Assembly (NCBI GenBank): GCA_944389385.1
Contig: CALXMC010000003.1
Coordinates: forward strand, 74,356-138,355
From: an uncultured Alphaproteobacteria bacterium
GTDB lineage: Bacteria; Pseudomonadota; Alphaproteobacteria; Rs-D84
Direction of reading: 5' to 3'
Length of the DNA stretch: 64,000 nucleotides
Part shown: in pieces, positions 1 to 64,000 of the stretch
Layout of the letters: every line of letters starts with the position of its first letter
How positions within the stretch are numbered: the first letter of the stretch is position 1
The notes under the pieces: generated by a model
The model's input: the letters and a program-made list of their open reading frames with translations, nothing else
Told to the model about the DNA's origin: nothing
Database searches by the model: none
Position numbers and translations under genes: made by a program

Positions 1-85
1 TATTATCGCGATATATTTCCAATATTTTTTCATATTTTTCCCCATCCAACGCAATATAACAACACACACATATAAAATCAAATAT

Positions 86-109
86 AAAAGTCCCAATATG
101 GGACTTTTT
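86..109. terminator. bidirectional intrinsic terminator
   Basis: Stem AAAGTCCC / GGGACTTT with a four-base loop. It has a T-run on the right and an A-rich flank on the left, so it can end the leftward antiporter transcript and any transcript entering from the left. Confidence 0.75.
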
Positions 110-127
110 GTATGTATGTATTATGAT

Positions 128-1834
128 TTACGTCCTGTCTGCGATTGTTTGTTCAACCCCCGCATAATTATCTGCACGCAAATTGTTCAATAAACTGGTT
201 ATCTTGCCATCAGACACCCCCAAATACGACAATACGCCAGACCCCAAGAAAAATGAAGATTCAATCGTTTCAGGTAATGCCTGGGCCACGTTGTGTTTTA
301 ACAATTCACGCGTGTCTGCCAAATTACGCGCACGGGCAAAAATTTTGGCACGCGGCGCAATTTGATGCACAGTCAGTATCGTATTGCGCGCCGTCGCAAC
401 GTTATCCAACGCAACAACAACCGCACGCGTGCGACGTGGCGACAAACCAAAATCACGCAAGACAGCCTCGCTGCAACTGTTACCGTACATGACATTAAAA
501 CCACGTTCGCGCCCCATCATAACCGCATTAACGTCTAAATCCAGCGCAATATAAGGAATATTTTCCGATGCCAACATCTGGGCCACAATTTGTCCAACAC
601 GACCAAAACCGCAAATCACAACAATTGGTTTTATGCTTTTATCTATGTCATCCATCGTACGCAGCGGATATTTTGATAATAATTTTCCACGTCTGCGCAA
701 CATATCAAATACCGCAACCAATATCGGCGTTAACATAATAGACAAAATAATGATGGCGGTCAGAACTTCTTGATGTTGTGTCGGTAAAGCGTCTATGCCC
801 GAAGTTTTCATCGTTTGTAACATTAACAAACCAAACTCGCCCCCCTGGGATAACAATAACGCAATCCCAACTGAATCAGGCACAGATACATGACGCACAC
901 GGGCAACGATAAATATAGCAATAAACTTTATCACCACCAATCCAACAACGCCCGCCAAAATAATGTACCACTTTTCACCCAGTAATGGCAAATTTAACCC
1001 CATGCCCAACGCAACAAAGAAAAACGCCAAAAACAACATAGAATAAGGCGAAATTTCGGCGTTAACCTGATGACTGTATATTGTTTCAGACATCAACATA
1101 CCCGCCAAAAACGCGCCCAAACCCGCCGGCAGCCCCAACCACTGCATAACCAATGCCCACAGGACTATGTTCAACATGATGGCCAGCAAAAATGCCTCGC
1201 GCGATTTCAGACGCGCAACCAATCGCATTAACGGATTTAATACGAAACGCCCAACAACCACAACACCCAATATCAGCGCAACTGATAACACCAAAATATC
1301 TATTGCGGTTGCACCCAAATTAAAACTTTTACCCGCAAACACAGGCAACATGGCAAGCAGCGGTATCGACAATAAGTCCTGGAATAATAAAATCGAAAAA
1401 GTCTGACGCCCCATGTTCGTGTTTAACTGATTTTTATCGGTCAAAATCTGCATATCTTCGGACGTACTGGACATCGCGAATAACAGCGCAACCATTATAC
1501 ATCCCAACACCGACCAAGTGGTTGCACCCATCAGTATCGGAAACATCATAAACGCAACCATTAAAACCTGGGCTGCGCCAAAGCCGAATATCGTGCGACG
1601 CATATCCCACAGACGTCGCATATTTATTTCCAATCCCAATGTAAACCACAAAAATATTATGCCCAAATCACCCAAAAACGTCCAAGTGTCCGTTAATTCA
1701 AATAAATTAAATACGTACGGCCCAGATAAGACACCTGCAAATAAAAACGCAACCAAGGCACCTATGCGCGCAGTACGCAACACACACACCAATACAAACA
1801 ATATTAAGAAAAATAATAAAATTGGTAATGTCAT
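128..1834 (-). CDS. Kef-type monovalent cation/H+ antiporter with RCK/TrkA-N domain
   Basis: 568-residue CPA2-family transporter. Residues 1-385 are about 12 hydrophobic segments with the family's FQDLLSIPLL stretch near 151 and the SQGGEFG motif near 329. Residues 400-540 form a cytoplasmic Rossmann-fold TrkA-N domain whose dinucleotide-binding loop GFGRVGQ is visible at 409-415. Family members export K+ in exchange for H+ across the inner membrane, gated by NAD(H) or thiol ligands. The length fits KefB/KefC/YbaL. The ATG follows an AGGAGAGAG ribosome binding site. It is followed by a clean terminator and separated by about 30 bp from rsmA, so it may be the last gene of the recR-rsmA transcript. 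I cannot tell KefB, KefC and YbaL orthology apart. Confidence 0.93.
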   Translation of the reverse strand: MTLPILLFFLILFVLVCVLRTARIGALVAFLFAGVLSGPYVFNLFELTDTWTFLGDLGIIFLWFTLGLEINMRRLWDMRRTIFGFGAAQVLMVAFMMFPILMGATTWSVLGCIMVALLFAMSSTSEDMQILTDKNQLNTNMGRQTFSILLFQDLLSIPLLAMLPVFAGKSFNLGATAIDILVLSVALILGVVVVGRFVLNPLMRLVARLKSREAFLLAIMLNIVLWALVMQWLGLPAGLGAFLAGMLMSETIYSHQVNAEISPYSMLFLAFFFVALGMGLNLPLLGEKWYIILAGVVGLVVIKFIAIFIVARVRHVSVPDSVGIALLLSQGGEFGLLMLQTMKTSGIDALPTQHQEVLTAIIILSIMLTPILVAVFDMLRRRGKLLSKYPLRTMDDIDKSIKPIVVICGFGRVGQIVAQMLASENIPYIALDLDVNAVMMGRERGFNVMYGNSCSEAVLRDFGLSPRRTRAVVVALDNVATARNTILTVHQIAPRAKIFARARNLADTRELLKHNVAQALPETIESSFFLGSGVLSYLGVSDGKITSLLNNLRADNYAGVEQTIADRT

Positions 1835-1864
1835 TGGGTATTCTCTCTCCTGGGTATATAACCA

Positions 1865-2686
1865 TTATAACAAATCATCTGCGATTAACGCAAATGTTTG
1901 GGGTGGAATATTTTCCGCCCGTTCTGTTCCGCTTAATCCGTATTTAGTCCAATCAACATTCGGAATTATTCCGCGTATCATTTTACGACGATGTCCAAAC
2001 AAAGTTGCTGTGATTTTTTCGATTTTATCAACATCGCATATTGCAGCAATTTTTTTCGCGTTTGGAATGACTTGGACAACCGCACTTTGCACGCGTGGGC
2101 GCGGCACAAACGCAGTATTTGGAACATTAAATAATATTTTTGAATCTGCAATCAACGATGTCAAAACCGCCAAACGCCCATATTGCACGTCGCCACAATT
2201 TGCAGTGATGCGTTCGGCAACCTCGCGCTGGAACATCAGTGTCATAGATTTTATTTTTTCACCGTGCGCCGCGCGTATTAACCAACGGGTAAATAATTCC
2301 GTCCCGACATTATACGGTAAATTTGAACAAATTGCATAATCTTTGACCCCCAACGCACCAAAATCCACACGCAACGCGTCATCGTATATCACTGTCAATT
2401 GTGGTGCCACGTGCGCGATTTCATTTAATATCGGCGATGTTGTTTTATCTTTTTCAATCGCAATTACACGTGGTGCGCCCGCCAATAACAAAGCGCGCGT
2501 CAGACCACCTGGGCCGGGTCCAACCTCGATCACGGGGGTATGCTTTATATCAGGAACACTGCGCGCAATGCGACCCGTCAAATTCAAATCAAATAAAAAA
2601 TTTTGACCGAATTGCTTCTTGGGTTCCAAACCCGCGGCACGCATCATCGCAGATACAGGTGGCAAAGATTCTGGGCCTTGCATCAT
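1865..2686 (-). CDS. rsmA: 16S rRNA (adenine1518/1519-N6)-dimethyltransferase
   Basis: About 273 residues, the normal KsgA/RsmA size. It dimethylates two adjacent adenines in helix 45 of 16S rRNA during 30S maturation. The SAM-binding motif EVGPGPGGLT is at residues 54-63 and the catalytic NLPY motif at 122-125. The C-terminal part is the usual helical domain. The start is taken at the ATG that overlaps the recR stop codon (ATGA), preceded by a GGGGGG tract that can act as ribosome binding site. A second ATG follows immediately and a GTG precedes it. Translational coupling to recR is likely. Confidence 0.96.
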   Translation of the reverse strand: MMQGPESLPPVSAMMRAAGLEPKKQFGQNFLFDLNLTGRIARSVPDIKHTPVIEVGPGPGGLTRALLLAGAPRVIAIEKDKTTSPILNEIAHVAPQLTVIYDDALRVDFGALGVKDYAICSNLPYNVGTELFTRWLIRAAHGEKIKSMTLMFQREVAERITANCGDVQYGRLAVLTSLIADSKILFNVPNTAFVPRPRVQSAVVQVIPNAKKIAAICDVDKIEKITATLFGHRRKMIRGIIPNVDWTKYGLSGTERAENIPPQTFALIADDLL

Positions 2687-3285
2687 CACACCCCCCGACG
2701 TCCATCAAATGCCAACGATAATGTGCCATCGTCCAAGTAATCTAAATCGCCACCCAATGGTACACCAGATGCCAATTCTGAAAAACGTACGTTTGGCACA
2801 TCACCGACAACCGATATAACATAATGCTGGGTGGTTTTGCCCTCGACCGTGTTGGGCAATGCAAAAATAACCTCGGTAATACATTCGGACTTAATTCGTT
2901 CGGGTAAAGTCAAAATATTCAAATCTTCGGGAACCGTACCGGATGCGCCCGAAATCAAGCCGCCCAAAATATGATAACGCCCATGAAATACCGCAGACTT
3001 TTCCAATGTCCAAACATCCGCCAAATCACGCACAACACACAGTTGCCCGTTCGCACGTGACGCATCACGACAAAATTCACACAGCCCCGCGTCTGCATCA
3101 GTTAATACCCCACAACGCGGGCACGGACGAATTGTGGCCGCCGCATCCAACAATGCATTCGCCAAATTTTCTGCACGGCCAGTTTTATCCTGTAACAACG
3201 ATAATACTATGCGTTGACCGGCACGCGCACCCAACCGCGGCAAGCGCGCAAATTGTTTAATCAAACGTTCTATTTTCGGATTCAT
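2686..3285 (-). CDS. recR: recombination mediator RecR
   Basis: 199 residues, full length for RecR, which with RecO/RecF loads RecA at single-strand gaps. It shows the N-terminal helix-hairpin-helix region, a four-cysteine zinc finger (C55, C58, C69, C72) and a Toprim domain from about residue 80. The stop codon overlaps the rsmA start. The upstream dnaX partner commonly found next to recR is not present. The ATG has a GGTGG ribosome binding site. Confidence 0.96.
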   Translation of the reverse strand: MNPKIERLIKQFARLPRLGARAGQRIVLSLLQDKTGRAENLANALLDAAATIRPCPRCGVLTDADAGLCEFCRDASRANGQLCVVRDLADVWTLEKSAVFHGRYHILGGLISGASGTVPEDLNILTLPERIKSECITEVIFALPNTVEGKTTQHYVISVVGDVPNVRFSELASGVPLGGDLDYLDDGTLSLAFDGRRGV

Positions 3286-3310
3286 TACCCATATCCACCA
3301 ATGAATTTAT

Positions 3311-4528
3311 TTAATGAAATACGTAACAGTCTATTCCCATATTTTGGGCACGCGCGCGAATATTTTGCGCCGCAGATTCAGATAAATTATTCACACGAAC
3401 ACGGAACATTCCGTTCGGTGCGGTTTCGATAACTGTGCCAACCCCGATTTGATTCATAACGTTATTAACCTGGGATTGGGCGGCGGCGCGCGATGAAAAT
3501 GCACCAAATTGGACACCGGCATTTCCGGGCGCATTATTCGACACATCTGCAACCGGTACAGTTTGTGCAGTGGCGGTGTTATATGCCGCACTGAACGTTG
3601 TTGGCGCAGGCGCGTAATTTGCTGTAACACTTGGTGCGGGCGCATAATATGTTTGAACCGGCGCTGGCGTCGGTGCGGGCACGGGCATTGGCGCCGAATA
3701 AGAATATGACACATTCGGCGACGAAGACGCCCCGTTCGCCACCAATTCAAACCCATGATTTAACAAATTCGTCGCAACATTTGCACGGACATCTTTGTTA
3801 TCCGCACCCAACACCACTGCAATTAAATGATGACCGTCACGGCGCGCAGTTGCAACCAAAGAATACTTGGATTTTCGCGTATACCCAGTTTTCATCCCAT
3901 CACACCCAGGATACGTGCGCAACAACCGATTGCCGTTTGTATATGTTTTGCCATTATATGTCCATGTGTTAATCGAAAAATATTTCCAATATTGCGGAAA
4001 ATGTTTATATACCGCCATAGACAGTAATGCTATGTCACGCGCAGTAGACATGTGATCATCGTTCGGTAAACCAGACGAATTTTCAAAATTAGTCCCCGTC
4101 AAACCAATTTCACGTGCAACACGCGTCATTAAATCTGCAAAGTTGCCCTCCATCCCGCCCTTCAAATTTTCGGCCAAAACACGCGCGATGTCATTCGCAC
4201 TTAACACAGTCAAAGCCTTGATAGCATCTTCGACCTTTATCTTGTTACCAGCGGGGACGCCAAGTTTAACAGGCTCGGCCGCGGCGGCGGATTTAGACAC
4301 AATTAAATAATCGTCCAACCGCAGACGACCATGTTCCAACGCATCAAATGTCAAATACAGCGTCATTATTTTAGTCAAACTGGCGGGATAATTTTGTACG
4401 GTTGCGTTTTCTTGGTACAACACACGCCCCGTGTCCATATCGGCCACCAAAGCCGCACGATATGACGCGCCATGCGCCGGCATCATGCACATTATGCACA
4501 TAAAAAATATTGCAAAAAATCCCTTCAT
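3311..4528 (-). CDS. D-alanyl-D-alanine carboxypeptidase (PBP5/6 family) with C-terminal SPOR domain
   Basis: 405 residues. A signal peptide (about 1-20, ending AHG-AS) precedes a serine DD-peptidase domain with the three catalytic motifs: SLTK at 50-53, SAN at 110-112 and KTG at 213-215. A Pro/Ala/Tyr-rich linker (about 275-330) leads to a SPOR-like domain (about 335-405), which in other proteins binds denuded septal glycans. The protein should trim stem-peptide D-Ala in the periplasm, probably at the division site. Domain order matches the DacF/PBP5-SPOR proteins of alphaproteobacteria. No ribosome binding site is visible. A -35/-10 pair ends 10 nt before the ATG, so the transcript is probably leaderless or nearly so. 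Confidence 0.92.
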   Translation of the reverse strand: MKGFFAIFFMCIMCMMPAHGASYRAALVADMDTGRVLYQENATVQNYPASLTKIMTLYLTFDALEHGRLRLDDYLIVSKSAAAAEPVKLGVPAGNKIKVEDAIKALTVLSANDIARVLAENLKGGMEGNFADLMTRVAREIGLTGTNFENSSGLPNDDHMSTARDIALLSMAVYKHFPQYWKYFSINTWTYNGKTYTNGNRLLRTYPGCDGMKTGYTRKSKYSLVATARRDGHHLIAVVLGADNKDVRANVATNLLNHGFELVANGASSSPNVSYSYSAPMPVPAPTPAPVQTYYAPAPSVTANYAPAPTTFSAAYNTATAQTVPVADVSNNAPGNAGVQFGAFSSRAAAQSQVNNVMNQIGVGTVIETAPNGMFRVRVNNLSESAAQNIRARAQNMGIDCYVFH

Positions 4529-4538
4529 TTCGGATTTA

Positions 4539-4568
4539 ATGATAATAAAAAAATACGGCGCAGGTCAA
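4539..4568 (-). promoter_or_regulatory. predicted promoter of the D-Ala-D-Ala carboxypeptidase gene
   Basis: On the minus strand TTGACC (4568-4563), an 18-nt spacer and TATCAT (4544-4539), then only 10 nt to the ATG at 4528. The -35 lies inside the hairpin of the upstream pyruvate kinase terminator. Confidence 0.55.
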
Positions 4569-4584
4569 CACAAAAACCCGCGCC
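4547..4584 (-). terminator. terminator of pyruvate kinase gene
   Basis: On the minus strand GGCGCGGG pairs with CCTGCGCC across a 12-nt loop and is followed by GTATTTTTTTATT. It overlaps the promoter of the next gene. Confidence 0.6.
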
Positions 4585-4604
4585 AAATACAAACAATTTT
4601 TATT

Positions 4605-5972
4605 TTAATCCAGTGTGCGTAAACTGATTTTATCATCATCGACTATCACAATTTTTCCATCGCGAATGCCGAATTTATGTGCCGAATTAAACGCGTCACG
4701 TTGCGCGAATAAATCCGTATCAAATACAGGAAATACACCACGCAGTATACACAATTGGTTGGCGGTTGCCGTATCTGCACACACCGCAATAATTGGGATG
4801 TCGGGTTTACGACATGAAATCTGCATCGTAATATTTGTATCACGCGCAAATACAACAATCGCAGCCGCACGATTCAAATATGCCATGGACGCAACACTGC
4901 GTGACCAATCGTTTTCAGGAATATTTTCCACACGCGACCAATCATACGGATTGGCAATCGCATCGTTATCTGAATATGTTAAAATCTTGTTCATTGTGTT
5001 AATCACATTAACAGGATTTATTCCCATTGTTGTTTCTTCGGATGTCATGGTTGAATCCGCACGCAAATATGCCGCGTTTGCAACGTCGCTGATTTCTGCA
5101 CGTGTGGGGAATTCATTATCAACCATCGTGCCCAACATCTGGGTCGCCATAATCACAGGCCGATTTAATTTACGACATTCGCGAATTATATGGCGTGAAA
5201 TTGCAGGAACTTGTTCAAAAGGAACCTCGACCGCCAAGTCGCCACGCGCAATCATAATCCCATCGGCCGCCGCGGCAATATCAGATATACGCGCAACCGC
5301 ATTCGGACGTTCGATTTTTGCAATTATCTTTATTGGATGTGACGTGCGCGCGGTGATAAAATCGCGAACCTCGGCCACGTCTTCGGGGCGTTGAACAAAC
5401 GAAATCGCAACCCAATCTGGATTTTTTGTAATTGCATATTCCAAATCCATGCGATCTTTGTCAGTCAAAACAGACGTGTCGATTTCAGTATCTGGCAAAT
5501 TAAACCCGCGACGGGACCAGATTGCATCGCCACGAACCACCACAGCCACAATTTTATCAGGCGTCACAGAATCAACCGTCATCTCGATTTTTCCGTCATT
5601 TAATAAAATTCTGTCGCCAACGTTTAACGATTTCATAACATCCGCGTCGGGTAAATTAACGCGCGTACCATCCCCGGGCGTGGGATCTGAATCAAATGTA
5701 AATTTTTGGCCGATGGTCAGGGGATATTTATCCTCGGTTTCAAAATTTCCAATGCGGTGTTTCGGCCCCTGCAAGTCAATCATTATCGCGACCGGGGTAT
5801 TTAATTCATCAGAAATTTTACGAATCATATCGATTTTTTTACCCTGGACCGCGCCAGTGTCGTGGCTGAAATTCAGACGGCATATATTTACGCCCGCAGC
5901 AATCATTTGTTTTAATGTTTTTTTATCTTCGCATTTTGGCCCAATCGAGGCAGTTATTTTTGTAAATCTCAT
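4605..5972 (-). CDS. pyk: pyruvate kinase
   Basis: 455 residues, slightly shorter than the usual 470-480. It converts phosphoenolpyruvate and ADP to pyruvate and ATP. Visible family signatures are the N-terminal TKITASIGPKC, MIDLQGPKHRIG, the lid domain after it, IIAKIERPNAV with the catalytic lysine region, MIARGDLAVEV, and the MATQMLGTM / PTRAEISDVANA stretch. A C-terminal allosteric-type domain follows from about 340. The ATG has an AGGA ribosome binding site. The window also encodes pyruvate phosphate dikinase (60.6-63.3 kb), so PEP and pyruvate can be interconverted in both directions. Confidence 0.96.
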   Translation of the reverse strand: MRFTKITASIGPKCEDKKTLKQMIAAGVNICRLNFSHDTGAVQGKKIDMIRKISDELNTPVAIMIDLQGPKHRIGNFETEDKYPLTIGQKFTFDSDPTPGDGTRVNLPDADVMKSLNVGDRILLNDGKIEMTVDSVTPDKIVAVVVRGDAIWSRRGFNLPDTEIDTSVLTDKDRMDLEYAITKNPDWVAISFVQRPEDVAEVRDFITARTSHPIKIIAKIERPNAVARISDIAAAADGIMIARGDLAVEVPFEQVPAISRHIIRECRKLNRPVIMATQMLGTMVDNEFPTRAEISDVANAAYLRADSTMTSEETTMGINPVNVINTMNKILTYSDNDAIANPYDWSRVENIPENDWSRSVASMAYLNRAAAIVVFARDTNITMQISCRKPDIPIIAVCADTATANQLCILRGVFPVFDTDLFAQRDAFNSAHKFGIRDGKIVIVDDDKISLRTLD

Positions 5973-6056
5973 ATTAAAATCCTGTAACGTTAAAACTTGA
6001 TTTTTTCGTTTTATGATATATCATATAACACGTCAAAAAACAAGGGGAAAACAGCA

Positions 6057-6305
6057 ATGAAAAACGCAAATCACGGTGCAATCGACAATCAGCAATTGTT
6101 AAGCATCATCGAAAGAATCGAAAAATTGAACGAGGATTCTGCCGCAATCGCCGCCGATATAAAAGAGATTTATAGCGAGGCTAAATCCGCAGGATTCGAT
6201 CCAAAATATATCCGCCAAATGATACGTTTGCGTAAACTGGATCCAGATGAATTGGACGAAGCCGACGAATTGACACAAATGTATCGTAACGCGTTGGGTC
6301 TGTAA
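6057..6305 (+). CDS. gapR: GapR family DNA-binding protein (DUF2312)
   Basis: 82 residues from the ATG at 6057, chosen because it follows AAGGGGA at good spacing. An upstream in-frame codon at 5997 has no such signal. The sequence has the coiled-coil start and the conserved tail IRLRKLDPDELDEADEL typical of DUF2312/GapR. In Caulobacter GapR is a nucleoid protein that binds overtwisted AT-rich DNA ahead of replication and transcription. The family is largely alphaproteobacterial, which supports the taxonomic placement. It is monocistronic, divergent from pyk and ended by a strong terminator shared with pyrG. Confidence 0.92.
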   Translation: MKNANHGAIDNQQLLSIIERIEKLNEDSAAIAADIKEIYSEAKSAGFDPKYIRQMIRLRKLDPDELDEADELTQMYRNALGL

Positions 6306-6320
6306 TAAAAAAACTTTATA

Positions 6321-6348
6321 AAAAATCCCCATTTTGGGGATTTTTTTA
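6321..6348. terminator. bidirectional terminator between gapR and pyrG
   Basis: AAAAATCCCC / GGGGATTTTTTT with a four-base loop between two convergent genes. The pyrG stop codon lies within its right-hand run. Confidence 0.85.
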
Positions 6349-7926
6349 TTCGCGTGTATGTCGCGATGCCGCCGCCGCGATAAAGGCATTGAACATCGGA
6401 TGCCCTGTGTATGGACTGGATTGAAATTCAGGATGAAATTGCCCTGCGATAAAAAACGGATGATTTTTTAACTCGATAATTTCAGGCAGTCGGCCATCGG
6501 GACTGCATCCGGATATTATCATACCCGCCGCGGCCAATTTTTCTTTGAACGAAATATCCATTTCGTATCTGTGGCGATGACGTTCCGAAATTTCGGTTTT
6601 ACCGTATATTTTATATGCCAAAGTATCCGGCGTAATCACACACGGATATGCGCCCAATCGCAATGTTCCGCCCATGTTTTCAGAATTATGGTCGGGCATG
6701 ATATTTATAATCGGTGTGCAATTTTTTACAAATTCTGTCGAGTTTGCATCCGATATTCCCAATACATTACGCGCAAATTCAATGACTGCGACCTGCATAC
6801 CCAGGCAAATCCCCATGTACGGCGTATTTGTTTCGCGTGCATATCCGGCGGCTGCGATTTTTCCATCGACGCCGCGCGTACCAAATCCGCCCGGCACCAA
6901 AATCCCATCCAGATTTGCTGCCACGTCGGGCGAAAAATGTTCTGCATTTATTTTTTCAATATCAACATGAACGTTATTTTGGATACCTGCGTGGAACAAA
7001 GCCTCGTTCAGCGATTTATACGCATCAGGTACATCAAAATACTTACCCACAACGCCGATTTTTACATGTGGTAAATCGGCATCCAGATAATGTTCTATGC
7101 GATTAAATTTTTCCATATTGCCGGCGGCATGCGCCAAATCAAAATGGTCTGCGATTATGTCAAAGACATGTTGTTCATCGTATGCCAATGGAATTTTATA
7201 AATGTTGTTTACGTCAATTCCGCTGATTACATTTTTGGCCGGCAAATTACAGAACATCCCGATTTTTGCGCGTTCATCCGCGGTCAGCATACGCGGACTG
7301 CGCACGATCAACATATCGGCCTGGATACCGTTTTCCAACAATTCGCGCACAGACATTTGTGTTGGCTTGGTTTTCAATTCGCCACTTTTTTCCAAATAAG
7401 GCGCCAAAGTCAAATGTACAAACATCACATTTTTTCGCCCGACATCGTTTGCAAATTGACGGATGGATTCCAAAAATATTTTGCCTTCGATATCGCCAAC
7501 CGTACCGCCGATTTCGCACACCACAAAATCAGTATTTGTTGGTGCGGCAATGTATTCTTTGATTTTATTACTGACATGCGGAATCATCTGCACAGTCGCC
7601 CCCAGGTAATCCCCGTGACGTTCTGCATTTAACACATCCCAATAAATTCGACCGCCAGACACCGAATCATTGCGTGATAATTGCGCGCCCAAAAACCGTT
7701 CGTAATAACCCAAATCCAAATCTGTTTCATATCCGTCGTTGGTGACATAAACCTCGCCATGTTGGAACGGCGACATAGTACCCGGATCGATATTCAAATA
7801 AGGATCAAACTTTCGCGCATGCACCGTATATCCGCGCGATTGAAGAAGGGCGCCACAACTTGCCGCCGCGACGCCCTTGCCCAAACTGGAAACAACACCA
7901 CCCGTGATGAATATATATTTTGCCAT
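6346..7926 (-). CDS. pyrG: CTP synthase
   Basis: 526 residues. It aminates UTP to CTP using glutamine. The start at 7926 gives the canonical MAKYIFITGGVVSSLGKG and has an AAGGGGG ribosome binding site 9 nt upstream; the frame extends 18 codons further but without support. The N-terminal synthetase domain carries the P-loop-like VSSLGKG, and the class I glutaminase domain carries the nucleophile motif GICLGMQ and the HPEFQS histidine/glutamate motif. Slightly shorter than the usual 535-545. Convergent with gapR and divergent from comEC. Confidence 0.96.
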   Translation of the reverse strand: MAKYIFITGGVVSSLGKGVAAASCGALLQSRGYTVHARKFDPYLNIDPGTMSPFQHGEVYVTNDGYETDLDLGYYERFLGAQLSRNDSVSGGRIYWDVLNAERHGDYLGATVQMIPHVSNKIKEYIAAPTNTDFVVCEIGGTVGDIEGKIFLESIRQFANDVGRKNVMFVHLTLAPYLEKSGELKTKPTQMSVRELLENGIQADMLIVRSPRMLTADERAKIGMFCNLPAKNVISGIDVNNIYKIPLAYDEQHVFDIIADHFDLAHAAGNMEKFNRIEHYLDADLPHVKIGVVGKYFDVPDAYKSLNEALFHAGIQNNVHVDIEKINAEHFSPDVAANLDGILVPGGFGTRGVDGKIAAAGYARETNTPYMGICLGMQVAVIEFARNVLGISDANSTEFVKNCTPIINIMPDHNSENMGGTLRLGAYPCVITPDTLAYKIYGKTEISERHRHRYEMDISFKEKLAAAGMIISGCSPDGRLPEIIELKNHPFFIAGQFHPEFQSSPYTGHPMFNAFIAAAASRHTRE

Positions 7927-7993
7927 AAGAAATGCCCCCTTATGGAATTCCATCATACGAAATTTTTCATTGCGGCGCAATTAAATAAATTCC

Positions 7994-7999
7994 TATAAT
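7994..7999 (+). promoter_or_regulatory. -10 element of comEC
   Basis: TATAAT ends 6 nt before the comEC ATG at 8006. A weak TTGCGG -35 lies 18 nt upstream. No ribosome binding site is present, so the mRNA is probably leaderless. Confidence 0.5.
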
Positions 8000-8005
8000 T
8001 TTTAC

Positions 8006-9946
8006 ATGCGACAATTACTGGAAAATCAGTCAGTTAATGCGTTTTTATGGGTGCCGTTTTTAATGGCGTTTGGTGCCGCGCTGTATTTTAATTTATCGGC
8101 CGAACCAAATGTAAATTTATGTATTGTCGGTGCCATTGTGGCGGGCGCAGTGGCACTGTGTCGCGTGCATTTTGCGATTCGCGCAATTGCGATTTTTATA
8201 TTTGGATTTTGCTATGCGTGTGGATTTACACACTTTATAAACACGCCCCAGATTACGCGCGAAATTCACAATGCTGAAATTGTTGGCACGGTTCACAATA
8301 TCGATTATACGCCCGACAAAACACGCGTTTATATAAAATTGCCCGCCAATCAAATCGGCGCAGGCGATCGCGACACGATTGTTCGCGTATCATTAAAATC
8401 AAATATTACACCGCCAAAGATGGGTGATGAAATTCGCGCAACCATCGGTCTGTTTCGCCCAGATGGTGCGGACGCACCAGAATCGTTTGATTATGCACGT
8501 TGGGCGTATTTTAACGGATTAACTGCAAACGGATATATGACCGAATTTGATATTATCACGCCCGCACATAAAACCAGCATTGCCACACTGCGCGATTATA
8601 TTCATCGGCGTGCAAATTCATTTTTGGCAGACACATTGGTATTGGGTTACAAAAACGCAGTCCCAGACGATGACACGCCTGTATGGACTGCCACAGGCGT
8701 TGGGCATGTTTGGTCAATCAGTGGATTTCATATCACTTTGGTATCTGCGTGGTTGGTTACGATTTTTTATTTCATATTTCGCGCCATGCCGTGTATTACA
8801 AAACGCATACCCGCGCGAAAGCCCGCAATAGTTTGTGCTTGGTTTGGATTATTGTTTTATGTTGTGTTGTCCGGCGGTGATGTTGCAACGATTCGCGCGT
8901 TTATAATGGCGTCGCTGATATTCTTGGCATTTTTATTCGGACGAAATGCGATTTCCATGCGTAATGTATGTCTGGCGTTCAGCGCAATATTTTTAACCAA
9001 TCCTCACTTTGTTATGCAGCCTGGCTTTCAATTGTCTTTTGCGGCCATATTTGGATTGGTATGGCTATGGGGCGATGTAAAGCCAAAAATGCCGCGCAAC
9101 AGAATACTGAAAATAATTTATACAGCAATTTTAACATCCATCACTGCAACCTTGTTTACAGCCCCGTTCGTGGTGATGCACTTTTATGAATTGCCGATTT
9201 ATGGTTTGATTGGGAATTTAGTTTTGCTGCCTGTATTTTCAGTCGCAATTATGCCGTTGGCGTGTGTCGGTGTTGTGGGCGCAACCTTTGGTTGGATGTG
9301 GCCTTTGGATTTTGCAAATCAGATTTATGATGTATGTTTGACGATTGGTAATTACATAGCCACCCTGCCCGGCGCGACCCTTTTGTTGCCTCATATTCCA
9401 AACATTGCGATGGTGTTTATAATTTTGGGATTTATGTCGCTGATATTTATTCGCAATATACGCGTGAAAATAAATTATATTTGCGCAGCAATATTTTTCA
9501 CAATTGGAATTACATTGGTTGTTGTGCAACCACGGCCCAAGTTTTATGTAACACACGATCATGAATTGGCCGGGTTTGTCGGCGATGATGGAAAATTAGA
9601 ATTTACAAAATCACGCGCATCAAATCATTATTTTACTTTTGATACTTGGCGGCAAATGAATGGCGAAGCGGCCGGCATTAAAAACATTCGCCGCAAACCA
9701 ATTCAGGGTGTGTGGATGTTAGAGGCAGAAAATTTCAAATTGGCATATATTCAAAAATTTGTACCACTGATGCAGAACATAGAAAATCTGTGCACAGATA
9801 AAAATGTTGATTTCATAGTTTCTTATTTCAATGTTGATGCGCCACGGTGCAATCATAAAATTTTACGTGGTGGACTTGTAATTTATCCAAATGGAAAAAT
9901 CAAGCACGTTTCGAATGCGCGTCCGTGGCATAATCCGCACGAATAA
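8006..9946 (+). CDS. comEC: ComEC/Rec2 family competence membrane protein
   Basis: 646 residues. Two N-terminal membrane segments and an extracytoplasmic DUF4131-like domain (about 60-190) precede the polytopic competence domain (about 210-490) with the typical stretch GVGHVWSISGFHITLV and LSGGDVATIRAFIMA. The C-terminal 130 residues are short and lack the HXHXDH motif of the metallo-beta-lactamase domain found in many ComEC proteins, so that domain is absent or degenerate. The family forms the inner-membrane channel for single-stranded DNA uptake. Its 3' end overlaps the 3' end of truA by 47 bp. comF is present at 30 kb; no other competence gene is in view. Confidence 0.9.
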   Translation: MRQLLENQSVNAFLWVPFLMAFGAALYFNLSAEPNVNLCIVGAIVAGAVALCRVHFAIRAIAIFIFGFCYACGFTHFINTPQITREIHNAEIVGTVHNIDYTPDKTRVYIKLPANQIGAGDRDTIVRVSLKSNITPPKMGDEIRATIGLFRPDGADAPESFDYARWAYFNGLTANGYMTEFDIITPAHKTSIATLRDYIHRRANSFLADTLVLGYKNAVPDDDTPVWTATGVGHVWSISGFHITLVSAWLVTIFYFIFRAMPCITKRIPARKPAIVCAWFGLLFYVVLSGGDVATIRAFIMASLIFLAFLFGRNAISMRNVCLAFSAIFLTNPHFVMQPGFQLSFAAIFGLVWLWGDVKPKMPRNRILKIIYTAILTSITATLFTAPFVVMHFYELPIYGLIGNLVLLPVFSVAIMPLACVGVVGATFGWMWPLDFANQIYDVCLTIGNYIATLPGATLLLPHIPNIAMVFIILGFMSLIFIRNIRVKINYICAAIFFTIGITLVVVQPRPKFYVTHDHELAGFVGDDGKLEFTKSRASNHYFTFDTWRQMNGEAAGIKNIRRKPIQGVWMLEAENFKLAYIQKFVPLMQNIENLCTDKNVDFIVSYFNVDAPRCNHKILRGGLVIYPNGKIKHVSNARPWHNPHE

Positions 9947-10658
9947 AATACAATCCCGACGCGGGCGCAGTTGGTCCCGCGGCACTGCGATTACGCGCGG
10001 CTAAAATTTCATCTGGGTCATACGGTTTACCCAATCCGATTTCAACCAGTGTGCCCACCATATTACGAACCTGATGATGCAGAAATGAACGCGCAGAAAA
10101 CTCAAACACAATCAAATCGCCGCGTGATGTGATTTTACACACGTCCAATGTTTTTATTGGACTTTTGGCCTGGCACTGGGTGGCGCGAAAACTGGTAAAA
10201 TCATGATGGCCAACCAATTTTTTTGCCGCTGTTCGCATGGCCGCAACATTTAATTTGCGTGGCACCCACCATACGCGATTTTTATCCAACGCGGGCGCAG
10301 CACTGCGATTCAAAACAATATATTTATAATGGCGCGCAACACATGAAAATCGCGCATTAAAATCATCAGACACAATTTCACAGTCCAATACCGATACAGG
10401 CGCGTTTGTTAAATAAAAATTCATCGCGCGCATAACTGTATTTGCATCCGGCGCGGACGGCAAATCAAAATGCGCAACCATTGCAATTGCATGAACACCT
10501 GCATCGGTACGACCAGCTGCAACAACATCAGGACGTTCACCACAAAATTTTTCAATCGCATCACGCAATATAGATTGCACAGACGGCCCTTGGCGATTTT
10601 CCTGCCACCCTATTAAATCTGTACCATCGTATTCAAGAGTTATTTTATACCGCGTCAT
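9900..10658 (-). CDS. truA: tRNA pseudouridine(38-40) synthase
   Basis: 252 residues, standard TruA length. It isomerises uridines 38-40 in the anticodon arm of many tRNAs. The catalytic aspartate lies in AAGRTDAGVHA (D52), and the SFLHHQVRNMVG motif is near residue 200. It begins with an ATG after GGGGCGATAA and is the last gene of the def-fmt-small Cys protein-truA run. It converges on comEC with a 47-bp overlap of coding ends. Confidence 0.96.
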   Translation of the reverse strand: MTRYKITLEYDGTDLIGWQENRQGPSVQSILRDAIEKFCGERPDVVAAGRTDAGVHAIAMVAHFDLPSAPDANTVMRAMNFYLTNAPVSVLDCEIVSDDFNARFSCVARHYKYIVLNRSAAPALDKNRVWWVPRKLNVAAMRTAAKKLVGHHDFTSFRATQCQAKSPIKTLDVCKITSRGDLIVFEFSARSFLHHQVRNMVGTLVEIGLGKPYDPDEILAARNRSAAGPTAPASGLYFIRADYATDAHSKRA

Positions 10659-10841
10659 TTATCGCCCCAAACATTTATCACATTTAGTTTTTTCAAACGT
10701 GTACATAATCAATGATTGCATACGTGCATATGTTTTACAACTGTGACAATGTGACCCAAAACACCCCAAGCATTCGCATTTACCAAAATCATTATGAACA
10801 GATAATTTTACATGCGCGTGCCACAATCCACAAAACTTCAT
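10659..10841 (-). CDS. small Cys-rich putative zinc-binding protein
   Basis: 60 residues from the ATG at 10841, which has GGGGAATA upstream inside the fmt 3' end and starts two bases after the fmt stop. I do not recognise the family. The sequence has a compact cysteine cluster CECLGCFGSHCHSC and a late CDKC pair, which together can bind one or two zinc ions, plus two basic ends. It is cotranscribed with fmt and truA by position (its stop abuts the truA start at 10658), which suggests a translation- or tRNA-related role, but that is only context. No signal peptide or membrane segment is visible. Confidence 0.6.
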   Translation of the reverse strand: MKFCGLWHAHVKLSVHNDFGKCECLGCFGSHCHSCKTYARMQSLIMYTFEKTKCDKCLGR

Positions 10842-10843
10842 TT

Positions 10844-11650
10844 TTATTCCCCGAATTTTATTTCTGCGCCATGCAGACCATTTACAAAACTGCGCCAATC
10901 CATTGGCTTTTTACCGGCGGGCTGAATCCTTAATATTTTTAATTCATTGTTTTCAACGCGCGTTTCCAAAATCTTGACATCCACGCCGTTTATTTTTGTA
11001 CGTCCCGCGCCCAGCGCACGAATTTGATTATGTATTTCACGCGGTGATTTTGACCAATCGATTATCTCGTCCGCGCCTGTAAATTTACGCGTATATGTTG
11101 GGGTACCAACCTGGGGCGTGGGCACATACCCAAACGGATTGGATAAATATTCTGTCAGCATTTCCGCACCAATTTTTGATACAACGCTTTCAACATCTTC
11201 ATTTGTATCATTTTCACCGATGTCAAATTCGCGGCGCATATACACGCCACCAGCATCCAATTCAGGCGTCATTTGCATTAAACAAACAGCTGATTCTGTA
11301 TCACCATTGTATATTGCAGTGCGTATCGGCGACGGTCCGCGATATTTAGGTAAATCACTGGGGTGAATATTTACACATGGCGCAGACGACAAAACATTAT
11401 CGCGCAATATCACACCATACGACACAACCACCACCATATCGGGCGAAAAATTATAATCACGTATATTTGTATACACGGGCAAATTATGCGATTGCGCCCA
11501 AATATGCACCGGCGATGGGGTTAAAATATGTTTGCGACCAACAGGTTTTGGTGCACGCGTAAACACGGCCATGATTTCGTGACCTGCATTTAATACCGCG
11601 TCAAAGATTGGCACAACAAAATCATTTGTGCCCATCAGTACAATTTTCAT
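10844..11650 (-). CDS. fmt: methionyl-tRNA formyltransferase
   Basis: 268 residues, clearly shorter than the usual 305-315. The N-terminal Rossmann transferase domain is intact, with the formyl-binding and catalytic stretch VNIHPSDLPKYRGPSPI at 93-109. The C-terminal OB-like tRNA-binding domain is compact, which accounts for the missing length. It formylates initiator Met-tRNA. Its ATG overlaps the stop of def by 4 bp (ATGA). The pairing with peptide deformylase is the classic formylation/deformylation operon. Confidence 0.94.
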   Translation of the reverse strand: MKIVLMGTNDFVVPIFDAVLNAGHEIMAVFTRAPKPVGRKHILTPSPVHIWAQSHNLPVYTNIRDYNFSPDMVVVVSYGVILRDNVLSSAPCVNIHPSDLPKYRGPSPIRTAIYNGDTESAVCLMQMTPELDAGGVYMRREFDIGENDTNEDVESVVSKIGAEMLTEYLSNPFGYVPTPQVGTPTYTRKFTGADEIIDWSKSPREIHNQIRALGAGRTKINGVDVKILETRVENNELKILRIQPAGKKPMDWRSFVNGLHGAEIKFGE

Positions 11651-12147
11651 TTGTGTTTCCGCACCTTTCGCATAACCATTTCACGCCGCACCGGCGACAG
11701 ATAGTCTATGAACAAAATCCCATCCAGGTGATCTGTTTCATGTTGGACGATACGTGCGGGCAACCCAGACATTTTTGCAGCCATTTGTTTGCCATTTTCA
11801 TCCGTCCATTCAACTTCGACCGCGGCGGGACGCGTCACATTCGCATAAACAGGCAATTCATCGGGACCCAACACGGACAGACATCCTTCCTCTATTGTGC
11901 AAAGGTCAGAACTGCGCGTGATTATTTTTGGGTTAATCATTTTGAATACAGTTTCAGTGTCTGGATCCATCATAACCAAAAATCGTTTTAATTGACCCAC
12001 CTGGGGCGCAGCCAAACCAACACCGTTCTGGTCGCGCATCATGCCGACCATTTCCGTCATAATATCCAACAATTCCGGCGTGATTTCCGTTATTGGCGCG
12101 CATTTTTCGCGCAAAATCAAATCGCCGCAAAGTTTCATTTGCAACAT
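11647..12147 (-). CDS. def: peptide deformylase
   Basis: 166 residues. The three active-site motifs are present: GVGLAAPQ at 42-49, EEGCLS at 86-91 with metal ligand Cys89, and HETDH at 136-140 with the two metal-binding histidines. It removes the N-formyl group from nascent proteins. The start at 12147 has AAAGGA at 7-nt spacing; an ATG three codons later is an alternative. First gene of the def-fmt-Cys protein-truA operon, divergent from rmuC across 42 bp. Confidence 0.96.
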   Translation of the reverse strand: MLQMKLCGDLILREKCAPITEITPELLDIMTEMVGMMRDQNGVGLAAPQVGQLKRFLVMMDPDTETVFKMINPKIITRSSDLCTIEEGCLSVLGPDELPVYANVTRPAAVEVEWTDENGKQMAAKMSGLPARIVQHETDHLDGILFIDYLSPVRREMVMRKVRKHK

Positions 12148-12189
12148 ATATAAATCCTTTTATAATGGATTTTATCAAAGGATTGGAAA

Positions 12190-13062
12190 ATGACAACTTT
12201 TATTTTCGTGTTATTGGCTGTTATAATTGTGATGTTGATTGCATTATTGGTACGTCGGCCGACTGTGGACATTTCGTCCCTGCGCGAAGATAATGCACGT
12301 CTGCGCGAACGGTTGGCGGAACGGTTGGGCGCACTTAGTCAAAACGCCATCGAATTAAAAAATATCAGTGCGGATATCGCAAATTTCAAAAATATTTTAA
12401 TGGGCAATAAACAGGCACGCGGAACATTCGGCGAAAGACAATTGGCTGATTTGGTTGCAGATATTATGCCACCAGATACGTATTCGTTTCAAACTGTGTT
12501 GGATACAGGCGTGCGGCCGGATTGCGTTATACGATTGCCATACCCGCCGGGCGATATGATTATAGACAGTAAATTCCCGCTGGAAAGTTATACGCGCATG
12601 ACCGAACAAAATGACGAAGGCGCGCGAAAACAATTTGAACTGGACGTGCGCAAGCATATTGACGACATTGCATATAAATATGTCATTCCGGGCAAAACGG
12701 CGGAATCTGCGATGATGTTTATTGCGTCTGAATCCATATTTGAAACGCTGCATCGCGAATTCCCAGGCGCAATAGATTACGCCGCCCGCCGCAAAGTGTT
12801 TATTGTATCGCCATCGACATTATGGGCAACATTGAACACTGTGCGTGCCGCATTATCAGACATAAAAATCAAACGCGTTGCGGATAAAATAAAACGCGAA
12901 CTGAATTTGTTATTGGAAGATTTGTCCCGTCTGGGCGAACGCGCCGGAAAAGTACAGCAGCATTTTTCCCAGGCCACCAAAGATATAGACGACCTGCAAA
13001 TATCCATCAGAAAAATTGCACCGCGCGCTGAAAAATTACGCGATATGGATTTTGAATCATGA
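12190..13062 (+). CDS. rmuC: DNA recombination protein RmuC homologue
   Basis: 290 residues. An N-terminal membrane anchor (about 3-22) is followed by a short coiled coil (35-75) and the RmuC nuclease-like domain with GTFGERQL, the DSKFPLE motif around residues 120-126 and SPSTLWATLNTV. The coiled coil is much shorter than in E. coli RmuC (475 aa). The family limits inversions at short inverted repeats, and this genome is rich in such repeats. ATG follows AAAGGATTGGA. Ends at a hairpin near 13082. Confidence 0.9.
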   Translation: MTTFIFVLLAVIIVMLIALLVRRPTVDISSLREDNARLRERLAERLGALSQNAIELKNISADIANFKNILMGNKQARGTFGERQLADLVADIMPPDTYSFQTVLDTGVRPDCVIRLPYPPGDMIIDSKFPLESYTRMTEQNDEGARKQFELDVRKHIDDIAYKYVIPGKTAESAMMFIASESIFETLHREFPGAIDYAARRKVFIVSPSTLWATLNTVRAALSDIKIKRVADKIKRELNLLLEDLSRLGERAGKVQQHFSQATKDIDDLQISIRKIAPRAEKLRDMDFES

Positions 13063-13081
13063 TAATAGAGTGTAGATAATG

Positions 13082-13106
13082 TCCGCGCATGTGCGCGGAA
13101 TTTTAT
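13082..13106 (+). terminator. probable rmuC terminator
   Basis: CCGCGCA / TGCGCGG hairpin followed by AATTTTATT shortly after the rmuC stop. Confidence 0.5.
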
Positions 13107-13110
13107 TACC

Positions 13111-13175
13111 GTTGCGGGCTAAAGCCCCCGCGAAACTACAAATGTATTTGCGGGGGCCCCGGGCGCGGGAATGAC
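13111..13175. repeat. intergenic palindromic repeat, family B copy 1
   Basis: GCCCCCGC ... GCGGGGGC hairpin around a CAAATG.ATTTG core, then CCCCGGGCGCGGGAATGAC. The same right half recurs at about 53221-53241 and 59927-59947. Diverged in its left half. Confidence 0.7.
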
Positions 13176-13211
13176 AGAGTATAAGGAGTAAGTGGATAAA
13201 TACGAATTCTC

Positions 13212-13360
13212 TTACCACCCCGTCGGCACAGCCGCCACCCCTCCAATGGGGGGGGGACTGGTTCCGCAACGAGGCGAAGGCCAAGTTCCCCTCTGCGGAG
13301 GGGTGGCACGATACCGGGCCCCGCGAAAATGCAATTTTCGTGGGTGGTAAGCGTGCCGGG
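13212..13360. repeat. intergenic repeat, family C copy 1
   Basis: Inverted blocks CACCCCTCC ... AAGTTCCCCTC / GAGGGGTGGC with an accompanying ACCACCCCG box. Related copies occur at 53.3 kb and three times in 59.3-60.6 kb. With family B it fills the gene-free stretch 13063-13429; no gene is supported there. Confidence 0.7.
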
Positions 13361-13429
13361 TTGGTCATTGTACCGGCGGTAAGCATTCGGGTGTGACGAG
13401 GTTCGAACAAGAGATCAAATAATACTAAA

Positions 13430-13675
13430 TTACGATTTTGATTTTTTTTGCAGGATTTTGCGTTGCAGTTTCAAAATCTGAGTTTCGCGGTCTTTTATCG
13501 TTTCTATCAGTTTATTATTTTCCAGGCGTAATTTTTCCAAATCATGACGATTAACCAAAATCTCGTTCGATAATCGCCGCGTTTTTTTGCGATTAAACGC
13601 CAACATTATCAGCGCACCAATCACTGCGCCTGCAACACCAACCGTTAAATCATATAAAACATCCGTTATAACCAT
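13430..13675 (-). CDS. small membrane-anchored coiled-coil protein
   Basis: 81 residues, no family recognised. One hydrophobic segment (about 8-27, rich in Gly/Ala/Val) is followed by an RKKTRR stop-transfer patch and a heptad-like charged helix with regularly spaced Leu/Ile to the C-terminus, so a type I/III anchored cytoplasmic coiled coil is likely. No ribosome binding site; TACAAT ends 6 nt before the ATG, consistent with a leaderless mRNA. It lies between a repeat patch and the HAD gene on the same strand. Confidence 0.6.
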   Translation of the reverse strand: MVITDVLYDLTVGVAGAVIGALIMLAFNRKKTRRLSNEILVNRHDLEKLRLENNKLIETIKDRETQILKLQRKILQKKSKS

Positions 13676-13700
13676 ACGACGATTGTAACGGATTTATTTT

Positions 13701-14315
13701 TTATTCGCACCAGGTTGATTTTCTTAATCCTGTTTTTCTGTCTATCCATACAGCCTCGTCCGCGATTTCCATTATCGGCATATCGGATTTACTGTCTGAA
13801 TAAGCGCGCACGACATGCGGTATAATTTTATTTTTTTTCGCCCATTCATCCATGGCCAAAACTTTATTTTTGCCCCAGCATAAAAATTCGTATTTCCACG
13901 GATGCCGTTCATCCATACGCGAGCATAACACCGCATCGAATTTCATATCACGCACCAGGCACGGAATCATGTAATCCGCACTGGCAGAAACCAAAATAAC
14001 CGTACGCCCAGATGCACGTTCTTTGGCAACCTGGTCTGCCGCCCAACCAAAACGTTCGCGCAGGTGTTGTTTTATAAACGCGGGCGCAAATTTTTTCACC
14101 ATGTCTGTGGTTAAAAATCTGCGCATTGTTTGACGCCACCATACGCCGCCTGGGTTAAACATACGCGCAATCGCCGCAATGCCAACCAGTGGTAAAAACA
14201 ACCAAGGTCGCACAGAATGCCGAAAACAATACTTTGCAAATTCCACATTCGTATCATGTGCGGACAATGTTCCATCAAAATCAAATACCGTTATATCTTC
14301 TTTTTTTAACATCAT
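13701..14315 (-). CDS. HAD-superfamily (IB, PSPase-like) phosphatase
   Basis: 204 residues. Motif I FDFDGT at 11-16 gives the nucleophile D12 and acid D14, motif II is the VSASADY segment near residue 112, and the late aspartates lie in AYSDSKSDMP. The helical insert between motifs I and II fits subfamily IB. Substrates in this group include phosphoserine and lipid phosphates (for example phosphatidylglycerolphosphate); I cannot choose. ATG at 14315 follows AGGA. Probably a separate transcript from the RND operon, whose terminator lies just upstream. Confidence 0.85.
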   Translation of the reverse strand: MMLKKEDITVFDFDGTLSAHDTNVEFAKYCFRHSVRPWLFLPLVGIAAIARMFNPGGVWWRQTMRRFLTTDMVKKFAPAFIKQHLRERFGWAADQVAKERASGRTVILVSASADYMIPCLVRDMKFDAVLCSRMDERHPWKYEFLCWGKNKVLAMDEWAKKNKIIPHVVRAYSDSKSDMPIMEIADEAVWIDRKTGLRKSTWCE

Positions 14316-14365
14316 ACATTCCTGTTATTCGCAATATTATATTCATGTTTTTTTGTTTTTTGCAA

Positions 14366-14388
14366 TAAAAATGGGGCATGCGCCCCAC
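14366..14388 (-). terminator. terminator of the RND operon
   Basis: GGGGCG / CGCCCC-type hairpin with, on the minus strand, ATTTTTATT following. Confidence 0.6.
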
Positions 14389-14391
14389 CCT

Positions 14392-17300
14392 TTATTTTTT
14401 ATGACGTTTTAATCTTTGGCGGCCACGTTCCACCAAAAAGAACAATGCAGGTGTTAATACAAACGTAAATATCATACTGGCGAACATACCGCCAATCATC
14501 ACCGCAGCCATCGCGACCTTCATTCCGTCGCCAGCCCACAATTGCGGCAACATCCCGGTTATAACTGCGATTGACGTCATTAAAATCATGGACTGTTTAT
14601 CTTTTAATTCTGTCCATAATGCTGTCGCGGGGCTTTCGCCATTGGCAACACGATTGACGGTTGGTTCCAACACCAAAATGTTATTATTCACCACCAATCC
14701 AACCAACATAACAAACGCCAACATTGCGCCCACGTTCATAGATGCACCAGACAAGAACATCAACGCAAACACGCCTGCAAAACTGGTTACGATGGACGTG
14801 GCAATCGTAAATGGATGTGCCAACGAATTCAATATCGCCGCCAGTAACATATATGTCAATATAACCGCCAGCAAAAACGCATTGCCGATTTCAGTTGTCG
14901 TTTCGCCTTGGATTTCAGACATGCCGCCAAACTCGACACCATATCCTGTTTCCCAATTTATCTTGGACGCGGCGGCCTGAATCTTTTTCTGAACCGGTCC
15001 CATGGTTGATTTTCCCAATGTGACATCGATTTCAGTTATACGATTTTTGTCGATACGCATAATATCAGGTGTTGCCGTAACTGTACGAATTTCGCCCAAT
15101 TCAGACAAAGGCACCATGCCACGTTGCGAATTTACAAACACATTGTCGAACATACCCATTGACTTGAACGCTTCTGCGAATTCCAAAATAATCGGGTATT
15201 CTTCACCGTTTTCTTTGTATTTATAATCGTCGTTGCCGTACAGCGCCGTACGCAATGTCACACCCGCATAAGAATTATTTATGCCCCACGAGTTCATTTT
15301 ATCTTGATCTGGGACAAATTGAGTTTCCATCGCAGGACGCTGTTGTGCCAATACCGCCGTTTGAACTTCGGGTAATTGGTTTATCATATCCAGCATTTGA
15401 TTTGCATATGCCATACGTTTATCATCGTCTGGCCCATATACGTTCAAGACTATATCTGCATTTGATGTACCGGCCGAAATCGCTGCGCCGGCACTGACCT
15501 GGATTTCCACGTCTGGGATTTCAGACAGCACAGGCATAATTTCACGCGCGATTTCTTTATCGGATTTGCTGCGATCGGATAAATCTTTCAGTGTTACTTT
15601 CACATCTATGTTTTGCAAACCACGATCGCCAATCTTGACCGATGTTGCCGTGACGTCTTCAAACCCGGACAGTTTTTCTTCCATCTGTTTTGCAATCGCG
15701 ACGGATTTTTCATACGTTGCACCCATTGGTGCACGCGCCGTGATGTTAATTTCGTTCGTGTCTGATGATGGCGCAAATTCATTTCCAACAAATCCCATCA
15801 ACATACCCGATCCAATTAACACAGCCACCGCAATCGCCACCACACGCCACGGATGCGCATGCTGGTAATCAAACCAACGACGCAGGCGCGATGGTTTGTT
15901 TTGTGATTTTGCATCTTTTTTATCAGATACAACCGTTGCACGGACTGTTTTTGCATTTTGTATTTTTTTCGATTTTTTGTTTTCGGAAATCCTTAAAATT
16001 TTCGCAATCATCATCGGCGTCAAAGTAAATGAAAACACCAATGATAATACAGTTAAATATACAACTGTCAAACCGAACTGATTCATGAACTGGCCCGCTA
16101 TGCCGCCCATAAACGCCAAAGGTAAAAACACCACAACGTTTGTCCCAACACCCGCCAATACGGATACAGCAACTTTTTTCGTACCGTCAATTGCGGCGTC
16201 TTCGGGTGATTTGCCACGACGCATTTCTTGCAACGCAGATTCAATCAAAATAATAGCGTTCGACACCAATGTCCCCAGCGCAGACGAATATGCCAACAAC
16301 GTCAATGCGTTGATTGTAAAACCACTGGCATCCATCAAGAAAAATCCAGCAACCAGTGACGCAGGTATCACAACAGACGCAATAATCGTCGAACGCCAAT
16401 TACGCGTAAATGCCAACAATACCAATACTGTGAATATAACCCCCAGGATGATACCTTCGATTGTGCTGTATGTTTCGTCGGCAATGGATGTTGATGTATC
16501 AGAAATTATTTCCATTTGCGCGTCTGGAAACACTGTTTTTAATTCAGCCGTTAATTCGGGCAACTGTTTATGCAATGCGCGCGAAACATTTATCGCGTTA
16601 CCGTCAGACGATTTTACAACAGACGCAATAATAACGTCACGGCCATTATAACGCGCACCGTTTTCCAAATCACGCGCAGCATCGGTAACTGTTGCGATTT
16701 CGGATAATTTGAAACGTTGACCTTCGACTGTTGTTAATTGCAAATTTGCAATTTCATCAACACTGGCGAATTCACCAACAAAACGCACGTTCGAAGAATT
16801 TGAACCAAATTCAATTTTACCACCCGGCACATTCAAGTTACGTTGTCCCAATGCAGTCACCACATCCATAACCGTCGCGCCTCGCGCCGCCAAACTTTCT
16901 GGATTCATTTCAATGCGTACCGCACGCGTTTCGCCACCGAACACATCAACACTGGCCACGCCGGGAATTGCGGTTATCCGATTGGATAAAGTATCATCAA
17001 CATATTCCTGTAAATCACGCAGATTTTCGCCCGTTACCATAATATCCAAAACAGGTTGCTCCAACGGGTTTAATTTTTCAACAACGGGCTGCTCCATATC
17101 AGTTGGGAATTCTGAAATCAAAGAATCCAGTTTTGTTTTAACCTCGGTCGCTTTGTCATTAACATCAACGCCGATGTTAAATTCAGCCATCACAAAACCG
17201 CCATTTTCAAATGCCTGGGACGTGATTTTTTTAATTTCAGACACTTCGGATATTGCGTCTTCGGCACGTTTTATAACCTGGGATTCAATTTCAGACGGTG

Positions 17301-17457
17301 CAGCACCAGGGTAAATAAATGTAGCCGTCACCATCGGTAATTCAACCGACGGGGTGCGTTCTATGTTCATTTTTGGGAACGATACAAATCCCAACACCAC
17401 AAAGAATAATACGAACATAACCGTTGTAACAGGTCTGCGAACAAAAAACTTTAACAT
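14392..17457 (-). CDS. RND-family (AcrB-like) inner-membrane transporter, atypical proton-relay residues
   Basis: 1021 residues, full-length HAE1-type RND permease: TM1 at 10-28, two large periplasmic porter/docking loops (about 30-330 and 565-860) and two six-helix bundles. In the fourth helix, where AcrB has the essential D407-D408 pair, this protein reads GTLVSNAIILIES, so the aspartates are replaced by S399 and N400. In the C-terminal equivalent the K940 position is also Asn (VGLVVNNNILVLEP). The known coupling triad is therefore absent. It begins with an ATG after AGGGGGA and is the last gene of marR-tolC-adaptor-RND. Substrates unknown. Confidence 0.92.
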   Translation of the reverse strand: MLKFFVRRPVTTVMFVLFFVVLGFVSFPKMNIERTPSVELPMVTATFIYPGAAPSEIESQVIKRAEDAISEVSEIKKITSQAFENGGFVMAEFNIGVDVNDKATEVKTKLDSLISEFPTDMEQPVVEKLNPLEQPVLDIMVTGENLRDLQEYVDDTLSNRITAIPGVASVDVFGGETRAVRIEMNPESLAARGATVMDVVTALGQRNLNVPGGKIEFGSNSSNVRFVGEFASVDEIANLQLTTVEGQRFKLSEIATVTDAARDLENGARYNGRDVIIASVVKSSDGNAINVSRALHKQLPELTAELKTVFPDAQMEIISDTSTSIADETYSTIEGIILGVIFTVLVLLAFTRNWRSTIIASVVIPASLVAGFFLMDASGFTINALTLLAYSSALGTLVSNAIILIESALQEMRRGKSPEDAAIDGTKKVAVSVLAGVGTNVVVFLPLAFMGGIAGQFMNQFGLTVVYLTVLSLVFSFTLTPMMIAKILRISENKKSKKIQNAKTVRATVVSDKKDAKSQNKPSRLRRWFDYQHAHPWRVVAIAVAVLIGSGMLMGFVGNEFAPSSDTNEINITARAPMGATYEKSVAIAKQMEEKLSGFEDVTATSVKIGDRGLQNIDVKVTLKDLSDRSKSDKEIAREIMPVLSEIPDVEIQVSAGAAISAGTSNADIVLNVYGPDDDKRMAYANQMLDMINQLPEVQTAVLAQQRPAMETQFVPDQDKMNSWGINNSYAGVTLRTALYGNDDYKYKENGEEYPIILEFAEAFKSMGMFDNVFVNSQRGMVPLSELGEIRTVTATPDIMRIDKNRITEIDVTLGKSTMGPVQKKIQAAASKINWETGYGVEFGGMSEIQGETTTEIGNAFLLAVILTYMLLAAILNSLAHPFTIATSIVTSFAGVFALMFLSGASMNVGAMLAFVMLVGLVVNNNILVLEPTVNRVANGESPATALWTELKDKQSMILMTSIAVITGMLPQLWAGDGMKVAMAAVMIGGMFASMIFTFVLTPALFFLVERGRQRLKRHKK

Positions 17458-17496
17458 GATAATTCCCCCTGAAAATACTTAAACACAAAACACAGA

Positions 17497-18093
17497 TTAT
17501 TTAACAATTTGAACTTTGTCGCCCGCGCCAATGTGCGATAAAATAACCACATCGCCGTCGCTTAACCCTTCGACCAATGCGGTACGCGCGTCAGAACGCA
17601 CGATATGTACATCGCGCGGCGTTGCAACACCATCAACATCCAACATCACAACACCATTTGATACTGCATATAACGGAACAAAATATCCGTCTGATTCAAA
17701 TTCAGCGTATTGCAATCCATCCGTCGCGCCTCGTGTGCGCACAATGTGCATTCCTGTGTTCAAATCAACGTTATTTGATACAGACACAATTTCGCCGTCG
17801 CCGACACGCTGGCCCGGTTGCAATTTACCAACGCGCACAGAAGACACCAACGCGCGATTGTCTTTTATTTCAATCGGTTCGCGCAACACACCAACGCCAC
17901 GCGTCATTTTCATCGCATAAACAGGCGCACCAACGTCCGCAGCCGCGCGCGCCGGATTAAATACCGCACGTGCGTTTTCTGCACCAATGGCGGCAAACCG
18001 AAACACAACCCATCCAATCAACGCAACCGCACATGCGCCGTACAAAATGTTTTTTATTTTTTCAGACTTTAATTGCAATTTTACTTTTTCCAT
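17497..18093 (-). CDS. miniature RND periplasmic adaptor (membrane fusion protein)
   Basis: 198 residues, about half a normal adaptor. One N-terminal membrane anchor (about 17-34) is followed by a beta-rich region. The tail (about 115-198), with YFVPLYAVSNG, a short hairpin and EGLSDGDVVILS, matches the beta-barrel and membrane-proximal part of HlyD/AcrA-type adaptors. The alpha-helical hairpin and lipoyl domains that normally contact TolC are not present. It starts 2 bp after the tolC stop and precedes the RND gene, so its role as adaptor rests on both sequence and position. Confidence 0.75.
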   Translation of the reverse strand: MEKVKLQLKSEKIKNILYGACAVALIGWVVFRFAAIGAENARAVFNPARAAADVGAPVYAMKMTRGVGVLREPIEIKDNRALVSSVRVGKLQPGQRVGDGEIVSVSNNVDLNTGMHIVRTRGATDGLQYAEFESDGYFVPLYAVSNGVVMLDVDGVATPRDVHIVRSDARTALVEGLSDGDVVILSHIGAGDKVQIVK

Positions 18094-18095
18094 CT

Positions 18096-19430
18096 TTATT
18101 CACCCAATTTTTTCACAGATTCCGCAGACATTAAAATATTGTATTTCGCATTTAATAACGCCATGTCCAACTGGTACAGACCGGCGGAAACCTCGGCCAA
18201 TTCGACGGCAGACGTTTGCCCGGCCGCAAAACGACCACTGGAAAATTCGTACGCCTTGGCCGCCAAGTCACGCGCATTTTCCAAAGTCTTCAAATTCCCG
18301 CGCAAATGATTGTATTGGTCAATGGCGCGCGTGTATTCTTCTGTTACCAACTTTTTGGATTTATCCAAGTCTTGACGGGCAGCCTCGGCATTCATGGCCT
18401 CGATTGTGGCGTTTGCCATATTTGCACCACCACTGAAAATCGGCACCTGTAAAGCCAATCCCCAATATGCAGACTGGTTTTCAAACCCATCAAACACGTT
18501 CGGAATATTGTCACCCATCGCGATATAGTTGTACGATGCGGTCGCCGCCAAAGTCGGTAAAGCACCTGCACGTTTGGATTTTGCGTTGCGTTCGTACATC
18601 TGGATTTGTTCGTTCAAAATATCCCACTGTGGCGTGGATTTTAATTCGCCCGCCGCCAGGTCTGGGAAATTTTTCGGAAATTCATCGGTTAAATTCAGCG
18701 GTTCATTAACGTCAATCCCCGCCAAAATTTTTAACATTCTGTGCGCAGTATCACGATTAAATTCGGCATTCGACAGGTTGATTTCTTTGGCCGCAATATC
18801 AGATTCAATTTTCACCAAATTACTGCGGTTGGCACGACCAGCGGATGTCAAACTTTTACGCGCATCGCGCGCAGCATTCAAATCGGCACGCGAAATATCC
18901 ACGATTTCATCCGTCATTTTTGCGGTCCAGTATAAATCTGTTGCGCTGTAACGAACCTCGCGTTGGGTCATTTCGCGCGACGCGTCCGCGATTTTAATCG
19001 CCGCCTTGACAGATTTCACCGCGTTGCCGATTTTACCAAAAGTATAAATCGGTTGGGTAATCGACACACCCGCCATAAACATACTGTCCGGGATATTTAA
19101 TTTATCCGGCAACGGGATGTTTTGCCCCAAATACTGCGCCAACAATCCACCCAATTCCGGCGGAATATCCACAGAATATGACTTTGTCGGATTGGCAACG
19201 TCAATCAAATTCATGTATGTAACATTTCCGTCAATTTTGAACCAACGATTTGCATTAACCGCATCCAAAGACGCCTGGGCTTTTTTCAGGTTGGCATCGG
19301 CCTTTTTCATATCCTGGGATTCAGCCAAAATCATATCGACCGCCGTGTCCAACGACAAATCCATGGCAAAAGACGGCGTTACCGCCACAGCCGCACACAA
19401 TACCACTGCGGCAAATTTTAATTTATGCAT
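18096..19430 (-). CDS. TolC-family outer membrane efflux protein
   Basis: 444 residues. A signal peptide (about 1-22, ending SFA-M) is followed by two homologous OEP repeats of long helices with amphipathic heptads; the LQVPIFSGG stretch near residue 335 and the equivalent ITQPIYTFGKIG near 125 are the typical strand-entry motifs. It should trimerise into the outer-membrane channel of the efflux pump. It overlaps the end of marR by 8 bp and is followed 2 bp later by the adaptor, so the operon is tightly coupled. Confidence 0.93.
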   Translation of the reverse strand: MHKLKFAAVVLCAAVAVTPSFAMDLSLDTAVDMILAESQDMKKADANLKKAQASLDAVNANRWFKIDGNVTYMNLIDVANPTKSYSVDIPPELGGLLAQYLGQNIPLPDKLNIPDSMFMAGVSITQPIYTFGKIGNAVKSVKAAIKIADASREMTQREVRYSATDLYWTAKMTDEIVDISRADLNAARDARKSLTSAGRANRSNLVKIESDIAAKEINLSNAEFNRDTAHRMLKILAGIDVNEPLNLTDEFPKNFPDLAAGELKSTPQWDILNEQIQMYERNAKSKRAGALPTLAATASYNYIAMGDNIPNVFDGFENQSAYWGLALQVPIFSGGANMANATIEAMNAEAARQDLDKSKKLVTEEYTRAIDQYNHLRGNLKTLENARDLAAKAYEFSSGRFAAGQTSAVELAEVSAGLYQLDMALLNAKYNILMSAESVKKLGE

Positions 19431-19872
19431 TTGTAATCTCCATCCGCGTTAAAATATTGTTAATCGTCTTCATCGCCACAGTCAGCGCATTTTCATCTTC
19501 GCGTGAAATACCCGCAAATAAACCTTCTATTGCGTTACGCATTACATCCATCGCCTGGGACGCGATTTTTTCGCCGGCCGCAGTCACAGAATACCAAGTG
19601 TTGCGACGATCTTTTTCATCAACCTTGCGCAAAACCAAACCATCGCGTTCCAATTTGCGAAACACCGCGCACAGGTTCGGCGTGGTCAGCATTTCACGAC
19701 GGGCGATTTCCTTTAATAAAGCAGGTCCACCCAGATGCAACCGCACCAGAACGCTTAATTGTTGGCGCGGGAAACCCGCCAAAAACGCGGGCGCGCGTTT
19801 TAATTTATCGGATAATTTATCGAATAATAAAATGTTTTGTTCGAATAATTTAACAAATTCTTTACGAGCCAT
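19423..19872 (-). CDS. MarR-family transcriptional regulator
   Basis: 149 residues with a winged helix-turn-helix (about 45-115): EIARREMLTTPNLCAVFRKL as recognition region and LVLRKVDEKDRRNTWYSVT as the wing. First gene of the efflux operon; MarR proteins of this layout usually repress their own operon and release on ligand binding. An inverted repeat TAATTATT-N9-AATAATTA lies 20 bp upstream and is a candidate operator. ATG follows AAGGTCG. Confidence 0.92.
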   Translation of the reverse strand: MARKEFVKLFEQNILLFDKLSDKLKRAPAFLAGFPRQQLSVLVRLHLGGPALLKEIARREMLTTPNLCAVFRKLERDGLVLRKVDEKDRRNTWYSVTAAGEKIASQAMDVMRNAIEGLFAGISREDENALTVAMKTINNILTRMEITNA

Positions 19873-19892
19873 GCCAACGACCTTTTGGTTGC

Positions 19893-19917
19893 TAATTATT
19901 AAAAACCTGAATAATTA
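19893..19917. promoter_or_regulatory. candidate MarR operator
   Basis: Exact 8-bp inverted repeat TAATTATT / AATAATTA with a 9-bp centre, just upstream of marR. Size and AT-richness fit MarR sites; binding is inferred. Confidence 0.5.
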
Positions 19918-19949
19918 TAGTTTTTAACAAACAAAATGCAAGGGGAAAA

Positions 19950-20030
19950 ATGATAAATTTTTTAATTTTTTTTGCTTTGATGTGCATAATTGTAAAAATG
20001 TTATTGCAAAAACGCAAAAGATATTTATAA
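19950..20030 (+). CDS. possible 26-residue membrane peptide
   Basis: Short frame from an ATG preceded by AAGGGGA at 4-5 nt, ending at 20030. The product would be an almost wholly hydrophobic helix (MINFLIFFALMCIIVKMLL) with a basic tail QKRKRY. Divergent from marR, directly upstream of tRNA-Gln. Supported only by ribosome binding site and composition. Confidence 0.3.
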   Translation: MINFLIFFALMCIIVKMLLQKRKRYL

Positions 20031-20043
20031 TCTGTGTTGCTTT

Positions 20044-20117
20044 TGGGGTGTCGTCTAATGGTAGGACAAGAGATTTTGGTTCTCTTTATCATGGTTCGAA
20101 TCCGTGCGCCCCAACCA
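20044..20117 (+). tRNA. tRNA-Gln (TTG)
   Basis: Complete cloverleaf: acceptor TGGGGTG/CGCCCCA, anticodon stem AGAGA/TCTCT with loop TTTTGGT (anticodon TTG), T arm CATGG-TTCGAAT-CCGTG, discriminator A and encoded CCA (20115-20117). Confidence 0.95.
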
Positions 20118-20153
20118 AATAAAAAACACCCCACAGGGGTATTTTTTATTTGG
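20115..20153. terminator. tRNA-Gln terminator palindrome
   Basis: 18-bp arms with one mismatch: from CCAAATAAAAAACACCCC to GGGGTATTTTTTATTTGG around ACA. It starts in the CCA end of the tRNA and is followed by CGCACGGATT, an inverted copy of the tRNA's AATCCGTGCG. Confidence 0.7.
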
Positions 20154-20279
20154 TATTCGCACGGATTGTGCAAATACGTTTCACATTTGCACTGCAAAAC
20201 ATTATTAATGTTTTGTAACCATTTCGGAAAATCGCAGATTTCCCGAAATGGAAATGGGGGAACACCCCCATTCCCCCGT

Positions 20280-20293
20280 GTGCGCCCCAACCA
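20280..20293 (+). repeat. partial copy of the tRNA-Gln 3' end (1)
   Basis: GTGCGCCCCAACCA is identical to the last 14 nt of the tRNA gene (20104-20117) and is again followed by a terminator-like palindrome (AAAACGCC ... GGCGTTTTTATTTT). Confidence 0.75.
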
Positions 20294-20299
20294 AAAATT

Positions 20300-20325
20300 A
20301 AAACGCCCCTGTGGCGTTTTTATTT
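20300..20325. terminator. second terminator-like hairpin after tRNA-Gln
   Basis: ACGCC / GGCGT stem flanked by AAAA and TTTTATTTTT, following the first tRNA-tail copy. Confidence 0.5.
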
Positions 20326-20453
20326 TTGGTTCGTGGCCACGGTTCGCAGCCTGCAACGAACGTTGCCGGTTCGAAAACAAGTAGATTTGACAAGCACACG
20401 CGCAGTCAAATCGTTACGGGTTCCCCGCAGCCGGCGCGCCGCGCCGTGCGAGG

Positions 20454-20469
20454 GAATCCGTGCGCCCCA
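20454..20469 (+). repeat. partial copy of the tRNA-Gln 3' end (2)
   Basis: GAATCCGTGCGCCCCA is identical to tRNA positions 20098-20113, located 356 bp downstream. The stretch 20118-20530 otherwise has palindromes and no supported gene. Confidence 0.75.
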
Positions 20470-20530
20470 CAGGCATAATTGCAAAACCCGCTATCTGGGG
20501 CAAGTTTTGTTGGTTTTAAGAACTTTCAAA

Positions 20531-20950
20531 CTATTTTTGTCTGATTTTGTGTTTCAAAATTTTACGTCTGACCTTATTTTCTGTGGCCATATAAAAACCA
20601 AAATAACACTCTTTCAGATTTTCGGTACCAGCGAAGTAAAATTGATTACCACTGCCACCGGTTGAGCTGCCCGTTTTTGCAAACTCTTGTTCTTCTTCGG
20701 CATCACCTCTGGAAGTAGCGTTCTGGACCGTAGCATCCCATACGATGTTTGGATAAATTCGTGTTGCCAGACATCTGTTTGCACTGTCTATATCCATGAA
20801 ATGCAACTTTGGCATATTTTCAAATTTTTGATTTTTCCTGTCTTTATTAAAAATATCGTATGCAGAATATGCAATACTAGGCTTGCTGTCTTTATCAATA
20901 TACAAAACGACCTGATAAATTTTGGTAAAAAAAGGTATTATTTTTTTCAT
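20531..20950 (-). CDS. orphan hypothetical protein, 139 aa
   Basis: No family recognised. The ATG at 20950 has a strong AAAGGAGTC ribosome binding site, so the gene is credible. The product is soluble-looking, with no signal peptide or membrane helix: a Lys/Tyr/Ile-rich N-terminal half, an acidic EEEQE patch and a Thr/Gly/Ser-rich GSSTGGSG segment, then a basic KVRRKILKHKIRQK end. Base composition looks more AT-rich than the housekeeping genes. It sits between two tRNA genes with duplicated tails, so it may be cargo of a small integrated element. Function unknown. Confidence 0.6.
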   Translation of the reverse strand: MKKIIPFFTKIYQVVLYIDKDSKPSIAYSAYDIFNKDRKNQKFENMPKLHFMDIDSANRCLATRIYPNIVWDATVQNATSRGDAEEEQEFAKTGSSTGGSGNQFYFAGTENLKECYFGFYMATENKVRRKILKHKIRQK

Positions 20951-20981
20951 TTTGACTCCTTTAAATTTAGTTATTTAGGTT

Positions 20982-21053
20982 TTAATATGTTCCGCTGTTG
21001 CGATATATATCATCCAGTTTCCAATACGAAGTTTTTTCTTGCAGTTTAATCAT
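20982..21053 (-). CDS. possible 23-residue leader peptide
   Basis: ATG at 21053 preceded by GGGGTGA at 5 nt; encodes MIKLQEKTSYWKLDDIYRNS plus three residues and stops 32 bp before the 139-aa gene on the same strand. It may be a leader or a remnant of a longer gene. Evidence is limited to the ribosome binding site. Confidence 0.3.
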   Translation of the reverse strand: MIKLQEKTSYWKLDDIYRNSGTY

Positions 21054-21135
21054 ATATTCACCCCGTTTTTCTGGGTTACTTAAAATATGGAGTATAAACA
21101 ATATGTTGTCAATAGCAGTTTGACAAATAAAATAC

Positions 21136-21164
21136 TTGACAATTTTGTAAAAGGCATGTATAAT
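21136..21164 (+). promoter_or_regulatory. perfect consensus sigma-70 promoter
   Basis: TTGACA (21136-21141), 17-nt spacer, TATAAT (21159-21164). No gene follows; a terminator begins 24 nt after the -10. The -10 overlaps a 16-mer also found, inverted, at 25723-25738. Confidence 0.75.
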
Positions 21165-21170
21165 GTATCA

Positions 21171-21210
21171 CATAAAGAAATAAGTAGCACTGGTTTTACC
21201 AGTGTTTTTC
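21171..21210 (+). ncRNA. putative ~40-nt terminated small RNA
   Basis: Begins at the predicted start of the perfect promoter and ends at the hairpin CACTGG-TTTTA-CCAGTG (21188-21204) followed by TTTTTC. An 11-bp exact inverted repeat AATGTATCACA (21162-21172) / TGTGATACATT (21212-21222) encloses it. Could instead be an attenuator or a decoy site. No similarity to a known RNA recognised. Confidence 0.4.
21188..21210 (+). terminator. intrinsic terminator after the orphan promoter
   Basis: Six-bp stem CACTGG/CCAGTG, five-base loop, then five T. The rest of 21211-21362 holds an AACGTG/CACGTT hairpin and the tRNA-Glu promoter region (TTGCAA, 16 nt, TAATAT) but no gene. Confidence 0.65.
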
Positions 21211-21362
21211 TTGTGATACATTCAAACGTGTTTTCACGTTTTCTATTCCATATTTTACTAAACACTGATAAAATCGGCACACAAACGACTAACAACACAA
21301 AAACAGCCCCAATACATTTACCATTTGCAAAATGGGAAATAATTTGTAATATATACGGCGTT

Positions 21363-21437
21363 GGTCCCATCGTCTAGCGGTTAGGACATCGGATTCTCAT
21401 TCCGGTAACACGGGTTCGATTCCCGTTGGGACTGCCA
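21363..21437 (+). tRNA. tRNA-Glu (CTC)
   Basis: Acceptor GGTCCCA/TGGGACT, anticodon stem TCGGA/TCCGG with loop TTCTCAT (anticodon CTC), T arm ACGGG-TTCGATT-CCCGT, discriminator G and encoded CCA. It reads GAG; the usual TTC isoacceptor is not in this window. Confidence 0.93.
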
Positions 21438-21476
21438 AAATATTTATTTGCCGCGAAGTGGTAAATAAATATTTTG
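21436..21476. repeat. palindrome joined to tRNA-Glu 3' end
   Basis: CAAAATATTTATTTGCC (21436-21452) and GGTAAATAAATATTTTG (21460-21476) pair with one mismatch. A diverged second unit follows at 21598-21644. Confidence 0.65.
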
Positions 21477-21597
21477 TGGTGCCCCCGGGAATTGAACACG
21501 TGACAAAGGGTTCGAACCGCCGGCGAAAGGCGGACGGCAGTACGCCGGTTATGTGCCACGCACATAATGAGCCAAGGTGACGAAGTATTCCCGCCCA

Positions 21598-21660
21598 GAC
21601 TGCCATAATTTGTATTTGTTGGGAACCAGCAAATACGAATTATGTGAATGTCCCCGCGGG
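21598..21660 (+). repeat. diverged copy of the tRNA-Glu tail unit
   Basis: GACTGCCA (21598-21605) repeats the tRNA end (21430-21437), is followed by a palindrome CATAATTTGTATTTG / CAAATACGAATTATG and a TGTCCCCGCGGG block that parallels GGTGCCCCCGGG at 21479. Region 21438-21738 has no supported gene. Confidence 0.6.
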
Positions 21661-21738
21661 ATTGCGATGTCTTTTATTTCCAAAAAATTGACTTATATAA
21701 TATGGGGTGTGTTAGTTACTAAGAAAGTTACTCAGGTA

Positions 21739-21766
21739 TTGACAAAGCAAAACTTTGTACTATAAT
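21739..21766 (+). promoter_or_regulatory. promoter of the 203-aa coiled-coil gene
   Basis: TTGACA (21739-21744), 16-nt spacer, TATAAT (21761-21766). TTGTA and TACAA half-sites flank the -10. A normal leader with AGGAGG follows. Confidence 0.75.
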
Positions 21767-21801
21767 ACAAGAGAAACAAAAATTGAAACAGGAGGATACG
21801 A

Positions 21802-22413
21802 ATGTCTAAAAACGTAAAACAGAATTTGGCCTTGGCCGGTGGAACATTGGGATTTTTCGCCTTGGTCGCATTTATGGGAATTGCAAACTATGGCGGCAAT
21901 GGTTATGACGCGCGCGCCATGGATAATGTACGCGATTACATGTTGCCTGATGCGCAACGCGAATATCAAGACGCACATGAACGCGCCGTCCAGGCAGGTT
22001 TTGATACATTGGCCAAAGATGCCAAATATGCTGAATTGAAATATCGGGCACAAAAAACGGCTGATTCATTAAATCGTGCTGCAAGTTATGAAGAATATAA
22101 AAAACTGTATGACCAATACAAACAGCAAACTGCCGCGGCTGAAGCGCGCGCAGAAGAGTTGTTTAATGCAAAAGTCAGCGAAGACAGTGCGTTATTTGTC
22201 GCTACACGAAAAATGCAAGAACGCCAGGCGCGCTTGACACAAATGCAACGCGACAGTGCCATGTTTGCACAAAAACGCGCAAGTCAAACTTTTGCTGAAC
22301 GCATGAACGATAATTTTGATGAATTCAAACGCGATTACAATAACGCGCGTATCAAGTTCCATCAAAAACGTTTGCAAGAATTACAAAAGTTCAAACAAGA
22401 ACGCAGCAGATAA
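21802..22413 (+). CDS. membrane-anchored coiled-coil protein, unknown function
   Basis: 203 residues. One N-terminal hydrophobic segment (about 9-29) is followed by long, Ala/Gln/Glu/Arg/Lys-rich helices that should form a coiled coil through to the basic C-terminus (HQKRLQELQKFKQERSR). The anchor has few charges before it (MSKNVKQN), so the bulk may be periplasmic; a cytoplasmic orientation is not excluded. I do not recognise the family. It has its own strong promoter, an AGGAGG ribosome binding site and a strong terminator, so it is probably abundant. Confidence 0.75.
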   Translation: MSKNVKQNLALAGGTLGFFALVAFMGIANYGGNGYDARAMDNVRDYMLPDAQREYQDAHERAVQAGFDTLAKDAKYAELKYRAQKTADSLNRAASYEEYKKLYDQYKQQTAAAEARAEELFNAKVSEDSALFVATRKMQERQARLTQMQRDSAMFAQKRASQTFAERMNDNFDEFKRDYNNARIKFHQKRLQELQKFKQERSR

Positions 22414-22441
22414 AAAAATCGCCCATTCGGGCGATTTTTTC
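22412..22441. terminator. bidirectional terminator
   Basis: AAAAAAATCGCCC / CGGGCGATTTTTTC between the coiled-coil gene and the convergent merR gene. Confidence 0.85.
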
Positions 22442-22442
22442 T

Positions 22443-22856
22443 TTAACCATTTTTTAATAAATCACGTGCGCGCGACAATAAATCGATTGCAATCCCGATT
22501 TGTACATTATCAACCGGCGTGGGCACATCCGTCGGCACGGTGGGCGCGGACGTTTCGGTTGCATCTTCCGTATCCACCGCCGTTTGCATCGGCGCAAATT
22601 CAGATGCAGACGCGGGGAAATTACCGCTGCGCAATAATTTTTTTACCCCGGCAATTGTCATGCCGTGTTTATACAGCAAATCACGAATTACAGTCAGACG
22701 TTCGACCGTATCTGCACGATAATATCGACGACCACCCGCGCCCGTCGTCGGACGAATTACAACCGGGAACTGTTTTTCCCAATAACGCAGGGTATATGCC
22801 GGCACAGATAAGCGTTTTGAAACCTCGTTAATAGAAGAATAATATTCTTTGTCCAT
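22443..22856 (-). CDS. MerR-family transcriptional regulator
   Basis: 137 residues. The N-terminal 70 residues are a MerR winged helix: SINEVSKRLSVPAYTLRYWE, GRRYYRADTVERLTVIRDLL and GMTIAGVKKLL. The C-terminal part is a low-complexity Ala/Thr/Asp/Pro tail ending in a short helix, without conserved metal-binding cysteines. Similar proteins in alphaproteobacteria often sit beside ihfA; here it follows gyrA by 15 bp and is probably cotranscribed. Target unknown. Confidence 0.88.
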   Translation of the reverse strand: MDKEYYSSINEVSKRLSVPAYTLRYWEKQFPVVIRPTTGAGGRRYYRADTVERLTVIRDLLYKHGMTIAGVKKLLRSGNFPASASEFAPMQTAVDTEDATETSAPTVPTDVPTPVDNVQIGIAIDLLSRARDLLKNG

Positions 22857-22871
22857 GCCGTTCCCCGTTTG

Positions 22872-25622
22872 TTATTGTGCGCTTTGTTGTTCGGCGACCT
22901 CGGATTCGACTTCGGATTCTTCGGCTTCGTCGCTTAAAATCGAAATCGCAGACACCACGCGTTCGTTTTCGGCCGTGCGGAACAATGTCACGCCCGCGGT
23001 TGCACGACCTGCGATACGAACATCGCGCACAGGCGTGCGGATGATTTTTCCGCCGTCTGTGACCATAATGATGTCGTTATCATCGGCAACCGGGAAAGAA
23101 CCCGCCACGGCTGTATTTTTTCCGCCCAGTTTGATATTCGCAAATCCACCACCACCGCGGTGCGTTGTGCGATATTCATACGATGACGTGCGTTTGCCAA
23201 ATCCGTTTTCGGACACAGTTAATATAAACTGCTCGGACGCGGCCATTTTTGCCATCTGGTCATCGGTTAATGTGACGGTCGTGGCATCTTCTTCGTCGTC
23301 GGACGCCTCTTCTTCTATACCTGTGGCGGCGCGACGTGCGGCACGCGATTGTTTGATATATGCCGCGCGTATTGACGCATCAGATTCACCATGATTTAAC
23401 ATTGCCATGCCGATAATTTTATCATCTGCGCCCAACGTCATGCCACGCACGCCGGTTGAATTGCGGCCTGCGAATACACGGATTTCGGTCACAGGGAATC
23501 GTATGCAACGACCGCGATATGTTGCCAAAAATACGTCTTGGTCGTCGGTACATGGCAGTACTGAAATCAAACTGTCGCCATCGTCCAGTTTCATTGCAAT
23601 TTTTCCGTTTGCACGTATCGAATCGAAATCAGATGTACGATTGCGGCGTACAGTCCCAGACGCAGTCGCGAACATTAAATAATGTTCTTTGCCCGATGCG
23701 GCGGCCGCTGCCATGTCTTCTTCGGGTACAGGCAAAATCGCTGTGATTGTTTCGCCGTTTTCCAACGGTAACAGATTTACCAATGGGCGTCCCTTGGCGG
23801 CGGCTGCGGCCTCGGGCAATTTATAGGTTTTTAATTTATAGCATATTCCGCGGGACGAAAAGAACAACAGCGGCGTATGTGTATTTGCAACAAATACCTG
23901 GACCACATAGTCATCGTCCTTGGTCGCCATTGCGTTGCGGCCTTTGCCCCCGCGTTTTTGCGCACGATATGTATCCAAAGACACACGTTTGATATATCCA
24001 GTATTCGATACTGTGATAACCATATCTTCACGTGCGATTAAATCTTCGATATCTATATCGATTTCAGCATCGGAAATTTCAGTACGGCGTGGACTGGCCC
24101 AATTGTCGCGCACAGTTGTTGTTTCGTCGCGAATGATTTGAATGATGCGTGCGTGACTGCCCAAAATGTCCAGCAAATCTTTTATTTGCGCGCCCAATTC
24201 CACCAAATCTGCGTGTAATTTTTCGCGTTCCAATCCAGTCAAGCGATGCAATTGCAATTCCAAAATTGCGCGGGCTTGGTCTTCGGACATATAAAACATT
24301 CCGTCTTTGTATTCTGTGTTTGGATCGTCAATTAACTGGATATAATTTTCAATATCAGACGCACGCCACCCACGCGAAATCAAGGCTGTGCGAGCCTCGT
24401 CCGGGTTGGCACTGGATTTAATCAGTTCGATAACTTCATCCAGATTGCCGACCGCCACCGACAGTCCCAGCAAAGTATGTGCACGATTACGCGCACGATT
24501 CAAATCGAATATTGTACGACGACGAATAACCTCGCACCGGAAATCTATGAACGCGTCCAGTACGCCACGAATGTTGAACAACATCGGACGGCCACGATTT
24601 AACGCCATCATATTAACCGGGAAATTAGTCTGCATTTCTGTGTATTGGAACAAATGATTTAATACCACATCCGGTATCGCATCACGTTTTAATTCAATAA
24701 CTATGCGCAGACCTTCTTTGGATGATTCATCGCGGATTTCAGAAATACCCTCGATACGTTTATCTTTGCTTAATTCCGCGATTTTCATAATCAGTTGTGA
24801 TTTATTTACCTGGTACGGAATTTCATCAACAACAATCGCGGGATGATCATGGAAAGTTTCGCTGTGTGTTTTTGCACGAACGATTATTGAACCGCGGCCA
24901 GTTGTGTGCGCTTTATACGCGCCGGCACGCCCCATTATAACCGCACCCGTCGGAAAATCAGGCCCCGGAATTATGCCGAATAATTCGTCGTCCGAGATTT
25001 GCGGATTATCCAAAATCGCCAAAATACCGTTGCAGATTTCGCCCAAATTATACGTCGGAACATTCGTCGCCATACCAACCGCAATACCCGAGCCACCGTT
25101 TACCAAAAAATTCGGGAACTTGGTCGGCAGTACAACAGGCTCCTGCAAAGTGCCGTCAAAGTTCGGTTGCCAATCAACTGTATCTTTGTCCAAATCGTCC
25201 ATCATGGACGCCCCCAGTTTGGACAGGCGCGCTTCGGTATAACGCATGGCCGCGGCTTTATCTCCGTCGCGTGAACCAAAGTTACCCTGCCCCTGGACCA
25301 GCATTTCGCCCATGGAAAAATCCTGGCCCATGCGAACCATGGCTTCATAAATAGAACTGTCGCCATGGGGATGATATTTACCCATAACATCACCCACAAT
25401 ACGCGCGGATTTAACCGTTGCCTTGGTCGCAGGCGCCACATCATTCATAACGTACAAAATACGCCGATGCACAGGTTTACACCCGTCACGAACATCCGGC
25501 AATGCACGGTCCACAATAACAGACATCGCATAGTCCAAAAAACTGGTTCTCATTTCATGTTCCAGCGATGATTGTGGGATTTTAATTTCGTTTATTTCGT
25601 TGATATTATTTGTTTCTGACAT
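22872..25622 (-). CDS. gyrA: DNA gyrase subunit A
   Basis: 916 residues. The breakage-reunion domain carries the active-site tyrosine at 128 (AAAMRYTE). The quinolone-determining region reads [17 protein letters not shown] with Ser89 and Glu93 at the E. coli 83 and 87 positions, the common susceptible-type residues. The C-terminal beta-pinwheel (from about 525) contains the GyrA-box KRGGKG, which separates it from ParC. An acidic low-complexity insert is present near 790 ([14 protein letters not shown]) and an acidic Glu-rich tail ends the protein. ATG follows AGGGGA. Confidence 0.97.
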
Positions 25623-25705
25623 ACTTGGTTTTCCCCTGTTTTTTGATAAGTACAGAATAGCAAAATTTTACCGTTTGGGTCAAGAAATAAACCCCAAAAA
25701 TTATA

Positions 25706-25738
25706 TTGACAAAATTTAACTTTGTGATACATTATACA
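25706..25738 (+). promoter_or_regulatory. promoter with shared 16-mer ahead of two micro-ORFs
   Basis: TTGACA at 25706-25711 and a -10 in TACATT/CATTAT. The 16-mer TGTGATACATTATACA (25723-25738) matches exactly the reverse complement of 21157-21172 at the orphan promoter, so both may carry the same regulatory site. Confidence 0.55.
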
Positions 25739-25743
25739 GGGCT

Positions 25744-25896
25744 ATGAAGATAAACAAAAATAACAAGTTAAATATAAATAATCTGGCCGTTGCGGGGTGG
25801 TATGTCCAGTATGCTGTGGCACGCGCGCTGATATTGTGCGGATTGGGCTTATTACGTATACGCGACAAAATTAACACTACCATCCGTACCAGATAA
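25744..25896 (+). CDS. 50-residue putative membrane micro-protein
   Basis: ATG at 25744 just downstream of a good promoter; product begins MKINKNNKLNINNLAV, has one helix-like hydrophobic segment (about 14-38, with YVQYAVARALILCGLGLL) and a basic tail RIRDKINTTIRTR. No ribosome binding site is obvious, and the ATG is close to the -10, so initiation may be near-leaderless. It is followed 11 bp later by a second micro-ORF with a clear ribosome binding site. No family recognised. Confidence 0.5.
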   Translation: MKINKNNKLNINNLAVAGWYVQYAVARALILCGLGLLRIRDKINTTIRTR

Positions 25897-25907
25897 AGGG
25901 GACAAAT

Positions 25908-26003
25908 ATGTTTTTACCATTATGGAAATTGTTTACTGCTTTGTTTGTATATTACCTGTCGTTGGAAGGGTTAAAAAAACTTGGTTTGGTAAAATCTAAA
26001 TAA
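25908..26003 (+). CDS. 31-residue putative membrane micro-protein
   Basis: ATG preceded by AGGGGAC at 5 nt. The product has one hydrophobic segment (FLPLWKLFTALFVYYLSL) and a Lys-rich end (KKLGLVKSK). It lies between the 50-residue ORF and rpmH in the same direction, so it probably shares their transcript. Function unknown; a role in membrane-protein assembly would be only a guess from position. Confidence 0.5.
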   Translation: MFLPLWKLFTALFVYYLSLEGLKKLGLVKSK

Positions 26004-26058
26004 AAGTGTTGCGTTTTTCAAAAACCTGTGATTAAATAGGGGCACAAAAGGATTTATT

Positions 26059-26211
26059 ATGGCAACAAAACGTACTTATCAACCATCTAAAACACGTCGC
26101 GTGCGTACGCACGGGTTTCGTGAACGGATGGCGACCAAGGGCGGTCGCGATGTTTTGAATCGTCGTCGCGCAGCGGGTCGTAAAAGATTGGCTGTTAATG
26201 CAGTGAAATAA
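26059..26211 (+). CDS. rpmH: 50S ribosomal protein L34
   Basis: 50 residues, starting [20 protein letters not shown] and continuing with [11 protein letters not shown] and the [10 protein letters not shown] block, the unmistakable L34 sequence. ATG follows AAAGGA. The usual neighbour rnpA is not downstream: a terminator follows directly and the next gene is on the other strand, so the classic rpmH-rnpA-yidC cluster is broken here. Confidence 0.96.
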
Positions 26212-26238
26212 AAAATCGCCGATTGGCGATTTTTTTTT
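26212..26238. terminator. rpmH terminator
   Basis: AAAATCGCC-GATT-GGCGATTTT followed by a T-run. Confidence 0.85.
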
Positions 26239-26257
26239 AACGATATAGTTAACCGAA

Positions 26258-27013
26258 CTATGACATTTCAGTCCAAGTACAAATAACGTCTGCATGAACC
26301 GTATCGCCGGTTTTTATTTTGTGGCGACTGGTTAAACCGTCTATTACTACATCAACTGCAATCTGGGGCGTATCGGGACTGATTTCTTTTTTGAAATTTA
26401 ATTCGATACGTTTTAATTTATGTTGGTTACGATAAACATAACCAACACTTTCAGTTGCCCATACTGCATACACCGCGTTGTTAATATGCTGATTAACGTC
26501 AATGTCATCAAAACGACATTTCATAGTATGCGTTTTTGTCGGCGTAAAATCCGGAAATTTTTCAAAAGGCATATCCCATGCGCGTTCTGGAATAATTGCC
26601 CAGTGCGGTAAATTTTCATCCAATTTCAGCGGGCGACGACGCGTCATGTCAATCAACACCCATTGCGATGTTGCACGCACCAACAGGCGTCCGTCTGCAC
26701 CACGAACTTCGAAATCGCGCGTCGCACGCAGCGCATCATGTGCAGATGGCCATGTAATGAACGAAAATTCTTCGCCTTCGCGCGGATCTTCGATAATATC
26801 GACCAAATAATGCGTAACAACCCACGCCATATCATGCGCCAATAAATACGTACGACCACATCCCAAAATCTCGGCATGGGTGTCGGCAACGCCCTGTAAT
26901 TCATTCATCAAAATCAGTGGGCGTACATAACCATATCGGTCACATTGGTATGCCTGTAATACGCGTTTTTCAATCAGTTTTTCCGTCAATTTATTCACCT
27001 TTTGTTTGTGCAT
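26258..27013 (-). CDS. acyl-ACP thioesterase (FatA/FatB-like)
   Basis: About 251 residues, two tandem hot-dog folds. The first half has the MNELQGVADTHAE helix and VVTHYLVDI strand; the second has DIDVNQHINNAVYAVWA, the conserved Asn-His pair of acyl-ACP thioesterases. It should release fatty acids from ACP in the cytosol. It overlaps the 3' end of valS. The ATG at 27013 is chosen; a TTG at 26989, just after the valS stop and behind AAAAGGTG, is a good alternative that removes 8 residues. Confidence 0.82.
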   Translation of the reverse strand: MHKQKVNKLTEKLIEKRVLQAYQCDRYGYVRPLILMNELQGVADTHAEILGCGRTYLLAHDMAWVVTHYLVDIIEDPREGEEFSFITWPSAHDALRATRDFEVRGADGRLLVRATSQWVLIDMTRRRPLKLDENLPHWAIIPERAWDMPFEKFPDFTPTKTHTMKCRFDDIDVNQHINNAVYAVWATESVGYVYRNQHKLKRIELNFKKEISPDTPQIAVDVVIDGLTSRHKIKTGDTVHADVICTWTEMS

Positions 27014-29402
27014 TTTCTGCAACAACAAAATCGATCGTATCCCCAATCACGATTTCATTCGCACGGGCTGCGGACTTTACCACACCATACAACGAATCCG
27101 GCACAGTGGACGGGATTGTTAATGTCGCCAATTTTGCGCCATTGCCAACCTTGCGTTCTGTGCGCATACCACGCACTGTTTTTAATATATCCAGCGCAAT
27201 TTGCATATTGGACACATCTGTATCACGCATCGCATCAACCGCCGGATACGACGTTAAATGCAGTGTTTCGCCGCCTTCGTATGTTTTATAAATTTTTTGC
27301 CATAATTCTTCGGTCTGGAATGGGATGAACGGCGCATACATGCCGATAACCGCACGTAACACTTCGAACAAAGTCCATTGCGCAGACAGTTTTGATTCGG
27401 CACTGTATTTTTCAGGCGACCAAAATCTGTCCTTGATAAATTCCAAATATTGGTCACAGAACACTTCGTAAAAGAACGTGTCAATCGCCGCACGTGAATT
27501 ATAGTTATCATACTTATCCAGATGACGACGAACGTCCGCAATTGTTTTATTTAATTCTGACAACACCCATCTGTCTTCGATATAACGATTTTCAATCGCA
27601 ACCGGTGCCGCTGTATCCGGTTCGAAATCCGTCAAATTCATTAAAACATATTTTGACGCATTCCACAATTTTGTCAGCAACTTGGAACCACGTTTAACCT
27701 CGTCATCGCTGTAACGCAAATCCGTTCCGATTGGCGCCGTTGCAGCCCAATAACGCAACGCATCCGCACCAAATTTTTCAATCGACGTTAACGGATCGGT
27801 ACCATTACCCTTGGTTTTGGACATTTTTTGTCCCTTTGCGTCGCGCACCAATCCGTGAAAATTCACCGTTCTGAACGGAACATCGTTCATAACGTACATG
27901 CCCATCATTATCATACGGGCAACCCAGAAAAAGATAATATCAACAGCTGTATACAATAAATCTGTTGGATAATACCTTTTTAATTCAGGCGTTTCATCCG
28001 GCCATCCCAATGTAGAAAATGGCCACAACGCCGACGAAAACCATGTATCCAACACATCATTATCGCGGGTTAAATTTTTACCGCCAGATTGCTTGATTGC
28101 GTCTGCTTCATTTTCTGCCACAAAAACATTACCGTCCGCATCATACCACGCAGGTATCCGATGCCCCCACCACAACTGGCGCGAAATTGGCCATGGACGA
28201 ATATTTTTCATCCAAGACATATACAGATTATACCGATGATCCGGCATGAACTTAATATCCCCATTTTCAACAACGCGTATCGCCACAGACGCCAATTTTT
28301 CCGCATCCACAAACCATTGGTCGGTTAAATATGGTTCTACAACCACACCGCCACGTTCAGAATATGGGGTTGGAATAACCTTGTCTTCTATTTTCACCAA
28401 CAAACCGGCCGCATCTATGTCTGCAACAACCGCCGCGCGCGCATCAAACCTGTCCATTCCGCGGTATTTTTCAGGCACCACAGGGTTATCATTTAACTTT
28501 GCATCTGGGGTCAAAATATTGACAGGTGTTAAGTTATGACGGACGCCAACCTCCCAATCATCAAAGTCATGGGCAGGTGTAATTTTAACCGCACCTGTAC
28601 CCTTGTCTGGATCGGCGTGTTCATCGGCAATAATTGGTATTTTGATATCCGTCAGTGGTATAATTGCCGTTTTGCCAATCAAATGTTTTAATTTTTCGTT
28701 TTCTGGATGTATGGCAATTGCCTGGTCGCCAAACAGTGTTTCTGGACGCGTGGTTGCAATTTCCACCACACCGCCGTCAACCAGTGGATAATTAAAATAG
28801 TAAAATTTGCCGTGTTCTTCGCGGGTTTCAACTTCTAAATCCGAAACGGATGTTTGCTGCTTCGGGCACCAATTAACCAAGCGTTTTGCGCGATAAATCA
28901 GTCCGTCGTTATACATTTTCACAAACAGTTTCGTCACCGCATGTGACAATCCGTCATCCATAGTAAAACGTTCACGATGCCATACCGGTGTAACCCCCAA
29001 TATATGCAATTGCTTTATAATCTGGCCGCCCTTGTCATTTTTCCAATCCCAAGCAATTTTTAATAATTCTTCTTTGCTTAAACTGCGCGGATTTATCCCA
29101 CGTTTTGACAGGTCGCGTTCAACCAACAACTGGGTCGCAATAGACGCGTGATCGGTGCCGGGTTGCCACAGCACATCATATCCGCACATGCGTTTATAAC
29201 GACAAATTATATCTGTTAAAATATTGTCCAACGCGTGTCCCATGTGCAAATTACCGGTCACATTCGGCGGTGGCATCATTACACAAAATGGGGTTTTATC
29301 AGATTTAACATCATTATCCCAAAAATTATTTGAATCCCAAAATTGCTGAATTTTGGTTTCCATTTCACGCGCGTTTATGTTTTTACCCAATTCGATTTTC
29401 AT
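26991..29402 (-). CDS. valS: valyl-tRNA synthetase, short form
   Basis: 803 residues against about 880-950 in most bacteria. The class I signatures are present: PPPNVTGNLHMGHALDN (HIGH region) and KMSKTKGN (KMSKS). The editing domain (about 190-330) and the anticodon-binding domain (about 600-740) are intact. The C-terminal coiled-coil arm that stacks on the tRNA corner is missing. The HIGH-region sequence is of bacterial type. ATG after GGGGATGATG. It leads an operon with the acyl-ACP thioesterase. Confidence 0.95.
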   Translation of the reverse strand: MKIELGKNINAREMETKIQQFWDSNNFWDNDVKSDKTPFCVMMPPPNVTGNLHMGHALDNILTDIICRYKRMCGYDVLWQPGTDHASIATQLLVERDLSKRGINPRSLSKEELLKIAWDWKNDKGGQIIKQLHILGVTPVWHRERFTMDDGLSHAVTKLFVKMYNDGLIYRAKRLVNWCPKQQTSVSDLEVETREEHGKFYYFNYPLVDGGVVEIATTRPETLFGDQAIAIHPENEKLKHLIGKTAIIPLTDIKIPIIADEHADPDKGTGAVKITPAHDFDDWEVGVRHNLTPVNILTPDAKLNDNPVVPEKYRGMDRFDARAAVVADIDAAGLLVKIEDKVIPTPYSERGGVVVEPYLTDQWFVDAEKLASVAIRVVENGDIKFMPDHRYNLYMSWMKNIRPWPISRQLWWGHRIPAWYDADGNVFVAENEADAIKQSGGKNLTRDNDVLDTWFSSALWPFSTLGWPDETPELKRYYPTDLLYTAVDIIFFWVARMIMMGMYVMNDVPFRTVNFHGLVRDAKGQKMSKTKGNGTDPLTSIEKFGADALRYWAATAPIGTDLRYSDDEVKRGSKLLTKLWNASKYVLMNLTDFEPDTAAPVAIENRYIEDRWVLSELNKTIADVRRHLDKYDNYNSRAAIDTFFYEVFCDQYLEFIKDRFWSPEKYSAESKLSAQWTLFEVLRAVIGMYAPFIPFQTEELWQKIYKTYEGGETLHLTSYPAVDAMRDTDVSNMQIALDILKTVRGMRTERKVGNGAKLATLTIPSTVPDSLYGVVKSAARANEIVIGDTIDFVVAENAQTKGE

Positions 29403-29481
29403 ATCATCATCCCCAGTTTATATGACACGCGTCCAAGGTTATCACATTAAAATAAAAATTCAAGTATATGGCGGACAAATC

Positions 29482-29510
29482 TTGACACATCTGCGTATAC
29501 GCGGTATAAA
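29482..29510 (+). promoter_or_regulatory. consensus promoter giving a leaderless mRNA
   Basis: TTGACA (29482-29487), 17-nt spacer, TATAAA (29505-29510). The ATG at 29518 lies 7 nt after the -10, exactly where transcription should start. Confidence 0.75.
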
Positions 29511-29517
29511 TACCAAC

Positions 29518-29907
29518 ATGAATGAGATTATTTATAAGTTTTTTTGTCTGATGATTCCACAAAGTTGTATTTCTGCATTCAATAATCCATTGGTAACTTT
29601 ATATTCTTTCGATACTTTTATTGCGGATGATGAAGATTTGCACGTTGATATACAATTATCCAATCCATACAACGGCCCGTTTGGACCGTACGTTAAGTAC
29701 GAATTATTTATAAATGGCCAACTGGTCGAATCTGCGACCAAGGCCGTATTAAGCAAACCCCAAAAATCTGGCAAAGAAACTATGGCCGATAAACTGGAAC
29801 ACTTGGCCCAGTTATGTTCAAAAAAAATTATCGCCCAAGAATATGCAAATCAAAAATCAAACATGATAAAACAATTTGCATCCACACAAAATCAGTGGGA
29901 AAGTTAA
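29518..29907 (+). CDS. hypothetical protein, 129 aa, from a leaderless promoter
   Basis: No family recognised. The ATG at 29518 is chosen because a consensus promoter ends 7 nt before it; a second ATG at 29551 is possible. The product starts with a hydrophobic patch (YKFFCLMIPQSC), continues with alternating beta-like strands (TLYSFDTFIADDEDLHVDIQ, YVKYELFINGQLVES) and ends in a charged helix rich in Lys/Gln. Its 3' end faces comF. Predicted cytoplasmic or peripheral; function unknown. Confidence 0.65.
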   Translation: MNEIIYKFFCLMIPQSCISAFNNPLVTLYSFDTFIADDEDLHVDIQLSNPYNGPFGPYVKYELFINGQLVESATKAVLSKPQKSGKETMADKLEHLAQLCSKKIIAQEYANQKSNMIKQFASTQNQWES

Positions 29908-29912
29908 AAACA

Positions 29913-30665
29913 CTAAATCGCGCGCGCAGTACGACAAAACGTTACACCATATACGGCTGCGGCACCTGCATTTGTTAATACGCGGCGCAGTTCGCGAAAT
30001 GTTGCACCTGTTGTCATAACATCATCAACCAACAATATTTTTCGACCGCGAATTTTATCTGGATGTACAACGGTAAATACACCGTGAATATTTTCTGCAC
30101 GTTGCGCGGGATTTTTGTGTCCCATATCCGGTCTGTATGCGCGACGAATACTGTCCAAATCTATTGGAACACCAAATGCGTCTGCAATTGGGCGTGCCAA
30201 TAAAGTTGCCTGATTATATCCACGATGAAATAAACGACGCCACGCCAATGGTACAGGTATTACGACATCTGGCGAAATATCTGTATCATGCAAAGCCCAT
30301 ATCATTGCACGTGCCATAAACGGCGCATATTTGACACGTCCTGCGTGTTTGAACGGTAATACCGCCGCACGCGACGCGTCATCATATACACATGCAGACC
30401 GAATACAATCCAACGCACAACCACCACCCGCACAATTCGGACAAATCGGATGCGCCCCCAAATCCAAATTTGCAGGAAACGGGTAACCGCAACATTCACA
30501 ACGCGGGGACGCAATCCAATTAAAGGCAGCCCAACAATCTGCACATAATTCACCATCTGTGGATACAGGCACACCACACAATGGACAAGATGTCGGAAAG
30601 AAAAAACCAATCGAAAAATGCGCGGCATTTGAAACTATTTTTGCCGCGCGGGTTAAAAGCATCAT
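29913..30665 (-). CDS. comF: ComF-family phosphoribosyltransferase-like protein
   Basis: About 250 residues. Three CxxC pairs in the first 85 residues (CPLC, CADC, CECC and CPNC) form the zinc-binding head, followed by a type I PRTase domain with the PRPP loop ILLVDDVMTTGAT near 215 and VIPVPLAWRRLFHRGYNQA. ComF proteins take part in natural transformation in several bacteria; ComEC is also in this window. The ATG at 30665 shares one base with the stop of the preceding gene (TAATG). Confidence 0.92.
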   Translation of the reverse strand: MMLLTRAAKIVSNAAHFSIGFFFPTSCPLCGVPVSTDGELCADCWAAFNWIASPRCECCGYPFPANLDLGAHPICPNCAGGGCALDCIRSACVYDDASRAAVLPFKHAGRVKYAPFMARAMIWALHDTDISPDVVIPVPLAWRRLFHRGYNQATLLARPIADAFGVPIDLDSIRRAYRPDMGHKNPAQRAENIHGVFTVVHPDKIRGRKILLVDDVMTTGATFRELRRVLTNAGAAAVYGVTFCRTARAI

Positions 30666-32125
30666 TACCAAGACATACTTCTGTAAGTTTTTTTACTGAT
30701 AGTATCACCAAATATGTCGCGTTGTTTTTTGGTCAATGTTTCATATTGTTCCAACGAAATCATACGCAACAATAATCCATCCGATTCATCGCGTGCCGCC
30801 AGTACGGGTAAAATACGCTGTTCTGAAATTCCATTATCGCGCAAAACTTGTTCGATAATCGCCAAACGACGCGCCGCCAATTTGCGACCATCTGCATCAT
30901 TTGTAACACTTTGCGGAATAGAAACCTGGATCGCACGTGTTGGATTGCTTAATACTATGCCTGCATATTCGGTCAACAAATTATAATTATCACGTGACAA
31001 AGCCGAATCATCATTGCGGAATTTTATCTTGATTTCCAACGGACGAATGCCGCCTGTTTCAGACAAAGTGCGTTCCGTTGTAAATCCGGCCGCATTTGCA
31101 GTCATATCACTGGCAACGTCAAATCTGTCGTCAATTTGGAATGTCGACAAGTGTTTATTTTCAGACAAGAACGTTTTTCTGAACGCTTTGCGTAATTCAC
31201 TGGGGCTCATTTTTGTCATATCATCACGCACAGACGTTATACGCGGAGACTCGGCACGCTTTACAGCACGAACAACAACATCATCCGTCATGTCATTCAT
31301 CGGCACAACCATGCGCGATATTTTTACCCCCTCATCACGATCGCGGGTCTGTACATGATTTGAAACATCGGCACGCGCAACACGCGTTTCCACCGCATCG
31401 CCCACATCAACATAACTTTCAGTTTCCTGGACAGGTGCCACACGCGCAGTACGTGCAACACGACCCGGACGTGATACAACACGACGATTCGTAACAGTTG
31501 GCACAACCGTATCCACAGGTTCATCCATCGACGCAACACGCATAAAATCGGGGCTGACGCTGGCCTCGGCCCGGCGTTGCAATTCGTTCAAGCGTGCAAT
31601 TTGTGCATCCAATTCTGATAAATCAGACGCGGCACGCGATACAGTTGGCGTATTATCCGCAATTTGCACCGCACGCGCAGGCATTGGATTATTCAAACTT
31701 TCTTCCGGCAAAACATCATCGGAACGGATAACTGAAAATTCATCGGGTGTCGGCAACCGCAACGGTACAACATCCGAATTCGACGAATGTGCCCATAAAT
31801 CCGCACTGGGGCGACGCGGCGTCAACACATCCCCAGATGCAACGATTTGCCCACCCAAATCCGCCGTACGCGCATATTGCGAAACAGTTGGCCGACTTAC
31901 CACAGGCGCCGACGCGACACTTAAAGACTGGGGCGCATTATTTGCCGCAACATCCGCCACAGGCCGACTTGTTTGCTTTTCCGCCACAGGTGTAACAATT
32001 GGTTCACCAAACGCTGCGCGCGCAGAAACACCGGCCGATGCCAAATTCACAACCGGCAATCGCGCGTCCGCGAATACCGGAAAAACAACAAAAAATGATA
32101 ATACAGAAACTGCAGCGTAACGCAT
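30665..32125 (-). CDS. exported protein with disordered VSR-rich region and OmpA-like C-terminus
   Basis: 486 residues from the ATG at 32125, which has AGGAAGGAAA upstream; the frame extends further but without signal. A signal peptide (MRYAAVSVLSFFVVFPVFA) precedes about 300 residues rich in Val, Ala, Arg, Ser and Asp with repeated SRP, VSR and VARA-type motifs and little predicted structure. Residues from about 370 resemble an OmpA-like domain: IKIKFRNDDSALS, then KLAARRLAIIEQVLRDNGIS. It may span or bind the peptidoglycan. The VSR-rich composition recalls the giant exported proteins at 49-59 kb. Confidence 0.7.
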   Translation of the reverse strand: MRYAAVSVLSFFVVFPVFADARLPVVNLASAGVSARAAFGEPIVTPVAEKQTSRPVADVAANNAPQSLSVASAPVVSRPTVSQYARTADLGGQIVASGDVLTPRRPSADLWAHSSNSDVVPLRLPTPDEFSVIRSDDVLPEESLNNPMPARAVQIADNTPTVSRAASDLSELDAQIARLNELQRRAEASVSPDFMRVASMDEPVDTVVPTVTNRRVVSRPGRVARTARVAPVQETESYVDVGDAVETRVARADVSNHVQTRDRDEGVKISRMVVPMNDMTDDVVVRAVKRAESPRITSVRDDMTKMSPSELRKAFRKTFLSENKHLSTFQIDDRFDVASDMTANAAGFTTERTLSETGGIRPLEIKIKFRNDDSALSRDNYNLLTEYAGIVLSNPTRAIQVSIPQSVTNDADGRKLAARRLAIIEQVLRDNGISEQRILPVLAARDESDGLLLRMISLEQYETLTKKQRDIFGDTISKKTYRSMSW

Positions 32126-32197
32126 TTTCCTTTCCTTCCTGTTATCATCATAGAACAAATGACGAATCGCACGCAAGTGGAAAAATGCGTTTATGTA

Positions 32198-33244
32198 TTA
32201 TTTTATTATTTCATCACAAATGGCATTGACTGCGGTATTCGGAACCAGTGACTTTTTCGCCATTTTTTCCAATCGTGACGGATTATCAAATAAATCTGAT
32301 AATGTGGCCGCCAACCATTTAGGTGTGAATTTTTCCCCAGAAACCGCAAAGCCGCCCCCCAACTGGGCAAAACTGGCCGCGTTGGCCGCTTGGTCTGGGT
32401 TAATGTTCAATGGCACAATTATCGCACCACGACCAATTGTTTCCAATTCAATAACTGTACTTGCGCCGCCGCGGCTGATTACCAAATCAGAATCCACAAT
32501 CGCGCCAGCCATATCGTGAATAAAAGACAAAACATTCGCGCGAATTTTATTATCTGCATATAATTTTTGCAGACGCGCAACGTTTTCAGGTCGCGTTTGA
32601 TGTGTCACAAAAATCTTTTTATTTTTCATCTGAAAAATTGCAGCCGGCACAACATCATCCAATATTTGCGACCCCAGTGATCCGCCTGTTACCAATAATT
32701 TCGAAGCGTTTGGTAATGGTGCACCCGCCGCCGCCAATATGTCTGGACGAACCGGCAACCCAGTGTACACCACACGCGCAGATGTATTTTTTGGCACACC
32801 CGATACCGATGGAAAACTGGTCATCAGTGTACGAACCCATCGCATCGCAAATTTATTCGCGCGACCAATCGCAGCGTTTTGTTCGTGCAAAAATGTTGGA
32901 ATATGCCAAACGTGCGCCGCAAATACCGGCGCCACAGACGCATACCCACCAAACGCCACCACGCGATTTGGGCGTGAAAATGCAAATCTTATTGTTAACC
33001 ATACCGCAGACACAGCAATCTTGGACAAAGCAATTATTTGCTTAACACGACTTTTGGCGCCAACGCCCGACGCCCACACGCGTGCAATTTGCGCCCCAGA
33101 CGGCGCGCCATCACGCACCATTTTATCAACACGCGAATCTGTCGAGATTGTAATTTTATGTCCACGATTTGATAATTCATGCGCAACGCTTAATGCGGGG
33201 AAAACATGCCCCCCAGTCCCCCCCGTTGCAATCCATATTTTCAT
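32198..33244 (-). CDS. murG: UDP-N-acetylglucosamine transferase MurG
   Basis: 348 residues, normal size. It adds GlcNAc to lipid I, making lipid II on the cytoplasmic face of the inner membrane. The N-terminal GGTGGHVFPALSVA loop, the HEQNAAIGRANK motif and the C-terminal donor-site stretch SRGGASTVIE are visible. ATG follows AAGGATG. It follows ftsW, but murC, the usual next gene, is absent: an OmpA-like gene comes next. Confidence 0.96.
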   Translation of the reverse strand: MKIWIATGGTGGHVFPALSVAHELSNRGHKITISTDSRVDKMVRDGAPSGAQIARVWASGVGAKSRVKQIIALSKIAVSAVWLTIRFAFSRPNRVVAFGGYASVAPVFAAHVWHIPTFLHEQNAAIGRANKFAMRWVRTLMTSFPSVSGVPKNTSARVVYTGLPVRPDILAAAGAPLPNASKLLVTGGSLGSQILDDVVPAAIFQMKNKKIFVTHQTRPENVARLQKLYADNKIRANVLSFIHDMAGAIVDSDLVISRGGASTVIELETIGRGAIIVPLNINPDQAANAASFAQLGGGFAVSGEKFTPKWLAATLSDLFDNPSRLEKMAKKSLVPNTAVNAICDEIIK

Positions 33245-33308
33245 GACTTTGCATCCTTGTTATATTGTATATAATTATACCACTGGAATTGGGTATTGCA
33301 ACAAAGCG

Positions 33309-34445
33309 TTATTTCCACTTGTCTTCACGAACCAACGCCAAAATCATCCCAAACAGCAGACAAAACGATAACAACGAACTGCCGCCATACGATATAAATG
33401 GCAAAGTCATGCCCTTTGGCGCAAACAAATGCAATGTTGACATCAGGTTAATACATACCTGGGTTCCGAACAAAGCCGCCGCACCACCCGTTGCATAAAA
33501 CACAAAGTTATCACGCGCAGATGTTGCATTCAAAACCAAACGACGTAAAACCAACATTAAAAAGATTATTAACGCACATGCCAAAATTGCACCGGCATCT
33601 TCGGCAATGGCGGCAAAGATAAAATCTGTGTGCGCATCAGGCAAAGATTGTTTAACAAAAGAACTGTCGCCTTGGCCGAACAAACCGCCGTTTTGAATAG
33701 ATTCCAACGACTTATCAACCTGGTACGTGTCGCCCGTACCGGTAAAAAATGAAACTATACGATTATGCACATGCGACATCGTGAAAAACGCCACAGTCAA
33801 CAGCCCAATCCCCGCCAATCCAATCACAGGTATAATAACCCACGGCAATCCCGCTATGAACAACATTGCACATAACACCGCCAAGTACAAAATCGCCGTT
33901 CCCAAATCAGGATGTTTGAATATTATCAGTAATGCCGGAATAAATGCCGCCAAATATGGCCACCAAGACAACCACTTGAATCGCCATGCCGCACGCGACA
34001 AAAACATATCATCGCCATACGCATCACGCATTTTTGATAAAAATAATGCAGTAATTATTATAAAGCCGGGCTTCATAATATCTGCGGGCATAACGTTATG
34101 ATTAAATAAAGATACAAATCTGTCCGAACCGTTAATTGGGTGTGGAAAAACAAACGTTACCAACAACAACAGTAAACCAACCGCTACATTTATCCATGAC
34201 AGCCATATCACCCATTTTTTTGGTAATGCACTGGACACCAATAAAAAAATAACCCCCAGAAAATAAAACGGAATTGCTTTAAGTATATAATAATTCCATG
34301 GATGCCCAAGTCGTTCCGCAGAAACAGATCCCGCCGATATCATACATATTATACTGATAACAATCAACGCCAACACATAGCCCAACAATCGCCGGTCTAT
34401 TTCAAAATACCAACTGGTCAGTTTACTTTCTTCGGTACGTAACAT
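33309..34445 (-). CDS. ftsW: SEDS peptidoglycan polymerase FtsW
   Basis: 378 residues with about ten transmembrane segments. SEDS signatures include the HPDLGTAILY segment with the catalytic Asp region, and the C-terminal PFISYGGSSLLS. Position between mraY and murG points to FtsW rather than RodA, i.e. septal glycan polymerisation with a class B PBP. No purine-rich ribosome binding site precedes the ATG, only an A/T tract, so translation may be coupled to mraY 9 bp upstream. Confidence 0.93.
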   Translation of the reverse strand: MLRTEESKLTSWYFEIDRRLLGYVLALIVISIICMISAGSVSAERLGHPWNYYILKAIPFYFLGVIFLLVSSALPKKWVIWLSWINVAVGLLLLLVTFVFPHPINGSDRFVSLFNHNVMPADIMKPGFIIITALFLSKMRDAYGDDMFLSRAAWRFKWLSWWPYLAAFIPALLIIFKHPDLGTAILYLAVLCAMLFIAGLPWVIIPVIGLAGIGLLTVAFFTMSHVHNRIVSFFTGTGDTYQVDKSLESIQNGGLFGQGDSSFVKQSLPDAHTDFIFAAIAEDAGAILACALIIFLMLVLRRLVLNATSARDNFVFYATGGAAALFGTQVCINLMSTLHLFAPKGMTLPFISYGGSSLLSFCLLFGMILALVREDKWK

Positions 34446-34454
34446 TTTTTATTT

Positions 34455-35543
34455 TTATGCAAATTTCAACAACGTCAATGCCAAGCCTGAAAACAATATC
34501 GACATGATGAAAAATCTGTCCACTATTTTGGTTTCAGGCCATCCCAATTCTTCAAAATGATGGTGCAGTGGTGCACGTAAAAATACCCGTCGACCCGTAC
34601 CCGTGATTTTACGAGATGCTTTGAAGTACATTGTTTGGATAAACGAAGACAACAAAATCAAAACCATCATGCCGGCCGCAATTGCCATTATGATTTCTGA
34701 TTTTAACAACATTGCAACCGTGCCCATAAATCCACCCAGTGCCAATGAACCAACGTCACCCATAAATATCGCCGCAGGTTTGGAATTAAACCATAAAAAT
34801 CCCAATACTGCGCCAAACGCCGCGCCCAATACCGCGTACAAACCACTGGCCGTTGGCAAGAACATAACCGTATCCATAAAACCAATTCGTGTCGCACCAT
34901 ACAGCGCAACCACCAATACCACCAACACAGGCATATACAACTTTACCAACATGCCATCCAGTCCGTCTGTGATGTTTGTTGCGTTTGCACTGCCTGCGAT
35001 TACAAAGTATGCAAATATATAGTATATAATTCCCAATGGTAAAATTATCCCAAACGGTAACGCCAGTGATAATTCAGGAATATACAGCGGAAATGTTTTG
35101 TTAATGAAATATGCCAAAATAATTACACACACACCCTCCAATATTAACCGCGTGGCAGGCGACAAACCATTTGATGCCTTTTTCGATTGACTGGCAACCT
35201 TGCGCCAATCATCTGCAAAACCAATCGCGCCAAACAATATCAAAGACAGCAATGCTATCCATCCTGTCGGATTTGACAGTGGCATAAACAGCAAACTGGG
35301 GATTAAAATCGCCGCAACCACCAACAGACCACCCATGGTTGGCGTGCCGGCCTTCTTACGATGTTCTGCGGGTAAATTTTCACTGATTGGCTGACCACGT
35401 TTTTGAATCTTGTGCATCAGTTTTATAAATGGGCGGCCAAATATTATCATTATTAAAAAAGCCAAACCGAATGCCGCAGCGAATTGAGTCCAACCACTGG
35501 CAAAAAAAGTCGCACCATGTTCAAAAAATAAAGATGTCAGCAT
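34455..35543 (-). CDS. mraY: phospho-N-acetylmuramoyl-pentapeptide transferase
   Basis: 362 residues, ten transmembrane segments. It makes lipid I from UDP-MurNAc-pentapeptide and undecaprenyl phosphate. Visible motifs: KKAGTPTMGGLL, the magnesium-site aspartates in FADDWRK and NATNITDGLDG, and the HHHFEELGWPE loop. ATG follows AAGGAG. The ribosome binding site and start codon lie in an 11-bp inverted repeat (see separate entry). murD, usually between mraY and ftsW, is absent. Confidence 0.96.
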   Translation of the reverse strand: MLTSLFFEHGATFFASGWTQFAAAFGLAFLIMIIFGRPFIKLMHKIQKRGQPISENLPAEHRKKAGTPTMGGLLVVAAILIPSLLFMPLSNPTGWIALLSLILFGAIGFADDWRKVASQSKKASNGLSPATRLILEGVCVIILAYFINKTFPLYIPELSLALPFGIILPLGIIYYIFAYFVIAGSANATNITDGLDGMLVKLYMPVLVVLVVALYGATRIGFMDTVMFLPTASGLYAVLGAAFGAVLGFLWFNSKPAAIFMGDVGSLALGGFMGTVAMLLKSEIIMAIAAGMMVLILLSSFIQTMYFKASRKITGTGRRVFLRAPLHHHFEELGWPETKIVDRFFIMSILFSGLALTLLKFA

Positions 35544-35573
35544 ACAATAATCTCCTTTTACTTATGCTGACAT
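35534..35573 (-). promoter_or_regulatory. hairpin enclosing the mraY ribosome binding site and start codon
   Basis: Exact 11-bp inverted repeat: ATGTCAGCATA (35534-35544) and TATGCTGACAT (35563-35573), 18-nt loop. In the mRNA the AAGGAG lies in the loop and the AUG in the 3' arm, so the fold should mask initiation. Upstream, TTGGCT and TAAAAT form a likely promoter. Confidence 0.6.
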
Positions 35574-35602
35574 TTTACCACATAAATATTACAAAGCCAA
35601 AA

Positions 35603-35893
35603 TTATTTAATAACACATGAAATCGGCGCATCTTCGTTAAAAAACATCATCCAATCCGCCCCATGATTCCATAAAGTAACGTCTTGGTCGTGCATTTTAC
35701 CGACGTAACGCGCCCCAGATGCAGAAATCGCAATGTTTAACGTTACTGCATTTTCATCTATTATCGCATTCAATGTTTCGCCATCAGATGACATTGTGTA
35801 TTTTACGTTATGGTCACCACATGTCATCGCAGTCGTATCGCTGCGCCCACACGCCGCCAAAGAAACACACAATAATAGCAATATCTTTTTCAT
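35603..35893 (-). CDS. MliC-like lysozyme-inhibitor lipoprotein
   Basis: 96 residues. A lipoprotein signal peptide with lipobox LAACG puts the lipidated Cys at residue 15. The mature part has a first Cys (MTCGDHNVKYTM) and a C-terminal stretch SASGARYVGKMHDQDVTLW ending in a second Cys, the layout of the MliC/PliC fold that blocks C-type lysozyme. Identification is by motif pattern only, moderate certainty. ATG follows AAGGGGGG. It lies between mrcA and mraY, which fits a role in protecting peptidoglycan from host lysozyme. Confidence 0.6.
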   Translation of the reverse strand: MKKILLLLCVSLAACGRSDTTAMTCGDHNVKYTMSSDGETLNAIIDENAVTLNIAISASGARYVGKMHDQDVTLWNHGADWMMFFNEDAPISCVIK

Positions 35894-35918
35894 TAAATCC
35901 CCCCTTGTTTATTTTGTA

Positions 35919-37967
35919 TTAAAATACACCACCAACAACCGCACTGGATGTAACAGATTTCTTTTTCGGTGCCGGGTTTGGTTTTTGTCCGGGTTTGAAT
36001 GCCTCGGTAATAATTACGCCATCGGGATCTTCGGCGGCCGATGCGCCACTCATGCGATTAACCCGAACGAACGTCATGCCGTCTGGTACTGAAAAAGGCT
36101 GATTTGTTTCGTTTGCCAATGCCGTTTTCATAAAATCAGCAAACACACGAGCGGCCATGTGACTGCCTGCGCCCCGCCCCAATGGTGCCGGCATATCAAA
36201 TCCCAAATATACGCCTGCTATTAAATTTTTAGAAAATCCAACGAACCATATATCTTTGACATCATTTGTCGTACCGGTTTTTCCCGCAATTGTATGCCCA
36301 GGAACACGGGCCTGGCGACCAGTGCCGCGTTCAACCACGCCCTGTAATATCGACACCATTTGATATAAACTTTGTGGGTCAGATAACGGTTCTGCATCGG
36401 ACACGCGTTCAGGCGGCAATAAATCAGGTTGCCATTCAATCAATTGGGGCGCTGTGCCATTTAATGTATTTCCGTATCTGTCTTGGATATAATCAACCAA
36501 TTTTGGTTGGATTACATATCCACCATTTACAAACGCAGAATACCCCAACACCAATCGTTCCAATGTGGTTTCGCCCGACCCCAATGCCATAGAAAGATTT
36601 ATGTTTTGCAAATCTTCTGGATATACACCAAAACGTTGCGCCACACGAATCGCGTTTTCAACGCCCAGACTTTGCACCATACGAACCGCCGGCACATTAC
36701 GCGATGTTTCCAACGCATAACGCAACGGGATGTCGCCCAAAAATTTCTTGTCATAATTTTCAGGCTTCCACAAAGTATCATCTTCGCGCCATCCAACAAT
36801 CGGCGCATCCAGAATTAAAGCCTCGGGCGAAGTGCCATTTTCAAGCGCAGCCAAATACACAAACGGTTTTATCGTACTGCCGATTTGGCGCATTGCCTGG
36901 GTTGCGCGATTAAACGAACTTTCGCGGAAAGACCGCCCGCCAGACATCGCAACAATGCGGCCAGTATGCGGATTCATCGCGATAATTGCGCCCTGTAATT
37001 TTGGTTCGTGTTCATCACGAATGGAATTATAGTTATCCAATTCTTTGTTTAACGCGGCGGACGCAGCATGCTGCAATTCAGGCACAATTGTTGTTTTTAT
37101 ATACAATCCCTGGTTATACAGCGTTTCGCGCCCCAGACTGTTTAATAACTGACGACGAACATCTTCGGCAAAATATTGGAAATCAACGTCCATTTGTTCT
37201 GTAAAACCACTGTTGATATTTAACGGTTCCGCAGATGCGGCATCCGCCTGGGATTGGGTGATATATCCCTCGGCAACCATACGGCGCAAAACGTAATTGC
37301 GGCGTTGAATCGCATAGTCGCGATTATTTGGCGCTTTGGGTAATGCGGCCAAAAAGGCACACTCGGACAATGTCAGGTCAGACACAGGTTTATTAAAATA
37401 CATCAACGCAGCCGAACCAACACCATACGCACGCGCCCCAAGATAAATCTGATTCATATACAGGGTTAAAATATGCTGCTTGGAAAAAGTACGTTCCAAT
37501 CGCATCGCCAAGATTGCTTCCTTTACCTTGCGCGATATTGTGCGTTCCGATGTTAAAAAGAAATTTTTGGCCACTTGTTGGGTTATTGTGGATGCGCCCG
37601 AAAAACGCGCGTCAAATCCCAACATCCGCAGACCATTATTTACCAATGCACGGGCAATGCCCTGGACGTCAATACCGGGATGTGTCCAAAAATTTTGATC
37701 TTCGGCCGCAACAAAAGCATTAACCAACTGGGGCGGCAAGTCATCAAAATCTATGAACACACGGCGTTCTTCGGCGTATTCAATCAGTAAACTGCCATCA
37801 GATGCATACAAACGGGTCGCAACCGGTGGCGCATACGTCGCCAATTTTTTATAATCCGGTAAATCGTTACCATAAATAAACACCAACACCGCAACCGCCG
37901 CGATGCCAATTGTAAAACCCCAAAACAATATGTTCAGAAAAACGCGTAATATTTTTTTGAATTTCAT
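35919..37967 (-). CDS. mrcA: bifunctional penicillin-binding protein 1A
   Basis: 682 residues from the ATG at 37967, shorter than the usual 750-850. One membrane anchor (about 8-30), a GT51 glycosyltransferase domain with the catalytic EDQNFWTHPG and the STITQQVAKN motif, and a transpeptidase domain with the active serine in STIK and the KTGTT motif. It polymerises and cross-links peptidoglycan. Expression appears leaderless: TTGCAA, 17 nt, TAAAAT, then 9 nt to the ATG without a ribosome binding site. Ends in a Pro/Lys-rich tail. Confidence 0.95.
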   Translation of the reverse strand: MKFKKILRVFLNILFWGFTIGIAAVAVLVFIYGNDLPDYKKLATYAPPVATRLYASDGSLLIEYAEERRVFIDFDDLPPQLVNAFVAAEDQNFWTHPGIDVQGIARALVNNGLRMLGFDARFSGASTITQQVAKNFFLTSERTISRKVKEAILAMRLERTFSKQHILTLYMNQIYLGARAYGVGSAALMYFNKPVSDLTLSECAFLAALPKAPNNRDYAIQRRNYVLRRMVAEGYITQSQADAASAEPLNINSGFTEQMDVDFQYFAEDVRRQLLNSLGRETLYNQGLYIKTTIVPELQHAASAALNKELDNYNSIRDEHEPKLQGAIIAMNPHTGRIVAMSGGRSFRESSFNRATQAMRQIGSTIKPFVYLAALENGTSPEALILDAPIVGWREDDTLWKPENYDKKFLGDIPLRYALETSRNVPAVRMVQSLGVENAIRVAQRFGVYPEDLQNINLSMALGSGETTLERLVLGYSAFVNGGYVIQPKLVDYIQDRYGNTLNGTAPQLIEWQPDLLPPERVSDAEPLSDPQSLYQMVSILQGVVERGTGRQARVPGHTIAGKTGTTNDVKDIWFVGFSKNLIAGVYLGFDMPAPLGRGAGSHMAARVFADFMKTALANETNQPFSVPDGMTFVRVNRMSGASAAEDPDGVIITEAFKPGQKPNPAPKKKSVTSSAVVGGVF

Positions 37968-37976
37968 AGCCAACAA

Positions 37977-38005
37977 ATTTTAAGATATTTATCAGCCTTT
38001 TGCAA
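37977..38005 (-). promoter_or_regulatory. promoter of mrcA
   Basis: On the minus strand TTGCAA (38005-38000), 17-nt spacer, TAAAAT (37982-37977), 9 nt before the ATG at 37967. Confidence 0.6.
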
Positions 38006-38017
38006 GTCTTTGAAAAA

Positions 38018-38041
38018 TAAAACCGCCATTCGGCGGTTTTG
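38018..38041 (-). terminator. terminator of the suhB-like gene
   Basis: AAAACCGCC-ATT-CGGCGGTTTT with a U-rich tail on the minus strand. Confidence 0.8.
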
Positions 38042-38044
38042 TTA

Positions 38045-38749
38045 TTAAAAATCTATATTCCCATTGGTCGCGATTAAATCTGCACCAACATGGACCTTTC
38101 CGCCCGCCTCGCGTACCAATAATTCGCCCGCCGCAATTTCGGCAAAATCCAACATATCGGAAACATAGGCATCAAATTTACCGGCCGCAACCCATGCCAT
38201 ATCCAACGCAGGACATCCCGTACGACGCACATCACCAACGGTTTTACGTCCATCTGTTGTGTTATATGCAACCGTCAAATCCGATGGATTCGATAAATTT
38301 GATACACGCACCCGGGCAGAATGATATGCAGAATATACGTACGCACCACGACCTTCTTCGGCATAATACAGACGTTCATCGATTGGGGAATACACCAACG
38401 CAATTTTTGTTTCATCATCGCTGCACAATGCCAAAGATATTGCAAAGTGCGGATTTGCACGTACAAAATTCGCCGCCCCAGACAATGCCAACACAAACTC
38501 GTCCCGTCCGGCACCATCCTGGATCATGTTCGGCGTCAGCAATCCCGCCGACGGCCGTACCAATAATAAATCTGATAAAATACTTTCTTCGATACGGGCG
38601 GCGGCCTTTTTCACGAAATCACGGGCGCCATGCAACGATTGTTGCAGGTTTTCAACCTCGCCAAAATCGTGGCGCAGACCGGACGCGGTCCGCTGTAACG
38701 CCATAAACATCTTGTTTAACTCGGTCGAACCCTTGATTAACAAATCCAT
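38045..38749 (-). CDS. inositol monophosphatase (SuhB)-like protein lacking metal-binding residues
   Basis: 234 residues, shorter than the usual 260-270. The C-terminal half aligns well with the family (RRTGCPALDMAWVAAGKFDAY, LLVREAGGKV), and NPHFAISLAL matches the segment after motif A. However, motif A, normally DPLDGTTNF, reads LALSGAANF, so both metal-binding aspartates are gone. The WDxAAG motif reads AEIAAG, and the GEE glutamate motif is not recognisable. The protein is therefore probably not a phosphatase. In E. coli SuhB acts in rRNA antitermination independent of catalysis, which offers a possible role. A GGGGGGCG tract precedes the ATG. Confidence 0.82.
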   Translation of the reverse strand: MDLLIKGSTELNKMFMALQRTASGLRHDFGEVENLQQSLHGARDFVKKAAARIEESILSDLLLVRPSAGLLTPNMIQDGAGRDEFVLALSGAANFVRANPHFAISLALCSDDETKIALVYSPIDERLYYAEEGRGAYVYSAYHSARVRVSNLSNPSDLTVAYNTTDGRKTVGDVRRTGCPALDMAWVAAGKFDAYVSDMLDFAEIAAGELLVREAGGKVHVGADLIATNGNIDF

Positions 38750-38776
38750 ATTCGCGCCCCCCGTAAAACACGTATA

Positions 38777-38992
38777 TTAAAATTTGAACCCAGCAAATTT
38801 ACTTTTGAAATCAGCCGCGCGTTGGCCCTTTTCAGCAACGTTGTTGCGTTGGCCTGTAAATGCCGCGTGATTCAAATTATCAACAGACAACACCAAATCT
38901 TTGGGTTCAGTTGAAAACATCTGGATTGTTTTACCGTCCGTACGTGTTACGTTAATCGGATGATATTCTGGATGAATCCCTTTTTTCATCAT
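38777..38992 (-). CDS. rpmE: 50S ribosomal protein L31
   Basis: 71 residues: MKKGIHPEYHPINVTRTDG start, then the L31 core. It lacks the CxxC zinc motif, so it is the C-minus form. An ATG one codon downstream is equally possible; AAAGGATAA precedes. Promoter TTGCTT (39053-39048), 16 nt, TATAAT (39031-39026). Followed by the suhB-like gene, probably in one transcript. Confidence 0.94.
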   Translation of the reverse strand: MMKKGIHPEYHPINVTRTDGKTIQMFSTEPKDLVLSVDNLNHAAFTGQRNNVAEKGQRAADFKSKFAGFKF

Positions 38993-39025
38993 TTATCCTT
39001 TTATTAAATTCCATAAAGCCACGAA

Positions 39026-39053
39026 ATTATACAAGTATTTTTACAGAAAGCAA
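39026..39053 (-). promoter_or_regulatory. promoter of rpmE
   Basis: TTGCTT, 16-nt spacer, TATAAT on the minus strand, with an ordinary leader of about 30 nt. Confidence 0.55.
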
Positions 39054-39067
39054 GCAATATTAGCATT

Positions 39068-39586
39068 TTAATACCGGCCAATACATCCCAAATATGAATT
39101 GCCGGTCGATTCCAAGACATTTATAAATTGAGTCGGACTGCGCCCCGCAAACAGCGCCAAAATCGTCCCCGCGTCCGTGGCCAACATGTCCGCAACCGTC
39201 GCAATCCCGGAATTCATTTTTTTGAAAAAACCACTGGCTGGATATATTTCCGCCGCCAATAACTGATTTTTACCCGCACGCGGCGCACGCGATGCCACGG
39301 TTTTATTTTCAATCACCATTAACTGGCATTCCGGCGATATAATCAGTTTGTCCGTCACAACCGCGGACGCACCCAACAATTCGCCCCACCAACCAGTCGA
39401 TTCGCAAAACACAGGATAATATATCGTCGCATTCGGATTTTTTTCCAATACATCCGTCAAATCAACGTTACCCGTCACAACGTCTGGCATAACACCGGCC
39501 GCGGCGTTAATAACCTTGCGCGATAACTGGTAATCCGCATCTGCGGTTGTTTTACGTGGCCAATAAAGAATCGGAAACTGCTTCAT
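39068..39586 (-). CDS. hypothetical protein, 172 aa
   Basis: No family recognised. No signal peptide or clear membrane helix. It begins MKQFPILYWPRKTTADADYQ and has an alternating hydrophobic pattern suggesting a mixed alpha/beta fold, with a WW pair near residue 66 and cysteines at about 60, 87 and 168. No ribosome binding site: TATAAT ends 8 nt before the ATG at 39586, so the mRNA is probably leaderless. It lies beside the VirB6-like cluster but no link can be shown. Confidence 0.65.
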   Translation of the reverse strand: MKQFPILYWPRKTTADADYQLSRKVINAAAGVMPDVVTGNVDLTDVLEKNPNATIYYPVFCESTGWWGELLGASAVVTDKLIISPECQLMVIENKTVASRAPRAGKNQLLAAEIYPASGFFKKMNSGIATVADMLATDAGTILALFAGRSPTQFINVLESTGNSYLGCIGRY

Positions 39587-39629
39587 TGCTATGAATTATA
39601 TCAGATTCGGATGATACAAAAAAGGGGGG

Positions 39630-39655
39630 CGCGTGAAATAAAGCGCTTGATTTTT
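39630..39655. terminator. possible terminator at the end of the leftward VirB6-like gene
   Basis: GCGC / GCGC hairpin with a T-run on the right and CCCCCCTTTTTT on the minus strand. Confidence 0.4.
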
Positions 39656-40944
39656 TATTTTTTTAGTGAGGAATACCAGTTTTTCAGGTTTTTCCACGTT
39701 ATTTCCAGATGCTTTTTCGTCGATTCGTAGAATTTTTCCGGAATTTGTACTTTGGCAAATAACGCTTTGACCAGCGCAGGTATCATTGTCATAAACATCG
39801 CAATGAATATCCCCATTAAAACAACCGTTATCAAACTGTCGTTGCGCATAAACAGTCCGTCAATCAAAATACTCGAATCGTTTTGTTCCAATGCCAGCGC
39901 CAATCTGTCTGCGCCATCCCATTTGCCAAATACCGCATTCAAAAACATGACAGAAAACGTTACAAACACGCCAACCATCGCAATTCCTGCGGTCGATTTT
40001 ATCACGTCATCTATCATATCTTTTATGTTACGACCGCCATCAGGGAATATTTTCCAACCCTTGAACAGCCAAGACATCAGCATAAATGGCAACATTATTA
40101 AATCCAACGACAATGTAATAAAAACCTGTAAAAAATACAAAGGAATCGGCAACAGTGCCGCAAAGTACAATAACAAGATTAACGCACCAACCAAAATCAT
40201 CGGGATATTTGGAAATATTGGAATATCCCACATCATAGTGTGCATATATTCTTCATCAAATGCCATGTTTATAACCGTCCAACCAATCGCCATTCCCAAT
40301 CCAGTCATTTGGTGAACGTTTGAAATCTCGCACGAAAGATTATGACGCAAACGTGGCGAAAACGCGCCCGACTGGGCGGCATCAACACTGGTTGTCATTG
40401 GATCTGACAAAGCAGTGGCAACAACGCATTCTGAAAAACTATCATTGCCGGCAATCGCGCGATTCAGCGACAATCCGACGTTAAAAACAGGCTCGATTAC
40501 CACATCGGTTAAAAAACGCGGCAACGGCACCATTAACAAAGCAATTATTAAACCCAATTTCATAAATTTTGTTGCAAAGTCACTGGTAATAGACCATGGA
40601 CTTTCCAATTTAGAACCAAGAAATCCTGAAAACAGATTCCATGCAAACCAGACACCCAGCAATCCCGCAGAAAAAGGTATTATAACACTGCTTACCGCGC
40701 TGTATACGCGCGGCACCAGACCGGACATTGTCGCCATAATATCGGCAAACATTTGACACGACCAACAACTGGAAAAAAAACTTAACGCATCTGCCATATT
40801 GACGGGTACAGCCGTTCTGTATATTGAAAATCCCGCAATCGCACCGATACCTGCAATCGCCCCAACAACCAATGGCGCAACCGCCCCCGCCGAAAAAGGC
40901 AGGAACGATAAAAATACTATCCAGAATTTTTTTAATCCATTCAT
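39655..40944 (-). CDS. VirB6/TrbL-like multi-pass membrane protein (paralogue 1)
   Basis: 429 residues. A signal-like N-terminus is followed by about seven hydrophobic segments. At residues 60-63 a CWSC motif is followed by QMFADIMATMSGLVPRVY and a membrane helix. The same layout occurs in the paralogues at 42285 and 43526. Later segments (IPLYFLQVFITLSLDLIMLP and the KGWKIFPDGGRNI loop) resemble VirB6/TrbL proteins of type IV secretion systems. It is divergent from paralogues 2-5 across 69 bp. TATACT ends 7 nt before its ATG with no ribosome binding site. The family assignment is by layout, not by a diagnostic motif. Confidence 0.65.
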   Translation of the reverse strand: MNGLKKFWIVFLSFLPFSAGAVAPLVVGAIAGIGAIAGFSIYRTAVPVNMADALSFFSSCWSCQMFADIMATMSGLVPRVYSAVSSVIIPFSAGLLGVWFAWNLFSGFLGSKLESPWSITSDFATKFMKLGLIIALLMVPLPRFLTDVVIEPVFNVGLSLNRAIAGNDSFSECVVATALSDPMTTSVDAAQSGAFSPRLRHNLSCEISNVHQMTGLGMAIGWTVINMAFDEEYMHTMMWDIPIFPNIPMILVGALILLLYFAALLPIPLYFLQVFITLSLDLIMLPFMLMSWLFKGWKIFPDGGRNIKDMIDDVIKSTAGIAMVGVFVTFSVMFLNAVFGKWDGADRLALALEQNDSSILIDGLFMRNDSLITVVLMGIFIAMFMTMIPALVKALFAKVQIPEKFYESTKKHLEITWKNLKNWYSSLKK

Positions 40945-40951
40945 CGTTTTA

Positions 40952-40985
40952 AGTATACCATATTTTGCATTAAATATGATATAAT
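40952..40985. promoter_or_regulatory. divergent promoter region of the VirB6-like cluster
   Basis: Leftward -10 TATACT (40957-40952), 7 nt before the ATG at 40944. Rightward -10 TATAAT (40980-40985), 28 nt before the ATG at 41014. Neither has a strong -35, so an activator may be needed. Confidence 0.45.
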
Positions 40986-41013
40986 TGAAAAGATAAAAAA
41001 TTATATCGGGGGA

Positions 41014-42288
41014 ATGTATTTAATAAAACGCTTGTTTTTATATGCTGTTGCGGTGATTTTGTTAATGTCGCCGATGGGGGCGTATGCCGCAGATTATGCC
41101 ATTGTTGATGCGTTAAATGTGGCACCACTGATTCCGACAATATTGGATGCTTTGATGGCGGTGGCAACGGGTGGATATGATTTTTTTGTCGGCAAGGGTA
41201 ATGGTATTATTTACATTTTAATCTGGGGATTTTTGGCAATATCCATATCACTGTATCTGTTAAAAATGTATTTTCCAAAGGTCTGGGTGTCGTTTTTTGG
41301 TTTTTCAGATGGCGGTGAAATGTTTGACAAGGGTGTGTCTGGTTTTACCATCGCCGAAAATTTATTGCGGCCGTCGATACGCGCAATTATCGCAGTAACT
41401 GTTTTACTGCAAATCAAACCGGTATATTTAACAGAATGGCTGATTAACCCGTTTTTACAGTTCGGCGCACTTTATACAGAAAGTATCACAGAAACACTGA
41501 ATAACGCAGGCATTGCCCCAGATATAGAATGCCCGCCATCCGTTGTACAACAGGGTTGGATAAGTCCAGAAAGTTGCGAGTTTTTGGTTCAACCAGTCTC
41601 GGATTTGTCATACGCAAATAACCAGGTTATTAAACGCGGTTTTGATTTTATTAAATCTGGTTTGCGTGGAATGATAACTTTAATTCCGCATGGCGGGGAA
41701 AATTTTATGAATTTAATAACTGGGATTTTATTGGTTTCCACATTTGTGTCCAGCAATCTGTTCATGGCGTTGCTGATTATCCAGGCCATCTTTAATTTCG
41801 GAATGTCGTTGGTTCTGTATCCTTTTCAGGTTTTGGCATACGTTGTTAAACCAAGTGATAAATGGTTTGATATATGGCCTGCATTCAGTGGAATTACAAA
41901 ATCTTTGCAAAAAATTATTGTAACTATGATCGCATGCGCGTTCATATTGTGTGTTAATATCGCAATAATCAGATCGCTTTTTCAATGGAATTCGTCTGTC
42001 TTTGTCACAGCGGCGAGCGGTTCGGCTTCGTCAAACGTCCCGACAATGGCGTCATCTGCCTTGGGATTTGGCGAGCATTCGATATTATGGTTATCGTCTG
42101 TGTTAACATTGTATTTAATGTTCCGTATATTCGATATGACACGCGAACGATTAAATGACTATATCGGTAAAGGCATGGATGGATTGTATAACCAGGTGCG
42201 CGGTGATGTAAAAACTTTAACCAAAGATGCAAAAAAATATGGGTCTTCTTTGGCCAAGGCAATCGGATGGATTAAAAAGAAAAAATGA
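41014..42288 (+). CDS. VirB6/TrbL-like membrane protein (paralogue 2)
   Basis: 424 residues. A cleavable signal peptide (about 1-25, ending AYA-AD) and six to seven membrane segments; a Lys-rich cytoplasmic tail ends KKKK. The block FFVGKGNGIIYILIWGFLAI matches the position of the CxxC-helix block of its paralogues but lacks the cysteines. The ATG is only one base after GGGGGA, unusually tight. First of four genes joined by ATGA/GTGA/TAATG overlaps. Probably an inner-membrane channel component of a secretion apparatus. Confidence 0.65.
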   Translation: MYLIKRLFLYAVAVILLMSPMGAYAADYAIVDALNVAPLIPTILDALMAVATGGYDFFVGKGNGIIYILIWGFLAISISLYLLKMYFPKVWVSFFGFSDGGEMFDKGVSGFTIAENLLRPSIRAIIAVTVLLQIKPVYLTEWLINPFLQFGALYTESITETLNNAGIAPDIECPPSVVQQGWISPESCEFLVQPVSDLSYANNQVIKRGFDFIKSGLRGMITLIPHGGENFMNLITGILLVSTFVSSNLFMALLIIQAIFNFGMSLVLYPFQVLAYVVKPSDKWFDIWPAFSGITKSLQKIIVTMIACAFILCVNIAIIRSLFQWNSSVFVTAASGSASSNVPTMASSALGFGEHSILWLSSVLTLYLMFRIFDMTRERLNDYIGKGMDGLYNQVRGDVKTLTKDAKKYGSSLAKAIGWIKKKK

Positions 42289-43529
42289 ACAGATTGGTTA
42301 ATTCTTTTGTCGAATCCACAGTCCAATGTTGGGGGTGCGAGGTCTTTGACCGACTGTTCCAGATTGTGTCAAATGCCGCGGCCGCTGTTTACGATAAATT
42401 TGTAATATTTTGTGCGATATTATTCTGTGTGCTGTTTGTGTTTTACCTGATAAACGCGGTATGGAAAAATTTCAAAGACGGTATTACCGATCCGCTTTAT
42501 CAAAAATCTTTGAAACCATTGTTTATAAATTCTTTGGTATCGCTGACGTTTTTAAGCATGGGGGTTGTGTTGCCGCGCTTTATCACAACCATCACATTCG
42601 AACCAGTCGCAAATATAACGGTTATTTATACACAAAGCATGCTGCAAACAAACCCAGATGAAGTTAATGAACGTGTAACGTACCAACCTGCAAAAATCGA
42701 AGATGATGGATTTTATCGCCCCCAGTTGCGCGACAGTATCGTGATGTTAATGAAAACAACAATCACCCAATTCCAATCGTATATGAAACTTGGCATCGCT
42801 GTGATGGATAAAGCGTTTTCGTTAAGCGCGTTGTTAAGTATATCTTCGCTGATTAAGCATATTATTTTATTCTTTATCGGGATGTACTTGTTTATCGGGA
42901 TTTTCAAACTGTTCCTGCGGTTCTGTTTTTATTTCGCAGACATTATAGTCGCAATGACATTCTTTGCTTTTTTCTTTCCTTTGTCGTTAATATTGGTTGC
43001 GTTCAAAGGCGATAATGCACCAAAATGGATGAGTGGTTTGGGGAAAGATGTGGGAACAAATCAATTCAAAAAGTTAATAGATTCTATTGTCGCACTGGCG
43101 GCGGCTGTGTTAACTTATACAGTGCTCATGGTCATTTTGGCAAAATTCTTTGCGGAACCAGGGCAAAGTGCGGCCGATATAATGAACATGATTACCAGCG
43201 GCGAAATATACTCGGATGAATTATCAGAAGAAAATTTACAGGCCATGACACTGGGCGGATGCGTCGTGTTGGTTTATGTATTAAACTTTATATACGGACA
43301 AATTCCACAGGTTACTTCAATGGTATTAAGTTCGTTCGGTGTATCGTCTGAAAACAAATTAAGCGAACAATTGGCCAATGACGCAATGCAATTAACAAAC
43401 GATGTTTTGAATGTTGTAAAACAAGCCGGTAAAAATATTTTAAGTGGTGGGGAAAAATCTGATAATAAAGAAGATACCACAAAAAAATCAAAAGATGGTG
43501 GCGCCACTGGGGGCGACGGTAAAAAGTGA
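42285..43529 (+). CDS. VirB6/TrbL-like membrane protein (paralogue 3)
   Basis: 414 residues with about seven hydrophobic segments. CWGC at 15-18 is followed by EVFDRLFQIVSNAAAAVYDK and the first membrane helix, matching paralogues 1 and 4. The central part (about 185-240) is strongly hydrophobic with aromatic clusters. The C-terminus (about 375-414) is a hydrophilic Lys/Asp/Gly-rich tail, probably cytoplasmic. Start ATG overlaps the upstream stop by 4 bp. No signal peptide, unlike paralogue 2. Confidence 0.65.
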   Translation: MNRLVNSFVESTVQCWGCEVFDRLFQIVSNAAAAVYDKFVIFCAILFCVLFVFYLINAVWKNFKDGITDPLYQKSLKPLFINSLVSLTFLSMGVVLPRFITTITFEPVANITVIYTQSMLQTNPDEVNERVTYQPAKIEDDGFYRPQLRDSIVMLMKTTITQFQSYMKLGIAVMDKAFSLSALLSISSLIKHIILFFIGMYLFIGIFKLFLRFCFYFADIIVAMTFFAFFFPLSLILVAFKGDNAPKWMSGLGKDVGTNQFKKLIDSIVALAAAVLTYTVLMVILAKFFAEPGQSAADIMNMITSGEIYSDELSEENLQAMTLGGCVVLVYVLNFIYGQIPQVTSMVLSSFGVSSENKLSEQLANDAMQLTNDVLNVVKQAGKNILSGGEKSDNKEDTTKKSKDGGATGGDGKK

Positions 43530-44971
43530 AAGCACGACTGATAATCTTTGCCATACAATTTATTATGTGCGCAATCGCGTTGGGGGTCGGTGTTTGGTAT
43601 TTGTCTTCATCCATTGGCGGCGATGCGATTACATATACCAGTGTAAATAATTTTATGACCGCCATTGGTGTTGAAAATGGCGATATTGCATCGGCGAATG
43701 GTTGTTTTCTGTGCGGATATATTGAACAATTGTTTTCGGTTATCGGTAATGCGGCCGAGATGTTCTGGACCGCTATGGTCGATAATATATGGATATTGTT
43801 GGCTTTGGGATTCGGATTATTTTTAATTATAACCACCGGTAAGTATATATATGACGCCGCCAAGCCCGCGGCAAAATTGGATACAAAAGAAATTAAATTA
43901 GATTTCGCGGGATGGTTCGACAAAGTCTGGCGCCAAGGTGCACGCGTGTTAATCGTCGGCGCGTTAATGGGCGCATTGGGCATGGGCGGAACCGCTGCAT
44001 TACGCACAGTTGCAAATATTACCATTACACCGGTTTTGTTTGTGGGGGCTGAATTATCTATGTTGGCAACTGGTGTATCGGATGCGGCACAGTGCGCTGC
44101 AATAAATACATCCGCCGTGACTGGTGATATTCTGAATCCGATTTTACAACCATTTATGTGCGCCATCAGCAATATCAACAGCGTTATGTTGGCTGGGGCG
44201 GCCGGCGGATTTTCGTTAATGAATTATGCTTGGTTGGGCATGGGCGGCGGCGTATTTACGTGGATTGCAGGATTGGCATTGGTTTTGATGTTCTTGGTCA
44301 TCGGATTTGATTTGGTGTTCCAAGTTTTGTCGGTTATTTTCAAATTAGTATTTCTGATAATATTTTTACCACTTATTTTGGCCGCAGCCGCGTTCGAACA
44401 AACTTGGTCTTTGGCGGGTGGCGTGGTTAAAAATGCTGTAAATATGTTGGTGACATCTGCAATTCGAATTGTGGCCATTTCATTAAAGACGATTATCATT
44501 TTTGCAATTGTCGCATACGCCGCAGATGCTTATTTCCCCGGGCCCGTTGATGGATACAGTGCTGTATTACCGCCGATGATGGGACAGTCTGTTGAAAATC
44601 CAGATGCACAAACTATGTCTGTCATAAACGTCTTTGCCACGTGCGAGCAAGCGTCCATAGTCGATGGTGTCGTCGACAAAGAATTATTCAAAGATTGTTT
44701 TACCGCGCAACGTAATGCCATTGAAAACCAATACCCTGGCGCGTTTGATTTTATGCGTAACGGATGGGATTTCTTGATACTGATGCTGTTTTTATTCGCG
44801 TTATACTTTTGGGTTATTAAATCACGCGTCGATGCAATATTCGGATTGGATAAAGTCGGCAAAGACGAAACGTTTGATTTTGGCACGTGGGCCAAAGGAT
44901 TGGGGGTAAAAATCTGGCATACGCCAAAACAAATTGTAAAATCTGTGACCGAAGCTTTGGGCAAAAAGTAA
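43526..44971 (+). CDS. VirB6/TrbL-like membrane protein (paralogue 4)
   Basis: 481 residues, GTG start overlapping the previous stop (GTGA). An N-terminal hydrophobic segment (about 5-27), a short periplasmic part, then CFLC at 60-63 with GYIEQLFSVIGNAAEMFWTA, the shared block. Further helices include a Gly/Ala-rich region (about 145-185) and the segment GLALVLMFLVIGFDLVFQVL. The tail after about 440 is hydrophilic. Coupled at both ends, so co-translated with its neighbours. Confidence 0.65.
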   Translation: MKARLIIFAIQFIMCAIALGVGVWYLSSSIGGDAITYTSVNNFMTAIGVENGDIASANGCFLCGYIEQLFSVIGNAAEMFWTAMVDNIWILLALGFGLFLIITTGKYIYDAAKPAAKLDTKEIKLDFAGWFDKVWRQGARVLIVGALMGALGMGGTAALRTVANITITPVLFVGAELSMLATGVSDAAQCAAINTSAVTGDILNPILQPFMCAISNINSVMLAGAAGGFSLMNYAWLGMGGGVFTWIAGLALVLMFLVIGFDLVFQVLSVIFKLVFLIIFLPLILAAAAFEQTWSLAGGVVKNAVNMLVTSAIRIVAISLKTIIIFAIVAYAADAYFPGPVDGYSAVLPPMMGQSVENPDAQTMSVINVFATCEQASIVDGVVDKELFKDCFTAQRNAIENQYPGAFDFMRNGWDFLILMLFLFALYFWVIKSRVDAIFGLDKVGKDETFDFGTWAKGLGVKIWHTPKQIVKSVTEALGKK

Positions 44972-46269
44972 TGAATTTATTAAAACGAATTTTTGCCAAA
45001 TTTATGATTGTCGCGACTGCGGCGGTGTTGATTGCACCATGCGCATTGGCCGCGGATGCAACATCAAATCTGCCGTTTACTGAAATTGGTGATTACGGCA
45101 ATTGGATGACTGTGGATAATATTTTACAATTCGACAGCGCAATCGAAACAGATATGAAAAATTTCCAACCGCAATCCACCCAATTGGTTGATGATTATGT
45201 GCCCATTGTGGCCAAGGCTGGGTTGGCAATGATGAATGGGTTATCCATGATTTCGGACATGTTGGATTCGTCATTGGTTCGGTTTTCGATTATATTTATG
45301 CTTTTGGCGTACGCGTTTTGGATTATGTTCGAAGCGTATAACATGGTAAAAAAAGGCACGTCAGCCAAGGAACTTGGTGAAAAAATCTTCAAAAAAGCCG
45401 CTGTTATTATGATATGGTCAATCATTTTGAATTTTGGCCCCGCCCAGGTGTTTATGTGGGTAATGGGACCGATTATTATGATTGCGTCGTATTTATCTGA
45501 TTTGATATTAAACGCTGTATCGTCGGTGGTTGGTGTTCAGTTGCCTGACACTTGCGCGGCCATACGCGAGTATACCATAAACAATTTATCCGACAGTATG
45601 ATTATGGATGCTGAATCTGCGGCAACTTTGCTGTGCATACCGACGCGGCTGTCTGGATTTTTCACAACCGGAATCGGCGCAGGATGGCAATGGATGATTG
45701 CAGGAATTGGCCACAGTGCTTTTACAGTCTTGGTTGGTGCGGTTTTTATTGTGCTGTTTTTATACAACGGATTCAAATTTGCAATGATGGCATTCGGTGT
45801 AATTGTCGATTTATTCTTGGGTGTAATGATGTTGCCTTTTACCGCAATAGCAGAAACATTAAAAGACAAAACATCGTACCAAGGAATCGCCGGCGATATA
45901 TTCAATGGATTTTTGGGATTATTCAGTGCCGAGACTTTACAAAAACAAATCGAACGCTTTATTAACGCCGCAATTTATTTTGTGTCGTTGTCGATTGTAA
46001 TTGCGGTTTGTGTGGCATTATTATCTGGAACGGTCAGCGTTGATATGTCTGCGCAAATACCGACGTTGGAAAATGATGGATTTATACCAACGTTATTAAC
46101 CGGGGCATTGGTGGCGTATTTGGCGGCGCGTGCCGGCACGATTGCAGAAAATATTGGTGGCCGTGTAAACGATAATTTTGGAAAAGCTATGTCAGAAGAT
46201 ATTGTCAGATTGTGGAAAAACACATACGGAAAAGCCAAAAATTTTATAAAAGATGTGCGCAAGAAATAA
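44971..46269 (+). CDS. VirB6/TrbL-like membrane protein (paralogue 5)
   Basis: 432 residues from the ATG at 44971, which shares a base with the upstream TAA (TAATG); the frame is open further upstream but overlaps paralogue 4. Signal peptide (about 1-28, ending ALA-AD), then a periplasmic segment and seven or so helices. The shared block reads AGLAMMNGLSMISDML with the cysteines lost. The FLYNGFKFAMMAFGVIVDLF stretch is the VirB6-like core. The Lys/Arg-rich tail ends KDVRKK. Last gene of the coupled series; uvrD converges on it 6 bp later. Confidence 0.65.
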   Translation: MNLLKRIFAKFMIVATAAVLIAPCALAADATSNLPFTEIGDYGNWMTVDNILQFDSAIETDMKNFQPQSTQLVDDYVPIVAKAGLAMMNGLSMISDMLDSSLVRFSIIFMLLAYAFWIMFEAYNMVKKGTSAKELGEKIFKKAAVIMIWSIILNFGPAQVFMWVMGPIIMIASYLSDLILNAVSSVVGVQLPDTCAAIREYTINNLSDSMIMDAESAATLLCIPTRLSGFFTTGIGAGWQWMIAGIGHSAFTVLVGAVFIVLFLYNGFKFAMMAFGVIVDLFLGVMMLPFTAIAETLKDKTSYQGIAGDIFNGFLGLFSAETLQKQIERFINAAIYFVSLSIVIAVCVALLSGTVSVDMSAQIPTLENDGFIPTLLTGALVAYLAARAGTIAENIGGRVNDNFGKAMSEDIVRLWKNTYGKAKNFIKDVRKK

Positions 46270-46275
46270 GTTTGT

Positions 46276-48366
46276 TTAATCCAAAAATTTTACATATCTG
46301 CGGTCAACTTTCTTGATGCCCCGTGCACGGAATGCAACGGTTAAAATATCGCCATTTTCTTCGATAACGACACCACGTCCCATTTCAGCATGTTCAACCA
46401 ATTGGCCAACAATATTTTTTTGTTGTTTTGCAGGGTGCGGTTTTGGTGTTGGACGTGTGGACGTACGGTAATTATACGTGCCATGCGGTGTACCGCCCTG
46501 GAATTCCAAAAATTTATTATCCATTTCAGTAATAAAACGACTGGGGGAATTGTATTGCCGATTACCGAACACCATGCGCGACATAGCATTTATAATTATC
46601 GCACGACGGCGCGCACGCGTTATCGCAACATACGCCAGACGCCGTTCTTCTTCCAACCCGCCGGATTGCACCGCCATATCGTTGGGGAATATGCCTTCTT
46701 CCCAGGCGGGTAAAAACACGGTATCAAATTCCAGTCCTTTGGCCGCATGGATTGTCATTATGCTGACCGCATCAGATGCGGGTGCGGCATCATCTGAATC
46801 ATTATCGTCCGTCATCATTAACGCGGCATGTTCCAAAAATTCAGGCAACGTATCATATTTGCCAATTACATTGGTTACCAATTCGCGAATATTATCCAAT
46901 CTGTCCGACGCATCGACATCCCGCGATTCGCGCCACATTTGAATATATCCCACGTTATCCAATAATTTTTGCGCTGCATCCATTGGCGGCACAGACATCC
47001 AATCAAAATCAAACGCAGACAAAAACGCATCTGCGGCGGCGCGCTGTTTCCCGGAAAGCGACGCCACACGCAGCCCATCCATTAAATTTTTGCCAGACGC
47101 CCGCAATTTCGCAATCGCAGACGGCCCAAAACCGCGCCTTGGTTTTCCGATTATACGCACGAACGATATATCGTCAAACGGATACACCAACAAACGCAGA
47201 TACGCAATTGCATCACGAATTTCTGCGCGGTCATAGAATTTTGTTGCACCGACCAATCTGTATGGGATTGCACGAGTATTAAATTCTTCTTCGAACATGC
47301 GTGACAATGAACCCGCACGAATTAAAATCGCATAGTTTGAAAATGGTTCATCTGCATTTTTATGTTGGATTGTATCGGCGATTAAACGCGCTTCGTCAAA
47401 ATCAGATGGGACGGTTAAAACATAAACAGGTTCACCCGCAGGCGCGTCGGGACGCGTATGTAAATCTTTTCCCAATCGCCCAGTGTTATGACGTATCAGT
47501 GAATTTGCGGCACCCAAAATATTCGGGGTACTGCGATAATTCGTTTCCAATCGAATTATTTTTGCCGTTGGAAAAGTTTTTTCAAAATTCAAAATATTCT
47601 TTATTTCCGCCCCACGCCAAGAATAAATCGATTGGTCATCATCGCCCACACAGCAAATATTCGGATTTTCAACCCCACGCGTCAGCATTTGTAAAAATTG
47701 CATCTGGGCGGCATTGGTATCTTGGAATTCATCGACCAATATATATCGAAACTGGCGTTGATATCGCGCCAGGATGTCTGGAAACGCATCAAACAATTGC
47801 AACACGCGCAGTATAATATCGCCAAAATCCACCGCGCCCATACGCGCCAATTCAGCGTTATATGCGTTTAATATTTTCAGCGCAACCGCGGACGTTTGTT
47901 CAGTACTGTGCAGTCCTTTATCTTTGATGGCGGAAATTCGTTCGACCCAATCTGCGGGATTAAAATCTTTGACATCCATTCCCATATCAGTCAAAACATT
48001 TTTTAATACCGTTTTTTGTTCGTCATCGCCATAGATTATAAAGTCACGGCGCAATCCGGCCGCATCCGCATTCGACCGCAATATCCGCAAACACATTGAA
48101 TGAAATGTACCACACCAAACGTCACCCGCATACCACGCAGTGCCGTCTGAAAATGCCGCCAGACGCGATTTCATTTCATTTGCGGCTTTATTGGTAAATG
48201 TCAGTGCCAAAACCTGCCATGGGGCGGCCAGACCGCGGTTTAATATATATGCCACACGCGTGGTTAAAACGCGGGTTTTTCCAGTCCCCGCCCCAGATAA
48301 TACCAACAACGGTCCTTGGGTTGTTTCAACCGCCAATCTTTGTTCAGGATTAAGATTTTCTAGCAT
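46276..48366 (-). CDS. uvrD: UvrD/PcrA-type superfamily 1 DNA helicase
   Basis: 696 residues from the ATG at 48366 (MLENLNPEQRLAVETTQGPL). All SF1A motifs are visible: Walker A GAGTGKTR, Walker B VDEFQDTNAAQ, GDDDQSIYSWRGA (motif III), TNYRSTPNILGAAN (motif IV) and the VSIMTIHAAKGLEFDTVFLP / ITRARRR motifs V-VI. The C-terminal Tudor-like end (EHAEMGRGVVIEENGDILTV) fits UvrD/PcrA. It unwinds DNA in excision and mismatch repair. The reading frame is open for 83 more codons upstream, but no start signal supports them. Confidence 0.95.
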   Translation of the reverse strand: MLENLNPEQRLAVETTQGPLLVLSGAGTGKTRVLTTRVAYILNRGLAAPWQVLALTFTNKAANEMKSRLAAFSDGTAWYAGDVWCGTFHSMCLRILRSNADAAGLRRDFIIYGDDEQKTVLKNVLTDMGMDVKDFNPADWVERISAIKDKGLHSTEQTSAVALKILNAYNAELARMGAVDFGDIILRVLQLFDAFPDILARYQRQFRYILVDEFQDTNAAQMQFLQMLTRGVENPNICCVGDDDQSIYSWRGAEIKNILNFEKTFPTAKIIRLETNYRSTPNILGAANSLIRHNTGRLGKDLHTRPDAPAGEPVYVLTVPSDFDEARLIADTIQHKNADEPFSNYAILIRAGSLSRMFEEEFNTRAIPYRLVGATKFYDRAEIRDAIAYLRLLVYPFDDISFVRIIGKPRRGFGPSAIAKLRASGKNLMDGLRVASLSGKQRAAADAFLSAFDFDWMSVPPMDAAQKLLDNVGYIQMWRESRDVDASDRLDNIRELVTNVIGKYDTLPEFLEHAALMMTDDNDSDDAAPASDAVSIMTIHAAKGLEFDTVFLPAWEEGIFPNDMAVQSGGLEEERRLAYVAITRARRRAIIINAMSRMVFGNRQYNSPSRFITEMDNKFLEFQGGTPHGTYNYRTSTRPTPKPHPAKQQKNIVGQLVEHAEMGRGVVIEENGDILTVAFRARGIKKVDRRYVKFLD

Positions 48367-48438
48367 TAAATTCACCACCGTATTATAATACAGAAAATCA
48401 AACTTTACAAAACTATATTTTAATGGGGATGTGGACAG

Positions 48439-49116
48439 ATGGGACGCGTTATTTGCTTTGACATTGAAACGACCGGATTGGAATATTTGCGTGGCGATCG
48501 GTGCATAGAAATCGGTGCGGTTGAAATGATTGACGGCAAAATTACAGATAACGTTTTCCACGAATATATAAATCCAGACGGCAAAATTATTCCGCCCGAT
48601 TCGTACAAAGTTCATAAAATTTCAAACGCATTTTTGGAAGACAAACCCAAAATGGCGACGGTTGCGCCACGTTTCTTGGAATTTATCGGCGACAGCCCGA
48701 TTGTTGCGCACAATGGTTTAGAATTTGATTTTCCATTTATAAACAATGAATTAAAAATGATTGGCTTGCCCCAGATTCCCCGTACCCAGCAATTGGATTC
48801 AATGATAATTGCACGCAATCGTGTATTTGGCCCAAAAAGCAATTCATTGGACGCATTGGCAAAATGGTATGGAATATCGCTGGCCACGCGTGCAGACGCA
48901 CACGGCGCGTTAATTGACGCTGAAATTTTGGCCAAGGTTTATAAAGAACTGGAAAACACCACACCCGCGCCAGATATATCCCAGGTAATCGAAAAACAAC
49001 ATGCTGCTTTTTTGGCGCATCCGAAAATCGGGGCGAATTTTCCACGCCGCAGTTTTTCTGCCCACGCGGACGAATTGGCGGCGCACAACGCATTTATGGA
49101 AAAAATTAAGGCATAA
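48439..49116 (+). CDS. dnaQ: DNA polymerase III epsilon subunit (3'-5' exonuclease)
   Basis: 225 residues. DEDDh motifs: Exo I FDIETTGLEYLRGDRCIEIG, Exo II VAHNGLEFDFPF, and Exo III HGALIDAEILAKVY with the catalytic histidine. The tail (about 180-225) carries a short motif region that may bind the polymerase alpha subunit. It proofreads replication. ATG follows GGACAG; a GTG at 48431 is out of frame. Divergent from uvrD. Confidence 0.94.
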   Translation: MGRVICFDIETTGLEYLRGDRCIEIGAVEMIDGKITDNVFHEYINPDGKIIPPDSYKVHKISNAFLEDKPKMATVAPRFLEFIGDSPIVAHNGLEFDFPFINNELKMIGLPQIPRTQQLDSMIIARNRVFGPKSNSLDALAKWYGISLATRADAHGALIDAEILAKVYKELENTTPAPDISQVIEKQHAAFLAHPKIGANFPRRSFSAHADELAAHNAFMEKIKA

Positions 49117-49120
49117 TTAT

Positions 49121-49150
49121 AAAAATCCCCGAACATCGGGGATTTTTTTA
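49121..49150. terminator. bidirectional terminator after dnaQ
   Basis: AAAAATCCCCGA-ACA-TCGGGGATTTTTTT between dnaQ and the convergent giant gene. Confidence 0.85.
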
Positions 49151-52100
49151 TGGGACCGGGATTACTGGATCTTTGTCCACATCTGTACTGGGGTCTTTGT
49201 CGCCGCCCTCGCCACCGTCGCCACCACCGACTATGGGCTGTTCCAAACATGCATACGGGTTATAGATTGGGAGGTGTCCATCGTCACATTCACAATAATT
49301 TGTTCCGGCCACCAAAGACGCCCCATTAACACATTTGCACGATCCATCTGTGTTGCGACCATCGGTAAAGGCACCACACGATTCCACACAACGCGAATCA
49401 TACGGATCGTATCCATCAACGCACGCACAATAATCGTTCACGCAACTTTCACGCTTGTTAATCGACGCCGCGCATTCGCGGTCGTACCTGGAATTTGTTG
49501 TACAGCACACCGGTACCTTGAATGTCTGATATTGGCTGGTTGTTCCCCTGGGGCATCCACACGCACCGGTCATTCCCAATGTCGCCCCAGGTCCGCATAT
49601 ACATTCACCAGTATCTTCATCGCGACCAATCCCCAGAACACCACATGCAATTCTACATGTGTTGTTAACATTTTCGAACCCGCTGTTGCATTGACACAGA
49701 CCCGTTTCTGAATCTCGGGTTGCGTTGGAAACGCACACGCATTCACCATCAACCTCTTGTTCCAACACACCGCAGCCTTTTGGTACGCATTTACCATCTT
49801 CTTCCACGAATCCTTCGTCGCATTGGCAAACAAGGTTTTCGTCTTTGGTTGCGTTGGCAACACATACGCATTCGGTACCAACCACTTCTTCCAACTGGCC
49901 GCATGATTCCGGTATACATCCGGTTTTATCTGCGTTAGGTACCTTGCCATCGTCACATTCGCACCAAATGTTTGCGGTCGTTAAATGTGCACCTGGGAAA
50001 CATCTGCATATTGCGTAGTCATTATCCCAAGTTCCCAAATTACACACAGTATCATACGGATAACAAGCAAGTGGTAAACCGGCATCTGGTTTGGCAAAAC
50101 TGGTATAATTTTCTTCGCATTTGTCGCATCTGCCTGTTTCTGGGTCTTGTACCGCATGCTCGATACATACGCATTGCCCGCTTTCGGCATCAAATGATCC
50201 AAGCATTCCACAATCTTGGGGTTCACAAGCGTTTTGGTTTTGCTCATAATTTTCATTGCATTGACACAGTCCTGATTCTGGATCTCGGGTTGCATTGGCA
50301 ACACACACGCATTCACCATCTTTCAACTCTTCCAAATTATCGCACACCGTTGGTACGCATGCGCCGTTTTCTTCCACATATCCGTCATCGCATTTGCAAT
50401 TCCAACCATTGCCAGTTCTGACTGCATTTTCAACGCACGAGCACGTATTACTCTCCCACTTTGTCAAAGTAGATGCCGCACATTTTTCTTGATCGGTTTG
50501 TTCATCTTGTTGCGGTACGCATGCGTTTCCACTTTGAACAAATCCAGAATCGCATTGGCACTTGCCAGAAACCTTGGTTGCGTTGGCAACACATACGCAT
50601 TGACCATTAACCAGTTGTTCCAACGCGCCGCAATTGGGTGTATCGGGTTCATCATCGTCATCATTACCGCCACCCTGGTTGCCGCCGCCTTGGTTACCGC
50701 CGCCACCAGAGCCCGTGCCATCGTCGTATACACAAACGCCGTTTTTCATTATATATCCTGAATCGCACACGCATACGCGGTTCGAGTTTCTGGTGGCATG
50801 TTCGCCACACGGCGCATAGCAATACGTACCCCATGATTCATAACTGCCAATACATTTGCACATATTGTTCACACACCCACCCACTGTACCATCTGGGGAT
50901 ACGCCAGACTGGCATGATGTGCCTGCATACATCGCATTGTCTGGGCACAATAATGACTGATAGAACATCTCGGATATACTTTGAATACATGTATCGTCAT
51001 CGGCATTGTCACCTTTGGGGCAATGGGTCTCATCATCCGCAAACACCGCATACGCGCATGTCAATGCCACGTTGCGGCATGCACCACGCATAACGCTATA
51101 TATACTGGACACGTTCGCTGTCGATGACCATGCGTTAACCTGGGTTACCTGCTGATTATAACAATTTGCCACATCCAATATGCACGTAGATGAATAATCA
51201 GATATAATCCGTTGCTGTTGGGCACGAATGTTCACCATTGCACGCTGGACATAATTCACAACAATGTCGTTATATGGAATATATCTGTCGTCGTCGTATG
51301 TATATGCGCGACACTTGTCCAACACAGGACGACACAGACCCTCGGCGGTGGCAACCTCGTTCGTGCCGATTTTTTGCAACAAATATTTCGCAATACAGCG
51401 ACCATCATTACCACCCTTGTCATCTTCGGTATCGGTTACCTGTTCGGCACAAAATTCTGGATCCAACGTGGTGTTTATACCATAAGATCTGTTCAAAAAG
51501 CTGCGATCTATCTTGGCATTATTATAATTTTCCATAAATTCTGTGATTTTGGTAATGTCTTGCCCGATTACAACCTCGCCATTTTCGTCGATATACCGCT
51601 TGGTCGGATCCAAACATTTTTTATAATCCGCGCCACAGACCATCTCGTCCGTCATGCACGCATCCAAGGCCGCAATACATCCTTTACCATCATATTGGTT
51701 TTGATTCTGTCTTACCGCCAAGCGCGCCTTTTGCAGCATTAAATTCGCACTGCGCACGTTGGACACCAATGTTTCATTCATTTTGGTTAATCCTTGGCCG
51801 TATTCAATACAGTCACGATCAACCGCCAAATCATAGTTTGCTGTGATTTGATCAATGTTGGCGCCGGCATCTTCGCATTCTTGCAAAACAGTTCTGCAAC
51901 GGTTGCGCGCCGCGTTATATAAACTTGTGCCGCGCAGGTTTGATAAACTGGATGTGCCGGTATTCAAAAAATCCAAACTGAATATATCCGCAACATTGGC
52001 CGAAAAATCCAAATTCATGTCCAAACCAAATGACATGGACGACGATGAATATGATGAAGATGTACTGATTGGGTCACTGATTAAATCTTCGATTTCATCC

Positions 52101-53053
52101 AACATGCTGCGCGTTTCAGATGTATCGCGCGCACCGGACAGAGCCTCTTCAGCCTCGGTCTCGTTCATAATCGCGCGTATTTCGTCGGCCGACAAACCAA
52201 CATAACGAATACGCTGTGCAACCTCGTTTAACTGGTTATTGGCATCGGTAACGGCCTCTTCTACCTCTACATAATCATCCAACATCGCCGAACAAGAGCA
52301 TCGACCCTGGTTCGCGTCAATAACATTACAAAACTGATCCATACAGTCGTTATACTGCTGCTGGCATGACGCATTCAAATCAGATGTTAAATCCAGACGT
52401 TGTGTGGCCTCGGCAATAGACTCGGCCGTTGGGACATTCGTTGCCGCACGTGATACCGCATTACGGTTTTGCGTACGTACCGCGCCCGTCGCCACATCGG
52501 TCGCGTTTACAGGCCGTTGAACTATGTTCGTTGTGCGGCGCGCCGATGATTGCTGGGCGGTTGCCACAGGTGTCTGGGCCGCGCGCGATACGGATATCGC
52601 CGACCGCCCAGGTACAGATACCGTGTTCGTTGCCACACCCGTGCGTGATACCGTGCCAGTACCCAATGTGTTGACCGTGCCACGCGGAACAGAACGTGTC
52701 TGTGACGCATTGTTCAAATTCAAAACCCGTTCGGCACCGTTGCCACGCGATACTGTGTTACGTTCCGTTACATTCGCCATCGTGCGCACAACCGTATTGC
52801 GCGGCGTGGCCGTACGCGATGTAACGGTGGCACCCGACAAATCCGATGTCTCATTCGCAGCCGTGCGCGATACAACATTGGCGGAATTACGCGATACCGT
52901 CGATGTATCACGACGCGACGTGGATGTAGATGTATCCGCAGATTCTGTGGCCTGTCCGGGGGTTAAACGCGAAACAGCAAACGCGCCACCGTCGGCAAAA
53001 ACCAACGGTGCAAGCGCCACAATCAAAAAAAAGCACAAAGGCAATTTTTTCAT
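49148..53053 (-). CDS. giant exported Cys-rich modular protein A (1301 aa)
   Basis: Signal peptide (about 1-20, ending VFA-DG). Residues 21-215 are a disordered Ser/Thr/Arg/Val-rich stretch with repeated VSR and SRT motifs. Residues about 230-290 start a Cys-containing helical domain (CQQQYNDCMDQFC, then CSCSAMLDDY), followed by further helices with paired Cys to about 720. A Gly/Asn/Asp linker (near 810) leads to about nine tandem Cys-rich modules of roughly 40-45 residues of the form CG.LE...GECVCV.NAT....CQC..GF....CVP, EGF/TIL-like. The tail is Gly/Asp/Pro-rich. Probably secreted or surface-held with disulfides. Leader is only 12 nt past TATAAT. Family not recognised. Confidence 0.85.
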   Translation of the reverse strand: MKKLPLCFFLIVALAPLVFADGGAFAVSRLTPGQATESADTSTSTSRRDTSTVSRNSANVVSRTAANETSDLSGATVTSRTATPRNTVVRTMANVTERNTVSRGNGAERVLNLNNASQTRSVPRGTVNTLGTGTVSRTGVATNTVSVPGRSAISVSRAAQTPVATAQQSSARRTTNIVQRPVNATDVATGAVRTQNRNAVSRAATNVPTAESIAEATQRLDLTSDLNASCQQQYNDCMDQFCNVIDANQGRCSCSAMLDDYVEVEEAVTDANNQLNEVAQRIRYVGLSADEIRAIMNETEAEEALSGARDTSETRSMLDEIEDLISDPISTSSSYSSSSMSFGLDMNLDFSANVADIFSLDFLNTGTSSLSNLRGTSLYNAARNRCRTVLQECEDAGANIDQITANYDLAVDRDCIEYGQGLTKMNETLVSNVRSANLMLQKARLAVRQNQNQYDGKGCIAALDACMTDEMVCGADYKKCLDPTKRYIDENGEVVIGQDITKITEFMENYNNAKIDRSFLNRSYGINTTLDPEFCAEQVTDTEDDKGGNDGRCIAKYLLQKIGTNEVATAEGLCRPVLDKCRAYTYDDDRYIPYNDIVVNYVQRAMVNIRAQQQRIISDYSSTCILDVANCYNQQVTQVNAWSSTANVSSIYSVMRGACRNVALTCAYAVFADDETHCPKGDNADDDTCIQSISEMFYQSLLCPDNAMYAGTSCQSGVSPDGTVGGCVNNMCKCIGSYESWGTYCYAPCGEHATRNSNRVCVCDSGYIMKNGVCVYDDGTGSGGGGNQGGGNQGGGNDDDDEPDTPNCGALEQLVNGQCVCVANATKVSGKCQCDSGFVQSGNACVPQQDEQTDQEKCAASTLTKWESNTCSCVENAVRTGNGWNCKCDDGYVEENGACVPTVCDNLEELKDGECVCVANATRDPESGLCQCNENYEQNQNACEPQDCGMLGSFDAESGQCVCIEHAVQDPETGRCDKCEENYTSFAKPDAGLPLACYPYDTVCNLGTWDNDYAICRCFPGAHLTTANIWCECDDGKVPNADKTGCIPESCGQLEEVVGTECVCVANATKDENLVCQCDEGFVEEDGKCVPKGCGVLEQEVDGECVCVSNATRDSETGLCQCNSGFENVNNTCRIACGVLGIGRDEDTGECICGPGATLGMTGACGCPRGTTSQYQTFKVPVCCTTNSRYDRECAASINKRESCVNDYCACVDGYDPYDSRCVESCGAFTDGRNTDGSCKCVNGASLVAGTNYCECDDGHLPIYNPYACLEQPIVGGGDGGEGGDKDPSTDVDKDPVIPVP

Positions 53054-53171
53054 CTATTTCACGTAATTATACCACACACGCACAAATTAAAAAAGATGAA
53101 TTTTTACAAAAATTTAATTATCTGGACAGAATTTTGGGCGCGGCTGCCGTTGCAGTTACTCACACACACCC

Positions 53172-53242
53172 TTGTCATTCCCGCCTTAACCACCCCACAA
53201 ATACATTCGTATTTGTGGGGACCCCGGGCGCGGGAATGACAA
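53172..53242. repeat. intergenic palindromic repeat, family B copy 2
   Basis: Outer arms TTGTCATTCCCGC / GCGGGAATGACAA and an inner hairpin CCCCACAAATAC-ATT-CGTATTTGTGGGG, 71 bp. Confidence 0.85.
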
Positions 53243-53277
53243 GTTAAGGGATTAAGTGAATAATCCCGCAGTCTCTA

Positions 53278-53455
53278 ACCACCCCGGGCTTGACCACCCA
53301 CGCGACACATCGCGCGGGGCCCGGTGTCGCCCACCCCTCCAATGGAGGGGAACTCAGCCCGCAACGGGAACGTAACAAGTTCCCCTCTGCGGAGGGGTGG
53401 CGGCTTGCCGCCGGGGTGGTCTATCACCCGAAGCCTTGGCGAAGGGTGACACGAG
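53278..53455. repeat. intergenic repeat, family C copy 2
   Basis: CACCCCTCCAATGGAGGGGAAC ... GTTCCCCTCTGCGGAGGGGT-type blocks with flanking ACCACCCCG/GGGGTGGT boxes. With family B it fills 53054-53460, where no gene is supported. Confidence 0.75.
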
Positions 53456-53460
53456 TAACA

Positions 53461-53486
53461 AAAAACGGGGCGATGCCCCGTTTTTT
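53461..53486 (-). terminator. rplU-rpmA terminator
   Basis: AAAAACGGGGC-GAT-GCCCCGTTTTTT directly after rpmA. Confidence 0.85.
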
Positions 53487-53751
53487 ATTTTGCTTCGTCT
53501 TCTGGTATGACGGAAACTGTTTTCCGATCGCCCAGACCACGTTTGAATTTCACAACGCCCGCAATTTTCGCGAACAGTGTGTGGTCTTTGCCCATGCCGA
53601 CATTCAGGCCAGGATGAACCGACGTTCCACGTTGGCGAACAATGATGTTGCCGGCGATAACACGGCTGCCACCGGATTTTTTAACGCCCAAACGACGCCC
53701 CGCGGAATCGCGTCCATTGGTGGTTGCCGAACCTGCTTTCTTATGTGCCAT
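53485..53751 (-). CDS. rpmA: 50S ribosomal protein L27
   Basis: 88 residues: [20 protein letters not shown], then [13 protein letters not shown] and [16 protein letters not shown], standard L27. No N-terminal extension needing Prp-type cleavage. Preceded 24 bp by rplU; the frequent third partner obg is not present. Confidence 0.97.
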
Positions 53752-53775
53752 AATTAAACTCCTTATATCCCGGGA

Positions 53776-54075
53776 TTAACCCTTGATTTCCGTAATTTTC
53801 AACACAGTGATATACTGGCGATGGCCGCGAGTACGACGATAGTTTTGACGGCGTTTTTTCTTGAACACCAAAACTTTGTCACCGCGTTTTTGTTCCACAA
53901 CCTGGGCCACTACGCGCGCGCCGTCGATAAACGGTGTGCCGATTTTGTCGTCCAGCATTAAAACCTGGTCAAATTCGACCGTGCCGTCGGCATTCAGGCG
54001 TTCAACCTTTACAATGTCGCCCGTTTTCACGCGATATTGTTTGCCGCCGGTTTGAAAGATTGCAATGTTGCTCAT
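53776..54075 (-). CDS. rplU: 50S ribosomal protein L21
   Basis: 99 residues with the L21 core: [40 protein letters not shown]. First gene of the rplU-rpmA pair. Promoter on the minus strand TTGACT, 16 nt, TACTTT around 54125-54155, then a T/C-rich leader. Confidence 0.97.
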
Positions 54076-54200
54076 ATCTCTTTCTCTTGTTATTGTTCTT
54101 GTTCGTTTTGTTCAAAGTTTTCTACAAAAGTATCATTTTTTTATCAAAAGTCAAGTGTTTTGCATAAAATTTTCAACAAAAACAGAATTTATCACATAAA

Positions 54201-54222
54201 AAAACGCCCCAGTGGGGCGTTT
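54201..54222 (-). terminator. terminator of the exported-protein gene at 54224
   Basis: AAACGCCCC-AGT-GGGGCGTTT; on the minus strand followed by a long U-run. Confidence 0.8.
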
Positions 54223-54223
54223 G

Positions 54224-55810
54224 TTATGGGCACAATGCCAATTGTCTTAATACATTTTGTACGTCATTATTGACCGACACAGTTATTTCACGTTGCAGGC
54301 CATCAACGTATGTATAATTAAACTTGTAATCCCGGAATTCTGGGAACGCGGCGTATGCCTGCTGGAACGGGGCAAGCATGGCGTAAAACCACTGACGCCC
54401 ACGGCACAGGCAACCATTGCGAACGTCCGCCGCAACAGCCGCGGTGGCTGTGTTGGGATATTTTTTATCCAACTCGCTGTCTGTCATCATTAAACAACGC
54501 GCACCAAACCCATAGAAATTCGCATCATCCGACATGAATTTATATATCAAACCATCCGATGCACCGGCATTCTTTAACGAATATACCATGCCATCCGTAC
54601 AGCACGCATTCGCAGATCCCATTAACATTTTATACCGTTCCAACAATGGTGCCGCCAATGGGTTATTTGCCGTTATATTCTTGTCACAACGCGCGGCATC
54701 TATGAATTCATCCATTTTTTCGGCGCGGATTAACGGGCTGCGCGGCGCGACAGTTTCACGAATAATCGGTTTACGACGCCAGATTTGACATTCGGTTTCA
54801 CTGTCAAACGGGCAACCGTCCGCCCGACCAAACACCACCGTAACCAGACGACTTAAATCTTGGGCCACGTATTCAGGCCGTGGTGATGGCAATTTTATGC
54901 GATCGATGGTCGCATCGCCAATTATTGCGGTATTTTTTTGCTTGGTTACCGTTACCAGGTTGCTGTCCGATGTTGTATACTGGGGTTGAGACCCGTCCGC
55001 AACCACAGGCGTTGGCGCAGGTTCTGCGACAACCTCTTTGGACACAGTCTGGGCCGCAACAACATTGGCCGTAACAACCGTATCCGCAGCAACATCCACG
55101 TCCGCCGCGGGTGCGACCTGTACATCCACCGTATCCGATACAACGTTTGTATCCGCCACAGGTGCGGTTTGAACAACAGCGGCATCGGTAACCGTTTCGG
55201 TTGTATCTTGCACCCATAAATTTTCAGTCGGCTTGTTCGGCCGTAATAATTCTTCGATACGTGCACGCGTTGCAGCGGCATCCGCCATATTTTGTTTATA
55301 TAAATCAACCACGTTAATTTCTTCGTGATTTTTGGGATTTTGCGCAACAACCGTCGCCACGGGTTCGTATGGGGTATCCGCCTGGCGTATATATAATTCC
55401 GGCATCGGTTGCAGGAACCAATCTGTGTAATCTTTGTATTTATAACTGGGTACAGAATCATCCCAAATCGGCACACCATCACGCCAATCGACCGTTTTGT
55501 CATACCCGCGCGGATCATACGTTCCAACAGACCCATCCCAAACAGGTTCACGGTCATCATCCGGCACAGATTTTATCGACAACAGTTTTACCGAACGCAT
55601 TGGATCGGGATCCTGGTATATATACTGGGGCATTTGTGCACGCATCTCGGCCGGTGCAGTTTTCACCTGTCCCATTTCCAAAACCAACGGATCCGCCGGC
55701 TGCGCCGGTGTAACTTGATAACACCCAGGTCCGACACATGCGGCCATAGACCCGGAATTCGCCCCACATAAATACAGTAAAGACGAAAAAATAAAGATTT
55801 TCCTTCTCAT
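54224..55810 (-). CDS. exported protein B (528 aa), unknown function
   Basis: Starts at the ATG at 55810 (MRRKIFIFSSLLYLCG), giving a signal peptide of about 25 residues; the frame extends upstream without signal. Residues 30-190 are Pro/Asp/Tyr-rich with repeated WDxSV/WDDSVP segments. Residues 200-290 are a Val/Ala/Asp/Thr low-complexity stretch. The C-terminal 220 residues look folded, with Cys in CPFDSETECQIW, ACCTDGMVY, RCLMM, GCLCRGRQWFY and a final CP. No family recognised. TATTAT ends 7 nt before the ATG and no ribosome binding site is present. It sits between giant proteins A and C, sharing export and Cys content. Confidence 0.75.
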   Translation of the reverse strand: MRRKIFIFSSLLYLCGANSGSMAACVGPGCYQVTPAQPADPLVLEMGQVKTAPAEMRAQMPQYIYQDPDPMRSVKLLSIKSVPDDDREPVWDGSVGTYDPRGYDKTVDWRDGVPIWDDSVPSYKYKDYTDWFLQPMPELYIRQADTPYEPVATVVAQNPKNHEEINVVDLYKQNMADAAATRARIEELLRPNKPTENLWVQDTTETVTDAAVVQTAPVADTNVVSDTVDVQVAPAADVDVAADTVVTANVVAAQTVSKEVVAEPAPTPVVADGSQPQYTTSDSNLVTVTKQKNTAIIGDATIDRIKLPSPRPEYVAQDLSRLVTVVFGRADGCPFDSETECQIWRRKPIIRETVAPRSPLIRAEKMDEFIDAARCDKNITANNPLAAPLLERYKMLMGSANACCTDGMVYSLKNAGASDGLIYKFMSDDANFYGFGARCLMMTDSELDKKYPNTATAAVAADVRNGCLCRGRQWFYAMLAPFQQAYAAFPEFRDYKFNYTYVDGLQREITVSVNNDVQNVLRQLALCP

Positions 55811-55905
55811 GTATTGAATAATATCACAAAATAAAGTCTTTTGAAACAGAAATTTACATATTTCGTTACAAATTTTGCATTTTTTCAAATATAACGATTT
55901 TAATA

Positions 55906-55929
55906 AAAACCGCCCAACGGGCGGTTTTT
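55906..55929 (-). terminator. terminator of giant protein C gene
   Basis: AAAAACCGCCC-AAC-GGGCGGTTTTT. Confidence 0.85.
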
Positions 55930-55930
55930 A

Positions 55931-58900
55931 TTAAGTGGCTATTGCGCCAGATGAATCATCGTCTGGTTCATCGGGCTGAACCTGGACACAGGCATTTGAC
56001 TGCAATACATATCCCGCCGCACATGATGTCGGGATACATGCACTCCAATCCGTGCCAGTCCACGTACGTTTAGCGGACAAAACATTTGGATCTGTGTGGG
56101 TGCATGATTTTGTATCCGCCACACACCGCGTTCCAACCAATGTATAGTTTTCTTCACACGATTTCGGTGTACATGTGCCCCATGCAGCACCATTCCATGT
56201 CTGGGTTGCAGTCGCCACACCCGGCACGTTCGGCAATTCGCACGAACGAACGGTTGATGTGCACTTGCCATTTTCCAATATGTATCCGATACCACATGAT
56301 TCAACCGTGCACGGACCATAAGAACCACTTTTTTCGTCCCATGTTTCATACGCAGTGGCGGCATTCGGTACACTGGATGTGCATGGACGTTTTAATTGAA
56401 CGCATTCAACGCCGTCAACCAACACGTACCCAGATGCACATGCCGATGGCGTGCACTCGCCCCAACCATTACCATTCCAGGTCTGGGTTGCACTGGTCAT
56501 ATTGGAACCAGATGGGGTACATGCACGGACATTCGAAACACATGCGTTATTTTCAGAATGTGTCCCGGTCGGGCATGCCTGACAACGGCCAGATTGTGCA
56601 ACATAGCCATCCACGCATTTGGTTAACACACATGGTCCCCAACCTGTAACTTGGCCATTTGCATCCGTTCCCTGGTAACTGTCACCCATCCAGGTCGTTA
56701 CACCATTGTCTGTTCCCTGGGCTGCATTTGGATCATCACCGGTATAACTGCATGTACGAGTATTTGCAACGCATACACCGTTTTCGTTATGTGTGCCCGT
56801 CGGACATTCAGGTGACGCCCAGTCTTCGCCAGTGTCACCCTTTCTCCACGAACGAACGCCTTCGACGTCAATATCCTGCAAGCATTGTTCACGCAGCGCG
56901 ACAGACGAACCTTCGACCGCACCCAACGCATATCCGCCGTCCAATATTTCAGACAGTGTGATGATATTGCGGCATGTATTTGTATCGTAATCCGTTGTGT
57001 TATCACACGCATTTTCAGTATCTTCTTTGTTAATAACCGCCTGTAACACATTGTTCGGCGCGCCACAAATCATCTCTTCATAACAATGCGGCACATTGGA
57101 CACCTGGGAACAATATGTTTTGATACGGCTGGTGCTCCAATTCGGTTGTGATGTTTCCTGGGTTGTGTAACAATCATACAGTTCAGACAAACATTCGTTA
57201 AAGTTACTGCGCGCGGCCGCATAGTCAGACGCAATTGTGTCTTGTTCTTCCTGATAAAACTCTAAGCGTTTTTGCTGCAAAGCCTGTTGCGCTGCAACCT
57301 TTTGATAACCGATATTTTGTGCGGCTGTACTTAATTGTTCGCCGTACAAATCGCAATCCGCATTGGCATCCAACGCATATTGCTGCATAATACTGCGGCG
57401 TGCATCCGCCACCGGCCCACGCAAGTCTGCGTATGGGTCACCCGATGCGGTTGTGTAACCAAAACATGTCGCAGAATTGGACGCTGTATTATCCTGGGGG
57501 GTTATGAATTCCAGGTTATATTCATCGGTATTGTTTACGTCGATATAACTGTTATAATTGTACGGGCATTGGCTGCGGCCGTTACCACATTTACGATTAT
57601 TTGCCGGCAAACCGCACGCTTCGTATATGCCGTTAAAGCAGGAATCCAACACGCGGTTACAAACGTTATTGTGTGCATATTGAAACAATTCGTATCCCCA
57701 TGTTTCAGCCAAAGAGTCTTTGACACCGCTTTTGTCTGCCAAATTTAATTGTCCGTCAATTCCCGCCAAATTACCAACGACACTGGTCAATTCATCAAAT
57801 GCAGATGCCAAACTGTCGTTATCTTCGGTCAATATGGTTAATGTATTTTCTTTGGCTTTGGCCCAAGATTGTAATGATGCCAAAATATCACTGCTGGAGC
57901 CATCTATTGTTGATAAATCAAATCCGAACGTATTACCAGACTCGGAACAGTACGATGGTTGATTACATGGCGTTTGTCCACCACCGTTACCATCAAACAT
58001 GCCATGGTTAAAGCACCATTCTTCGGCCTCGGATGAATCAACACCGTATTGGTCGGTAACTTCTTTCCAAGAAATACAATTCATAACCTTTTCAGCATCG
58101 GTTAACTGGAACGCTTCGGTCACAGCCTTGCCTTTGGTGGCAATTAACAAAGCCAATTCGCCAGACACCTTGATTAACTCTTCATTTGCCTGCTCTAACT
58201 TGGCCTCGGCATCGGCAAATGCACGAACACGACCGGCACATGCACAACGACGTTGCGCCGCGTTACGCGCGGTGCAAATCTCGTCCATACAGGCATAATA
58301 TGATTCTTTGCAGTTATTATAAGCCTCGGCAGAAATCAGACCAGTAGAACTGTCGATAATATTCGAATAATTACCCGTATACAATGCGTTTGACAGATAT
58401 GTATATGTATTGGTTGCAGCCTTGCTGCCGCGGATGGCACTGCCCTGTAAAGAGATACGCGATGGCGTTGTTGTTGCCGCACGTGAACGAACAGTGCGTG
58501 ATGCTGTATTTGCCGCCACACGCGATACCGTGTTCGATGCCGTGCCGCGCGACACCACGTTACGTGCCGTAACATTACGACCCCCAGACGCCGCATTTGG
58601 CGTTCCACGCGACGCAGTCGCCGTTGCGCGTGATACCGTCGGATTTGCACGCGACGACGAAACCGTTGCACGCGATGTATTCGTTGTGGCAACACGCGAC
58701 GCAGTTGGCGTTGTCACCGTGCCACGCGACACCGTCGCGCGCGATGATACACCACGCGGCGTTACAACTGTGTTATTTGACGTCTCTCGCGATACGACAT
58801 TGGTTGACGAACCGCGCGAAGTCACTGGACGCGCCGATGCAGACCGTACGTTTGCACCATTGCGTGGCGATTGAATCGCCGCAGCCGTTGGCACCACATA

Positions 58901-59032
58901 CGCCGGCGCAACCGGATCCGCTAACACCGCGCGCATTGACACCAATGTAGAACAAACAAAAAATGCACCGGCCAGTAAAAACACTGTCCCCATTGCGTTT
59001 TTCAAATTTTCTGCGAAATTATGGCGTTTCAT
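55931..59032 (-). CDS. giant exported Cys-rich modular protein C (1033 aa)
   Basis: Signal peptide or N-terminal anchor (about 13-38). Residues 45-200 are a disordered Arg/Ser/Thr/Ala/Val region with many VSR, TASR and SRAT repeats. From about 230 a Cys-containing helical domain begins (CKESYYACMDEIC, RRCACAGRVRAF), parallel to protein A. Paired-Cys helices continue to about 750. The last 280 residues hold five to six modules of the form ATQTWNG..WG.CTP.SC..GY.L....CV. It has an AGGGGGAG ribosome binding site and a leader of about 90 nt after a TATAAT. Probably surface-exposed; function unknown. Confidence 0.85.
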   Translation of the reverse strand: MKRHNFAENLKNAMGTVFLLAGAFFVCSTLVSMRAVLADPVAPAYVVPTAAAIQSPRNGANVRSASARPVTSRGSSTNVVSRETSNNTVVTPRGVSSRATVSRGTVTTPTASRVATTNTSRATVSSSRANPTVSRATATASRGTPNAASGGRNVTARNVVSRGTASNTVSRVAANTASRTVRSRAATTTPSRISLQGSAIRGSKAATNTYTYLSNALYTGNYSNIIDSSTGLISAEAYNNCKESYYACMDEICTARNAAQRRCACAGRVRAFADAEAKLEQANEELIKVSGELALLIATKGKAVTEAFQLTDAEKVMNCISWKEVTDQYGVDSSEAEEWCFNHGMFDGNGGGQTPCNQPSYCSESGNTFGFDLSTIDGSSSDILASLQSWAKAKENTLTILTEDNDSLASAFDELTSVVGNLAGIDGQLNLADKSGVKDSLAETWGYELFQYAHNNVCNRVLDSCFNGIYEACGLPANNRKCGNGRSQCPYNYNSYIDVNNTDEYNLEFITPQDNTASNSATCFGYTTASGDPYADLRGPVADARRSIMQQYALDANADCDLYGEQLSTAAQNIGYQKVAAQQALQQKRLEFYQEEQDTIASDYAAARSNFNECLSELYDCYTTQETSQPNWSTSRIKTYCSQVSNVPHCYEEMICGAPNNVLQAVINKEDTENACDNTTDYDTNTCRNIITLSEILDGGYALGAVEGSSVALREQCLQDIDVEGVRSWRKGDTGEDWASPECPTGTHNENGVCVANTRTCSYTGDDPNAAQGTDNGVTTWMGDSYQGTDANGQVTGWGPCVLTKCVDGYVAQSGRCQACPTGTHSENNACVSNVRACTPSGSNMTSATQTWNGNGWGECTPSACASGYVLVDGVECVQLKRPCTSSVPNAATAYETWDEKSGSYGPCTVESCGIGYILENGKCTSTVRSCELPNVPGVATATQTWNGAAWGTCTPKSCEENYTLVGTRCVADTKSCTHTDPNVLSAKRTWTGTDWSACIPTSCAAGYVLQSNACVQVQPDEPDDDSSGAIAT

Positions 59033-59197
59033 AAAACTCCCCCTGCAATCCGGAAAGCCCCGGAAAATCCGCTTTTCAGTGGCGTAACAGATACAAATTC
59101 ACCCACCCATTTTGTATAATTATAACATTTTTGCGGTGGTCTGTAAATAAGAAAACAGAGCGGTTACTGGTTACTGGTTACTCGTGACCACACCGCT

Positions 59198-59331
59198 GTC
59201 ATTGCGAAAGAGTACGATCAACGTTGAAAACGTTGTCGTACGACTGTGGCAATCCAGTCATAATATGTCTGCGGGCATTCGCCCGCAGTGCTTTTTTATT
59301 TACTGGATCGCCACGCTTCGCTCGCGATGAC
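59198..59331. repeat. 134-bp composite palindrome, family A copy 1
   Basis: Starts GTCATTGCGA, ends CGCGATGAC. Inside: GTACGA..AACGTT-GAA-AACGTT..CGTAC hairpin, GGCAATCCAG / CTGGATCGCC box pair, and CTGCGGGC-ATT-CGCCCGCAG followed by CTTTTTT, a terminator-like stem. Confidence 0.9.
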
Positions 59332-59367
59332 AAAGGGGACTAAGTGGCTAATCCCATACTCTCTAAC

Positions 59368-59560
59368 CACCCCGCCCTGCGGGCTCTCCCCTCCAATGGA
59401 GGGGAACTTGGTGCGTTCCCGTCGCGGTCTAAGTTACCCTTTACGACGGATGGGGGTGCTGACTCTCATACCGTTGCGGAACAAAGTTCCCCTCTGCGGA
59501 GGGGTGGCACGAAGTGCCGGGGTGGTTTATCACCCGAAACTTCGGCGAAGGGTGGTTTAT
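59368..59560. repeat. intergenic repeat, family C copy 3
   Basis: CCCCTCCAATGGAGGGGAAC, a GTTCCCGTCGCGGTCTAAGT segment, then GTTCCCCTCTGCGGAGGGGT and a GGGGTGGTTTATCACCCGAA flank. Confidence 0.8.
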
Positions 59561-59593
59561 CACGAGTCACGAGTAACAAGTAACTCCACCGCT

Positions 59594-59727
59594 GTCATTG
59601 CGAAAGAGTACGATCAACGTTGAAAACGTTGTCGTACGACTGTGGCAATCCAGTCATAATATGTCTGCGGGCATTCGCCCGCAGTGCTTTTTTATTTACT
59701 GGATCGCCACGCTTCGCTCGCGATGAC
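59594..59727. repeat. 134-bp composite palindrome, family A copy 2
   Basis: Same 134-bp length and near identical to copy 1, 396 bp downstream in direct orientation. Confidence 0.9.
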
Positions 59728-59765
59728 AAAGGGGACTAAGTGGCTAATCCCACACTTTCTTTGTC

Positions 59766-59785
59766 ATTCCCGCGCAGGCGGGAAT
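59766..59785. repeat. short palindrome ATTCCCGC-GCAG-GCGGGAAT
   Basis: Perfect 8-bp arms. The GTCATTCCCGC...GCGGGAAT form is a common intergenic palindrome type in proteobacteria. The span 59786-59880 next to it holds no supported gene. Confidence 0.7.
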
Positions 59786-59881
59786 AAGGCTTGGGTTGTT
59801 ATTAGTTATTTAATCGGGGAAATAATTCAGCGTTGTGTTCTTTTTATGTATCTGTAATCCGCTGCACAATTTAATAGACCC

Positions 59882-59948
59882 TATTCCCGCCTTATCCACC
59901 CCACAAATACATTCGTATTTGCGGGGACCCCGGGCGCGGGAATGACAA
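59882..59948. repeat. intergenic palindromic repeat, family B copy 3
   Basis: Near copy of 53172-53242, beginning TATTCCCGCC and ending GCGGGAATGACAA, inner hairpin with one changed base. Confidence 0.85.
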
Positions 59949-59962
59949 ATTAAGGAATTAAG

Positions 59963-60230
59963 TGGATAATCCCGCAGTCTCTAACCACCCCGGCGGCAAG
60001 CCGCCACCCCTCCAATGGAGGGGAACTTAGTATGTTCCCGTCGCGGTCTAAGTTACCCTTTACGACGGATGGGGCTGCTGACTCTCATACCGTCGCGGAA
60101 CAAAGTTCACCTCTGTGGCAGAATGTGGCTGATGACTCTCATACCGTTGCGGAACAAAGTTCCCCTCTGCGGAGGGGTGGCACGAAGTGCCGGGGTGGTT
60201 TATCACCCGAAACTTCGGCGAAGGGCGAAA
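59963..60230. repeat. intergenic repeat, family C copy 4
   Basis: Begins TTAAGTGGATAATCCCGCAG, then the CACCCCTCC/GGAGGGGAAC block, partly duplicated (two copies of the CTGACTCTCATACCGT segment). Confidence 0.8.
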
Positions 60231-60253
60231 GACGAGTCACGAGTAACTTCCTT

Positions 60254-60387
60254 GTCATTGCGAAGGAGTACGATCAACGTTGAAAACGTTGTCGTACGAC
60301 TGCGGCAATCTAGTTATAATATGTCTGCGGGCGAACGCCCGCAGTGCTTTTTTATTTACTGGATCGCCACGCTCCGCTCGCGATGAC
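60254..60387. repeat. 134-bp composite palindrome, family A copy 3
   Basis: Third 134-bp copy, 660 bp after copy 2, with compensated changes in the hairpins (ATTCGCCC becomes GAACGCCC). Confidence 0.9.
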
Positions 60388-60394
60388 AAAGGGG

Positions 60395-60590
60395 ACTAAG
60401 TGGATAATTCCGCAGTCTCTAACCACCCCGGCGGCAAGCCGCCACCCCTCCAATGGAGGGGAACTTAGTATGTTCCCGTCGCGGTCTAAGTTACCCTTTA
60501 CGACGGATGGGGGTGTTGACTCTCATACCGTCACAGAACAGTTCCCCTCTGAGGAGGGGAACTTACCCCGCGACGGGAAATACGAGTAAC
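60395..60590. repeat. intergenic repeat, family C copy 5
   Basis: First 150 bp nearly identical to copy 4 (from the AAGTGGATAAT box on), ending with a GAGGAGGGGAAC block. The whole interval 59033-60611 is repeats with no supported gene. Confidence 0.8.
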
Positions 60591-60611
60591 AAGTTACGAG
60601 TAACCAGTAAC

Positions 60612-60637
60612 AAAAACGCCCCAATGGGGCGTTTTTT
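60612..60637 (-). terminator. ppdK terminator
   Basis: AAAAACGCCCC-AAT-GGGGCGTTTTTTT right after the ppdK stop. Confidence 0.85.
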
Positions 60638-63297
60638 TATTTGTCGCGTGGGAATTTGACCGCCGCCTGGGCCGCCGCAAGGCGTGCAATTGGCACGCGG
60701 AACGGACTGCACGATACGGAATCAAATCCAATGCGATGGAAATATTCAACCGATGCGGGATCGCCACCATGTTCGCCGCAAACACCCAAGTGAATGTTTG
60801 TGCCCTTGGTTTTGCGTGCTTTGGCAACCGCGTCTTCGATTAAGATTCCAACGCCCTGTTGATCGACGGACGCAAATGGATCTGCGACATAGATACCACG
60901 CGCGCGGTATTCGTCCAAAATCTTGCCAGTGTCGTCACGCGACATACCCAATGTTGTTTGTGTCAAATCGTTTGTGCCGAATTCAAAGAATTCACAACTT
61001 TCTGCGATTTGATCCGCCAACACGGCCGCGCGTGGCAATTCAATCATCGAACCAACACTGTATTCAACACTGTCGCCCGTTTCAGCAAACAATGATGCAG
61101 CCGTTGCGTCGATTACTGATTTAACAATATCAACCTCTTTCTTGGAACCGACCAATGGAACCTCGATTTCAGGGAATACACGGATACCTGCGTTTTTGCA
61201 TTCAATCGCAGCCGACAAAATCGCGCGCGTTTGCATTTCGCAGATTTCTGGGTATGTAATCGCCAAACGACAACCACGATGTCCCAGCATCGGATTTTGT
61301 TCGTGTAAAGCCTCGGCACGAGCCTTGACAAATTCAACCGATTTTCCAATGTGTGCGGCCAATTCGCCAATTTCAGCGTCTGTGTGCGGCAAGAATTCAT
61401 GTAACGGCGGGTCAATCAAGCGGATTGTAACCGGCAGACCGTCCATAATCTTGAACAATTCCACAAAGTCAGCCTTTTGATACGGCAACAATTTCGCCAG
61501 CGCAGCACGACGACCATCTTCGTCATCTGCCAAAATCATTTCGCGCATATCCTGGATACGTGCCGGATCAAAGAACATGTGTTCCGTACGCGCCAGTCCG
61601 ATACCTTCGGCACCAAAATCGCGCGCCTGTTTGGCATCTTTTGGTGTTTCGGCGTTGGCTTTGACTTTCAATGTTTTGATTTCATCAACCCACTGCATCA
61701 ACGTGCCAAAATTGCCGGTCAATTCAACCGATACGGTTGGAACCTGGCCCAGAATAATTTCGCCACGTGCGCCGTCGATGGAAACCCAATCGCCTTCATT
61801 AACAACAACGCCAGACGTTGTTTTCATTGTTTTGGAATCATAGTCAATCTTGATATCCGGCGAACCAGACACGCATGGTGTGCCCATACCACGTGCAACC
61901 ACCGCCGCGTGCGATGTCATACCACCACGCGCAGTGATAACACCCTGGGCCGCGTTCATACCTGCGATATCTTCGGGTGATGTTTCAACGCGGATTAACA
62001 TAACCTTTTTGCCTTCCTTGGCCCAGCGTTCTGCATCGTCTGCGCTGAACACAGCCTGGCCAACGGCGGCACCCGGGGATGCCGGCAACCCGGTTGCGAT
62101 AACGTTCTTTTCAGCCTTGGGATCCAACATAGGATGCAACAAGTGATCCAACTGATCCGCACCAACGCGCAGGATGGCCTCTTCTTTGGTCAGCAAACCT
62201 TCATTCACCATTTCAACAGCCATGCGAACCGCAGCCGCAGCAGTACGTTTGCCGTTACGGCACTGTAACATCCACAGTTTGCCATGTTCGATGGTGAATT
62301 CCATGTCCTGCATATCTTTGTAATGCTTTTCCAATTTTTCGCGAACATCGCACAGTTCTTTATAAACGTCGGGCATGGCTTCTTCCAACGACAGACGGCC
62401 GGAATCGTCGCGGCTCATCGGTTGTGGGGTACGAATACCGGCAACAACGTCTTCGCCCTGGGCGTTAATCAGATATTCGCCGTAATATTTATTTTCACCG
62501 GTGGCCGGGTCGCGGCTGAAACACACACCAGTTGCGGAATCATCGCCAGAATTGCCAAACACCATGGCCTGGACATTAACAGCGGTACCCCAATCGCCTG
62601 GGATATTATTTAATTTACGATATGTGATGGCTTTCTTGCTCATCCAACTGCCGAATACGGCGCCGATGCCCAATTTCAGTTGTTCCCATGGAGCTTGTGG
62701 GAATACTTTGCCGATTTTCACACCGATTTCTTTGAATTTTTCAACCAATTCTTTCAAATCGTCGGCGGTCAGTTCTGTATCGACTTTGTAACCTTTATCT
62801 TCCTTCATGCGTTCCAGTGTGTGTTCAAACAGGTCAATGTCTGCACCCAACACAACGTCCGAGAACATCATGATAAAGCGACGATATGAATCATACGCAA
62901 AACGTTCGTTACCGGAATGTTTCGCCAATGCTTTGACAGTTTCGTCATTTAATCCCAAATTCAAAACAGTATCCATCATGCCCGGCATGGAAACACGCGC
63001 ACCCGAACGCACAGAAACCAATAATGGGTTTTCCATATCTGCAAATTTTTTGCCCATGATAGATTCAATGTGGGCGATACCATCGCGAACCTGATCCATT
63101 AAATCATCTGGATATTTTTGATTATTGTCGTAATAGTAGGTGCAAACCTCGGTCGTGACGGTAAAACCGGCCGGCACAGGCAGCCCAACCAAATTCATTT
63201 CAGCCAAATTAGCACCCTTGCCCCCCAACAGATTACGCATGTCTGCGCGACCCTCGGCGGCACCGTTGCCAAATTTATAAACCCATTTTGTACTCAT
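60637..63297 (-). CDS. ppdK: pyruvate, phosphate dikinase
   Basis: 886 residues, full length. The ATP-grasp domain (LLGGKGANLAEM start), the phosphohistidine swivel domain with the catalytic His in GGMTSHAAVVARGMG, and the PEP-binding TIM barrel with GIGLARTEHMFF, GHRGCRLAITYPEI and FGTNDLTQ. It interconverts pyruvate + ATP + Pi with PEP + AMP + PPi. With pyruvate kinase in the same window it suggests PPi-linked glycolysis or PEP regeneration. ATG follows AAGGAGAAACC. Monocistronic. Confidence 0.97.
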   Translation of the reverse strand: MSTKWVYKFGNGAAEGRADMRNLLGGKGANLAEMNLVGLPVPAGFTVTTEVCTYYYDNNQKYPDDLMDQVRDGIAHIESIMGKKFADMENPLLVSVRSGARVSMPGMMDTVLNLGLNDETVKALAKHSGNERFAYDSYRRFIMMFSDVVLGADIDLFEHTLERMKEDKGYKVDTELTADDLKELVEKFKEIGVKIGKVFPQAPWEQLKLGIGAVFGSWMSKKAITYRKLNNIPGDWGTAVNVQAMVFGNSGDDSATGVCFSRDPATGENKYYGEYLINAQGEDVVAGIRTPQPMSRDDSGRLSLEEAMPDVYKELCDVREKLEKHYKDMQDMEFTIEHGKLWMLQCRNGKRTAAAAVRMAVEMVNEGLLTKEEAILRVGADQLDHLLHPMLDPKAEKNVIATGLPASPGAAVGQAVFSADDAERWAKEGKKVMLIRVETSPEDIAGMNAAQGVITARGGMTSHAAVVARGMGTPCVSGSPDIKIDYDSKTMKTTSGVVVNEGDWVSIDGARGEIILGQVPTVSVELTGNFGTLMQWVDEIKTLKVKANAETPKDAKQARDFGAEGIGLARTEHMFFDPARIQDMREMILADDEDGRRAALAKLLPYQKADFVELFKIMDGLPVTIRLIDPPLHEFLPHTDAEIGELAAHIGKSVEFVKARAEALHEQNPMLGHRGCRLAITYPEICEMQTRAILSAAIECKNAGIRVFPEIEVPLVGSKKEVDIVKSVIDATAASLFAETGDSVEYSVGSMIELPRAAVLADQIAESCEFFEFGTNDLTQTTLGMSRDDTGKILDEYRARGIYVADPFASVDQQGVGILIEDAVAKARKTKGTNIHLGVCGEHGGDPASVEYFHRIGFDSVSCSPFRVPIARLAAAQAAVKFPRDK

Positions 63298-63433
63298 TAT
63301 GGTTTCTCCTTGCTAGATTATTAAAACGCGCACAGATTTTGCGGGATATGGTGCCGAATTGCAAGAAAAAAAGCACTGCATTTTTTATTTTTTTAACTTT
63401 ACAAATGCGAATTTCGCGGGTATTTTGGTCAAT

Positions 63434-64000
63434 ATGACAAATTTGAAAGACTTGGCGTTTGTCGCCGAATTAAATAACCATCTGAAATCGGGCGGCGTGA
63501 TTGCGTTCCCAACAGATACAGTATGGGGACTGGGGGCGTTGCCGACACGCGCGGGCGCGGATGCGCTGTTTGAAATTAAACGTCGGCCTGCGAACAAGCA
63601 TTTAATCATTATGTCCGACAGTTTTGAACACATTAAACCATATATGGCGGAATATCCCGCGCGTGCGTTTGAATTGGCACAGAAATACTGGCCGGGCGCA
63701 CTGACCATTGGTGTGCCAGTGGCGGGGACTGATTCCATGGTGTTTGGTGGGGTGCGCGTGCCGAATTACAAGCCATTTATGGAATTATGTGGCGTGATTG
63801 ACGGGCATTGTTTGGCAACAACATCCGCCAACATATCGGGGCAACCAACATTACAATCAGCCAAAGAAATCAGAAAAACTTTCCCAAACATAATCGTAAT
63901 CGATAACGCATTTGAACCAATGGGTGGTGCGCCCAGCACAGTGGCCGTTCTGGACGGCGACGATATAAACATCGTCCGCACCGGCAGCGTGGTGATTGAA
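63434..64000 (+). CDS. L-threonylcarbamoyladenylate synthase (Sua5/YrdC/TsaC), 3' end outside window
   Basis: 189 codons are open to the window edge, so the gene is partial. The product shows the YrdC signature GGVIAFPTDTVWGLGALPTR, KRRPANKHLIIM and the CLATTSANISGQP nucleotide-binding stretch. It makes threonylcarbamoyl-AMP for t6A37 on ANN-reading tRNAs. Whether it has a Sua5 C-terminal domain cannot be seen. Start at ATG 63434; no strong ribosome binding site is visible, so initiation may be weak or leaderless. Divergent from ppdK. Confidence 0.9.
   Translation, partial: MTNLKDLAFVAELNNHLKSGGVIAFPTDTVWGLGALPTRAGADALFEIKRRPANKHLIIMSDSFEHIKPYMAEYPARAFELAQKYWPGALTIGVPVAGTDSMVFGGVRVPNYKPFMELCGVIDGHCLATTSANISGQPTLQSAKEIRKTFPNIIVIDNAFEPMGGAPSTVAVLDGDDINIVRTGSVVIE

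Follow-up and report, generated by a model that had tools for sequence, protein, structure and literature searches.

The closest known parallel to the locus described here is the Rickettsiales vir homolog (rvh) system, with its rvhB6a-e genes (PMC2653234). In the literature this multi-VirB6 T4SS is taken to mark the Rickettsiales as an order (PMC11077975), and why VirB6 multiplied in it is a long-standing question (PMC2653234, PMC7648143). A simpler arrangement is found in R388, where VirB6 (TrwI) is the product of a single gene and assembles into a homopentamer topped by VirB5; its alpha-1 helix has been proposed to act in pilin recruitment (PMC9259494). Legionella DotA, encoded by one larger gene in a different T4SS subtype, likewise forms a pentamer with IcmX, which has been described as a protochannel (PMC12857230).

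The stretch of DNA analysed here (the window, 64 kb) lies on contig 3 of an alphaproteobacterial genome of 993 kb that is 97% complete. Among named genomes, its nearest relatives are MAGs, those of Candidatus Enterousia and of further Alphaproteobacteria from the gut; Candidatus Enterousia and its kin are placed in the order Rs-D84 and have genomes of about 1 Mb (PMC12306168). The original prediction described one leftward and four rightward, overlapping ORFs for proteins of 414-481 aa, and reading the coordinates and junctions from the sequence confirmed that layout. The five genes, called A to E below, and their associated features are:

39655..40944, minus strand: predicted VirB6 paralogue A, 429 aa, polytopic, with CWSC (fold, profile matches, family conservation)
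40756..40767, minus strand: CWSC motif of A, residues 60-63, directly before the helix equivalent to VirB6 alpha-1 (invariant, 109/109)
40945..41013, no strand: A/B intergenic region, 69 bp, divergent and AT-rich, likely holding both promoters (sequence read)
41014..42288, plus strand: predicted VirB6 paralogue B, 424 aa, polytopic, without an N-terminal CxxC, Cys 173/188 (hhalign; invariant array position)
42285..43529, plus strand: predicted VirB6 paralogue C, 414 aa, polytopic (hhalign to A; tandem-VirB6 profile match)
42327..42338, plus strand: CWGC motif of C, residues 15-18 (conserved, 108/108)
43526..44971, plus strand: predicted VirB6 paralogue D, 481 aa, polytopic (fold match to TrwI/VirB6; Foldseek)
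43703..43714, plus strand: CFLC motif of D, residues 60-63 (conserved, 105/108)
44971..46269, plus strand: predicted VirB6 paralogue E, 432 aa, polytopic, without an N-terminal CxxC, Cys 195/222 (hhalign; Cys 105/105)

A is transcribed divergently from B across the 69 bp. The B/C and C/D junctions are 4-base overlaps (ATGA and GTGA, respectively), while D and E overlap by a single base (TAATG). The length of E is counted from the start within this last junction, the ORF list giving 460 aa from an upstream GTG.

The array is a near-constant feature of the family within Rs-D84 to which this genome belongs. D has orthologues in 137 of the 142 family genomes, covering all 13 sampled genera, and VirB4 is present in 133, with one copy per genome in nearly every case; four of the five genomes lacking D keep VirB4, and the missing copies are probably assembly gaps. 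Exactly one each of A to E, in constant order, is present at 104 of 112 array loci, most of the remaining eight appearing to be cut by contig ends, and A is conserved at all family loci other than truncated ones.

The five proteins are mutually homologous (hhalign probability 87-99 across all ten pairs), with B aligning to A at 97.1, to C at 97.1 and to E at 98.6, C to A at 99.4, and E to D at 97.7 and to A at 97.6. As paralogues they are very divergent, at about 16% identity. Annotation against Pfam and NCBIfam returned nothing significant for A-E, a Pfam scan placed none of the five above the curated cut-off of PF04610, and the profiles of D and A gave no real match to the sequences of solved structures. 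The connection to PF04610 runs only through relatives that do match it: family profiles detected tandem PF04610-positive proteins of other Alphaproteobacteria with E-values of 2e-26 (A), 4e-16 (C) and 1.5e-11 (D). In a control search of 973 ORFs, 494 of which (family members included) have at least five hydrophobic segments, the best match outside the family reached E 0.015. When the A-E profiles were merged, the result aligned with 28 canonical VirB6 proteins at a probability of 97.0 over 267 columns; single-family profiles scored 58 (A), 52 (E), 29 (C) and below 2 (B and D). Since the individual profiles are weak for B, C and D, the VirB6 assignment is carried by the merged profile together with the predicted fold.

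Predicted structure points in the same direction. AlphaFold2 models were made for A and D, both of moderate confidence (pLDDT 72 and 69, respectively), and in Foldseek searches with either model the R388 TrwI/VirB6 chains rank first (best chain probability 1.00, E ~0.009-0.1). VIA-align superposed A on TrwI/VirB6 with Z 12.2-13.3 and D with Z 13.3-13.4 over 259-267 residues, although, as the tool warns, values below about 13 in helical proteins can reflect a common arrangement. Overall the matches span 256-267 of about 270 residues, so that the predicted fold is shared with the R388 stalk base along nearly the whole TrwI chain. DotA is the second-best fold for both models (Z 8.8-9.8), and unrelated chains reach at most 7.7. 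The weight of the fold evidence derives from this ranking, in which two VirB6 counterparts, TrwI and DotA, occupy the first and second places. The designation VirB6/TrbL-like given in the original prediction is thus supported by three kinds of evidence: the fold predicted for A and D, the profile matches that connect the proteins with PF04610-positive ones, and the T4SS genes of the same genome (below). The five genes are best regarded as predicted VirB6 homologues, the structural basis covering A and D.

In contrast to TrwI, the Rs-D84 paralogues have conserved cysteine motifs, and their N-termini bear an extension or a signal-like segment. The CWSC of A, CWGC of C and CFLC of D had been noticed in the window; across about 110 related loci their cysteines proved near-invariant (109/109, 108/108 and 105/108, respectively), and a chance origin of the block can therefore be dismissed. 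B and E, as anticipated, lack the N-terminal CxxC. A second near-invariant cysteine pair, absent from the earlier description, is found at residues 173/205 of A, 173/188 of B, 190/212 of D and 195/222 of E, and is conserved as strongly as the CxxC. Many VirB6 relatives beyond this family likewise carry a block of the CWxC type. The structural alignment of A with TrwI begins at model residue 55-58; the CxxC immediately precedes the helix matching TrwI alpha-1. Both the CxxC and the second pair may form periplasmic disulfides.

No T4SS gene adjoins the five-gene array, and to that extent the original description of a cluster without other T4SS genes is accurate. It does not hold for the genome, in which VirB3, VirB4, three copies of VirB8, VirB9, VirB10, VirB11 and VirD4 are scattered over five islands:

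contig 3: VirB8-VirB9-VirB10, beside rplK/rplA/rpoB; the island stops about 4 kb short of the window's left edge, about 44 kb away from the array
contig 1: VirB3-VirB4
contig 1: VirD4
contig 6: VirB11
contig 6: two further VirB8-like genes, in tandem

Two of the VirB8 copies match PF04335 above the cut-off and the third falls below it. VirB4 has one copy here and is single in nearly all relatives, the extra entries being fragments. Because the genome carries other T4SS components elsewhere, the array represents the VirB6 portion of a split T4SS, one of the two readings offered originally; the other, a new envelope machine, is no longer needed. The islands are embedded in housekeeping genes, suggesting that the system is a fixed part of the chromosome and not a recent mobile element.

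Several other alphaproteobacterial families (f2, f23, f21, f12, f49 and f74) share with Rs-D84 the combination of standalone arrays, three to five VirB6 and the CWxC block, and their VirB4 proteins are the closest relatives of the Rs-D84 one. In whole-genome counts, five VirB6 were found in Rs-D84 genomes (one shows four detected, though five ORFs are present), in f2, in f12, in each of the three genomes of f23 and in one genome of f21; f49 has four to five, whereas f74 and f91 have three. The proposition that this lineage always has five VirB6 was accordingly rejected. The arrays stand alone, away from VirB3-VirB4, in f2, f23, f49 and f74, as they do in Rs-D84. The sister-family proteins differ in size, reaching 1200-1500 aa, and in the VirB6 tree their copies mostly cluster by their own family. 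A to E are each monophyletic across the Rs-D84 family (100%), with f2 partners for A (95/67) and D (97/98). Clustering by family could reflect independent amplification or gene conversion, in a tree that has long branches.

An analogy with rvhB6a-e had been drawn for this locus, and in architecture it is apt. Both systems have tandem, highly diverged VirB6 genes, often five in rvh, together with dispersed islands, duplicated VirB8, VirD4 and a reduced genome (cf. PMC2653234), and on these grounds the array might be an rvhB6 array, the rvh T4SS having been inherited or acquired by Rs-D84. In lineage the analogy fails. A tree of 47 VirB4 sequences groups Rs-D84 with f2, f49, f23, f74, f91, f40 and f52 (100/100), whereas two rvh-type genomes (G353 and G250, assigned by architecture and not by name) fall in a different clade with Vir-type systems. 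Constraining Rs-D84 and rvh-type VirB4 to a single clade costs 449 log units and is rejected (p-AU 1.9e-6), in a test prompted by the rvh analogy and run after the tree had been seen, with long branches present. Other features separate the systems as well. The rvh VirB4 is duplicated (RvhB4-I/II), with two copies in each of the rvh-type genomes, as compared with one in Rs-D84; VirB9 is also duplicated in rvh, whereas a single PF03524 match was detected in the window's genome, where a very diverged copy could escape. The rvh VirB6 array adjoins VirB3-VirB4, with a 98-100 aa ORF behind VirB4 in the rvh-type genomes, while the Rs-D84 array does not. Rvh-type VirB6 were not found by the merged A-E profile in whole-genome searches at E 0.01, and they stand closer to canonical VirB6, at 98.9%, the figure for the merged profile being 94.7%. 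The Rs-D84 proteins are, as had been pointed out, much shorter than their rvh counterparts (414-481 aa versus 668-1154 aa in R. typhi; PMC2653234), and the conserved CWxC block is a further difference. An rvh identity is thus very improbable. The VirB4 placement, the standalone arrays and the greater proximity of rvh VirB6 to canonical VirB6 argue instead that the present system belongs to a second multi-VirB6 T4SS lineage, separate from rvh as judged from sequence comparisons. Less probable still, to the point of being scarcely credible, is the notion that A-E belong to an envelope machine or transporter other than a T4SS and merely resemble VirB6: such a view would accommodate the want of a direct Pfam or NCBIfam match and of adjoining T4SS genes, but is opposed by the fold and profile evidence and by the T4SS genes in the same genome.

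In our view the locus as a whole is very probably explained by VirB6 stalk or protochannel subunits of a dispersed VirB/VirD4-type T4SS, which we infer to form one heteropentameric ring. VirB6 homology, the presence of the other T4SS components, the fixation of A to E at one copy each and the non-rvh lineage are computational results. The three overlapping junctions and the divergent promoter region suggest that A-E are produced together. Their products would be inner-membrane-anchored subunits of the central stalk or protochannel of this chromosomal system, and would co-assemble as a single ring, placed on the VirB4/VirB8 complex, that replaces the usual VirB6 homopentamer. A heteropentamer is proposed because VirB6 and DotA form homopentamers, and it fits the fixed 1:1:1:1:1 set. 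By this analogy, the most likely outcome for five coupled, apparently never-lost paralogues is one mixed pentamer; the terms VirB6 and heteropentamer are not mentioned together in the literature searched. The stricter proposition of an obligatory A:B:C:D:E heteropentamer with an asymmetric channel, coupled to a roughly five-copy VirB6 expansion separate from that of rvh, is one we hold tentatively, at somewhat below an even chance. A one-of-each ring could not be universal, since sister lineages carry three to five copies. A competing arrangement, five homopentamers serving as alternative stalks for each substrate, target or stage on a shared T4SS base, draws on the strong divergence of the paralogues and on their separate, well-supported clades across the family, which are compatible with five specialized versions. 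We consider it rather unlikely, as joint use accords better with coupled translation and with the strict retention of one each in genomes of about 1 Mb, and alternative modules usually differ in number among lineages.

Because VirD4 and VirB11 are present, substrate-coupled secretion is likely for this T4SS. Its substrates would probably be proteins, recruited by VirD4 and delivered into a neighbouring cell, a reading preferred over DNA by analogy with rvh and with bacteria-killing T4SSs. Rs-D84 bacteria, for which the literature searched mentions no more than a gut habitat and a reduced genome, possess a core secretion machine and hence probably act on neighbouring cells. A separate multi-VirB6 lineage in common gut bacteria would supply an independent case in which to study VirB6 multiplication, and as the Rs-D84 proteins are short, nearly free of extensions and fixed at five, the heteropentamer idea becomes directly testable.

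The arrays also show some variation in orientation. On one short contig (L075), B and D are oddly oriented, which may be a misassembly. A is co-directional with B-E in one deep-branching genus (L063, L066-L068) and in the five-gene array of the order's other family (L251); for this reason, the inversion of A seen in the window looks derived.

VirB9 and VirB10 of this genome are both long proteins, encoded to the left of the window in a stretch of contig 3 (L003). A stretch of contig 6 (L077) carries two VirB8-like genes in tandem:

L003:10085-11620, contig 3: VirB9, 511 aa
L003:11672-14173, contig 3: VirB10, 833 aa
L077:7670-9806, contig 6: tandem pair of VirB8-like genes, followed by the gene for a 262-aa secreted protein

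The tail of VirB9 gave a near-threshold match to the peptidoglycan-binding SPOR domain (PF05036, E 6.6e-4). VirB10 has a choice-of-anchor-D/ASH-like domain in its N-terminal part, contains a proline-rich linker and extends beyond its TrbI domain into a C-terminal tail containing cysteine. Counting the tandem pair, the genome encodes three VirB8-like proteins.

Further genes lie within the window itself:

39068-39586, minus strand: 172-aa protein, adjoining A, the minus-strand VirB6 paralogue
49148-53053, minus strand: cysteine-rich secreted protein, 1301 aa
54224-55888, minus strand: large ORF, 554 aa
55931-59032, minus strand: large ORF, 1033 aa, neighbouring the 554-aa ORF

The 172-aa protein, which matched neither Pfam nor NCBIfam, may be a T4SS accessory; its gene adjoins A in nearly all family loci and was not detected in those of the deep genus g4. 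Pfam gave no significant match for the 1301-aa protein, in which C-x-C-V-x-N-A-T-like units are repeated and whose gene is kept next to UvrD/DnaQ genes in many loci. The 554-aa and 1033-aa ORFs had no match in Pfam.

One family MAG (G031) holds three distinct copies of D, the VirB6 paralogue at 43526-44971 (plus strand), on three contigs (C5, C16 and C17), probably because the MAG combines more than one species and not because the gene was duplicated.
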